From: a virus | Virus record (IMG/VR): IMGVR_UViG_3300024520_000030 | Coordinates: 1-36,015 of that record | DNA: 36,015 bases | Reading direction: 5' to 3' (one strand) | In this document: piece by piece, positions 1 to 36,015 of the stretch | How positions within the stretch are numbered: position 1 is the first letter of the stretch | Layout: each line of letters starts with the position of its first letter | Translations under genes and position numbers: made by a program | Notes under the pieces: generated by a model | Databases searched by the model: none | What the model was told of the DNA's origin: nothing | What the model saw: the letters and a program-made list of their open reading frames with translations, nothing else

Positions 1-127
1 TCCATTGTAGGTAATACAGTGTACTTTGCTTGTAGCTCTGTAAATGCCGACGCCGCCGCTTCTGGTAGCCCTGCCATAATTGGCCGTCTATGCCTTGCCA
101 TTAGGCGCATAGCTAAACTAAGCTCGA
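1..127. repeat. Left copy of 127-bp terminal overlap
   Basis: These 127 bases are identical to the last 127 bases of the window. An exact overlap of 127 matches the largest k-mer commonly used by short-read assemblers, so this is best read as an assembly overlap of a circular or circularly permuted molecule, not a biological direct terminal repeat. The overlap falls inside the coding region of the gp4-like adaptor gene, which reads smoothly across the join. Confidence 0.95.
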
Positions 128-338
128 GTGCTTCTTCGTCTGCTAGGTCAACGTATATTTCACTGGTAGCCGTTAATACGCCTAAGCCTAAATCAACTCC
201 ATCATTTTGGAACCTATCAAGCATTCTATTTAAGCGGTTAAGCGCGTCTGTATTAATGCCAGATTCTAGCGCTTGACCTTCTGCTAATATACCGGCGAAT
301 TTAGCTGCCGAGTTGATTAATTCCTGAGCTGTTGCCAT
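1..338 (-). CDS. P22 gp4-like tail adaptor (head completion), 5' part
   Basis: This is the N-terminal part of a head-to-tail adaptor of the P22 gp4 packaged-DNA stabilisation family, which plugs onto the portal after packaging. The ATG is at 336-338, and the frame runs off the window at base 1. Joined to 35834-35888 it gives a 130-residue protein, shorter than P22 gp4 (166 residues). It begins MATAQELINSAAKFAG and contains an RLNRMLDRFQNDG segment typical of the helical adaptor core. Its position directly after coat and before gp10 is the P22 order. It overlaps the upstream small CxxC gene by 38 bases. The family call rests on sequence style plus position and is fairly secure. Confidence 0.8.
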   Translation of the reverse strand, partial: MATAQELINSAAKFAGILAEGQALESGINTDALNRLNRMLDRFQNDGVDLGLGVLTATSEIYVDLADEEALELSLAMRLMARHRRPIMAGLPEAAASAFTELQAKYTVLPTM

Positions 339-531
339 TATTTAACGCCTTTGGTTTGTTCGGTTTGCGTCGTATCTTCTTTGCTTCGCCTGGTGAATCA
401 TACCATCCACTAGGTATTTTATCCGGGTCAAATAATTGACTAATTACTTCGTTGTTTTGAAGTTTGTACATACACCAAGGGTCTTTCTTTGGTGCTTCTG
501 CTAGCTCTTGGCCGCATTTGTCACAATTCAT
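301..531 (-). CDS. Small CxxC phage protein between coat and tail genes
   Basis: This is a 76-residue protein starting MNCDKCGQELAEAP. A longer frame could begin at 579, but that start lies upstream of and through the terminator hairpin. The ATG at 529-531 has an AAGG ribosome site just behind the terminator U-run, so it was chosen. An N-terminal C-x2-C pair is followed by a FDPDKIPSGWYDSP segment and a basic C-terminus (KKIRRKPNKPK). Small proteins with a similar WYDSP segment occur in other phage structural clusters, but the function is unknown. Its 3' end overlaps the gp4-like gene by 38 bases, suggesting translational coupling. It could be a minor virion or assembly protein (inference). 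Confidence 0.75.
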   Translation of the reverse strand: MNCDKCGQELAEAPKKDPWCMYKLQNNEVISQLFDPDKIPSGWYDSPGEAKKIRRKPNKPKALNNGNSSGINQLGS

Positions 532-540
532 ATTATACCT

Positions 541-564
541 TAAAAACCCCCTCCGAAGAGGGGG
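541..564 (-). terminator. Rho-independent terminator after head genes
   Basis: On the minus strand the sequence reads a 7-bp stem CCCCCTC / GAGGGGG closed by a TTCG tetraloop (stem 547-553 with 558-564), followed at once by TTTTTA (546-541). This is a textbook intrinsic terminator. It lies 8 bases past the decoration-like gene and just before the small CxxC gene, so it separates head genes from tail genes within one co-directional series. It probably acts as an attenuator rather than a full stop, or late transcripts are antiterminated (inference). Confidence 0.92.
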
Positions 565-571
565 AGTATAT

Positions 572-1051
572 CTATGCAAATGGTGTCGCTAGTGTTCCAA
601 CGCCATGGATAGTACCTGAGATACCCCATGTAGTAGAGCTAAGAGCTACGATAGAAAGTGTAGTCCCTACTAGTCGGCCAGTTACATCGCTATCCAAGTC
701 ACATGATACAGTAGACGAGATAGTAGCTACAAAGCTATCCCCTCCTTCCGCAACAGTTGTTGACACAGCCGCTACACCACCACCGATAAAGGTAGTCGCT
801 GCATCAGTATCAATTGAATATGCGTTACTTGTACCTGCAACCGTTACCAAGAAATCGAATTTCATTCCGACAACTGGCGCTGGTAGCGTGTAAATCTGAC
901 CGGCTGCATTGTCAAAAAGACATAGCGACCCAGATTCCGATGCAAGTAATTGACGGGCATCAGTGCCACCCGCTAGACCAGAGATAACTTCCCCGTGTAG
1001 ACCAGGTGCAACACACCCGTCATCCGTTTGTTTACTTAGTTTTTCAGTCAT
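572..1051 (-). CDS. Putative head decoration or minor capsid protein
   Basis: This is a 159-residue protein immediately downstream of the coat gene, with a 12-base gap. It is rich in Thr, Ser, Val and Gly, with no obvious helix and alternating hydrophobic strands, consistent with an all-beta capsid decoration protein. The N-terminus MTEKLSKQTDDGCVAPGLHG is followed by a LFDNAAGQIYTLPAP segment resembling a virion protein strand. The following intrinsic terminator marks it as the last gene of the head segment. The role is inferred from position and composition only; no catalytic motif is seen. Confidence 0.6.
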   Translation of the reverse strand: MTEKLSKQTDDGCVAPGLHGEVISGLAGGTDARQLLASESGSLCLFDNAAGQIYTLPAPVVGMKFDFLVTVAGTSNAYSIDTDAATTFIGGGVAAVSTTVAEGGDSFVATISSTVSCDLDSDVTGRLVGTTLSIVALSSTTWGISGTIHGVGTLATPFA

Positions 1052-1063
1052 GATTCATTAATC

Positions 1064-2251
1064 CTAGTTGTTAGCTAAACGGGTAGCTAGTTGAGCGCGA
1101 ATAGTTTTATATCCGTACAAAACGTCGATACGAGTTGGGAAGGTGTCGTTAGTAATATCGTAATCTGACACGATGCGCATACTAATTCCATCCATCACTT
1201 CACGTGCACAGAAGTCAACGCCGCTTGGTTTACGCAGATCAGCAGTTACAAAAGTAAATGCGTCAGGGTGATAAGCTAGAGATATATCGTAAGCTGCTGA
1301 AGCGCCGCCGACTTTAGTTAGTGCTGAGTTGTTAGCCGCTCCGTTAGATACGTTTTGACGCGCACCAGATGCGATAATCTCAGGTGTAAAGCTGATTGTG
1401 GTAGCTGAAGCTGAAACAGCGCCGTCAACAGTAAACTGCTGTAATACGCCGGTATCTGCTTTAGTTTCAGGATGTACGCGATTAACACCTGCAACTGTGA
1501 ATATATCACCATCAGTCCAAGTGCCTGCACCTGTGTCAATAGTTAATGAAGTGCCAGTTTGCGCAGTCGCGCTATCAGTTAGGTAATCACCTGTACCGTC
1601 ATCAGTGCCAGAGGTATGACGAGGCATCATAGTGTTTTCAAAGAAGTCAAAGCCAGACGTGCGACCCAACGAACCTTCGGTGTTTTGCGCTGAGATAGTA
1701 CCGGCTTTATTAAACAAACCGCTCATTGCGTCTACAACATCAACGTTTAAAGTTGTGTCGAGGTTACACTTTAGACCCATAGGAGGCGTCAAGTTATCAA
1801 CTAACTTCTTACGACCTTCTAGGATTTTCTTGAAAGTACCTGCAGAACCAACGTTGTTAACTTGGCTATAAACATCTTTGTACATGCTTAATGCGTCGTT
1901 TTCGATGTTGGCTGCTAGTACAGACATCATTGGTTCAAGTACGCGAGTACCGAAGTCGTCAATGTCCATAGTTAGCTCTTCAGAAGTAAATTCAACATCA
2001 ACACCCTTTTGGGTAGCTACTGTTAGAACTTCTGATAATTCTGTTACATCCTGCACTTGGATAGCCGCGCCTGTACGAACTGTATATTCGTTAGGTTTAC
2101 GGATAGTTAGTGTAGAACCGATTTTAGCGCCATCGTTAGCAAATTTGTCGTCGTATTGACGGTTGATATTTCCTACGAAGTTTAGCTTTTGATGCAAAAT
2201 GCGCAAAGCTTCCCTTGTTACTTGTGTACTTGTTAAGTTGGTATTAGCCAT
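1064..2251 (-). CDS. Major capsid protein, P22 coat (gp5) family
   Basis: This is a 395-residue coat protein of the HK97-fold P22 gp5 family (430 residues in P22). The N-terminal region has the expected pattern MANTNLTSTQVTREALRILH, followed by NRQYDDKFANDGAKIGSTL and RKPNEY. The stretch at about residues 230-290 (SLTIDTGAGTWTDGDIFTVA, then VNRVHP) fits the inserted beta-barrel I-domain found in P22-type coats. The C-terminal YGYKTIRAQLATRLANN resembles the family end. It sits directly after the scaffold gene. Procapsids probably assemble around scaffold with a T=7-type shell, as in the family. Confidence 0.93.
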   Translation of the reverse strand: MANTNLTSTQVTREALRILHQKLNFVGNINRQYDDKFANDGAKIGSTLTIRKPNEYTVRTGAAIQVQDVTELSEVLTVATQKGVDVEFTSEELTMDIDDFGTRVLEPMMSVLAANIENDALSMYKDVYSQVNNVGSAGTFKKILEGRKKLVDNLTPPMGLKCNLDTTLNVDVVDAMSGLFNKAGTISAQNTEGSLGRTSGFDFFENTMMPRHTSGTDDGTGDYLTDSATAQTGTSLTIDTGAGTWTDGDIFTVAGVNRVHPETKADTGVLQQFTVDGAVSASATTISFTPEIIASGARQNVSNGAANNSALTKVGGASAAYDISLAYHPDAFTFVTADLRKPSGVDFCAREVMDGISMRIVSDYDITNDTFPTRIDVLYGYKTIRAQLATRLANN

Positions 2252-2253
2252 GT

Positions 2254-3060
2254 TTATCTATTCCTATCGTCTATTTGTTTAATTCGCCACTTCTGCCACT
2301 CGTCAGCCGATAAACTATCTGGGTCTATCTCTTTGGCTTCCGAACCACCTAAAGGCTCGATTGGGTCTGGTGCGTCAGATACTTTTTTAGGCGTTAATGC
2401 CTGCACCTGATATTCCAGTTTTGTCAATTCACGCGCTCTTTGTACGGGTGTTAGAGCATATATTCTTTCGGCTTCGTCCAAGTGTGCGCCAAGGTGATAA
2501 GCAACTTCTGGACCTTTATCCATGTCAAAGATTTGTTCTGCTAAATCCGTGTCCATGAAGTCATGACCATATGCAACATCCTCAAAGTTTTCAAAGTTTG
2601 CGCGCTTTGTATCAACGTTCTGATCGAAAGCCTTTTTCTTTGAATGCAGTGTTTCTTGTCGCGTTTGCTCGTTACTACTATCTACCCTTGCTTGCTGTTC
2701 CGTTGCCATGCGTTCATAAGCGCGGTTTGTAGCTGTTTCAGCTATATAGTCCGCTTGCGCTGTTTGGTAGTCTGAGTAATCATCATACTCATCCTCTTTA
2801 GGCGCTGCTAATTCCTGCTTGACCGGCTCAACCTTTCTAGCTTCAAGCTCTTTAAGTCTCGCCTCTAGCTCTTGGTTTTTCGTTCTTTGCTCGTACTTTT
2901 CACGTGTTAATTGATTAATACGCTCTTGCACCTTGTTACCTTTCGGCTTTTCTTCTGGTGTTTCGGCTGCGCTGCCCTGTTCGAGAGCTTCCGGTGTGGT
3001 CGTTGATTCCACATTTTCAACGGGTTCACTGATAACCTCAGTGCTGGCTAATTCTGACAT
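2254..3060 (-). CDS. Scaffolding protein, P22 gp8-like
   Basis: This 268-residue, highly charged protein is nearly all helix or disorder. It has an acidic N-terminus rich in Glu, Thr and Pro, a long coiled-coil-like middle (residues about 45-75 rich in Glu, Lys, Arg and Leu), and a short basic C-terminal end KWRIKQIDDRNR. P22 scaffold binds coat through a basic C-terminal helix-turn-helix, and this end fits that role. The place between portal and coat is the P22 order. P22 gp8 is 303 residues. The scaffold is expected to exit the procapsid during packaging (family knowledge). Confidence 0.87.
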   Translation of the reverse strand: MSELASTEVISEPVENVESTTTPEALEQGSAAETPEEKPKGNKVQERINQLTREKYEQRTKNQELEARLKELEARKVEPVKQELAAPKEDEYDDYSDYQTAQADYIAETATNRAYERMATEQQARVDSSNEQTRQETLHSKKKAFDQNVDTKRANFENFEDVAYGHDFMDTDLAEQIFDMDKGPEVAYHLGAHLDEAERIYALTPVQRARELTKLEYQVQALTPKKVSDAPDPIEPLGGSEAKEIDPDSLSADEWQKWRIKQIDDRNR

Positions 3061-3081
3061 AATAGATACGTTCCCACGAAT

Positions 3082-5127
3082 TTAACCTGGTAAACCACCA
3101 GTAGGTGCCGGACTACCGGCGTTTTGCACTAAACTAATTACTTGGTTAAGGGATTCTGTTAGAAGCCTTTGATCTTGAGATGCTACGGCAATCTCCGCCG
3201 CTGTAACTGCGTTCTCTACTTCGTTCTGATGCGCCTCTGACATGCCCTTAACCGCCGATGCTTGCTTATTTGCGGTATCAGCTTGCTTGTTCTCAATTAT
3301 AGCTTGTTTTTCCATGAACTCCAATTCTAGCCCCTTGGCTTGAACCTGCGCTTGCTGCTGTTGTTGCTGTTGTTGAGCTGCTTGCTGTTCTTCGTCTAGC
3401 TCTTCTTCGATAATACCTGGAGGTAATAACTTTTTAAGGCGTTCGGCCATTTCATCAGCGCCAGGCCAATCTAGGTTTTTAGCAACCAAGTCGCCAGCAA
3501 CCTGTAGAACCTGCGGGAATACTCTCGCCAATTCAACCATTGAACTAGCCGCTTCCATTCTGCGCGTTTTATAGCTTGGCCCAACTCCGACACGAATGTC
3601 ATATTTACCGCGAGTTAGGTCGTTTTGTATTCTCATACCATCCGGCGTAAGCATTGGTTTGTTTATTTCTACAAAGTTTACCGAGTCATCCTCACCGCGT
3701 AGGCGTATCATTCTTTGCGTGTCATAGTACTTTGGTATCAATTCAATGATAACTCGGCCTGTGTGCTCTATGCCGCCTGCCAAGTTATCCATGAATAGCG
3801 ATGTGCCTAAATCAGCTTCTTGCTGTAAGGCTATAACCGCACGACCAGACCTATTTTCTGCATTAGGTTGCTGGGCTGCTTCAAAAACCCCTGTTGCTTG
3901 CTGGATATCTTGAGCGCTAACCGCCGCCTGTTGTAATAATCCCGATTGCATGGTAGGAGGGGCTATTCTTTGTGGTGGTGGTGCTTTGCTGTCTGGTTCA
4001 TAAGGGAGATACGGCAAGTTCTCTGTATTGGCCTTTTCCCAGAATCCTTTATAGTTTTTAATTTGGTCTTTAGTTACTAGGTAAGGCGCTTTAGGTTGTA
4101 GTGCGATAGTTTCAGCCGCCGCGCTATTCCAATAGTTATACATTCTTTGCGGGTCTTTAGCTGCTCGCACAATGCCTCTATACTCTGTCTCACCTTCGAT
4201 GTTTTCCTCTTCACCATATACAGGAATGATCGGGAATAGCTTACCAGGCCAAACGGCGTGCTCTAATATTTCAAACGCTGTTAACTTGTACCAGTGAATC
4301 TCATTTGTATCTACTTCGCGCTCTCTAACTGGTGATACACCCTGTTCACTATATAGCTGGATATCTTCTTCTGTTATCTCATCTGTGGGTATTACAGACC
4401 CATTTGATAGTTGAGTTATCTTCTTCTTAACTTTCTTTTTAACAAAGTACTCGCCTATCCTAACCGAATCGCTGGAATACCATCTCTCCTGAGTCTCACC
4501 CAGCCCTTGATTAGGGATTGATGAAGGTATCTTTTTATCATACTTGGCCTCGTAGGCATCTTTTGACATCGTGTTAGATATAACAACGAATCGCCCGTCT
4601 TGCTTTTGAGGCTTGATAGCGTCTGGGTCAAAGTAGACTGTAAACGGATTCTTAATAGGGTTGATAGTTATATCTTGGTCAAACATATCATCGTCATTCA
4701 TAACCGTTCCGACACGCCATACACCATAGCCGCATTTTACCTGAAACTTTGCAGCGTTAAGGTATGCATTCCGTGCGTTGCTAGACTGCTCTATCTGCCT
4801 AACTAAATCCTCTAATACATCTGAGGTTTCTTTATCTGCTCCGTCGTCAATGGGGTCAACTTTAATAGATGGCATACTTTGACGAATGCCGCCCATGACT
4901 TTGCGTATTGATTGACCGATATGGTCCAGCGTCAACATAGGCCGGTCAGAGCGTTCTTTCTTCACATCATCAGGCCATTGGTCCAATGCTGCAAATCTAA
5001 GGTCGTCGACCATATCTATACGGTTACGGCTTTCGGCTGTAAATGCCAAATCAAAGTCGGTCACGAACTGCTTTAATATCTTGTCCGTTTCTTCCTGGCT
5101 CATCTTTTTGTCTGATAGCTTAGGCAC
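3082..5127 (-). CDS. Portal protein, P22 gp1-like
   Basis: This 681-residue protein (P22 gp1 is 725) forms the dodecameric vertex through which DNA is packaged and ejected. Characteristic segments include RIDMVDDLRFAALDQWP near residue 40, MLTLDHIGQSIRKVMGG, KCGYGVWRVG, and a mid-region NRSGRAVIALQQEADLGT. A polyglutamine run near residue 590 and a Gln/Ala-rich helix follow, fitting the long C-terminal barrel of P22-type portals. Its start overlaps the end of the terminase gene by 8 bases, consistent with coupled translation. No adaptor gene lies between it and scaffold. Confidence 0.94.
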   Translation of the reverse strand: MPKLSDKKMSQEETDKILKQFVTDFDLAFTAESRNRIDMVDDLRFAALDQWPDDVKKERSDRPMLTLDHIGQSIRKVMGGIRQSMPSIKVDPIDDGADKETSDVLEDLVRQIEQSSNARNAYLNAAKFQVKCGYGVWRVGTVMNDDDMFDQDITINPIKNPFTVYFDPDAIKPQKQDGRFVVISNTMSKDAYEAKYDKKIPSSIPNQGLGETQERWYSSDSVRIGEYFVKKKVKKKITQLSNGSVIPTDEITEEDIQLYSEQGVSPVREREVDTNEIHWYKLTAFEILEHAVWPGKLFPIIPVYGEEENIEGETEYRGIVRAAKDPQRMYNYWNSAAAETIALQPKAPYLVTKDQIKNYKGFWEKANTENLPYLPYEPDSKAPPPQRIAPPTMQSGLLQQAAVSAQDIQQATGVFEAAQQPNAENRSGRAVIALQQEADLGTSLFMDNLAGGIEHTGRVIIELIPKYYDTQRMIRLRGEDDSVNFVEINKPMLTPDGMRIQNDLTRGKYDIRVGVGPSYKTRRMEAASSMVELARVFPQVLQVAGDLVAKNLDWPGADEMAERLKKLLPPGIIEEELDEEQQAAQQQQQQQQAQVQAKGLELEFMEKQAIIENKQADTANKQASAVKGMSEAHQNEVENAVTAAEIAVASQDQRLLTESLNQVISLVQNAGSPAPTGGLPG

Positions 5128-6667
5128 TCATCCAACCCCTAGATTGTGTAATGTTTAGTGATATATCGTCATTTAGAGATACAGGCTCTGCGAATGTTAA
5201 CGCCAACGAATCACCCTCATCAGGTGAAAAGCCGTATTTCTTTTTAATTTCGTCTTTCTTCAATAATACTATTCTATCATGGGAGTCTCTGCGGTACGGG
5301 CTTGCGCACAAGTCGGCCTGCAGCTCGTCGTCGTCCGGTACATCTACGTCTAAGTTTTCGTCCCTTAACCATAGATTCATCTCACCCCACATTTCACCGC
5401 GTTTGTTTAGATACTTCTCGTCATCTAATGGAGATGAACCAAAGTATATCGCCTTCACCCTGCCTTCATATCCTAATTCATGTAGTCGGTCTACTAAGTC
5501 CGCACCACCACCAGCGTCTATAAACATCATGTCTGGTTTTTTCTTGGCTACGAGGCAAGTGGTGTCTAGAACCTTTTTACACTTAGCCACCGATTTGCCT
5601 AATGAGTCTATCTGGTCGCCTACATAGCTTTTCTTGTCGTATGCTTTCCTACCCTGGCGTTTGATAATAGAGAATCTATCTCCACCTCTGGAAGGGTCAA
5701 CACCGACTATTAATGGACCATTACCGTTAACCGTTGCCTTTCTAGCTTTCACAACATGAGATGGAAGGATTAACCCGCCGTCCCCTGATATTTGAAAGGC
5801 TTCTGCTGCGTTGTTTGGGTACTCTTGATTGAATGCTTTCCCGCCGTCTGTCCCATCTGCTGACAATTCGGCTATCTTTTGTCTGCGCCAGAATATTTGG
5901 TCTTCGTCTAGCCCGTAACTTTGTACAAGCTGTCTTTCTACATCAGTTATTAGAAAGTCATCCGGTTTAGCTTTGCGGTATTCATCCTGCCAGAACCAAG
6001 GCACAAATATAGGTAAGAATTCGCTCTCTCCTCGCTCTGCCATCTTCCATTGCTGATGAAAGAAGTTACCCACACCGTTAGCGGTAGATTCGTATATAAC
6101 CTCTGTGTCGGCTGCGTCTGGAATAGTCTGTAATATCCCTTTTGCGTGCTCTGCTGCGTTGGGCCAAAATGCGACTTCTGAACCATGAAAGTATTGATTT
6201 GTTTGCGACCGTCCGACCGACTTGTTTCCTGCCGTGCCTACTTGATATCCGCTATCTAATAGATTGAAATGCATCTCTTTGGCGTTTGCTGCGCTGGTAC
6301 TTGGCTTAACAAACTTTGGCAGATGCTCATAATATCGTTTAGCCATACTAAATACGTTTTGGCTTGCGTCGTCTTCATGGGTAAGTATATAAGCTCTCAC
6401 CCCGAGGTTATGAGTAACACGCCACATGAATCGACCTTGGGTGTATGTAGTGCAACCCTGTTGTCGACCCTTTAGAATCATCGCCCGAATCTTTCCGGTG
6501 GACTCTCTTTGCTCTTCTAGCTTCTCATGTATGTATAGCTGGGCTTTGTTGAGCTTGAATGGCTTTAGACCTTGGTCCTTTGTACGAATGAACAGGCAAT
6601 TTTTAGCATAGAATGGAAAATCATTCTTGAGCCTTTTGCGCTGCTGTAATTCGATATCATTAGTCAT
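5120..6667 (-). CDS. terL: Terminase large subunit
   Basis: This is a 515-residue packaging motor with an N-terminal ATPase and a C-terminal RNase H-fold nuclease. The Walker A-like loop is LKGRQQGCTTY (residues about 65-75), the Walker B-type segment is YFHGSEVAFW (159-168), and a YESTANGVGN coupling motif follows (192-201). Nuclease acidic residues are visible in VGVDPSRGGD (321-330), MFIDAGGGAD (381-390) and GDSLALTF near the end. Length matches P22 gp2 (499). It overlaps TerS by 8 bases upstream and portal by 8 bases downstream. Headful packaging is expected and agrees with the circularly permuted assembly. Confidence 0.96.
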   Translation of the reverse strand: MTNDIELQQRKRLKNDFPFYAKNCLFIRTKDQGLKPFKLNKAQLYIHEKLEEQRESTGKIRAMILKGRQQGCTTYTQGRFMWRVTHNLGVRAYILTHEDDASQNVFSMAKRYYEHLPKFVKPSTSAANAKEMHFNLLDSGYQVGTAGNKSVGRSQTNQYFHGSEVAFWPNAAEHAKGILQTIPDAADTEVIYESTANGVGNFFHQQWKMAERGESEFLPIFVPWFWQDEYRKAKPDDFLITDVERQLVQSYGLDEDQIFWRRQKIAELSADGTDGGKAFNQEYPNNAAEAFQISGDGGLILPSHVVKARKATVNGNGPLIVGVDPSRGGDRFSIIKRQGRKAYDKKSYVGDQIDSLGKSVAKCKKVLDTTCLVAKKKPDMMFIDAGGGADLVDRLHELGYEGRVKAIYFGSSPLDDEKYLNKRGEMWGEMNLWLRDENLDVDVPDDDELQADLCASPYRRDSHDRIVLLKKDEIKKKYGFSPDEGDSLALTFAEPVSLNDDISLNITQSRGWMSA

Positions 6668-7028
6668 CTAGATTTTTTAGCCATTCTTCTTGTGTTAGCT
6701 CTGTTGTAACTACTGTTTGGTCTTGCTTGTCGTGGTATCCATGCTTGCCTAAAAGTAGTTTTGCTATGGTCGCATTATACTCACCCGTAAGGCTCATATT
6801 GAATGTAACTAGCTCTTGTTCGCTCTTAATATGGGCTAATATGTCCGAAAAGTTATTGTCGTCCCGCTTGGCCCAATCGTAAATGCTTGATTTTGCTACA
6901 TTTAGCACTGAGCATAGGCCTACCACACTTGGGACCGCATGAACAGCATTCATCCACCCGCCGTTAGCGTATTCCCATGCAGCCGCCTCTATCTCCGGCG
7001 TGCATGATGTTGGTCGACCCATTACCAT
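6660..7028 (-). CDS. terS: Terminase small subunit, P22 gp3-type
   Basis: This 122-residue DNA-recognition subunit of the packaging terminase begins MVMGRPTSCTPEIEAAAWEY. It continues with VPSVVGLCSVLNVAKSSIYD, a helix-turn-helix-like stretch, and ends with KLLLGKHGYHDKQDQ, a signature of the gp3-type packaging family. The start could be either of two close ATGs (7028 or 7022). The second, just before GRP, is equally plausible. The pac site recognised by such proteins usually lies within or near its own gene, but none was identified here. Confidence 0.9.
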   Translation of the reverse strand: MVMGRPTSCTPEIEAAAWEYANGGWMNAVHAVPSVVGLCSVLNVAKSSIYDWAKRDDNNFSDILAHIKSEQELVTFNMSLTGEYNATIAKLLLGKHGYHDKQDQTVVTTELTQEEWLKNLDD

Positions 7029-7029
7029 T

Positions 7030-7248
7030 CTATTGCTCGCTTACTATTTCTAGAAAACTGTTAATCTCGGCCTTGGACTTTCCTTTAACCTGACTCATAA
7101 ACTCATCAACTGCGTTCTTGAATAGGTTGGCTTCAAAGTTCATAGACCCTGCGTGACCTGCTAGTACTTTCTTTATTATAGTCTCTGCTTGGGGGCGTGT
7201 TATCCCCTGGCCGTTAAAACTACTATTTAAAGTCTGCGCTGATGCCAT
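7030..7248 (-). CDS. Unknown 72-residue protein upstream of TerS
   Basis: This is a small, mostly helical, soluble protein ending one base before the TerS start region. It opens MASAQTLNSSFNGQGITRPQ and carries a central amphipathic stretch with FEANLFKNAVDEFMSQVKGK. No recognised domain is seen. Its gene overlaps the upstream beta-rich protein by one base and abuts terS, so it is translated with the packaging genes. It could be a terminase accessory or a small virion protein, but there is no direct evidence for either. Confidence 0.7.
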   Translation of the reverse strand: MASAQTLNSSFNGQGITRPQAETIIKKVLAGHAGSMNFEANLFKNAVDEFMSQVKGKSKAEINSFLEIVSEQ

Positions 7249-7625
7249 TAATTAGATACCTGGTGTATTGCGCCTACTGAATATGTAATTGAGTCGCTAT
7301 CGCCGTGAGTTGCTGTGATTCTATATTCCGCTGGTAAGATTGAGTTAGCTGTGACATTAGCCGCTGCTATTAAATCCTTGCCTATTTGCATAATAGACTG
7401 GCCTGTGGCTGTTGTTGCCCCGCTTGCTAGTATTGGGTAGAACGTGCCGCTTGCCGGGTCTTTGCCTTCTATGGTGAATACTACGCTTGGGGTTGCTGTT
7501 ACTGCCGTCACGTTAATTAAAAACACGCTTGCGCATGCTTCTTCTGCGCTTAACACTTGGCTAACTTCTGTTGCCGTTCTAGCCGTTGACGCAAATACAA
7601 CTTGATTCTGTTTTCTAGTAGCCAT
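7248..7625 (-). CDS. Beta-rich putative virion protein, 125 residues
   Basis: The protein is rich in Thr, Ala, Val and Ser and is predicted to be all beta. It contains FLINVTAVTATPSVVFTIEG and a C-terminal YRITATHGDSDSITYSVG, a pattern seen in small phage surface or fibre-associated proteins with an immunoglobulin-like or jelly-roll fold. There are no catalytic residues or transmembrane segments. It is the fifth of a series of beta-rich genes between the lysis region and the terminase, so a virion role is inferred from context. Confidence 0.7.
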   Translation of the reverse strand: MATRKQNQVVFASTARTATEVSQVLSAEEACASVFLINVTAVTATPSVVFTIEGKDPASGTFYPILASGATTATGQSIMQIGKDLIAAANVTANSILPAEYRITATHGDSDSITYSVGAIHQVSN

Positions 7626-7633
7626 TTCTATTC

Positions 7634-7918
7634 CTATAATTGTTTAATTTTGATTCTGAAAGATCGTTCAAATGTTCTTGGCGTTGCGTTAGCTGTCACC
7701 ACTGTGACCTTAACAATACCCGTCGCACCTTCATTGCCACCGCTTGCCCATATTGTAACCACATTACCAGAAACTGCGCTTGAATCTATATCTACGCTTG
7801 TAGCTGTGACCGTGGCTGTGCTTATGGTGTCGGCCTGCAATAACTGCTTGAAGTCCATTGTAAAATCTATTACGTCCGCCGGGTCTTTGCAGAATTCTGT
7901 TGTTCTTGTCCACTTCAA
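7634..7918 (-). CDS. Small beta-sandwich phage structural protein
   Basis: This 94-residue protein begins with a TTG start (7916-7918) that overlaps the TGA of the preceding 57-residue gene by two bases. The arrangement CKDPADVIDFTMDFKQLL, then TISTATVTAT, then VTIWASGGNEG and a final RTFERSFRIKI matches a widespread small phage protein pattern (DPxxVxDYxxD...WLxxG...V.WLSGG). Such proteins sit next to fibre or head-tail genes. The exact role is unknown. No ATG occurs early in the frame, so the TTG is the best start and suggests coupling to the gene before it. Confidence 0.7.
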   Translation of the reverse strand: MKWTRTTEFCKDPADVIDFTMDFKQLLQADTISTATVTATSVDIDSSAVSGNVVTIWASGGNEGATGIVKVTVVTANATPRTFERSFRIKIKQL

Positions 7919-8088
7919 AGTCTTATACCTCTATCTTCACCTGGGACCATCATCGTTCTATCTTCGTGAGCCATTGACATTACCCTTGGGTGTGCTGCAA
8001 CCCTGATTTTATAAAATAGGCCTGCGGGGTTTATTGTTTCCGCTGCTGCACTACCACCAAAGCCTAGATTCATCAACCAATTTAACAT
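7915..8088 (-). CDS. 57-residue unknown protein in fibre block
   Basis: This is a short gene between the repeat protein and the 94-residue beta protein. The ATG is at 8086-8088 with GAGG upstream inside the stop region of the preceding gene, and the TGA is at 7915-7917. The protein starts MLNWLMNLGFGGSAAAET, a short hydrophobic N-terminus, and continues NPAGLFYKIRVAAHPRVMSM to a charged end. Tight packing with both neighbours supports it as real. It might be a minor virion peptide. No family was recognised. Confidence 0.65.
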   Translation of the reverse strand: MLNWLMNLGFGGSAAAETINPAGLFYKIRVAAHPRVMSMAHEDRTMMVPGEDRGIRL

Positions 8089-8091
8089 TGA

Positions 8092-9678
8092 TTATACCTC
8101 AACGTATGAAAAGCAACCATCAACACTTATTGCCCCGCTTAATTCTAGATTTAAAAGCGCGTTATCGGCAGTCTCAAACCATCCCGCCGGGTTGTATGGC
8201 AAGCTAAACCCTGAATTAGCCACTAGATTCATTTGGCCCGTTAACGCTGTGCCGCCTGCGCCTGATTCAAATCTTGTTGTAACCGTTCCTGCTGATACCA
8301 TCATTACCGATAAAACTCTAATTTTAATTCCTGCACCCGCCGCCGCTTGCAGCGTGTTATCACCACTTACAGCGTGATTTATTACGCCGAATTTAACAAC
8401 GCTTGTTGCGTCAGGTAGGTTAGTTACCTTTAGGTTGCCGAACTTGTCTGTTCTAAGTGTAGTATAATCTCCGTCCGCTGGCGTCATTGCCGCTTGCTCG
8501 TCATCTCTGACCGCTAGCATAGCCACACCAACATCATTAGCGCCCATCGCTACATCTTGGGTTTTAGCTAAATCCCCAGTTGCACCAGTAGCTGCACCTA
8601 TAGTCACCTCACCTATTACCGCCGAACCAGCCGCGAGCTTTCCTATTTCAGCCGTCCCAGCTTGCAAAGTTGCTTGAGTTGCAAAGGTTCCTGCGTTAGT
8701 TGTCGCTATAGTTTGACCGGCTGCTACGTTTACCGTTCCTATAACTTTGGTCGTCTCTGCGCCTAATGTCGATTGGACTGCAAATGTACCTGAGTTGGTC
8801 ACATTGCCTATTTCGGCAGTACCTGCGGCTAACTTGCCTATTTCAGCTGTTCCCGCTTGTAACGTGGCTTGTGTGGCGAATGTTCCGGCGTTTGTGCATG
8901 TTGCTTGGGTTGCGAATGTGCCGCTATTCTTTACATTGCCTATTTCAGCGACACCAGCCGCCAATTTTCCGATTTCAGCCGTTCCAGCTGCCAAGCCTAC
9001 CGTTCCAATTTCTGCACTACCGGCCAACAATTCGACCATTAGTGCCGACGTTGAATTAAGCAACAGTGCACCCGCGTCATTGTCAGCTAATATACCTGGC
9101 GTACCCGATTGATACACGCCGCCCGATACCATTACTTTAGAAGTTGCCGGTGTAAATGCCGAGTTATCTGCAAATACTGGGTCGTCGATTAACTGCAATG
9201 CCGTTAGTGCTGCGCCATCTTCTTGGACTGCGAATGTTCCAGCGTTTGTCGTTGCTGCCTGAACTGCAAATGTACCTGAATTTTTAACATTGCCAATTTC
9301 AGCTACACCCGCCGCAAGCTTGCCGACTTCCGCTGTGCCTGCTTGAAGTGTCGCCTGTGTCGCAAATGTTCCGGCATTGTCTACGGTTAACGAACCGCCG
9401 TTATCATCGACAGATAAAAGGCCCGTTGAATCAGTAGCAATAGTTACCCGCATTGCTGCCGCTTCGGTTCCTGTCCCTACTACGGACAATTGAGCGTTAT
9501 CTACTGTTAGAGAGCCGCCTGCGTCGTCGATTGGTAGTGGATTGGTATCACTAACATCTGTGGCTGACCCATCAACACCATAGTTTATCTTTACGCGCTG
9601 ATAGTGAACGCTTGAAATATCATCGGCCGCGATTGTTGCGCCGCCACTTCCTGAGTTCAATAAAATATCGTCAGCCAT
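8092..9678 (-). CDS. Repeat-rich virion or fibre protein (NAGTF/GTAEIG repeats)
   Basis: This 528-residue protein is dominated by short degenerate repeats: NAGTFATQATLQAGTAEIGK, LAAGxAEIGN and VxNSGTFAxQ recur between residues about 100 and 360. Such 10-15-residue hydrophobic-Gly repeats are typical of a beta-solenoid shaft. Residues about 155-190 (AALTALQLIDDPVFADNSAF) and the C-terminal 110 residues form a domain seen widely in phage virion proteins. There are no Cys-rich or catalytic features. It is probably a fibre shaft or capsid-surface protein. It precedes TerS in the same orientation, outside the canonical tail cluster. Confidence 0.75.
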   Translation of the reverse strand: MADDILLNSGSGGATIAADDISSVHYQRVKINYGVDGSATDVSDTNPLPIDDAGGSLTVDNAQLSVVGTGTEAAAMRVTIATDSTGLLSVDDNGGSLTVDNAGTFATQATLQAGTAEVGKLAAGVAEIGNVKNSGTFAVQAATTNAGTFAVQEDGAALTALQLIDDPVFADNSAFTPATSKVMVSGGVYQSGTPGILADNDAGALLLNSTSALMVELLAGSAEIGTVGLAAGTAEIGKLAAGVAEIGNVKNSGTFATQATCTNAGTFATQATLQAGTAEIGKLAAGTAEIGNVTNSGTFAVQSTLGAETTKVIGTVNVAAGQTIATTNAGTFATQATLQAGTAEIGKLAAGSAVIGEVTIGAATGATGDLAKTQDVAMGANDVGVAMLAVRDDEQAAMTPADGDYTTLRTDKFGNLKVTNLPDATSVVKFGVINHAVSGDNTLQAAAGAGIKIRVLSVMMVSAGTVTTRFESGAGGTALTGQMNLVANSGFSLPYNPAGWFETADNALLNLELSGAISVDGCFSYVEV

Positions 9679-9681
9679 TTT

Positions 9682-10893
9682 TTATATTCCTACGCCTAAT
9701 AATCCTAATCCACCCGCAGGTATTGCGGAAACTGGGTCAATTGTAAATCCTGTATCTACCACCAGATCAATACCGCTCGTTAATAACGCGCCAGGTATTG
9801 TCTGTGGTCCGATTGTTTCTTGCGCTGAAATATCATAACCTGCCTGGACTGCTATCGTCCATGTAGCGGTATTATCATCTGTCCTGACTATTTCAGATGT
9901 AAGCGCCTTATCTCTAACCTCATTATTCCAGCCGTTTGTTGGGCTAGATGCTGCCGAGATTGAATCTATGTAAGCCTGAGTGTCTGCCGTTGAACCTATT
10001 GGCCCAGTACCAGCCGCTACAAAGGTGTCGTTCGTAGTTGTGACAATGTATGTCTTACTGCCAGTTATAGCTATATCATCTTCATCTATCGAACTTGTAA
10101 CCGTGCCCGTCAATGCTGCACTTGGAACTGGCGCGCCTGCTGGCTGTACTACTGAATCACGTAAAAAGTGCTTATCGTTTGCCGCTATGAACTCTAATTC
10201 ATCATCGGATATTTGGCGGTCCCAATACATCGCCCGTGACATTGTGCCTTCCATCGGGTCATAATATGCCGTTGACCTGTGGTGTCCGCCTAGGCTTAAA
10301 CTGGTTTGTATGGATGTAGGCCATGTTTTGCCGGTCTGGTTGAACTCTAGAACGCTATTATCTAATAGGTTATACCAACGCCCTTGAAGCGTGTCCGCTA
10401 CTGAATCATATCTAAGTGCTACAAAATAAGGCTCGCCCCATACAACGTCATTATTAGAGCCTGTGTAGGAGCTTGTACCGTTCCAACTTTGCTTTCTGCG
10501 CCCTAGAGAACCATAAACACCGACGCCCATCACTGGTTGCTGGTCGCTCGGTTTACCGATAGACATAAAATATGCGTCTACTTGCGTTCCTAATTCAGGG
10601 GTTACAAAGCACCCCATAGTAAAATCACCATCTACATATTTGCCGACATTATCGAACTGGACTCGTGAAACTGTGGCCGCTGACGAGCTAGAAGTATTTA
10701 CAAATCTATGACCGTGACCCTGCTGGAAGCTGTAATCACTACCCGCGCCCCGTCCATTTGTTGAATATATAGGATTTTTGTATAACGACTGAGCTACACC
10801 GCCGCCGTCCAAACCGGCGACATGGCACCAGTCAGGACATAACGGGTCCGACGTGTCTAGCTCTTGAAGTAATAGCGGGACATTTGTCAGCAT
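9682..10893 (-). CDS. LamG/concanavalin-like virion protein with Ig-like C-terminus
   Basis: This is a 403-residue protein. Residues about 60-245 show a concanavalin-A/LamG-type sandwich pattern: DFTMGCFVTPELGTQVDAYF, VVWGEPYFVALRYDSVAD, LQGRWYNLLDN, and LSLGGHHRSTAYYDPMEGTM followed by RAMYWDRQISDDELEFI, a typical last strand of LamG_3 domains. The C-terminal 150 residues look like an Ig-like or fibre extension. LamG modules bind carbohydrates or proteins, so adhesion to host polysaccharide is a reasonable inference. No signal peptide or enzymatic residues are seen. It sits between two beta-rich virion candidates. Confidence 0.8.
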   Translation of the reverse strand: MLTNVPLLLQELDTSDPLCPDWCHVAGLDGGGVAQSLYKNPIYSTNGRGAGSDYSFQQGHGHRFVNTSSSSAATVSRVQFDNVGKYVDGDFTMGCFVTPELGTQVDAYFMSIGKPSDQQPVMGVGVYGSLGRRKQSWNGTSSYTGSNNDVVWGEPYFVALRYDSVADTLQGRWYNLLDNSVLEFNQTGKTWPTSIQTSLSLGGHHRSTAYYDPMEGTMSRAMYWDRQISDDELEFIAANDKHFLRDSVVQPAGAPVPSAALTGTVTSSIDEDDIAITGSKTYIVTTTNDTFVAAGTGPIGSTADTQAYIDSISAASSPTNGWNNEVRDKALTSEIVRTDDNTATWTIAVQAGYDISAQETIGPQTIPGALLTSGIDLVVDTGFTIDPVSAIPAGGLGLLGVGI

Positions 10894-11319
10894 TTAGCTT
10901 GCAGCCGATGTTACGCTTTTAAGAGTCCATGTACTGTTTAGGCTTTGGCCTGTTTGATTGTCGACATAAATATCGAGGTCATGCGGTGGTATTTTAATTA
11001 GCGGACTAAATAGTCTTTGTGCTGAGCTAATCTTTCTAACGTGTATCGAGCATAAAAACGCCTGACCTTGGTCGGTTCCGCCTGTTAGCGGTGCGTCTGT
11101 TGCGTTTGTTCCGTCGATTTCTGCTGTGTAGTACAGGTCGACTGTTGGCACTGTATCGTCTGGCGCTGTACCGAATGTTCCAGCTAGCTCAAATTGACAG
11201 TACTCGTCTAAATCGGTTCTATTTGTGATTTGCGCGTCATTAGCTTGGACTATCGTGTCATTAGCTAGAGCTGAACCAGTAGCTTCCAGCGTTGTCGCGT
11301 TCGGTGTACCGTATGCCAT
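10894..11319 (-). CDS. Beta-rich putative virion protein, 141 residues
   Basis: The protein is rich in Thr, Asp, Ala and Leu with alternating hydrophobic strands: MAYGTPNATTLEATGSALAN, then QFELAGTFGTAP, VDLYYTAEIDG, and a C-terminal LDIYVDNQTGQSLNSTWTL. The pattern suggests a jelly-roll or Ig-like fold, as in small phage proteins that accompany LamG or fibre proteins. It ends exactly where the LamG-like gene starts. The function is inferred from context only. Confidence 0.7.
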   Translation of the reverse strand: MAYGTPNATTLEATGSALANDTIVQANDAQITNRTDLDEYCQFELAGTFGTAPDDTVPTVDLYYTAEIDGTNATDAPLTGGTDQGQAFLCSIHVRKISSAQRLFSPLIKIPPHDLDIYVDNQTGQSLNSTWTLKSVTSAAS

Positions 11320-11320
11320 G

Positions 11321-11758
11321 TTATAACCTCACTTTTGAAACGTGATCTATATTGAATGCGGGTAACCCTGCATTTTCGGCTCTTGATATCATCACATTAC
11401 CTACGCTTTTTAAATCCGCGTTTTGTTGAGCGGTTAGTGTGCTTGGTGTTATTTGGTCTATAAACCCATGAGACTCTGGGTCGCTTAAATCTATACCGCC
11501 CTCGCTTGGTGACATTAAAAGCAATATTCGCCGTGCTGTTTTATTTGTTTCCGCTAGCGTTTCAACTGCGTCAATAATTGCGTTTCCTGCTGTTATCCCA
11601 AGGTCGCGCATTATAGTCGTTACTGTCTGCCTATCGCCTTTTGATACACTGACAACTAACTCTGTTAGCCATGTATGCACATCTTCGTCAGACTTTGCAG
11701 CGTTTGACCCGTCAGAGTCGATTAGCAATTTTAGGTCGATATGGTTTTGATGGTTCAT
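11321..11758 (-). CDS. Unknown helical phage protein at head of virion block
   Basis: A frame could begin at 11797, but the ATG at 11756-11758 has AAGG upstream and gives a conventional start MNHQNHIDLKLLIDSDGSNA (145 residues). The protein is mainly helical: DEDVHTWLTELVVSVSKGD, then TTIMRDLGITAGNAIIDAVE, with a C-terminal GFIDQITPSTLTAQQNADLK segment. No enzymatic motif is seen. It is the first gene of the series leading into the fibre genes and terminase, so its upstream gap probably contains control signals. Confidence 0.7.
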   Translation of the reverse strand: MNHQNHIDLKLLIDSDGSNAAKSDEDVHTWLTELVVSVSKGDRQTVTTIMRDLGITAGNAIIDAVETLAETNKTARRILLLMSPSEGGIDLSDPESHGFIDQITPSTLTAQQNADLKSVGNVMISRAENAGLPAFNIDHVSKVRL

Positions 11759-11839
11759 ATTAAGGCCTTGGTAATTTATCTCTATATAATAGCTCATTTA
11801 GCCCGTTATTTCAGCTATTAACCTGATATATCCAGAATA

Positions 11840-11921
11840 TGGACTAAACTATGATACTCTCTCTTTAGTTTGTCGTGCACGAATTGAAATAGCCGCTACC
11901 ATCATAGCGGTATTTTTTTGC
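11840..11921 (+). ncRNA. Possible short plus-strand RNA ending in a terminator
   Basis: The gap between the M15 peptidase gene and the virion block holds a plus-strand TATGAT box (11850-11855) without a good -35, then about 55 bases containing the palindrome TCGTGCACGA (11873-11882), then a strong intrinsic terminator. No plus-strand gene lies upstream to need that terminator, so a short independent RNA is one explanation. It would be antisense to the leader of the minus-strand virion transcript. A coding function is not visible. Confidence is limited by the weak promoter. Confidence 0.3.
11893..11919 (+). terminator. Intrinsic terminator, plus strand
   Basis: A perfect 6-bp stem CCGCTA / TAGCGG (11893-11898 with 11905-11910) with a 6-base loop is followed by TA and seven T residues (11913-11919). 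On the opposite strand the hairpin is followed by a mixed sequence, so it would work mainly on plus-strand transcription. It lies 3 bases beyond the stop of the minus-strand M15 peptidase gene, so it could also be a partial terminator or processing site for that gene. Confidence 0.75.
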
Positions 11922-12224
11922 TTATTTTACGGTGTCATATTCTACGTGCATATGCGTTTTGTGAACTATCACATCATAGCCCTTACCTAGCTCTTTTCTG
12001 AGCTGTACCGCCGCTGAATACTTTTCGTCATCTGTGAAGTATCTAGTTCTAAAATCAATAGCGTACCCGTAATAATGCAAGCTGCCCGCTGAATGCTCAC
12101 CGTCTAGTGCTGCCGTTACTACTAATTCTTGACCTAGTGCCTGCCATATCGTATTAGCTGATTTGAGCGCTTTTCGCATCGGTAACTTAATGCCCGCCAT
12201 TATCACGCCTTGCTTTATTTTCAT
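11922..12224 (-). CDS. M15-type peptidase, likely endolysin
   Basis: This 100-residue compact zinc peptidase of the M15 (D-Ala-D-Ala carboxypeptidase / L-Ala-D-Glu endopeptidase) type would cut cell-wall peptides. The zinc motif SLHYYGYAIDF (S-x-H-x2-G-x-A-x-D, with H50 and D57) and the second motif THMHVEYD (H93) are both intact. No signal peptide or wall-binding domain is present, so it needs a holin or other export. A start at residue 9 (MAGIKLPM) with its own AAGG is also possible; the longer form has AGAGG eight bases upstream. It is short but all catalytic ligands are present. It is transcribed away from the two plus-strand membrane proteins. Confidence 0.85.
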   Translation of the reverse strand: MKIKQGVIMAGIKLPMRKALKSANTIWQALGQELVVTAALDGEHSAGSLHYYGYAIDFRTRYFTDDEKYSAAVQLRKELGKGYDVIVHKTHMHVEYDTVK

Positions 12225-12250
12225 GCTATTTACCTCTACTTGGACTAAAA

Positions 12251-12280
12251 TTAATACATTGACAATTATCAGAGTATCAA
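12251..12280 (-). promoter_or_regulatory. Promoter for the M15 peptidase and possibly late genes
   Basis: On the minus strand TTGATA (12280-12275) and TATTAA (12256-12251) are separated by 18 bases, giving a sigma70-like promoter with a start about 20 bases before the peptidase ATG. No other good minus-strand promoter was found between here and the virion block, so this may also feed late genes through the peptidase gene. It overlaps the plus-strand TTGACA box, so the two promoters may compete. Confidence 0.5.
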
Positions 12281-12288
12281 ACTATGGA
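12259..12288 (+). promoter_or_regulatory. Candidate promoter for the plus-strand lysis genes
   Basis: A perfect TTGACA (12259-12264) lies just before the plus-strand lysis genes. A matching -10 is poor: TATGGA (12283-12288) at 18 bases overlaps the start codon of the 50-residue gene, which would make that transcript leaderless. The strong -35 alone keeps this as a candidate, perhaps one that needs an activator. Confidence 0.35.
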
Positions 12289-12436
12289 TATTAAGAGTTT
12301 AGTTAAGTCTCGCATTAAAATGAAATCAACATGGCTTGCGTTGTCTACACTGCTTGGATTTGTTGATGTCGTAATACTCCCTGAAGAGTTGCAATTATTA
12401 GCGCCCTTACTTAGTGTTATACTTGAATTAATTTAA
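12284..12436 (+). CDS. 50-residue hydrophobic protein, holin-like candidate
   Basis: The ATG at 12284 leads to MDIKSLVKSRIKMKSTWLAL, a basic N-terminus, followed by STLLGFVDVVILPEELQLLA and a hydrophobic C-terminus LLSVILELI. One or two short membrane segments are likely, split by PEE. It is 16 bases upstream of a two-helix membrane protein, in the same orientation and beside the endolysin. Small holins or antiholins have this architecture. There is no strong Shine-Dalgarno site (only AGAG well upstream), which fits low expression, but makes the start less certain. Confidence 0.55.
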   Translation: MDIKSLVKSRIKMKSTWLALSTLLGFVDVVILPEELQLLAPLLSVILELI

Positions 12437-12452
12437 CCGACTAGGATTTATA

Positions 12453-12752
12453 ATGAGTGCTGATTTAGCAATTGAAGGCGGTAAAGCTTTAGTAAAGGGC
12501 GTCGCGTTTACAGGGCTGACCGTAGCAGGGACCGTAATCACTTGGTTTGATGAATGGTCCCAAGTCATCACCACAGGCCTTACAGCCGCCTCGTTCTTAA
12601 TGTCTGTCTGGTACTTCCGCAGAATGGTTAGGTTAAAAGAGCAAGAGTCCTCTGCGAATCTAAAGCGTTTATTATCTGAATTGATACAAAGCCGTACCAA
12701 ATCGGCACCGCCAGAAGATATATTGATTGTAAAAAAGTATCTCGATTTTTAA
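12453..12752 (+). CDS. Two-helix membrane protein, probable holin
   Basis: This 99-residue protein has transmembrane segments at about residues 14-31 (VKGVAFTGLTVAGTVITW) and 39-55 (ITTGLTAASFLMSVWYF), followed by a strongly charged cytoplasmic-type tail (RRMVRLKEQES...). Two membrane helices and a charged C-terminus are the layout of class II holins. Its adjacency to the M15 peptidase supports a lysis role. No spanin genes were recognised nearby. Alternative functions such as superinfection exclusion cannot be excluded from sequence alone. Confidence 0.7.
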   Translation: MSADLAIEGGKALVKGVAFTGLTVAGTVITWFDEWSQVITTGLTAASFLMSVWYFRRMVRLKEQESSANLKRLLSELIQSRTKSAPPEDILIVKKYLDF

Positions 12753-12757
12753 TGATT

Positions 12758-12829
12758 TTATAGCCTTGTCGCGTAACAAATAATCGTAAACGTGATATAG
12801 AAAACATCGTGCGCCGTTACTCCGTCCAT
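12758..12829 (-). CDS. Possible 23-residue membrane peptide
   Basis: A minus-strand reading frame at the end of the early small-gene run encodes MDGVTAHDVFYITFTIICYA followed by TRL and a stop. A GGAG site lies 8 bases before the ATG, and most of the peptide is hydrophobic. A TATACT box lies upstream at 12877-12872 but without a recognisable -35. It faces the plus-strand holin candidate tail to tail. Small size makes it uncertain; it could be chance or a lysis or exclusion peptide. Confidence 0.4.
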   Translation of the reverse strand: MDGVTAHDVFYITFTIICYATRL

Positions 12830-12935
12830 AAATAAACTCCCATGCTTAGGGCGTCCCTGCCCATATAGCATAGTATAGTTTAATTTTGTGATGGAGTTGG
12901 CATTTTTGCAATTTAATTCAATGGCTTACAATGGG
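12830..12935. other. Gap between holin region and HNH gene
   Basis: This AT-rich intergenic stretch lies between the minus-strand peptide and the HNH gene. It contains a short GGGC / GCCC inverted repeat around 12850-12863 and the TATACT box noted for the peptide. No longer coding frame or strong terminator was seen. Confidence 0.4.
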
Positions 12936-13487
12936 CTAAATCAACCCCAGCATTTCATTTGTCGCTGCATATTCCCCGTGCAACTCTATGGCCTTTTTGT
13001 CATACGCCTTTGCAGCCTCAATCTTTGAGCTGTATCTCCCAAGGTAATAGCTTATGCCTTTTGATGTTATGTAGGCGCACCACCCGCTAGTCTTCTTATT
13101 GGCCCGAACGCCTTTAAATCCTGTTGTGTTGTTTGAGAATATGTTTGCGTTTGCGTGGTTTTGGGTGCACGTGCTTTGGCGTAAGTTAGCTATTCTATTG
13201 TCCTTTCTGTTTCGGTTTATATGATCTATCTGACCTTTTGGCATCTTACTTGTGGCGTAAAGCCATGCCAATCGATGCGCCCCGTAATCCGCCCCAAGCA
13301 CTCTAATCCGAGCGTACCCCACTCCATCAGAACCGATCGTCTCCTTGCCTGCAAACCTAGTGTTCCATGTCTTGATTGCGTATTTTGATTTTAACCACTT
13401 TTCACCGCGAGCCTTCCATGTAAAAACACCTGTATCAGGGTTGTAGTGTAATAATTCTTTGAGTACTTTTTGGGTTAGTTCTTTCAT
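12936..13487 (-). CDS. Free-standing HNH endonuclease with AP2 domain
   Basis: This 183-residue homing-endonuclease-type protein carries the HNH_3-like core YGAHRLAWLYATSKMPKGQI followed by DHINRNRKDNRIANLR (residues about 70-105), with the DHINxNxxDNRxxNLR signature. It is followed by an AP2 DNA-binding domain: NTTGFKGVRANKKTSGWCAY, then YYLGRYSSKIEAAKAYDKKA. Such genes are selfish elements that spread between phages by cutting cognate loci. It is inserted at the end of the minus-strand early run, overlapping the upstream 45-residue gene by an ATGA, so it appears settled in the operon. No intron or intein is visible. Confidence 0.92.
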   Translation of the reverse strand: MKELTQKVLKELLHYNPDTGVFTWKARGEKWLKSKYAIKTWNTRFAGKETIGSDGVGYARIRVLGADYGAHRLAWLYATSKMPKGQIDHINRNRKDNRIANLRQSTCTQNHANANIFSNNTTGFKGVRANKKTSGWCAYITSKGISYYLGRYSSKIEAAKAYDKKAIELHGEYAATNEMLGLI

Positions 13488-13621
13488 TGTTCAGGCTCCT
13501 GCCATATAGCCCTGTAGTGCCCGCAACACCTTAAAAGCTCTCCCGCCTCAACCGTTCGCCAGAACGCTTCCACATCGTTGTAGATAAACACCCATTTAGC
13601 CTTGTTATATATCTTATTCAT
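13484..13621 (-). CDS. 45-residue unknown protein upstream of HNH gene
   Basis: The ATG is at 13619-13621, preceded by the leader TAAGGGCTTAAAC that supplies an AAGGG ribosome site, and it ends in an ATGA overlap with the HNH gene. The product MNKIYNKAKWVFIYNDVEAF continues WRTVEAGELLRCCGHYRAIW, with a vicinal Cys pair. No family is recognised. The overlap and ribosome site support translation. Confidence 0.6.
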   Translation of the reverse strand: MNKIYNKAKWVFIYNDVEAFWRTVEAGELLRCCGHYRAIWQEPEQ

Positions 13622-13632
13622 TGTTTAAGCCC

Positions 13633-13848
13633 TTAAATTAATGTTGTTCGTCGCTTCTTCGGAAATAAAACGTACTGCGTTATCGGAAATTCAACCGCGT
13701 CATTAAAATTTGGCCTTTCCCCGTTACACAGTACAGCCCTGTTTTGTAGCCAGCGTTTAAGCTCGCTATTTGTCGCCCTACCTGTGCGCTCTCGACTCAT
13801 AAAATGGCAAGTTGCCGACAGGTCGCGCAAAAACTCCCAGTGAGTCAT
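13633..13848 (-). CDS. Small conserved-type phage protein, 71 residues
   Basis: A longer frame starts at 13890, but the internal ATG at 13846-13848 has an AAGGG site in the leader TAAGGGCTTAAGC and was chosen. The protein MTHWEFLRDLSATCHFMSRE continues with RATNSELKRWLQNRAVLCNG and LFPKKRR. The NSELKRWL...RAVLCNG part resembles small S4-like or helix-turn-helix segments, and proteins of this style occur in lambdoid early regions. The function is unknown. Confidence 0.7.
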   Translation of the reverse strand: MTHWEFLRDLSATCHFMSRERTGRATNSELKRWLQNRAVLCNGERPNFNDAVEFPITQYVLFPKKRRTTLI

Positions 13849-13871
13849 GCTTAAGCCCTTATATAAATTAT

Positions 13872-14123
13872 CTAGAGTGAAACAATCCAATCCATAAGCC
13901 GGTCAAATATCCCTTTCGGCTTAGGGTCGAAGCAGTCACCGTAGTTCGGTATTGTTCCAACTATTAGCCAATCATCCCAATAAACAAGCCCTGAATCACT
14001 TATTTTCCCATAACGCCGCTCTGTATGCCTCGCCGCGCCATCTCTTGTGTGCCTTATTTCCATTTTTACCGGTGCATATTTTAATTTATCTGATAACTCC
14101 AATTTCCATGCTTCGCTATTCAT
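13872..14123 (-). CDS. 83-residue unknown early protein
   Basis: This is a basic N-terminal half (MNSEAWKLELSDKLKYAPVK, MEIRHTRDGAARHTERRYGK) followed by an aromatic segment VYWDDWLIVGTIPNYGDCFD. No transmembrane or known domain is seen. A GGTGAAG ribosome site lies before the ATG. The upstream leader contains a perfect small hairpin that may modulate expression. Confidence 0.65.
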   Translation of the reverse strand: MNSEAWKLELSDKLKYAPVKMEIRHTRDGAARHTERRYGKISDSGLVYWDDWLIVGTIPNYGDCFDPKPKGIFDRLMDWIVSL

Positions 14124-14148
14124 ATCTTCACCTTTTGTAGTTATGCTA

Positions 14149-14164
14149 CCTTCACCAATGAAGG
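14149..14164 (-). promoter_or_regulatory. Leader hairpin before the 83-residue gene
   Basis: A perfect hairpin, CCTTCA / TGAAGG with a four-base loop, lies 26 bases before the ATG of the 83-residue gene. No U-run follows, so it is not a classical terminator. A second, wider inverted repeat ATCTAT / ATAGAT (14188-14193 and 14209-14214) lies upstream. The 90-base gap is otherwise non-coding and may control the downstream genes. Confidence 0.4.
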
Positions 14165-14213
14165 GACCATGTTTAATATTTCCCGTTATCTATGTTGTTT
14201 AGATGTGTATAGA

Positions 14214-14396
14214 TTATTCACTGCACTCATCGGTAAGCACCTGCAAATCCATTACCGCTTGTTCTAGCTCACTTTCAAGTTCTGCGATAACTGGGAAAAG
14301 CTCTCGCCACAACTTATCTATTTCTGTCCACTGCGCGTCATGCACCGCTTCCCATCCCGCTTTGTATAGCGCATCAATAAACTCTTGCCTCTTCAT
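14214..14396 (-). CDS. 60-residue acidic helical protein
   Basis: The product is almost entirely helical and acidic: MKRQEFIDALYKAGWEAVHD, then AQWTEIDKLWRELFPVIAEL and ESELEQAVMDLQVLTDECSE. A heptad-like pattern in the C-terminal half suggests a coiled coil. A GCGGGAAG ribosome site precedes the ATG, and 11 bases separate it from the upstream gene. The function is unknown. Confidence 0.65.
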   Translation of the reverse strand: MKRQEFIDALYKAGWEAVHDAQWTEIDKLWRELFPVIAELESELEQAVMDLQVLTDECSE

Positions 14397-14407
14397 CTTC
14401 CCGCCCT

Positions 14408-14638
14408 CTATCCGTTATCGGTGCCGTAAATAGTGAACTCATGCCAGTGCTTATGCGTAACATCTGCGTTGCCACCGTTATTAACATACTCAACAATCGC
14501 CATATTGTATTGACTGCTAGCAGCTACTATTTCAAAAAACGTATCTTTAGATAGTGAGCTACAACTGTGCGTTTGACTTGTCGCGCCGATTAGCGCTTCC
14601 CGCTTCTCTGCGTCTACCGTGTTGGTTTGATTAGTCAT
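14408..14638 (-). CDS. 76-residue unknown early protein
   Basis: The start codon overlaps the stop of the upstream small membrane protein (TAATG). The product begins MTNQTNTVDAEKREALIGAT and has a His- and aromatic-rich end THKHWHEFTIYGTDNG. No known domain is recognised. Tight coupling to the upstream gene supports translation. Confidence 0.65.
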   Translation of the reverse strand: MTNQTNTVDAEKREALIGATSQTHSCSSLSKDTFFEIVAASSQYNMAIVEYVNNGGNADVTHKHWHEFTIYGTDNG

Positions 14639-14793
14639 TAACCCTTAACTCCGTTACGTGAGGCCCACCAACTTGCAGCCACAATAATCCCTATCATTGA
14701 TGTATCGTGCGGAATGCCTATAACCTTGTTAAACGCATAGCAACCCATTACAACGAATAGCAAGCCTAAAAAATTAAAAATCGTCTCACTCAT
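14638..14793 (-). CDS. 51-residue two-helix membrane protein
   Basis: The ATG is at 14791-14793 and the TAA at 14638-14640. The protein has two hydrophobic segments, FNFLGLLFVVMGCYAF and SMIGIIVAASWWA, joined by a short polar loop (NKVIGIPHDT) and ending in a basic tail. It overlaps the upstream gene by 8 bases and the downstream gene by one. It is too far from the endolysin to be the obvious holin; exclusion or membrane-linked host control are alternatives. Confidence 0.65.
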   Translation of the reverse strand: MSETIFNFLGLLFVVMGCYAFNKVIGIPHDTSMIGIIVAASWWASRNGVKG

Positions 14794-15133
14794 TATCTTT
14801 CCTTTGTTGTTCACGCATTAAACAGGCTATAGCCTCTAATTCTTCGACGACTAAAGTTGCATCACATATATGAATTGCATCCACAGCGTCATTGATATTT
14901 ACCTTAAAATCTTTAAACCAGACACCACCATCACTATCCTCGTCAGCTTCACAACCGCCTAAAAGCTCCCGCGCTCGCTCTGGTGTCATAGGTAGCGCCA
15001 ACCCCTTATCGGTTAACCGCTTAGCTATTTTATGGCCGTAATCGCGAATCTTTTCATCTTCTTCGACTGTCGTATTGTTGTCTACGCATGCCTGAACTAC
15101 TGCTAGGCGTATTTTTTGATAGTTAGTGTTCAT
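14786..15133 (-). CDS. 115-residue unknown early protein
   Basis: This is an acidic soluble protein starting MNTNYQKIRLAVVQACVDNN. The middle contains KRLTDKGLALPMTPERAREL and the C-terminal half IHICDATLVVEELEAIACLM is helical. The gene starts within the stop of rha (ATGA overlap) and so is translated with it. No known domain was identified. It could be a partner of Rha, given the coupling. Confidence 0.7.
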   Translation of the reverse strand: MNTNYQKIRLAVVQACVDNNTTVEEDEKIRDYGHKIAKRLTDKGLALPMTPERARELLGGCEADEDSDGGVWFKDFKVNINDAVDAIHICDATLVVEELEAIACLMREQQRKDNE

Positions 15134-15834
15134 TTGTTTGCCTTATTTGTTATTGATAATATCGGGCTAGTGCCGATTATTTCAGCGAAAGCTATAATTC
15201 TGCTTTTAGCTAGTTTATATATCTCTTTGTAGTTTAGATTCTCCTCCATCCCGTTAAGTAGTGCTTTTTCTATTACATCGTCAGCAGTAGATACTTGCAT
15301 GAGCTGCTTAATGGTCATTACCTCGCGCAGATTGGTATATTTCTGCTCAAAAAAGAATAACGCCCTATTTTCCATCTTCGCTAGGTTTGTGTAATACATC
15401 TTCGCCGACTTGCTGCCCTGATTTTCTGCGTACTCTACAAACCTCTTGATGATGTCCGTCTTTTGAAAGTAGACTGCTTTACCGTCTTTCCGTACATTCT
15501 GCCACCCCGGGTCTTTCTGTTGCGCAATGAGTCTTGATATTATTTCTCGCTGCTTATAAAACTCCGTCGACAGCTTTTCTTTAAATAAAACTGTCTTTTC
15601 AGAATTACGCATAAGTGTTATTAAAAAGGTGGCTTGCATTTCGCTTAATATTGCGTACTCAACTGGCCTTCCACCCCTAGATACTTTCGCTGTTTCAAAC
15701 GTCGAAAGTGTTTCTGTGTTTGAGTGGTTTTTAAGCAACTCCATTACGTTTTTATGTAAAGTTCCAACACCATCAGATATTATTAATGTGTCCGTAAATA
15801 TCTTCTTGCCGTCCGTCTTAACTATTGTATTCAA
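15130..15834 (-). CDS. rha: Rha family phage regulatory protein
   Basis: This 234-residue protein has an N-terminal Rha domain: LHKNVMELLKNHSNTETLST, then SRGGRPVEYAILSEMQATFL and LITLMRNSEKTVLFKEKLST, with the shared KNVMxLI and K...F...Y/F.. pattern. A C-terminal part of about 130 residues is unlike the common ANT or Roi domains. Rha proteins are regulators that in some lambdoid phages interfere with growth in hosts lacking IHF. The start is TTG (15832-15834), preceded by AGGAG at good spacing; no early ATG exists in frame. It has its own promoter with a flanking inverted repeat. Confidence 0.82.
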   Translation of the reverse strand: MNTIVKTDGKKIFTDTLIISDGVGTLHKNVMELLKNHSNTETLSTFETAKVSRGGRPVEYAILSEMQATFLITLMRNSEKTVLFKEKLSTEFYKQREIISRLIAQQKDPGWQNVRKDGKAVYFQKTDIIKRFVEYAENQGSKSAKMYYTNLAKMENRALFFFEQKYTNLREVMTIKQLMQVSTADDVIEKALLNGMEENLNYKEIYKLAKSRIIAFAEIIGTSPILSITNKANK

Positions 15835-15846
15835 CTACCTTACTCC

Positions 15847-15894
15847 TAGTGGCATCCATATCTATACTTTAGAATACCACTATCATGAAGTCAA
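15847..15894 (-). promoter_or_regulatory. rha promoter with flanking inverted repeat
   Basis: On the minus strand TTGACT (15894-15889) and TAAAGT (15871-15866) are 17 bases apart, a good sigma70 promoter. The -10 lies between two inverted arms, TAGTGGCATCC (15847-15857) and GAATACCACTA (15872-15882), which match at 9 of 11 positions as an inverted repeat. A bound dimer would block the promoter. The arms are candidates for autoregulation by Rha or for control by another early regulator (inference). Confidence 0.6.
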
Positions 15895-15902
15895 TAATCT
15901 TT

Positions 15903-15967
15903 TGCACTTAAAATGCAGAACTTTCGTATTTAGAATCCGTATCTTTTAACATTCCAAATGTCGAAAG
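15903..15967. promoter_or_regulatory. Cluster of short dyads between exo and rha
   Basis: Upstream of the rha promoter are three further dyads: TGCA / TGCA (15903-15906 and 15914-15917), the compact palindrome ACATT-CCA-AATGT (15949-15961) and CTTTCG / CGAAAG (15921-15926 and 15962-15967). None has a terminator U-run. They may be regulator sites or RNA structures at the end of the exonuclease transcript. Confidence 0.35.
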
Positions 15968-15969
15968 CC

Positions 15970-16671
15970 TTAACTCTCCCACTGACTACCAAATTCAACG
16001 CCAAACTCTTTCAGCGCACCGTCCATCTCGTCGATAAACTTTGGTATCTCGTCATTGAACCGCTTCATTAACTCTTCATCCCTTAAAAACTCTATACTGT
16101 ACGTTTTGTACTTCGATAGAATACGCGGGTCGTGCGTTACAAAGTGGCAAGATTCGCGTTCTGTTATCCATAGCCCGTATTGCATTTGTGTTATATATTC
16201 CGGCTTAACCTCCTGGCTTAGAACTGTCCGCAAGTGGTTCTCTGTGTTGTACGGGCATTTAATTTCTATAGCCGAGTTAGTGCCTAATAACCCGTCTGGC
16301 GAATAGCCGCACCGCATGTTATCGCTATAAATAAATGGTATTTCCTCTGTGAAGTCGCCGTATTGCTCATTAAAAGCGTGCCTTGACGCCTCTTCATTGT
16401 TATTACCCCAATCTAGAGCTGCGCCGCTAACCGACTTAGATTTACCCGTCAGAACTTCGGCTATTAGCTCTAGCATGTACGTTTCACGCTGCGCCGACAC
16501 TTTGCCGCCCCTGCCTTTTTTAATGATGTTATGCGCTTGACTGGCAGTAATAACGCCCAGCCTCGCCTTGTGCCATTGCGCCGAACCCTGTTCCGCTAAC
16601 GATAGGTCGAAACCCATTGCCGCAAGTGATTTTTCAGCTAGGTCTATTCTTAATTCGTTAGTTGTTTTCAT
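15970..16671 (-). CDS. YqaJ/lambda Exo-type recombination exonuclease
   Basis: This 233-residue PD-(D/E)XK nuclease degrades one strand of duplex ends to expose single strands for annealing. The catalytic centre CGYSPDGLLGTNSAIEIKCP gives D126, E136 and K138, and the TQMQYGLWIT motif (161-170) completes the YqaJ pattern. The N-terminal QWHKARLGVITAS is the conserved substrate-side motif. It overlaps the end of the annealing-protein gene by 14 bases, as expected for a Red-like pair. Confidence 0.92.
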   Translation of the reverse strand: MKTTNELRIDLAEKSLAAMGFDLSLAEQGSAQWHKARLGVITASQAHNIIKKGRGGKVSAQRETYMLELIAEVLTGKSKSVSGAALDWGNNNEEASRHAFNEQYGDFTEEIPFIYSDNMRCGYSPDGLLGTNSAIEIKCPYNTENHLRTVLSQEVKPEYITQMQYGLWITERESCHFVTHDPRILSKYKTYSIEFLRDEELMKRFNDEIPKFIDEMDGALKEFGVEFGSQWES

Positions 16672-17362
16672 TTTTTGCCTTTTCTATTTTCTTGTTAAGA
16701 ATTGCCATCGCGTTATTGAATGAATCGTTATTTAAATCATCTAGGCTATTCACGCCGTATTTATTCGCCACTTTTACAGGGTCCATTTCTGCATCGCTAA
16801 CCGCCCTTAAAAGCTCTTGGTACTGTTTCGCGCTTATTAACGTATTGGCTACTCTGTTTTCGTTTTCCTGTAAATCTTCACCCGCCCACAAATCTAGGCC
16901 TAATCCGTGTAACGCTATACATTTTGTCAGGCATCGCATTTGTGCCTTATTGACCTGCATCGCGTCTGGGTTTTTAACTGGCTGATTCTTAAAATCCAGC
17001 ACTGGCAATTTAATCGAACGCTCTATTCCGTTCACAGTTACCGACGCGCCAACAAAACAGCCTGTATCGGTCTTTAGATATGGCTGGTCGTTCCATTCTC
17101 TTTCTGTCCATGTAGCGCTAGGGAATCTCTTTAAAAGCTCTCTGACAGCGTTAGACCAGCTGAGATATGAGAATTTCCCTTTCTGCTGTACCTGCTTTGA
17201 AACATTAACTTCTGAAAGCCTGGTAAATACACTTATAGACGGTAATTCTGATACCTGCCTATCTTCAATACTGCCAACTTTCTCGCGCTGCTCTTTATTG
17301 CCTGCCTCTATTTTGTCGTTCATGTCTTTGATTGCCTCTTCTATTGTTGTTTTATTGGTCAT
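16658..17362 (-). CDS. DUF1071/Sak3-type single-strand annealing protein
   Basis: This 234-residue partner of the downstream exonuclease is expected to coat and anneal single strands. Recognisable segments are FSYLSWSNAVRELLKRFPSA (64-83), WTEREWNDQPYLKTDTGCFV (85-104) and NKAQMRCLTKCIALHGLGLD (138-157) followed by WAGEDL, all characteristic of the DUF1071 (Sak3-like) annealing family. The N-terminal 40 residues are charged and probably flexible. The start overlaps the preceding small gene by TAATG. Confidence 0.88.
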   Translation of the reverse strand: MTNKTTIEEAIKDMNDKIEAGNKEQREKVGSIEDRQVSELPSISVFTRLSEVNVSKQVQQKGKFSYLSWSNAVRELLKRFPSATWTEREWNDQPYLKTDTGCFVGASVTVNGIERSIKLPVLDFKNQPVKNPDAMQVNKAQMRCLTKCIALHGLGLDLWAGEDLQENENRVANTLISAKQYQELLRAVSDAEMDPVKVANKYGVNSLDDLNNDSFNNAMAILNKKIEKAKNENN

Positions 17363-17532
17363 TACTCTTCTTCCATAATCTTTGCGTGGTCGCGTTCTTC
17401 AATGTATTTAGCCGCTTTTAATACCGCCTTTTCTAGCTCTTTCATGTTCGGACCTGAAAGGCTTGCCTCAACTATTTTATTAAGCCAGTGCGCCGCTAGT
17501 ACTGCGTATTCTTCGCTGTCTAGTTGTTTCAT
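17362..17532 (-). CDS. 56-residue helical early protein
   Basis: The frame is open from 17568, but an ATG at 17530-17532 overlaps the upstream stop as TAATG and is the natural start. The product MKQLDSEEYAVLAAHWLNKI continues VEASLSGPNMKELEKAVLKA with a charged helix to the end. It has no known domain. It is tightly coupled to the annealing protein downstream, suggesting a recombination or early regulatory role at most (inference). Confidence 0.65.
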   Translation of the reverse strand: MKQLDSEEYAVLAAHWLNKIVEASLSGPNMKELEKAVLKAAKYIEERDHAKIMEEE

Positions 17533-17717
17533 TAGCAAACCTCCGCTGGATAATTGCCAGCCTTGCAATCTTCTTGAAACTGCATAATCCGTTTCTGATT
17601 CTCTATAACTTCCTTGTAGAACTCTTTAGATTCTTCGTGTCTATCCTCTGCGTTTCCGTCAGTGCCAGATATAGCGATTATTAGGAATAAGAATGTAGCT
17701 ATTAATACTGCTTTCAT
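17532..17717 (-). CDS. Small exported protein with signal peptide
   Basis: This 61-residue protein starts MKAVLIATFLFLIIAISGTD, a basic n-region plus hydrophobic core, with a possible cleavage near residues 17-22. The mature part is charged and helical (DRHEESKEFYKEVIENQKRI) and ends with two Cys (DCKAGNYPAEVC) that could form a disulfide in the periplasm. It is the first gene of the leftward early run. An early secreted peptide in this position is a candidate for superinfection exclusion or envelope modification (inference). Confidence 0.75.
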   Translation of the reverse strand: MKAVLIATFLFLIIAISGTDGNAEDRHEESKEFYKEVIENQKRIMQFQEDCKAGNYPAEVC

Positions 17718-17736
17718 TTGCTTGCCTCGTTTCGTT

Positions 17737-17775
17737 TGTGTAATTGAAGTATGGACGAACTAAAGAATAATGCAA
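17737..17775 (-). promoter_or_regulatory. Leftward early promoter with shared 16-bp element
   Basis: On the minus strand TTGCAT (17775-17770) lies 17 bases from ATACTT (17752-17747). The -10 is weak, and CATACT one base upstream is an alternative. It is fused to the element ATACTTCAATTACACA (17752-17737), which recurs at the rightward promoter with one mismatch. A GAGG ribosome site follows before the exported-protein gene. Confidence 0.5.
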
Positions 17776-17797
17776 CTTATTTGTATGCTTTTTTATA

Positions 17798-17837
17798 TTG
17801 ACTTTAATCCGCATTATGCCTATAGTTCAATTACACA
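17798..17837 (+). promoter_or_regulatory. Rightward early promoter with shared 16-bp element
   Basis: TTGACT (17798-17803) and TATAGT (17821-17826) are spaced by 17 bases, a strong sigma70 promoter. Its -10 is continuous with ATAGTTCAATTACACA (17822-17837), a near copy of the element at the leftward promoter. The element covers the start-site region of both transcripts, so a protein bound there would block initiation in both directions. A GGAGG ribosome site follows at 17842-17846. Confidence 0.7.
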
Positions 17838-17850
17838 CATTGGAGGCAGT

Positions 17851-18012
17851 ATGAACGAACCTGTATATAAGCAGATTAGATTACCAGAAGGCGTAGATAA
17901 GAAACTCAATGACATATCAAAGGCGCGCAAAGCTGGCGGTGCATTAGTTAAGACAAAGCAAGATGTATTGTCTGAGCTGGTTATTAACGCTCACAAGAAA
18001 GAGGTTAAATAA
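17851..18012 (+). CDS. Ribbon-helix-helix-like small DNA-binding protein
   Basis: The frame is open further upstream, but the ATG at 17851 has GGAGG five bases before it and follows the promoter directly. The 53-residue product has the RHH layout: an N-terminal strand KQIRLPEGV, a first helix VDKKLNDISKARKAGG, and after a loop a second helix TKQDVLSELVINAHKKE. RHH proteins (Arc, CopG, MetJ type) are dimeric repressors that insert a beta ribbon into the DNA major groove. Position right next to a divergent promoter with a duplicated element suggests autoregulation. The identification is by pattern, not by a search. Confidence 0.65.
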   Translation: MNEPVYKQIRLPEGVDKKLNDISKARKAGGALVKTKQDVLSELVINAHKKEVK

Positions 18013-18016
18013 TGCC

Positions 18017-18787
18017 ATGCACTACTACCAGTTTAATATTGGCGACTATAAGAGCCATACAGACCATTTGGACCCGATTGAAGATATCGCATATAGGCGA
18101 ATGATTGACCATTGCTATCTACATGAATCGCTTTTGCCATTGGACATAAAAGAGATATCAAGGGTTATTAGAATGCGAACGCATTGCGATGTTATTCAAA
18201 ACATCTTAGATGAATTTTTTTATAAAAAAGATGATGGTTACTTTTGCAAAAGAATTGAAAAAGAAATCAAAGCTTTTAAGGATAAATCTAAAAAAGCAAA
18301 GGCATCTGCTAAGGCTAGATGGGATAAACCCACTAATAGTAAGGCATCCAAGAGCATGCGAACGCATAGCGATGGCAATGCGGACGCTAAGCGGTCGGTA
18401 TGCGATGGCAATGCTAAACATAAACCATTAAACATAAACCATAAACCAATAACCAATAACCAAAGTAATACTAAGAAGGCGTCTATCGACTTTGATGCTT
18501 TTGGAATGTCTAAGGACCAAATTGATGAAATGATTTTGATTAGAAAAAAGAATAAAGGCGGGCCAATAACTCAGCGTTCTGCAAATGCCCTAGCTAAACA
18601 ATTTGATTTAGCTAAATCGTCAGGATTAAGCATTGACGACATTTTGACGGAATGGGATGTAAGAGGCTGGAAGTCTTTTAAATTTGAATGGATGAATAAC
18701 GACAACCATAAACCAGCACACCGACGGCAATCGGTGGCTGAGAACTTTTCACAAAAAGATTATGGAAAAACAGGAGATTCTTTTTAA
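18017..18787 (+). CDS. DUF1376 phage replication protein
   Basis: This 256-residue protein uses the ATG at 18017, not the longer upstream frame, since it then starts MHYYQFNIGDYKSHTDHLDP, the exact beginning of DUF1376 proteins. IEDIAYRRMIDHCYLHESLL follows, with a basic linker and a C-terminal helical part (WDVRGWKSFKFEWM). Proteins of this family sit beside DnaC-like loaders and are thought to act as lambda O-like origin-binding initiators. The middle contains a low-complexity region encoded by AT-rich direct repeats, probably the origin. It overlaps the helicase loader by TAATG. Confidence 0.88.
   Translation: MHYYQFNIGDYKSHTDHLDPIEDIAYRRMIDHCYLHESLLPLDIKEISRVIRMRTHCDVIQNILDEFFYKKDDGYFCKRIEKEIKAFKDKSKKAKASAKARWDKPTNSKASKSMRTHSDGNADAKRSVCDGNAKHKPLNINHKPITNNQSNTKKASIDFDAFGMSKDQIDEMILIRKKNKGGPITQRSANALAKQFDLAKSSGLSIDDILTEWDVRGWKSFKFEWMNNDNHKPAHRRQSVAENFSQKDYGKTGDSF
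18415..18463. repeat. AT-rich tandem repeats, candidate replication origin
   Basis: Two adjacent copies of the 14-mer TAAACATAAACCAT (18415-18428 and 18429-18442) run into three 7-mer units AAACCAA, TAACCAA, TAACCAA (18443-18463). Just upstream is a direct repeat GCGATGGCAATGC (two copies in 18369-18414). All lie inside the coding frame of the DUF1376 gene, as the lambda origin lies inside gene O. The repeats are strand-biased (C and A on one strand) and easily melted, as expected of an origin. Confidence 0.55.
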
Positions 18788-19554
18788 TGTTAAAACTATC
18801 TGAATTATTAAGTCAAGAAACCAGCGATGTGACTGGTACGTGTGAAACGCATGGTGAATGGTCGCAAGTATTACCAAAATCCCTAGCGAAACACGCAAAA
18901 TGCCAAGAATGCGCCGAGGACGAACGAAAAGAGTCCGACCGCCTTGCCGCTGAAAGTCGCGAGATGGAGTACGCTCAAAATATCAAGCGTAAAAATACCG
19001 ATGCAGCTGCAATACCTCACAGGTACAAGACTAAGACGTTTGACACGTACAAGCCAACCACGCCAAACGCCACCAAAGCACTAGAGCAGGCGATGGCATA
19101 CACGGCAGATTTTAAGCAAAATTTAGAAGCTGGCTCGTGTGTGATCATGTCTGGAAATGTCGGCACTGGCAAAACGCATTTAAGCTGTGCGATATGCAAT
19201 CAACTTTTAGAGCGTGGTGCGAGTGTTAAGTACATTTCACTAACAAACCTGATTAGATCGTTCCGCGCAACATGGACTAACCGCGATTTAAGCGAGTCTG
19301 ATGTACTTTCGGAGTACACCCGATACCATTTACTAGCTATAGATGAGATCGGCGTACAGCGAGGCACTGAGGACGAAAAACTTATTCTTTTTGATGTTAT
19401 CAATGCGCGGTATGAAGAAATGATGCCGACACTGATTATCACAAACCTTTCAAAGTCAGAGCTACCAGCGGCTATGGGCGAACGAACATTAGATCGGTTG
19501 CGGGAAAATAACGGCAAATTAATTAGTTTCGATTGGGATAGTAACCGAACTTGA
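18787..19554 (+). CDS. DnaC-like helicase loader ATPase
   Basis: This 255-residue AAA+ protein loads the replicative helicase. Walker A is GNVGTGKTH (123-131), Walker B is LLAIDEIGV (182-190), and a sensor-like IITNLS follows with an arginine-rich DRLREN near the end. The N-terminus carries Cys19, Cys39 and Cys42 plus His22, a zinc-binding pattern common in phage DnaC homologues. It follows the DUF1376 protein with a one-base overlap, forming the classic phage initiator-loader pair. No phage helicase gene was seen, so the host DnaB is probably recruited. Confidence 0.9.
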   Translation: MLKLSELLSQETSDVTGTCETHGEWSQVLPKSLAKHAKCQECAEDERKESDRLAAESREMEYAQNIKRKNTDAAAIPHRYKTKTFDTYKPTTPNATKALEQAMAYTADFKQNLEAGSCVIMSGNVGTGKTHLSCAICNQLLERGASVKYISLTNLIRSFRATWTNRDLSESDVLSEYTRYHLLAIDEIGVQRGTEDEKLILFDVINARYEEMMPTLIITNLSKSELPAAMGERTLDRLRENNGKLISFDWDSNRT

Positions 19555-19571
19555 TTTATAGGGGATAGGAA

Positions 19572-19778
19572 ATGAAAAATACGACAATGATTTACGAGCA
19601 ATCCGGCCAGATCGAAGTAGGTGAAACCGTGACCTTTTCAGGTGTATTTGAACCTGCACCGTTTTGGCGTCGGGTATTGTTTTTTATTACTAGACAGAAA
19701 CGTCCATTACAAAAGTTCTCAGTTGCTACCGCTTCGGGTTCCACTGTAACAATTACCGACTTTATAGGGGATAAGTGA
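19572..19778 (+). CDS. 68-residue unknown protein
   Basis: The product MKNTTMIYEQSGQIEVGETV has mostly beta character, with a FWRRVLFFITRQKRP hydrophobic-basic segment in the middle and a beta-rich end. A membrane-surface location is possible but unproven. Its leader shares the 13-base word TTTATAGGGGATA with that of the next gene, and it overlaps that gene by TGATG. Confidence 0.65.
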   Translation: MKNTTMIYEQSGQIEVGETVTFSGVFEPAPFWRRVLFFITRQKRPLQKFSVATASGSTVTITDFIGDK

Positions 19779-20110
19779 TGTCTAGCTTATTAGTTTGCAT
19801 TAAGAGCATTACAAGGGACACGGACACATATAAAACTTACGAGCTAGAGTTTGAACGCCACAGACTCTTTAGAAAGCCAAAGGTATGGAGTGGCGCCATG
19901 GTCTATTCAAAGGATAGAAAGACGTACTCTGTTTGCAGTGCATTCCCTGTAAGGCCTAGTGATGACTTTCTTGATCGGGTTGTTGATTTATATATGGGCA
20001 GTTGGGGGGGGGTAAGTGATGTCAGATATAGAGATCATAAGAGTGATTTTATTAACGGGCTTGCCGTTTGTTATCTTCTTGCTTGTGGTGGCTGTTGCCA
20101 GCATGTTTAA
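19778..20110 (+). CDS. Unknown protein, frame altered at a run of nine G
   Basis: The ATG at 19778 overlaps the preceding TGA. The product MSSLLVCIKSITRDTDTYKT continues as a small beta-rich protein up to DLYMGSWGG, encoded at a run of nine G (20004-20012). As given, the frame then reads on to 20110 and overlaps the next gene by about 90 bases in a different frame, giving an unlikely tail rich in Cys. With eight G the frame would end at TAA (20013-20015), matching the intergenic motif used by the neighbours. So the natural product is probably 78 residues ending before 20016, and the last stretch is likely an indel or slippage artefact. Confidence 0.55.
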   Translation: MSSLLVCIKSITRDTDTYKTYELEFERHRLFRKPKVWSGAMVYSKDRKTYSVCSAFPVRPSDDFLDRVVDLYMGSWGGVSDVRYRDHKSDFINGLAVCYLLACGGCCQHV

Positions 20111-20177
20111 AAAGCCGTTTTCATATCATGGCGCGGTAACTGAAATGTATGAATCAATGGCTAAAAGGGGTAAGTGA
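20019..20177 (+). CDS. 52-residue single-pass membrane protein
   Basis: The ATG at 20019 follows the GGGGTAAGTG junction. The product begins MSDIEIIRVILLTGLPFVIF with one strong membrane helix through LLVVAVASMF and then a basic, polar cytoplasmic tail (KKPFSYHGAVTEMYESMAKR). It is tied to the next gene by a TGATG overlap. The function is unknown; small membrane proteins in early operons often act in exclusion or host takeover. Confidence 0.6.
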   Translation: MSDIEIIRVILLTGLPFVIFLLVVAVASMFKKPFSYHGAVTEMYESMAKRGK

Positions 20178-20290
20178 TGGGTAGATTTATAGATAAATAC
20201 GGGCCTTTGGCTTCGCTTCTTAACGCGATAATGGTCATTTGTGTTGTTGCTATTCTGGCTTCTGGTGGAGGTATTGGATGCGATTACTAA
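20177..20290 (+). CDS. 37-residue membrane peptide
   Basis: The start overlaps the preceding stop within the junction motif AGGGGTAAGTGATG. The product MGRFIDKYGPLASLLNAIMV continues ICVVAILASGGGIGCDY. It has one hydrophobic helix and a terminal Cys. The length and position suggest an accessory early peptide of unknown role. Confidence 0.55.
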   Translation: MGRFIDKYGPLASLLNAIMVICVVAILASGGGIGCDY

Positions 20291-20463
20291 ACAATTTTAA
20301 ATGCAATAAAACCGGCTTTGTGATTGTGGATAAATTCCATAAGCAAGACGAGTCTATAACGTGTAAATGTGGCTCGGACACTGTTCGTATGCCTAGTTGC
20401 GTCCCGTTTAGTATTAGCGGTGGCGGTGTGTATAAATCTGGATTTAGTGGTGGTGGAAAATGA
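20278..20463 (+). CDS. Zinc-ribbon small protein
   Basis: The ATG at 20278 has GGAGG six bases upstream and overlaps the preceding gene by 13 bases. The 61-residue product carries C9, C29 and C31 (TCKCGSDTVRMPS), with a further C at 41, followed by a Gly-rich, Ser-rich tail (SGGGVYKSGFSGGGK). The spacing resembles FmdB-type or host-factor-binding zinc ribbons. The real ligand set is unproven. Confidence 0.65.
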   Translation: MRLLNNFKCNKTGFVIVDKFHKQDESITCKCGSDTVRMPSCVPFSISGGGVYKSGFSGGGK

Positions 20464-20588
20464 AATATCTAATATGTTTCGCTGCATACATCGTGTCTAC
20501 AATTTTAGGTGCTGCAATGTTTACAGCGTTAGTCAATGGGCATTGTGAAGAGTGCCGGGATTGGATTTATTTGGAGAGTGAAAAATGA
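20460..20588 (+). CDS. 42-residue membrane peptide
   Basis: It overlaps the previous stop by ATGA. The product MKYLICFAAYIVSTILGAAM has one long hydrophobic helix followed by a short polar end with two Cys (NGHCEECRDWIYLESEK). A periplasmic CxxC is possible. No family is recognised. Confidence 0.6.
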   Translation: MKYLICFAAYIVSTILGAAMFTALVNGHCEECRDWIYLESEK

Positions 20589-20752
20589 GTATTGAATCAG
20601 ATGGCTTGTCGCACGTAACGCTTAAGACTCACCGCGCTACGCCTGTGGATTTTAAGGATAACTGGATAATGATTGACCCTAAAATACACAAACAGCTCGA
20701 CCGAATTGAAATGATGTTGCGGGAGATTACAGGCCGAAACGATGAAGATTAA
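20585..20752 (+). CDS. 55-residue soluble unknown protein
   Basis: It begins with an ATGA overlap. The product MSIESDGLSHVTLKTHRATP continues with DFKDNWIMIDPKIHKQLDRI and ends in a charged helix MMLREITGRNDED. It is polar and has no known motif. It is part of the string of tightly packed early genes. Confidence 0.6.
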   Translation: MSIESDGLSHVTLKTHRATPVDFKDNWIMIDPKIHKQLDRIEMMLREITGRNDED

Positions 20753-21182
20753 TATGCTTAAGAATCACGGCGGGATTTTATGTCCCGCTAGTGATATAGA
20801 TGCCGACTTAATGCAGAAATTTAAATCTGAACTAATCTATGAGATAGAGATTAGGAAGAGTCGAAACCCGCATTTTCACGGCATGGTTTTTAGATTCTTT
20901 CAGTTCTGCTTTAAGTACTGGGCCGACGAAAACGGGTATATGTGCGAGAAGGGGCAGTTTGACGTATTTAGAAAGAATATGACGGTTATGGCGGGGTATT
21001 ACGACACGTACCACACAATTGATGGTGGTGTGAGGATTGAAGCTAAAAGCCTGAGCTTTGCGAGCATGGATCAAAAAGAATTTGAAGAGTGTTATACGGC
21101 TTTAACTGCTTACGCTTACCGCCGATTATTTGCTAAGACTGACGACATAACAATGAACACACTATTGGAGTTTTTCCGATGA
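20742..21182 (+). CDS. DUF1367 phage protein
   Basis: This 146-residue protein has the recognisable RNPHFHGMVFRFFQFCFKYW, DVFRKNMTVMAGYYDTYHT and IEAKSLSFASMDQKEFEECY segments typical of DUF1367 proteins found beside NinG in lambdoid early operons. The biochemical role of the family is not established; context suggests DNA metabolism. An in-frame ATG at 20754 is an alternative start. It overlaps the downstream gene by 4 bases. Confidence 0.8.
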   Translation: MKINMLKNHGGILCPASDIDADLMQKFKSELIYEIEIRKSRNPHFHGMVFRFFQFCFKYWADENGYMCEKGQFDVFRKNMTVMAGYYDTYHTIDGGVRIEAKSLSFASMDQKEFEECYTALTAYAYRRLFAKTDDITMNTLLEFFR

Positions 21183-21439
21183 CAGATAAACCGCGAATAG
21201 CACAAATCAAAGTCCCTAAACCTGGGGTTGCACTGCCAGAATTTTGGCACTCTGGCCGTCATGAATCTGACAGAGAAAAAATAACAGGTTGGATGAAATT
21301 TATCCCAGCGGATAAACAGCAAGCGGCTGCAGATGAATACCAAAGAATATTTATGACTGAGCCGAAACAACCGAGAGGTAAGGCGAATACTTACCTGCAC
21401 GGTGTCGCTAAAGAATATAGAGATTTGAGGTTTAAATGA
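21179..21439 (+). CDS. 86-residue unknown protein before ninG
   Basis: The product MTDKPRIAQIKVPKPGVALP continues EFWHSGRHESDREKITGWMK and a C-terminal ANTYLHGVAKEYRDLRFK. It is basic, without membrane segments, and starts in an ATGA overlap. It has the look of small Nin-region proteins but was not matched to a named one. It is co-translated with NinG. Confidence 0.7.
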   Translation: MTDKPRIAQIKVPKPGVALPEFWHSGRHESDREKITGWMKFIPADKQQAAADEYQRIFMTEPKQPRGKANTYLHGVAKEYRDLRFK

Positions 21440-21987
21440 AGCCAGCTAAAAACAAGGCATGCAAAGTTTGTGGCGATACGTTCCAGCCATTCCAGACCAC
21501 GCAGAAAGTTTGCGGGCCTAAATGTGCAATTGATTACGCTAAAAGCCAAGCTTTAGCAAAATGGGAAAAGTTGGAACGCGCTAAACATAAAGCCGATTTA
21601 GAACGAATTAAGACTCGTGCTCAATGGCTGCGAGAAGCCCAGCAAGCGTTTAATGCATTTGTTCGAGAGCGTGATAAGGATTTGCCGTGTATTAGTTGTC
21701 AGCGACATCATGCAGGCCAGTATCACGCGGGGCATTACAAATCTGTAGGAGGTAATCCCGAGCTAAGGTTTTGTGAAGATAATAACCACAAGCAATGTGC
21801 TCCCTGCAACAACCACCTTAGCGGAAACATCGTTAACTACCGCCCCAACCTGATAGAGAAGATAGGGCAAACCTTAGTTGATTGGCTTGAGGGTCCGCAT
21901 GCACAAATCAAGCTCTCAATTGAAGATATACGGGCGATAAAGGCCACGTATAAGGCCAAATTAAAAGAGTTAAAAAATAATTCCTGA
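21436..21987 (+). CDS. ninG: NinG recombination protein
   Basis: This is a 183-residue Rap/NinG-type Holliday-junction nuclease, as in lambda, that supports Red or RecBCD recombination. It has an N-terminal zinc module CKVCGDTFQPFQTTQKVCGP KC (Cys 9, 12, 26 and 30), a helical linker rich in Lys and Arg, then the core CISCQRHHAGQYHAGHYKSV and HKQCAPCNNHLSGN, which supply the second metal and catalytic residues. The end is a charged helix. Position after DUF1367 is typical of lambdoid nin regions. Confidence 0.93.
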   Translation: MKPAKNKACKVCGDTFQPFQTTQKVCGPKCAIDYAKSQALAKWEKLERAKHKADLERIKTRAQWLREAQQAFNAFVRERDKDLPCISCQRHHAGQYHAGHYKSVGGNPELRFCEDNNHKQCAPCNNHLSGNIVNYRPNLIEKIGQTLVDWLEGPHAQIKLSIEDIRAIKATYKAKLKELKNNS

Positions 21988-21992
21988 TTACC

Positions 21993-22021
21993 TTGCAATG
22001 ATTGGATATCGTGCTTATATT
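21993..22021 (+). promoter_or_regulatory. Internal rightward promoter
   Basis: TTGCAA (21993-21998) and TATATT (22016-22021) are separated by exactly 17 bases in a 60-base non-coding gap after ninG. A transcript would start near 22028 and cover the 23-residue gene, the methyltransferase-like gene, ssb and the following genes. This suggests SSB and its neighbours are expressed partly independently of the main early promoter. Confidence 0.7.
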
Positions 22022-22049
22022 TAAAGTGCACCAAACGAGAGGCATTAAA

Positions 22050-22121
22050 ATGATTGAATTAGCGGCGATTATATTCACGATAATTTTTATGATTATGGCT
22101 CACGAACAACCAATAATATAA
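22050..22121 (+). CDS. 23-residue hydrophobic peptide
   Basis: The product MIELAAIIFTIIFMIMAHEQ ends PII. It has one membrane helix. AGAGG lies nine bases upstream in the leader of a clear promoter, so translation is likely despite the size. Its role is unknown; it could be a membrane-targeted toxin, exclusion peptide or leader. Confidence 0.55.
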   Translation: MIELAAIIFTIIFMIMAHEQPII

Positions 22122-22130
22122 GGCAAACAA

Positions 22131-22373
22131 ATGAATACTAATGATTTAGATTGGCAAGATTGGACGGATAACCCTGATACCGCTGATAGCTTTGAGCTTA
22201 TCGGCTTTGAACATTCGGCGTATGAAGGAGAGGGCAAGGTATTAAGAACATATGTAGACGCTCACGACGCCGTGATTGATATCGTTGAATATGAGCATGA
22301 TTGTATTATTGCTATCTGTGAGGACTCGGAATATCACGTTTCTGTAGATGAAATCGAGGCGCTGGCGGTATGA
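22131..22373 (+). CDS. 80-residue acidic unknown protein
   Basis: The product MNTNDLDWQDWTDNPDTADS is strongly acidic, with a mixed strand pattern VDAHDAVIDIVEYEHDCIIA later on. An AAGG site precedes the ATG. It overlaps the methyltransferase-like gene by 4 bases. Acidic small proteins of this type can mimic DNA, but nothing specific supports that here. Confidence 0.65.
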   Translation: MNTNDLDWQDWTDNPDTADSFELIGFEHSAYEGEGKVLRTYVDAHDAVIDIVEYEHDCIIAICEDSEYHVSVDEIEALAV

Positions 22374-22972
22374 ATGTTTTAGTAGCCTGTGAATATTCCG
22401 GCGTTGTTCGTGATGCGTTTATACGTGCTGGGCATGATGCAATCAGCTGTGACCTAGAGCCAAGCGATAGCGACTTTGGACCTCATTACCAGGGTGATAT
22501 TTTTGACATAGATTTAACTGGGTTTGATTTAATGATAGCTCACCCGCCGTGTACTTATTTGACTAATTCAGGTGTATGCCATTTACATAAAGACGCTAGC
22601 CGCTGGCCTAAGTTGTTTGATGGTGCTGCGTTTTTTAAAAAAATAATGGAGCTACCGATACCGCGAAAGGCGATAGAAAACCCAATTATGCACAAGTACG
22701 GTAAAACATTAATTGGTGGCGTTAAGCAAAGCCAGGTGATTCAGCCTTGGTGGTTTGGTCATCTAGAGCAAAAAGCAACTTGCCTTTGGCTTAAAGGCTT
22801 GCCGCTTTTAGAGAAAACGCACGACGTTAAAGCTGAAATGATGGCACTACCAAAGCGCGAGCGTGAGCGGTTACATTATTTACCACCCAGCCCGGATAGA
22901 TGGAAGTTGAGAAGCACGACATATAAAGGGATTGCTGAGGCAATGGCCAGTCAATGGAGTATAGCGGTATGA
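22370..22972 (+). CDS. DNA methyltransferase-like protein (HPPC/ENP type)
   Basis: This 200-residue protein has an AdoMet-binding-like N-terminus MNVLVACEYSGVVRDAF, a catalytic-type motif IAHPPCTYLTNSG (57-68; Pro-Pro-Cys as in C5 cytosine methyltransferases), an AIENP motif (101-105) in place of ENV, and IQPWWFGHLEQKATCLWLKG. This matches a family of short phage proteins annotated as DNA cytosine methyltransferases. At 200 residues it is much shorter than typical C5 enzymes, so the target-recognition part is reduced. No partner nuclease gene is present, so its role would be self-modification or host-DNA control (inference). Confidence 0.8.
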   Translation: MNVLVACEYSGVVRDAFIRAGHDAISCDLEPSDSDFGPHYQGDIFDIDLTGFDLMIAHPPCTYLTNSGVCHLHKDASRWPKLFDGAAFFKKIMELPIPRKAIENPIMHKYGKTLIGGVKQSQVIQPWWFGHLEQKATCLWLKGLPLLEKTHDVKAEMMALPKRERERLHYLPPSPDRWKLRSTTYKGIAEAMASQWSIAV

Positions 22973-23196
22973 CTTTAAAATATTACATCAAAGATGCAGG
23001 CATTAACCTGAAAGTGAAGGAGGTTGCTGCACATCTAAAGATGTCTCGTATAACGCTCCGGGATTGGTATTTGAGCGAGAAAATGCGGCCTAGGCTTGAC
23101 CAGATAATAATGCATTTAGCGTACTACCTAGCCCATAACGGTACTAGAGAGGATTTTAAGTTTTATTTAAAAAACAAAGGTAACGACAATGATTGA
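22969..23196 (+). CDS. Helix-turn-helix-like small protein
   Basis: The ATG at 22969 (ATGA overlap) is preferred over an upstream start. The 75-residue product has LKVKEVAAHLKMSRITLRDW, a clear helix-turn-helix pattern (VAAHLKMSRITLRDWY), with a further helical segment DQIIMHLAYYLAHNGT. It is probably a DNA-binding regulator or a recombination cofactor. Confidence 0.7.
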   Translation: MTLKYYIKDAGINLKVKEVAAHLKMSRITLRDWYLSEKMRPRLDQIIMHLAYYLAHNGTREDFKFYLKNKGNDND

Positions 23197-23359
23197 TTTG
23201 GGTAAGTGTCCGATGTGTGACGCTAAAGGCAGATATAAAGAACAGCGTTCTGGTGGTAATACGGTTTGTTATAGGGGTCATACGTACCCGACATGTGACG
23301 CTGTACCAACTGTACACGAATTTAAACTTACATTTAACGGATTGGAGATAAAGCAATGA
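23189..23359 (+). CDS. Zinc-ribbon small protein upstream of ssb
   Basis: This 56-residue protein, [20 protein letters not shown], has C7-x2-C10, then C27, His31 and C36 ([11 protein letters not shown]), a plausible zinc ribbon. It overlaps ssb by 4 bases. Small zinc proteins such as Lar are found in this position in other phages, but the match is not close. Its role is unknown. Confidence 0.65.
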
Positions 23360-23874
23360 GCGGAATTAATAAGGTTATTTTGATTGGTAATTTAGGCAAA
23401 GATCCAGAAAGTAAAACTACTACAAGTGGTGCGCTAATTACCAATATTGCAATTGCAACTTCTGAAAGCTGGAAGGATAAAAGCACGGGCGAGAAGGTCG
23501 AGAAAACCGAATGGCATCGCGTAACGTTTTTTAACAAGCAGGCTGAGATAGTAGGGCAGCACTTCAAGAAAGGTTCAAAGATATATGTTGAGGGTAGTTT
23601 AACTACTCGCAAGTGGCAGGATGAAGATGGCAGTGACCGTTATAGCACTGAAATCAAAGGTCGTGAGTTTCAGTTTTTAGACTCTAAAAATACCAATACC
23701 GTCAGCTCTGAACCTGCTTTTGAGCGCGTCCCGCCTCAACAACCAATGAATAACGGGGCCAGCGGGTTTGGTGGTGGTCGTGCGCCTCAAATGCAGCACC
23801 CAGCGGTAGCAATGCAGAGCGTACAGCATCAGCCCGTTGCGGCTGACGACTTCGATGATGACATACCGTTTTAG
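23356..23874 (+). CDS. ssb: Single-strand DNA-binding protein
   Basis: This 172-residue SSB has an OB-fold core from [20 protein letters not shown] to about residue 108, with [20 protein letters not shown] and [21 protein letters not shown] Gln/Pro/Gly-rich linker follows and the acidic tip DDFDDDIPF, the canonical partner-binding tail of bacterial SSBs. It serves replication and the exonuclease-annealing recombination pair. It ends in TAG, which shows that amber is a normal stop here. Confidence 0.96.
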
Positions 23875-23907
23875 CGGTCTTTTAATGCGCTTGATAAGGA
23901 GTGTGCT

Positions 23908-24294
23908 ATGTCTAAGAGTTACCAGTTTGACGTGTTAAATGGCCGACGATGGGAGAGGTCTTTATTTAAAGATATACCTGGGTCTGATGGGTTATACAAA
24001 ATCAATAGGGGTGGGGTTGTTCTTAGCTTTAAATATTCAACCCCTAGACTATTGAAGAAAAAGGAGATATCTAGCGGTGCAACTTGTGACGCGTACCGAT
24101 TATGGCTAGACGGTGGACCTGTATATGCAAGGCGCGTTGATTTGGTATGGATGGCTTTTGGTGGGGTAAAGCCAAAGACGAAGAGAAAGCCAGCTGTAAA
24201 GCCAAAGGTAAAACAGAGGATGGCTAACAAACCCAAGCTCTGGAGCGACATATACTCTAAGTTCCTACAGTCTAGTAAGGGGGTTACATGCTAA
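23908..24294 (+). CDS. NUMOD4-like protein, homing endonuclease remnant
   Basis: This 128-residue protein has the NUMOD4 pattern LFKDIPGSDGLYKINRGGVV (19-38), with LSFKYSTPRLLKKK and the aromatic RRVDLVWMAFGGVKP next to it. NUMOD4 modules are DNA-recognition parts of HNH homing endonucleases. No HNH core follows; instead there is a Lys-rich tail (KPKTKRKPAVKPKVKQRMAN). It may be a domesticated or decayed homing enzyme retained as a DNA-binding protein. Confidence 0.7.
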   Translation: MSKSYQFDVLNGRRWERSLFKDIPGSDGLYKINRGGVVLSFKYSTPRLLKKKEISSGATCDAYRLWLDGGPVYARRVDLVWMAFGGVKPKTKRKPAVKPKVKQRMANKPKLWSDIYSKFLQSSKGVTC

Positions 24295-24524
24295 ATATTC
24301 CCAACTCACCCGTCGCTGCGTCGTCTCTACAGACTTTAGCGCAGTTTGAGTTGTTAAACGCTCCGTCTCTTGTTACGAAAGCTATCAGAGCGGTTAAGTT
24401 TAACGATATGAGCATAACTAAGGCTGCGCTAGCTTAGGGCGTCAAGAAGGACGATATTATATTTTTCTTGGGACTTAACGATAGGTTGCACGCTCACAAT
24501 ATATCTTATGCGGGGCTGTCATGA
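24288..24524 (+). pseudogene. Helix-turn-helix-like gene interrupted by an amber codon
   Basis: The frame starts at ATG 24288 (overlapping the previous stop) and reads MLNIPNSPVAASSLQTLAQF and onward to ITKAALA, then meets TAG at 24435-24437. It continues in the same frame as GVKKDDIIFFLGLNDRLHAH to a TGA at 24522-24524 that overlaps the next ATG as ATGA. The ALA-x-GVKKDDI join resembles a helix-turn-helix with one Gln or Glu codon changed to TAG. Either the gene is inactivated, is read through, or the base is a sequencing error. As it stands a 49-residue fragment is made. Confidence 0.6.
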
Positions 24525-24742
24525 AATTTTGCAGGCTGTTCGAGATTGGACCTTATCAGGTTTTGATATTTATCAATGATGACCAGATAACGCTAACTTG
24601 TGATGTAGGCTCTGGTCCCGTTGAAATAGTCGAGGACTGCCAGTCTAAATCTTGGGCCCGTAAAGTTTTTGAGGAGTTTGACGAGAAAGAAGCAAATGAA
24701 TTTGTATGCTGCCAACTTTCTTGCAGCGATAAACTACACTAA
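24521..24742 (+). CDS. 73-residue unknown protein
   Basis: The product MKFCRLFEIGPYQVLIFIND continues DQITLTCDVGSGPVEIVEDC and a Cys-containing C-terminus VCCQLSCSD. It is beta-rich at the N-terminus and has five Cys in all. It starts in an ATGA overlap with the interrupted gene. No family is recognised. Confidence 0.65.
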   Translation: MKFCRLFEIGPYQVLIFINDDQITLTCDVGSGPVEIVEDCQSKSWARKVFEEFDEKEANEFVCCQLSCSDKLH

Positions 24743-24769
24743 TAATTTAACTACTCAATAGGTGAAATA

Positions 24770-24940
24770 ATGAGCTTAATCGGTATTGGCGAAACAGCCA
24801 TATACAACAATAAGTTATCTGTAACTGTTATAGATTACATTAGAAACAGATCTAATATAGTTACAGCGTATGAAGTACGAATGCCTTTAGGCGGGCCTGC
24901 TATAGCGGACGTTAGCAGAATCACGAGGTCCATAAAATGA
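24770..24940 (+). CDS. 56-residue unknown protein
   Basis: The ATG at 24770 has GGTG upstream and the gene ends in an ATGA overlap with the next. The product MSLIGIGETAIYNNKLSVTV continues IDYIRNRSNIVTAYEVRMPL and is beta-rich. No known domain is visible. Confidence 0.6.
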   Translation: MSLIGIGETAIYNNKLSVTVIDYIRNRSNIVTAYEVRMPLGGPAIADVSRITRSIK

Positions 24941-25230
24941 CCATTAAATGTTTGAGAATTGGACGCGCCTTGCTTGAGTTTGACATCGAGCGCGGGCGAT
25001 TACAGATAAATAATGTGGGCTATAAAAACGATGTGATATATATTAAGGATGACCCTGTAGTGTCCTTTACTACTGGAACAAGCATTGATGACCCAACACA
25101 CTACACTTTTAGCGTGAAAGGTCATCCTAATGTACACGTTTCGGATACTTGCGAGGTTAATGATAATGCCGACAAAATCCTAACTAAGATTAATAAGAAC
25201 TTTGCGGCGATGTTTGCAGCGACTTGTTAG
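24937..25230 (+). CDS. 97-residue unknown protein, end of early run
   Basis: The product MTIKCLRIGRALLEFDIERG is beta-rich, with YKNDVIYIKDDPVVSFTTGT and a helical end ILTKINKNFAAMFAATC. It is the last rightward gene. Its TAG stop (25228-25230) overlaps the TAA stop of the tailspike on the other strand, so the two genes meet tail to tail with no space for a terminator. Confidence 0.65.
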   Translation: MTIKCLRIGRALLEFDIERGRLQINNVGYKNDVIYIKDDPVVSFTTGTSIDDPTHYTFSVKGHPNVHVSDTCEVNDNADKILTKINKNFAAMFAATC

Positions 25231-27548
25231 TCGATGTAGTAACTAAAGGTCGTGTTAGATACGGCCTTAGTTCCTGATGCCGTCCATAACCCGCCACCTG
25301 CATCACTACTTAGGGTTATTGTTCCATTTGTACCCATTTCAAAAGCTACTGGGGTGCTAAGTCCAGAGCCATTATCGACACCCCGACCAAACCCAACTTG
25401 AGCGGCTGATGGCCTAATATCTACAGGTGCGCCCGTGATTGTAAAGCCTGTCGAATCGCTGGTCCCTGTAAATACATTGGACGCTATATTTATAGTAACT
25501 TCGTTGCCTACTCTCCGGTATGTGACTATTCCCGATGGGTCCGACACAAACCCAGTTGAACCCCCCGTGTATGAGCCGTGTTTTTCATAAGGCGATATTT
25601 TCAAATCTTCCGCGCTGACGCTTACAGGGTTAACGAATAAAAAGCATTTCCTGATAACTAAATCGACGCTTTGGTTTGGCGTTCCACTCAATCCAATGCT
25701 TAGCGCTGGCGATACTTTTGATGATGGCGCGTTGATAGCGTAGATAAGGTTTGAAATTCCTTGGTCCTTAATTATTACTTGTTGGTCTATCAGGTTCCCA
25801 CTGTCTAGCTGAACACTGAAAAACTTGTCGGTATCTGTTCCACCGCTACCATCCGTTCGGTCTATTTCAACATAAAGAAATAACTGATCGCCCGCTGTAA
25901 TTGTTGCGTCAACTGTCTGGTTTAGAGTGTACGAGCCAGAGACGCCGCCTGTTAGGCTCATATTACGAAGGTAAACTTTGTGGCCGTCCACATCGCTATA
26001 TATTCGGCCCGAGCTAGCACCAGACCCCGATTGGCCTATAGCGACACCGAATACAGAATCATCAACATAGTCTGCCCTGAATAGGTTTCTTCTACCATAA
26101 CCGCTGTTGGCAAGCACTACAGGCGTTCGAGTTGAATCAACCCAACGCATTGATATATCGCCAACCTGCGTAACGATACTAGTTTCTAGACCTGCTCTAA
26201 AGTAGCCCGATGCGCCTGCAATGGTTACATTGTGAATGCTAGGCTTGTTGTAAAATATCCGAAAGAATGCATCGTTAACCGTGCAATCAGATATGATTGT
26301 AGATTCTGTAGTCATTGGTATAGCTAAATCTAACGCTGATATCTCGCCGCTATTAGAATATATATCGCCGAATCTAAAGTCTTTTATTGTGTAGTTTGAA
26401 CTTGGAGACTTTTCGTTTTGCTCCAAATCAACCGCGCCTAATGGAAATTCTTTTCCGACAGGTCCGCCGCCATTAGTGCACTTGTAGTGACCTTCGATCA
26501 ATATATCTTCTATGTTGAATAATGAAGGTATAGCCGCTACACCCCATCTACGGCAGTTGTCAAACTCACAATTCGCTTCAATGTGCACTCCGCTGATGTT
26601 GTCGATTAAAACACCATCAATACCCACATCTTTAACTTTTAATCCGGAGGCTCTAAATCCAGTTAGCAATGAACCAACGGCCTCGCCTATCCTGACTCCA
26701 TACGAGAATTGCCCGCTAGTTTCATAGCCGACCGTCGGGTTTTGGCCGTCAATCTCAATGTCTTTGATTGTAAATCTATTGCCAACACAATGTATCCTGG
26801 TGTTACCCGTGCCCGTATACAGTATTTTACTGTCAAAACCATCGCCCGATATGGTCCAATCATCACCAGTTATTTCTATGTTGGTGCTCATTGTTACTGA
26901 GTGATTTGCTGGTATATATGCATGACCAAACGCCGCCAGAGCTGCGTTTATTTTTGTTGCGTCATCTGCTGCACCTAGTGCACCATACTTACGTACGTCT
27001 ACCTTGCCTGTATTAATTAACTTTGCTTGTAGGCCGTTATCTAAGTCGTGATATTGTCCGCCGTCATCCGTTCCAGTGCCGCCAGCCACAACAAAATACG
27101 TACTGCCGCCGCCGTCACCCGCTGCGGTATAGCCTTGCGTGCTGATAGTTGTTGAAACGGCAATATCTGTGTCGGCAACCATTAGCGCCACGGTTCCATA
27201 TACTGAACCTAAAGTAAAATCACCTGTACCTACGCCGGATAGCGGTACGTTGTCGAAATGGCCCATATAAGCTGGGGTATTTAATAGCGCCTCGGCTGCG
27301 TTGGCGTAAATGGCCCATTTGTGGACTCTGTCGATATACGGGATTATTTCCACGCTTGAAACTTCCCATTTACCCGCCGCGTTAGCAGTTATAGAGGTCT
27401 GTCCACCCGTTCCCGCTGCTGCTGTGGCTATTGGCGTGCTAGTCGTGCCGCCTGGCAGGTATGCTTTGAGTACCGCGCCTGAATAAGGGTCGCCGTTAAC
27501 GTCGAATATAGGGTTGGGGACATCGCCCATTGGTAGCCAAGTTGCCAT
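25227..27548 (-). CDS. Tailspike with pectate-lyase-like beta-helix
   Basis: This 773-residue receptor-binding protein has a virion-binding N-terminus (MATWLPMGDVPNPIFDVNGD, then YSGAVLKAYLPGGTTSTPIA) and a linker leading to a DVRKYGALGAADDATKINAA segment that marks the start of a right-handed beta-helix. The beta-helix region (about 180-480) contains repeats with TIKDIEIDGQ, VGIDGVLIDNISGVHI and NIEDILIEGHYKC. C-terminal beta-rich domains probably aid trimerisation and glycan contact. It is expected to bind or cleave host surface polysaccharide. It is longer than P22 tailspike (667). It follows the ejection genes, where P22 gene 9 also lies. Confidence 0.87.
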   Translation of the reverse strand: MATWLPMGDVPNPIFDVNGDPYSGAVLKAYLPGGTTSTPIATAAAGTGGQTSITANAAGKWEVSSVEIIPYIDRVHKWAIYANAAEALLNTPAYMGHFDNVPLSGVGTGDFTLGSVYGTVALMVADTDIAVSTTISTQGYTAAGDGGGSTYFVVAGGTGTDDGGQYHDLDNGLQAKLINTGKVDVRKYGALGAADDATKINAALAAFGHAYIPANHSVTMSTNIEITGDDWTISGDGFDSKILYTGTGNTRIHCVGNRFTIKDIEIDGQNPTVGYETSGQFSYGVRIGEAVGSLLTGFRASGLKVKDVGIDGVLIDNISGVHIEANCEFDNCRRWGVAAIPSLFNIEDILIEGHYKCTNGGGPVGKEFPLGAVDLEQNEKSPSSNYTIKDFRFGDIYSNSGEISALDLAIPMTTESTIISDCTVNDAFFRIFYNKPSIHNVTIAGASGYFRAGLETSIVTQVGDISMRWVDSTRTPVVLANSGYGRRNLFRADYVDDSVFGVAIGQSGSGASSGRIYSDVDGHKVYLRNMSLTGGVSGSYTLNQTVDATITAGDQLFLYVEIDRTDGSGGTDTDKFFSVQLDSGNLIDQQVIIKDQGISNLIYAINAPSSKVSPALSIGLSGTPNQSVDLVIRKCFLFVNPVSVSAEDLKISPYEKHGSYTGGSTGFVSDPSGIVTYRRVGNEVTINIASNVFTGTSDSTGFTITGAPVDIRPSAAQVGFGRGVDNGSGLSTPVAFEMGTNGTITLSSDAGGGLWTASGTKAVSNTTFSYYID

Positions 27549-29474
27549 TTATTTTTGTTCCTTAGTTAGTGCTTTGAGCGATTTAATTAGATTTCTCTGA
27601 TTTATGCCTTTCGTCTTTTCTATGACTGACGCTGCCACGCCAACACCCGTATCAATAACGTCTATAGCCCTTACCTTTTTGGCTGTCGCGCTTATTGCTT
27701 TCTCGGTAACGCCCTGCAATGACTGACCAGCAAACGACCCGAACAACCTTTCTAGCTCCGAAGCAACCATGGCTTGCGCGTTTATATTATCCGAGAACTT
27801 CGCGCCGTGCTTTTTGCTTACCGCCTCTAAATCAGATATTGCGTCTATAAGCGTAATTCTAGACTGCTGATTACTTAGTAGTTTCCTAGCCGCCCCACCG
27901 AGGAATTTATCCGCATTCTTTGATAGTGGGTCGAACTTACTACCGACAGCCGCACTAAAATCATCTAGCGCCGATATTGATTCCGCGAATCTAGTGTTTA
28001 CGTCTTTGTATGGGCCTGATATATCGCGTATAGATTCATTTATGTTATGCCTTAACTTCTTGGTAATTCTTTCGGATTTACCCGTCAGCCCTTGACCGGC
28101 TTTACCAAATGAAACCTGCTCATCAATAAATCCTTTCATTCTGTGCGCGTTGAATGCGTCCTTTCCTTCTGAAACACCCTTTAGGCGCGCTGCTATTTTT
28201 GTTATTAGCGATTCAGCCGCCGAAGATCCCTCGATTGTTGAACCTGTAAAATTAGGCACAAACTCGTCACTCATGGTCACGCCAATATTATCAAGATCGT
28301 CAATAAATGTATTTACTGATAATGTCGTGTCAACCTTTTGCCCGTGCAGCCCTCTGGCAATATTATCGAGCTCCTTACCTGCCGTTGAGTTTATACTTTT
28401 TGCTGAGTCCCATCGTGCCTGTAGTGACTTGCCTATAGCGTCTGCTGGCCTGTTTGTTTCTCTGAATAACTTGTTGCCTAAACCCTTTTCTACCGTCTTA
28501 AACATTTGACTATACACGGCCTTGTCCACGGCTGAAGAACCAACGACCGAAGCAACCACGCCTTCATCGACACCCTGCTTTATTGCGTCAGTGCCGATTT
28601 TGCGCTTTTTAATCTTATCTGTTCCAGTTATTACATAGCGCGCCGTTTCTGCATCCTGGCCCGACTCTATCGCCTCTCGTACCTTCTTTTTGCTTGGCGT
28701 TTCAAATCTAAATAGCCAGCTATCCGGTTTTTCTGCCGCCTTAGCTGCCGCCTTTCCTGCAATTACAGGCTCATCCACCATTGCCACGGTGGGCTTTATG
28801 TTTTTAGGTATGCTTGCATTGCCTGCACCCCGAATGCCAATCAATGACGCCGCCGCTATAGGTATTAGCTCCGCTGCCGTTGCTAATGCTGGCGAACCTG
28901 TCGCTTGAAACGCGCCTTTACCTACAAACTTAGATGCACCTTGCTTTCGAATGCCTTCAATAGTTTTTGAGGCCTCTCCTACTGACTTTCCCGCCACCAG
29001 ATCAAATAGACCAGAAAGGCCCGCTATGGGTATATTTGCCGCTTTGGTTATTTCTTCTATCCCGCCGGCGACACTTTCAAGGCCTCGCTTCCCTTCCTTT
29101 GTTCTGGGTTTGAATGTGAGCGCTTCGCCCACGTGTTTCACTGCCTGTTCGCCTGCACCCTCTTCGGCAAATGGGTTTGCCGCTTGAGTTAGCCCAGCGA
29201 AGCCGCTTGCAACCGTTGCAGGTATCCCAGAAGCAAAGGCTAACGCAGACTCCCCGCCACCTATAAGCTCTTGTGGCACACCCTTTACAACATCAATAGC
29301 TTGATCGAAAAATCCTTGCTCTTGTGGCGCTGGTTGAACTGCCTGTTGCGCTGGCTGTTGTTGTGCCGCGAAGAACTCAGATCCAAGCGTTTGCGCCTGC
29401 TCTGGTGATGTCCCTTCTGGAACCTCAAAGCGAGCCACTCGGCCATCCTCTAATTGATATCTAGCTATAGGCAT
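27549..29474 (-). CDS. DNA ejection protein, P22 gp16 position
   Basis: This 641-residue internal virion protein begins MPIARYQLEDGRVARFEVPE, an N-terminal module common in podovirus ejection proteins. A Gln/Ala/Pro linker (AAQQQPAQQAVQPAPQEQ) follows, then a helical region with a possible membrane-active Gly/Ala-rich stretch (AELIPIAAASLIGIRGAG). The rest is mainly helical and charged. In P22 gp16 (609) is injected into the host and is needed for DNA entry. The order gp7-gp20-gp16 is kept here. Confidence 0.82.
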   Translation of the reverse strand: MPIARYQLEDGRVARFEVPEGTSPEQAQTLGSEFFAAQQQPAQQAVQPAPQEQGFFDQAIDVVKGVPQELIGGGESALAFASGIPATVASGFAGLTQAANPFAEEGAGEQAVKHVGEALTFKPRTKEGKRGLESVAGGIEEITKAANIPIAGLSGLFDLVAGKSVGEASKTIEGIRKQGASKFVGKGAFQATGSPALATAAELIPIAAASLIGIRGAGNASIPKNIKPTVAMVDEPVIAGKAAAKAAEKPDSWLFRFETPSKKKVREAIESGQDAETARYVITGTDKIKKRKIGTDAIKQGVDEGVVASVVGSSAVDKAVYSQMFKTVEKGLGNKLFRETNRPADAIGKSLQARWDSAKSINSTAGKELDNIARGLHGQKVDTTLSVNTFIDDLDNIGVTMSDEFVPNFTGSTIEGSSAAESLITKIAARLKGVSEGKDAFNAHRMKGFIDEQVSFGKAGQGLTGKSERITKKLRHNINESIRDISGPYKDVNTRFAESISALDDFSAAVGSKFDPLSKNADKFLGGAARKLLSNQQSRITLIDAISDLEAVSKKHGAKFSDNINAQAMVASELERLFGSFAGQSLQGVTEKAISATAKKVRAIDVIDTGVGVAASVIEKTKGINQRNLIKSLKALTKEQK

Positions 29475-30637
29475 TATTCTTCAAATCCTAAAAACTTAAT
29501 TCCGCTAGCCGGCTGAGCGTCTGACTGTACTGGTGCCGGTGGAGTCGCTTGCTCTGGCTCGATATCACCAAGTATAAAATCTAATGACTCTTGAATATCC
29601 TTGGCCGTTTCAAAGTCTTTAGCTTCTACCGCTCGCCTTATACCTCTTTCGGCTGACCTTTCAGCAATTTTTAATGCGTTTTTAAGTAGTCGTTTGTTTG
29701 CTACTGGTGACTTTGTAAAGCTCGCCTCTAATGCGTCTAGAGAGTCTTTTTCACCTTTAGTGAATGCCGCGCCGAAAGTGTCTTTTAATTGACTCAAAAC
29801 AGCTTTACCCATCAAGTTAGAAAGTTCGCCCTCGTCGGCTGACTCTATACCGAAAAAACGCTTAGCTGCTTGCGCCACCCTATCAATGCCGCCTGTCTCT
29901 ATTCCTTCGATTAACTGTATGGCTCTACGTATTGGTGCCGTGCTGTCCGCCGCTGCTAGGCCATTCGTTATAATTGTCTGGCCGCGCTCTGATATACCTT
30001 TGGCATCCGCACGCCCTTTGGCTTCATCTATCTTGCGAATCGTTTCGTCTTGTCCAGTTTCACCAAGCCTAGATATTAGCTCACCCTCTATTTGTGCCGT
30101 TGACGTTGTTGTTTTTCCTGTAGCTGGGTCAAATGAACTTGTAGCAAACGCTGGACCCTCCTTGGTTTTTACTAGCGCTGTCGCGCCTTTTTGAAATGCA
30201 ACTTTCATTGCGTCAGGCTTATCAATTAAACCCTGCATTGCTGCGACACCCTGCGCCAAACCTGCATCGCTTATATTCTCGCCTGCAAATGCACTTACAT
30301 CCACGCCGAGCGTTTCTAAGTGTGGCGCTATAGATTGGACTGCCGCATCCCTTTGGCTTGCGTCTATGCCTTGAAGTGCAACCATTGTATTGTGCATCCC
30401 TTTTACTCTCTTTAGGGATTGAGCTTGGTCAAACTCTGTGCCTGCCCGGCCTTCTGCCGATTCAGCAGATGACAACCCTAGTTCAGCTTTTTGCATTGCC
30501 AATTGATTCATTCTAGCGCGTGCTGGCGCTGCTGCTTTGGCTTGTGCTCGCGCGTCCTCTTGACCCTGAATAGCCAGCGCATTTAGTCGCGCTCTTTGGA
30601 ATGACTCAACGGGTCTAAATTGTATTTGCTCGGTCAT
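29474..30637 (-). CDS. DNA ejection protein, P22 gp20 position
   Basis: This 387-residue, almost wholly helical protein is rich in Ala, Gln, Glu and Lys: RARLNALAIQGQEDARAQAK and RMNQLAMQKAELGLSSAESA near the start, and ERSAERGIRRAVEAKDFETA near the end. It matches the composition of P22 gp20 (471) and lies between the gp7- and gp16-position genes with a one-base overlap with the latter. It is expected inside the virion and is ejected on infection. Confidence 0.8.
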   Translation of the reverse strand: MTEQIQFRPVESFQRARLNALAIQGQEDARAQAKAAAPARARMNQLAMQKAELGLSSAESAEGRAGTEFDQAQSLKRVKGMHNTMVALQGIDASQRDAAVQSIAPHLETLGVDVSAFAGENISDAGLAQGVAAMQGLIDKPDAMKVAFQKGATALVKTKEGPAFATSSFDPATGKTTTSTAQIEGELISRLGETGQDETIRKIDEAKGRADAKGISERGQTIITNGLAAADSTAPIRRAIQLIEGIETGGIDRVAQAAKRFFGIESADEGELSNLMGKAVLSQLKDTFGAAFTKGEKDSLDALEASFTKSPVANKRLLKNALKIAERSAERGIRRAVEAKDFETAKDIQESLDFILGDIEPEQATPPAPVQSDAQPASGIKFLGFEE

Positions 30638-30645
30638 GTTATCGC

Positions 30646-31323
30646 CTAAAAGGTTGGTGTTGTGCTGTGGCTTGTGTCTGATACGCCTGGTGGCAGCCTT
30701 GAGCCTCCTGCATTGCCGCCGCCACTCCCAGCAAATGCGCCCAGTGCGTTAATGCCGGTATTGATTAATCCTGCCTGCGTATTACCTTGCTGTATAGCGC
30801 CTTGCGCTTGCGCTTGGCCTATTTGGTTTTGTAGGCTAGATACGTTTGCGCCGGTTTGTAGTGCTGCCGTTGCTTGGCCCGATGCTGCATTAGCGCCCAT
30901 ACCTGCTACATTGAATAACTGATTAAACCGCTGATTTTGAAGTTGTGGAACGATTGTAGAAGTTAAGTCTGTATTGAACTGCGTTAACTCCTTCATTTCT
31001 GCGCCTGCTCCGACACCTCTGGCCGATGCCTGCTCGCTTATCTGTGCAAATCCTTGGTCGCGTAGAAAGTTAACTACAGGGTTTATCTGCTCTAGCCCTG
31101 CATTAGGGTCGCCGAGTAGGTTTGTTAATTGCCCGCCAGCTTCTAGACCGATATCCGCGAAAGGTTGCGTTCGTTCTGTCGCTCTATCTTCTGCGGCTAA
31201 TTGAGACTCTATTCCTGCTTTGGCCGCCCTTTCTTGCGCTCTTACTGAACGCTTCGATGCCTTATCTTGTTGATTGGCGGTTATTGCGCCACCAACAACT
31301 ATTGCCGTTGCTATTCCTGACAT
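30646..31323 (-). CDS. DNA ejection protein, P22 gp7-like
   Basis: This 225-residue protein (P22 gp7: 229) begins MSGIATAIVVGGAITANQQD, a short hydrophobic stretch cleaved or membrane-active in the family. It then has a helical charged region RSVRAQERAAKAGIESQLAA, FRDQGFAQISEQ-like segments and a Gln/Ala-rich C-terminal half (QNQIGQAQAQGAIQQGNTQA) ending in a Gly-rich, Pro-rich tail. It is the first of the three ejection genes. Confidence 0.87.
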   Translation of the reverse strand: MSGIATAIVVGGAITANQQDKASKRSVRAQERAAKAGIESQLAAEDRATERTQPFADIGLEAGGQLTNLLGDPNAGLEQINPVVNFLRDQGFAQISEQASARGVGAGAEMKELTQFNTDLTSTIVPQLQNQRFNQLFNVAGMGANAASGQATAALQTGANVSSLQNQIGQAQAQGAIQQGNTQAGLINTGINALGAFAGSGGGNAGGSRLPPGVSDTSHSTTPTF

Positions 31324-32262
31324 TTAAGCCACCTCGCCTATTTGCGTATTCAATGAATCTCTGTAATCAACTGTTATTTCTTGCGTGCCGATATCTTTAA
31401 GTGCTACCAAGTTAATATTATTTCCATCTCTTTTCATTATAGCGTTAGGTGCAAATGAGTGGTTCACATACCTGCCCGCTATAGTGCGCTTACCATCTAT
31501 TCTCGCTGGCATTATTACAGACCCAGATATAAATGATTTATCAGAATAAAGGCCTTTGCCCTCTATTATTGATTCGCCGACTGTTACACCATAATCAACA
31601 TCTAGTGCAATTTGGTCGCCTGCGAACTCTGACTGTTCACGGACTAGCTTCTCGGTAAAGCCGTACTCTTTCAGTACTGCGAAATAATCCGCCATATCTG
31701 TGTCCAGCTTTGATTTTTTGTTTTTTGCCGTTAAGTATCCAATTCTAAAACTTTGATAGTCGACCATTACCGGCTGTTCTTGGTATGCCGATACAATCTC
31801 CGGTTCTTCTATGTAATCGGATAGGGTTAAAGTTGTTTCTAACTGCGCAAAGCTTGAACACGTCAATGCGTCCAAACATTCATCGTCTGACATCTCGCTA
31901 GATACGCAAAATGTAATCCATTTAGTTTCTTTGTGGGTATATCCTGCGCGTTTCTTGCCCTTGTTTCCTTTGAATATATGAAAACCTTCTAGCCTTTTAA
32001 TTCCGTCGTCAGATGAAACTGTGACATCTCCGTACACCATTACGTCAAAGTGATCATCTCTGTATATTCTGCCGGTTAATGCCGTACCCGCTGGAATTAT
32101 TATTTCCCTTGCGTATATTCCACCAGCGTGTCGACCCACTGTGGGTATATCAACCTGCGGCTCTTTCATCCATTCACGTTCAAGCGCTTCTATTTTGCAC
32201 TGCACGTCTTTGGCTGATATATCACCTGATACACTTAATATAAGGCTATTTATATCCATCAT
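31324..32262 (-). CDS. Cupin-SET fusion protein
   Basis: This 312-residue two-domain protein lies in the tail and ejection cluster. Residues about 45-120 form a cupin-like barrel: GGIYAREIIIPAGTALTGRI, HFDVMVYGDVTVSSDDG, and GYTHKETKWITF. Residues about 226-300 match SET lysine methyltransferases: GKGLYSDKSFISGSVIM, RYVNHSFAPNA (the NHSxxPNA motif, 264-274) and EITVDY (295-300), which supplies the catalytic-type Tyr. In the usual NHSC motif the Cys is Phe here. A possible role is methylation of a virion or host protein. The start at 32259 (second Met) is an alternative; the first overlaps the upstream stop. Confidence 0.82.
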   Translation of the reverse strand: MMDINSLILSVSGDISAKDVQCKIEALEREWMKEPQVDIPTVGRHAGGIYAREIIIPAGTALTGRIYRDDHFDVMVYGDVTVSSDDGIKRLEGFHIFKGNKGKKRAGYTHKETKWITFCVSSEMSDDECLDALTCSSFAQLETTLTLSDYIEEPEIVSAYQEQPVMVDYQSFRIGYLTAKNKKSKLDTDMADYFAVLKEYGFTEKLVREQSEFAGDQIALDVDYGVTVGESIIEGKGLYSDKSFISGSVIMPARIDGKRTIAGRYVNHSFAPNAIMKRDGNNINLVALKDIGTQEITVDYRDSLNTQIGEVA

Positions 32263-32603
32263 GTTTCTGTAGTTCCAGATATATCAACGTTAATAACCGA
32301 CGCTGTACCAGCTAAACCGGATATCTTCATACTATTGCCTAATGTGTGACCTGTTAGTTTTTGGACTCTAACCGTTCTACCGGCTGGAATAGTTTCTTTC
32401 CATGTCCAATTACCACCGCTGCCTGTAGTGCCTGTAGTGGCCGTTAGAATGCGCCACAATGTTACTTCTACGTTTGAGGTCGAGGTGTTTGTAAGTGTGA
32501 TATTGCCTATAAACTTCTTTTCTGTCGAGTTTGCAGAAACAAGCGTAACTTCTGCTGCTGTTAGCTGTGTTTCCGATGCAAAATCATTTAGTGTGATTGC
32601 CAT
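32259..32603 (-). CDS. Small beta-rich virion protein
   Basis: This 114-residue all-beta protein, MAITLNDFASETQLTAAEVT, continues FIGNITLTNTSTSNVEVTLW and ends in beta strands, like small jelly-roll fibre-associated proteins. It overlaps both neighbours by 1-4 bases, and so is co-translated with the cupin-SET gene and the larger fibre-like proteins. No catalytic motif is seen. Confidence 0.7.
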   Translation of the reverse strand: MAITLNDFASETQLTAAEVTLVSANSTEKKFIGNITLTNTSTSNVEVTLWRILTATTGTTGSGGNWTWKETIPAGRTVRVQKLTGHTLGNSMKISGLAGTASVINVDISGTTET

Positions 32604-33229
32604 TATTTAAGCCTTTTGAATCCATACGCTATGCAGTTGAATGTGTCGGCGTCTGTGCTTGTGTCGTCTCTGACTCGCAATATTAGGCGCTGATTTGTAC
32701 CGTGGTCTATTCTAATGCCGTAAGGTAAACCCAAACGTGTTAAATCCATGCTGATAAAATAACCGTAATCATTTAGCGCGTTAACGTGTCGAACTTCCCA
32801 CGCTGTGGGTATTGGCGAGAAACTGAGTCTAAAAAAGTCCTGATTGGTTTTTATAGCTTCATGTATATCATGCTCACCCGTTGCCGTTTCATAGAATAAT
32901 CTGCTTCCATTCGATAGTGCTGTACCGTCGGCCCACTCGTTAGGCTGTCCTGTTGCGCCGTATGCAATTATGAAATTTAGAGATGTTATATATATATCGC
33001 TGTTGTCATCTGCTTCAATAAAATAATCTATATTTGTTGTACTGCCATTTGCCGCCATCACATTATTACCGGCTTGCAGCCCGTCGTCGGTTAGATATTG
33101 ACGGAACGGCAGTACCTTTTGGTCGTCCAGTGGTGGGTATGGCGATACGATAACCTTAACCTCGTTATCTACAGTAACTCCAGCCTTGGAGCCACTGCCT
33201 TCGCCATCCTCGAACACCGTTTTAATCAC
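32603..33229 (-). CDS. Virion protein with EDGxGSG N-terminal motif
   Basis: This 208-residue protein starts MIKTVFEDGEGSGSKAGVTV, then PPLDDQKVLPFRQYLTDDGL and a beta-rich core (DIYITSLNFIIAYGATGQ). The EDGxGSGxKxxV opening is shared with the next gene upstream and recurs in many phage surface proteins, probably a docking or assembly element. The C-terminal part FNCIAYGFKRLK is strand-like. Its function is inferred to be structural. Confidence 0.7.
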   Translation of the reverse strand: MIKTVFEDGEGSGSKAGVTVDNEVKVIVSPYPPLDDQKVLPFRQYLTDDGLQAGNNVMAANGSTTNIDYFIEADDNSDIYITSLNFIIAYGATGQPNEWADGTALSNGSRLFYETATGEHDIHEAIKTNQDFFRLSFSPIPTAWEVRHVNALNDYGYFISMDLTRLGLPYGIRIDHGTNQRLILRVRDDTSTDADTFNCIAYGFKRLK

Positions 33230-33789
33230 TATGAAGCACCTAAATCTTCAAACCAAATAAATATATCATGCGAGCAAATACCTGTTGTGCCTGTGTCGTA
33301 CTCTATCGCTATAGCATCACCTGGGCCTAGTATTAACGCCCCGCCAAAATTCATGCCAGAATCGCTCAGAGCTTGCGACCTGTGCGACCCAACTTGCGCT
33401 ATCTGTGTTAGCCCTGTTATAGTCGTATCGCCGTGCATTGCTGACGCTTCTGCTGTAATACCTTTTGACAGGTTTAATTCGGTGGCCGTAATTGTTGTGC
33501 CGCTTGCCGCTGTTCCTGATACGTTCCAAATTTTCCATTTAACATTCTCTACCGCATGAAATTCAATGTCAGCTATAAACATATTCCGAGTTGTGGAGGT
33601 GTTTTTCAGGTATGCCGAATATTCGCCCGCCGCAACTGTCATAGGGTCGTAAACCACATTATATGCTAGTCCATCGTCCCTAGACGCATAAAATTGACGT
33701 GTAGCCGTCTTTGCTGATACGTTGCCGCGCTGCGTCGATGATACTGACATTTTTTTGCCTGAACCCTTACCGTCTTCAATTATACTCAT
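33229..33789 (-). CDS. Virion protein with EDGxGSG N-terminal motif, paralogue
   Basis: This 186-residue protein starts MSIIEDGKGSGKKMSVSSTQ and is beta-rich: NVVYDPMTVAAGEYSAYLKN, MFIADIEFHAVENVKWKIWN, and a C-terminal GDAIAIEYDTGTTG. The opening and general architecture match the following 208-residue protein, so the two look like diverged duplicates with a common docking motif. It overlaps the 47-residue gene upstream (ATGA). Confidence 0.7.
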   Translation of the reverse strand: MSIIEDGKGSGKKMSVSSTQRGNVSAKTATRQFYASRDDGLAYNVVYDPMTVAAGEYSAYLKNTSTTRNMFIADIEFHAVENVKWKIWNVSGTAASGTTITATELNLSKGITAEASAMHGDTTITGLTQIAQVGSHRSQALSDSGMNFGGALILGPGDAIAIEYDTGTTGICSHDIFIWFEDLGAS

Positions 33790-33929
33790 TCGTCTACATC
33801 CTCATTGGTTATCTTTTCGCCTGTTATCTCTTCATGATGCAGACATAATATTGAAAGTTTTTCTAGAATACGTTCTAAAAGCTCTTTAACTGTTAGCTCG
33901 TGTTCTACGTTATCCGGCTCAAAGCTCAT
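33786..33929 (-). CDS. 47-residue helical protein in tail cluster
   Basis: The ATG is at 33927-33929 and the TGA at 33786-33788. The product MSFEPDNVEHELTVKELLER continues ILEKLSILCLHHEEITGEKI and ends NEDVDE. It is acidic with a central amphipathic helix rich in Leu. Small proteins of this style with LLxxILxxLxILxxHxxxITxExI are common in podovirus tail clusters after gp10. The overlaps on both sides support it. Confidence 0.7.
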   Translation of the reverse strand: MSFEPDNVEHELTVKELLERILEKLSILCLHHEEITGEKITNEDVDE

Positions 33930-34465
33930 CGCGCAAACCACTCATCTGAATCTATGAAATAATGAAAGTTTATAGCGGTCCCTTTGGTTCTGATATTACC
34001 TAGACTGGACCCGTTTATATTCTTCCCGTTGCCGTTTAGTTTTATTGACGTTCCGTCGCCATTTCTAACAATTACCACTTCGTTTTCTTCTGGGTATTCG
34101 TTAAATGTTATCTGTGCACCGCTCTTAGCGTTTACAAACTCATATCCTACACAAGTATAGTCTATCGACGTTGTGATTGCTCTAAAGGCTTTAGGTTCGA
34201 CATATTCAGGGTAACTAAAACGCTGCTCTTGTTCGTTCTCTTGGCTGTATATGTTAAATAGCTTTGATTCATCGGTATTTGTACCAATATTTACAGTATT
34301 GTTTTCTATTTTATCAACGCCACCGCCGGTCCTTAGAAAGATATCGTGTAGAAATCTATTCAAATACTCTAACTGTGGGCGTAGCTCTGGGTCGCTTAAC
34401 CACTTCCTAGGCCATGTAACAACAAACGGGTCGACGTTAGCCAATTTCAAGCTCCACATCTGCAT
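33926..34465 (-). CDS. Putative tail needle-position or minor tail protein
   Basis: This 179-residue protein has an N-terminal WLSDPELRPQLEYLNRFLHD followed by IFLRTGGGVDKIENN, a segment seen in proteins downstream of gp10-type genes in marine podoviruses. Its C-terminal half is beta-rich with IKLNGNGKNINGSSLGNIRT and an aromatic end YFIDSDEWFAR. It occupies the place of the P22 needle gp26 but is not visibly a long coiled coil. It overlaps gp10 by 29 bases, with either of two close start codons possible. Confidence 0.7.
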   Translation of the reverse strand: MQMWSLKLANVDPFVVTWPRKWLSDPELRPQLEYLNRFLHDIFLRTGGGVDKIENNTVNIGTNTDESKLFNIYSQENEQEQRFSYPEYVEPKAFRAITTSIDYTCVGYEFVNAKSGAQITFNEYPEENEVVIVRNGDGTSIKLNGNGKNINGSSLGNIRTKGTAINFHYFIDSDEWFAR

Positions 34466-35834
34466 TAGCAGATATAAGCACCCATTTAATAGGGTCGGTC
34501 ATTGTGAAGCGGAACATTCTATTATAGAAATATCCCAAGCTTAACCAGTCTAGTTTGTAGGTATAGTCACCCATTTCACCCACTGACGCCCAGCGCTCAC
34601 TACTCCACGTCTGCCCGTTATCATCTGAATATTGCATTATAACTGTGGCTTTCGATGTAACTAGACTTGCACCAGGCTGAATAACTAGCGTTAGCTTATC
34701 CATAAATACACGGGCGTTAGGTTTTCCGAATGTCGCGCCATTTATAGATATAGTATCGCGCCTTCTATGTATCGGGTCTCCATTGTCCGTGTATGTGTCG
34801 AAATCTAACTCGTATATGTTGCCGTTCCTGCGGTCTGCGACTAAATGCTTTCCGTATATATTTGCATAGTCGCTGATTAGATGCTGTGAGCCGTCGTAGT
34901 TATAAGCAAGTTCTGTCCATAGCCCCGCCGCTTCATTGAATAGCCACGTCTTATTCCCTTCTGGAAATGATAGGAGGTAAAAATTCATACTATCGAGCGT
35001 AAAACAAACGCCGAACGCGTCGCTTACATCACTATACCCTGCTATCTCTTGACCTATTGCTGGGTTGCTTATAGGTCGAACATCTAACCCGCCCAACTGG
35101 TATACATTACGGTCACTTCCTAGAAAGTAAGCGTAGTTGTTGTTTGTTGCTACTGAATGCGCCGCCGCCAGGCCTATTTCTTGGGTGGCGTTTAGTATTG
35201 GTAGATATGGGGAATCTGCGTCACCTGTGGCGTACAATGGCTGTATAGTTTCCGCGCCGTATGCGTATACCTGTTGCTTATAAGCATCAACCGCCACCAT
35301 ATCATCCGGCTTTGATTCTGCCTTGATTGCAGTTAAAGACCCTGCTGATAATGGCTCGTCTAAGTCAGCAAATACAACATTGCCAGCCGCCCCGTCATAC
35401 ACCATTCTACGATTGATGTATGTGACCGTGTCCGCATTTGGCAAATCCTCGTCTGTTCCAAGGGTTAATGTAGAGCCGTCATATGTATAAGGCTTACTTT
35501 CACCCGTAGCGATAACCAAGTTGCTACCATCTGAATCTATGGAACACCGCCCTGTCCCGTCAATAGTCCCTGCACTTGTTTGTGTTCCGTCCGATTCTAC
35601 GCTGTAAAGCGTATTGCCTGAGATGGTATATAAAACACCATTAAGGCTTCCCATGCCTCTATTCTCACCTGCACCAGTAGACCATGGTTTAAGACCTGGA
35701 AATGGCATTAGTGAAAGAGGTTCACCGCCCTGCTGATTAACTTCAATATAGAAGTTTCTGGTTACTTGGGATGATACAGGTAGCGACCTATTGGTATAGG
35801 TTGGACCTACTAATGGTAGCGGTATAGTTGCCAC
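34437..35834 (-). CDS. P22 gp10-like tail hub (packaged DNA stabilisation)
   Basis: This 465-residue protein (P22 gp10: 472) continues the tail below gp4 and seals packaged DNA. It has the typical N-terminus MATIPLPLVGPTYTNRSLPV and repeated beta-propeller-like blades: GSLNGVLYTISGNTLYSVES, YAYFLGSDRNVYQLGGLDV, LWTELAYNYDGS and HLVADRRNGNIYELDFD. The start codon is GTG (35832-35834) and overlaps the gp4-like stop TAG by one base. Confidence 0.9.
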   Translation of the reverse strand: MATIPLPLVGPTYTNRSLPVSSQVTRNFYIEVNQQGGEPLSLMPFPGLKPWSTGAGENRGMGSLNGVLYTISGNTLYSVESDGTQTSAGTIDGTGRCSIDSDGSNLVIATGESKPYTYDGSTLTLGTDEDLPNADTVTYINRRMVYDGAAGNVVFADLDEPLSAGSLTAIKAESKPDDMVAVDAYKQQVYAYGAETIQPLYATGDADSPYLPILNATQEIGLAAAHSVATNNNYAYFLGSDRNVYQLGGLDVRPISNPAIGQEIAGYSDVSDAFGVCFTLDSMNFYLLSFPEGNKTWLFNEAAGLWTELAYNYDGSQHLISDYANIYGKHLVADRRNGNIYELDFDTYTDNGDPIHRRRDTISINGATFGKPNARVFMDKLTLVIQPGASLVTSKATVIMQYSDDNGQTWSSERWASVGEMGDYTYKLDWLSLGYFYNRMFRFTMTDPIKWVLISANADVELEIG

Positions 35835-36015
35835 TAATCGCCCCTAGTAATATCAAAGTTGGCTGCACGTACAAGACCTAAATCAAGATCCATTGTAGGT
35901 AATACAGTGTACTTTGCTTGTAGCTCTGTAAATGCCGACGCCGCCGCTTCTGGTAGCCCTGCCATAATTGGCCGTCTATGCCTTGCCATTAGGCGCATAG
36001 CTAAACTAAGCTCGA
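35834..36015 (-). CDS. P22 gp4-like tail adaptor, 3' part
   Basis: This is the C-terminal part of the gp4-like adaptor whose start is at 338. Only 35834-35888 is new sequence; 35889-36015 duplicates 127 bases of the left end. The frame continues across the join without change and reads TMDLDLGLVRAANFDITRGD to TAG at 35834-35836. This confirms that the ends overlap in nature. Together the gene is 393 bases for 130 residues. Confidence 0.8.
   Translation of the reverse strand, partial: ELSLAMRLMARHRRPIMAGLPEAAASAFTELQAKYTVLPTMDLDLGLVRAANFDITRGD
35889..36015. repeat. Right copy of 127-bp terminal overlap
   Basis: This is identical to 1-127. Removing one copy gives a 35,888-bp circular map. The repeat does not lie in an intergenic or packaging-site context, and it interrupts a single gene in a consistent frame, which argues against a true packaging terminus at this position. 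Confidence 0.95.

Follow-up and report, generated by a model that had tools for sequence, protein, structure and literature searches.

We report a short-tailed phage in which the gene directly ahead of the DNA-ejection genes encodes an N-terminal jelly roll fused to a C-terminal SET domain. We consider it reasonably likely that this protein is an AdoMet-dependent protein-lysine methyltransferase that is docked by its jelly roll and acts on a phage protein made alongside it. This reading is carried by the fold of the SET domain, by the conservation of its catalytic residues in a large phage family and by the genomic slot of the gene.

The fusion gene, its neighbors and its family

The window, that is, the whole stretch of DNA that was analyzed, is the 36,015-base virus contig IMGVR_UViG_3300024520_000030, and only one SET hit was obtained across the record. 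The fusion gene occupies 31324..32262 on the minus strand, as do all features of the protein described below, and encodes 312 amino acids from an ATG start (the stop codon is counted in the coordinates). The ATG of a P22 gp7-type DNA ejection gene (30646..31323, minus strand; phrog_598, 'DNA ejection', E 5e-25) directly follows the TAA of the fusion gene, confirming the original prediction that the open reading frame lies in front of such a gene. At its other end, the start of the fusion gene is overlapped by ATGA with a gene for a small upstream protein (32259..32603, minus strand). Co-translation with small fibre-like proteins had been proposed; the coupling is upheld by this overlap, but the description as fibre-like is not, as there were sub-threshold matches only. 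For the small protein itself, the only match is to the lamin-tail domain (LTD) and is below threshold (E 7e-4; 20.3 bits, where 34.3 would be required). A P22 gp10-type head closure gene farther upstream (34437..35834, minus strand; phrog_578, E 3e-92) provides the module context, and the coat, scaffold, portal and terminase genes are found at 1064-6667 of the window. Judging from this location in a run of structural genes only, the fusion protein is presumably made late. The window also carries a phage DNA methyltransferase gene on the plus strand (22370-22972; phrog_757, E 6e-57).

The protein matches PHROG family phrog_34170 over its full length (residues 14-307 on profile positions 10-282 of 296, E 1.4e-59), while NCBIfam and PADLOC gave no match for the fusion protein. 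A scan with a SET alignment detected at least 467 relatives in IMG/VR and 12 on bacterial and archaeal genome contigs, and both domains were present in 92 ORFs among the fetched loci. Full-length relatives are also encoded by two cultured phages, Pseudoalteromonas phage PH1 and Rhodoferax phage P26218. Because the conserved family is deep, a chance occurrence can be excluded. Of 98 SET loci, 73 have a gp7-type gene as the immediate downstream (+1) neighbor, and most have a gp10-type gene 1-6 genes upstream; some SET loci adjoin terminase or other genes, not gp7. In one deposited genome (L007, MW202557), the jelly-roll/SET gene at 4356-5240 is unannotated, and the name of a neighboring opposite-strand ORF, 'contryphan-vn-tryptophan', is probably a misannotation.

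Fold and conservation of the two domains

The C-terminal domain almost certainly has a SET fold. Pfam SET (PF00856) matches the fusion protein with a score of 28.4 bits (E 2.2e-6), above the curated cut-off of 22.4 bits, and a profile made from six SET parts of the family matches solved PDB chains of the MLL1/MLL2 SET domains (E about 8e-8), vSET (1n3j, 3e-5) and SETD7 (0.017). AlphaFold2 modeled the SET part alone with a pLDDT of 93 and a pTM of 0.84. Foldseek returned 224 PDB matches to this part at E<=0.001, and all 50 of those listed were SET or PR domain proteins; the matched structures include MLL1, SETD8, vSET and SET7/9. The TM-scores, about 0.5 by query length and 0.64 by vSET length, fit a common core with differing surroundings. 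Together, Pfam, the PDB profile hits, Foldseek and AlphaFold2 (pLDDT 90-98) delimit a SET core at 31348..31587 (residues about 226-305). The three SET landmarks on which the original prediction was built are all present, namely GKGLY (residues 235-239), NHSFAPNA (267-274) and EITVDY (295-300), with the Pfam score above its cut-off, and the structure prediction and fold comparison that it had called for yielded both the SET fold and a cupin barrel.

Conservation was counted over 45 non-redundant jelly-roll/SET fusions. The AdoMet-binding GxG is part of an SxIxGxG motif (31552..31572, residues 231-237), in which S231 and G237 are invariant and G235 is present in 44 of 45 members. The stretch ARIDGKRTIAGRYVNHSFAPN (31444..31506, residues 253-273) unites a family signature, RTxxGRY, with the NH motif and has no SET-I insert; R259, T260, G263, N267 and H268 are found here in all 45, and R264 and N273, like G235, have a single exception each. 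In EITVDYR (31360..31380, residues 295-301), E295 and Y300 are invariant, and Y300, at the catalytic position, aligns with the DY of MLL. Columns conserved at 95% or more across the fusions number 16 in SET versus 5 in the jelly roll, and this is the pattern that selection on an active site would leave. As N267, H268, E295 and Y300 are invariant, an active enzyme is favored over a reuse of the fold.

Two common but variable traits of SET domains, which we took as non-defining, are both absent from this protein. The first is the SET-I insert, which in known SET enzymes helps to build the substrate groove: between the matched stretches, from the GxG strand to the NH motif, the family has 2 residues versus 39 in MLL2. 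The other is the Tyr of the YxG motif, which reads IDG here. A conserved two-helix segment ahead of SET (31627..31710, residues about 185-212, pLDDT about 90), with D192, G201 and Q210, might stand in for the absent SET-I. The original prediction had also raised a doubt over activity, from the Phe that replaces the usual Cys of the NHSC motif. This Cys is known for zinc binding together with a post-SET segment, and SET7/9 (NHSF) and vSET (NHSK) likewise have no Cys after NHS. Across the 45 fusions, the residue after NHS is Lys in 16, Ala in 6, Pro in 4, Leu in 4, Ser in 3 and Phe in 2, with Cys in 1 and other residues in the remainder. Given this free variation among family members, we have dropped Phe-for-Cys as a sign of inactivity.

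The N-terminal domain (31867..32157, residues about 36-132) forms a jelly roll of the cupin fold. The full-length AlphaFold2 model places the jelly-roll strands at about 41-120 and the SET strands at 226-298, and a Foldseek search with the whole-protein model returned mostly cupins (E about 1e-6; target TM about 0.6-0.7 for the best matches), so that the domain qualifies as a cupin/RmlC-like barrel, as had been foreseen. Residues 15-145 match phrog_12032 and phrog_24280, which bear the PHROG names short tail fiber and tail fiber adhesin, names given by similarity; it is through such similarity only that the protein is annotated as a virion component. The metal-binding His/Glu set of enzymatic cupins was not conserved among the 45 fusions (only H71, present in 39, comes close; H110 is present in 18). 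We regard the jelly roll as structural because these usual ligands are not conserved, and the domain is best seen, on its residues, as a structural and presumably non-enzymatic barrel. The linker that connects it to the SET half (31711..31866, residues about 133-184) is poorly conserved, with low pLDDT at 127-151 and a mean pairwise identity of 28% over residues 150-200.

An optional SET domain and other partners of the jelly roll

Jelly rolls without SET occupy the same genomic slot in BA3, VvAW1, VPMS1, X14 and a Vibrio phage. In a tree of the jelly rolls, a SET-less member (L169) is the sister of the fusion studied here (SH-aLRT 97). The tree implies 8 changes between SET and no SET, at least 4 of which are forced by strong branches; it derives from a short alignment that leaves many forks open, and the 'no SET' label of L187, at a contig end, is unreliable. 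This repeated gain or loss indicates that SET is optional and outside the core role of the scaffold. The SET domain looks like a separable, optional enzyme on a conserved scaffold of the tail/ejection module. Other arrangements also occur: a split form from Paraburkholderia ferrariae (L097, 9180-10627) encodes the jelly roll and SET separately, in genes that overlap, the domain order is swapped with the SET motifs kept in L070, and SET is a free-standing gene in L099. Both the split and the free-standing SET genes retain the same catalytic residues. Extra N-terminal domains in L073, L090 and L092, and the long jelly-roll ORFs of L114-L116, L148 and L150, were judged to be over-extended ORFs and not fusions.

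A second type of enzyme gene, encoding a GNAT acetyltransferase, is found beside jelly rolls. Pfam-positive GNAT genes lie directly before the jelly roll in BPP-1, MW202722 and Acinetobacter phage MD-2021a, and 90 jelly-roll loci, picked without regard to SET, contain 38 GNAT ORFs, of which 31 were direct calls for the gene that precedes the jelly roll. In L009, L103, L109 and L114-L149 (BPP-1-type and other podophages), the jelly-roll gene lacks SET and the GNAT gene, Pfam-positive in the three checked, abuts its start or overlaps it. SET and GNAT are not strict alternatives as partners of the jelly roll, an idea refuted by two loci that carry both, L010 (phage zth2-2) and L058. At these loci (L010:8691-9179 and L058:8725-9171), the SET fusion comes after terminase and the GNAT gene is two genes downstream. 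These associations are a hint that the jelly-roll scaffold goes with protein-modifying enzymes. Podophages may use a jelly roll near their ejection proteins as a dock for SET or, in the BPP-1 type, GNAT, such that phage or host proteins would routinely have their lysines modified as virions mature or DNA is delivered, but we regard this generalization as speculative and rather doubtful.

A further domain, of the phrog_4177 type and with a weak match to the T7 gp13 family phrog_308, is fused ahead of the jelly roll in L191 (4482-5393) and is a separate gene before the jelly roll in L159/L160 (4606-5004). P22 gp14 and T7 gp13 may have a likeness to GNATs. A relation of either protein to the BPP-1-type GNATs was unsupported by profile comparison, and homology between P22 gp14 and the jelly roll was rejected (probability 0.5%).

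Activity, target and relation to known systems

In the mechanism that we propose, a compact SET domain, with neither SET-I nor a zinc-binding post-SET segment and borne on a jelly roll, would be a protein-lysine methyltransferase. The jelly roll, as the conserved part of the slot, would most likely serve as the dock that attaches the enzyme to the tail or the ejection apparatus under assembly. The SET domain would then use AdoMet to methylate lysines of a co-made tail, ejection or coat protein of the phage as late assembly proceeds. The conserved residues suggest that the protein is probably an active AdoMet-dependent methyltransferase. It could be argued instead that a tail protein has repurposed the SET fold for structure or binding, with no methyltransferase activity: SET is fused to a jelly roll of structural type, the gene lies among tail genes, and SET-I and the YxG Tyr are both missing. 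We think this improbable, as N267, H268, E295 and Y300 are invariant and the GxG is near-invariant over very divergent members, and SET is more conserved than the jelly roll. Moreover, the same residues are kept when SET is split off (L097) or free-standing (L099), and the repeated loss or gain of SET argues against a needed structural role.

If the enzyme is active, we lean slightly towards a virion or assembly protein as its target. A comparison of gp7 proteins between SET and SET-less phages revealed no SET-linked conserved lysine, and lysine is scarce (2.1%) in the gp7-type proteins that SET phages encode. Hence, there is no special support for gp7 as the target, and methylation of gp7 at one conserved lysine was discarded as a candidate. 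This result would also be compatible with an active SET methyltransferase that acts mainly on a host protein, whether through late synthesis or because the jelly roll carries it in the virion and it enters the cell along with the ejection proteins. The conserved catalytic residues, the position directly ahead of an ejection gene and the optional, patchy presence of SET, as expected of a host-directed accessory function, all agree with a host target, which we nevertheless consider unlikely: the gene sits in the structural run and not among early genes, no delivery signal is evident, and the slot also holds conserved jelly rolls that have no enzyme attached. Self-methylation is known in some SET enzymes, and the enzyme might mainly modify lysines of its own jelly roll or linker as an assembly switch, for example at the near-invariant K104, which is Lys in 41 of the 45 fusions. 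However, jelly rolls that lack SET often have this Lys as well, so its conservation is independent of SET, and a self-directed role seems very unlikely.

That a large conserved phage family bears SET on a jelly roll of the tail module suggests a part for protein methylation in phage assembly or infection, a step that has scarcely been studied. The cultured members, PH1 and P26218, make activity, target and need directly testable, and the missing SET-I makes the phage domain a possible minimal SET enzyme. In the open-licence literature on SET domains in phage tail genes, our coverage of which was incomplete, we found no description of the jelly-roll/SET family. A phage 'SET domain protein' is on record as ORF62 of vB_SmaM_Ps15 (PMC9025141).

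Comparison with known systems places the protein as follows. Its nearest relatives, in PHROG 34170 (which has no functional name and includes the PH1 and P26218 proteins), share the same domain order over the full length and show no difference in kind. Among the deposited relatives, that of MW202744 bears a label taken from the PBCV-1 enzyme, 'pbcV-1 histone H3-lys 27 methyltransferase structure'. BPP-1 Bbp23, BA3_0007 and VvAW1 gp4 (phrog_12032/phrog_24280) have a homologous jelly roll, and a gp7-type gene comes next in BA3, VvAW1 and others, but they lack SET, and a GNAT gene directly precedes the jelly roll in BPP-1 and on more than 30 contigs. P22 gp14 and T7 gp13 fill the same slot, directly before the first ejection gene, but P22 gp14 has no detectable sequence relation to the jelly roll, and neither protein has one to the GNATs. 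SET enzymes are known mainly as histone or protein-lysine methyltransferases of eukaryotes and their viruses. With vSET of chlorella virus PBCV-1 (PDB 1n3j, 3kma) and with MLL and SETD7, the phage domain has in common the SET fold, the GxG, the N-H motif and the C-terminal Tyr, whereas it differs from them in the absence of SET-I, the RTxxGRY signature, the two conserved pre-SET helices, the fusion to a jelly roll and the origin in tailed phages. We place the jelly-roll/SET protein among the SET methyltransferases, as a probable enzyme whose architecture and genomic context are both new.
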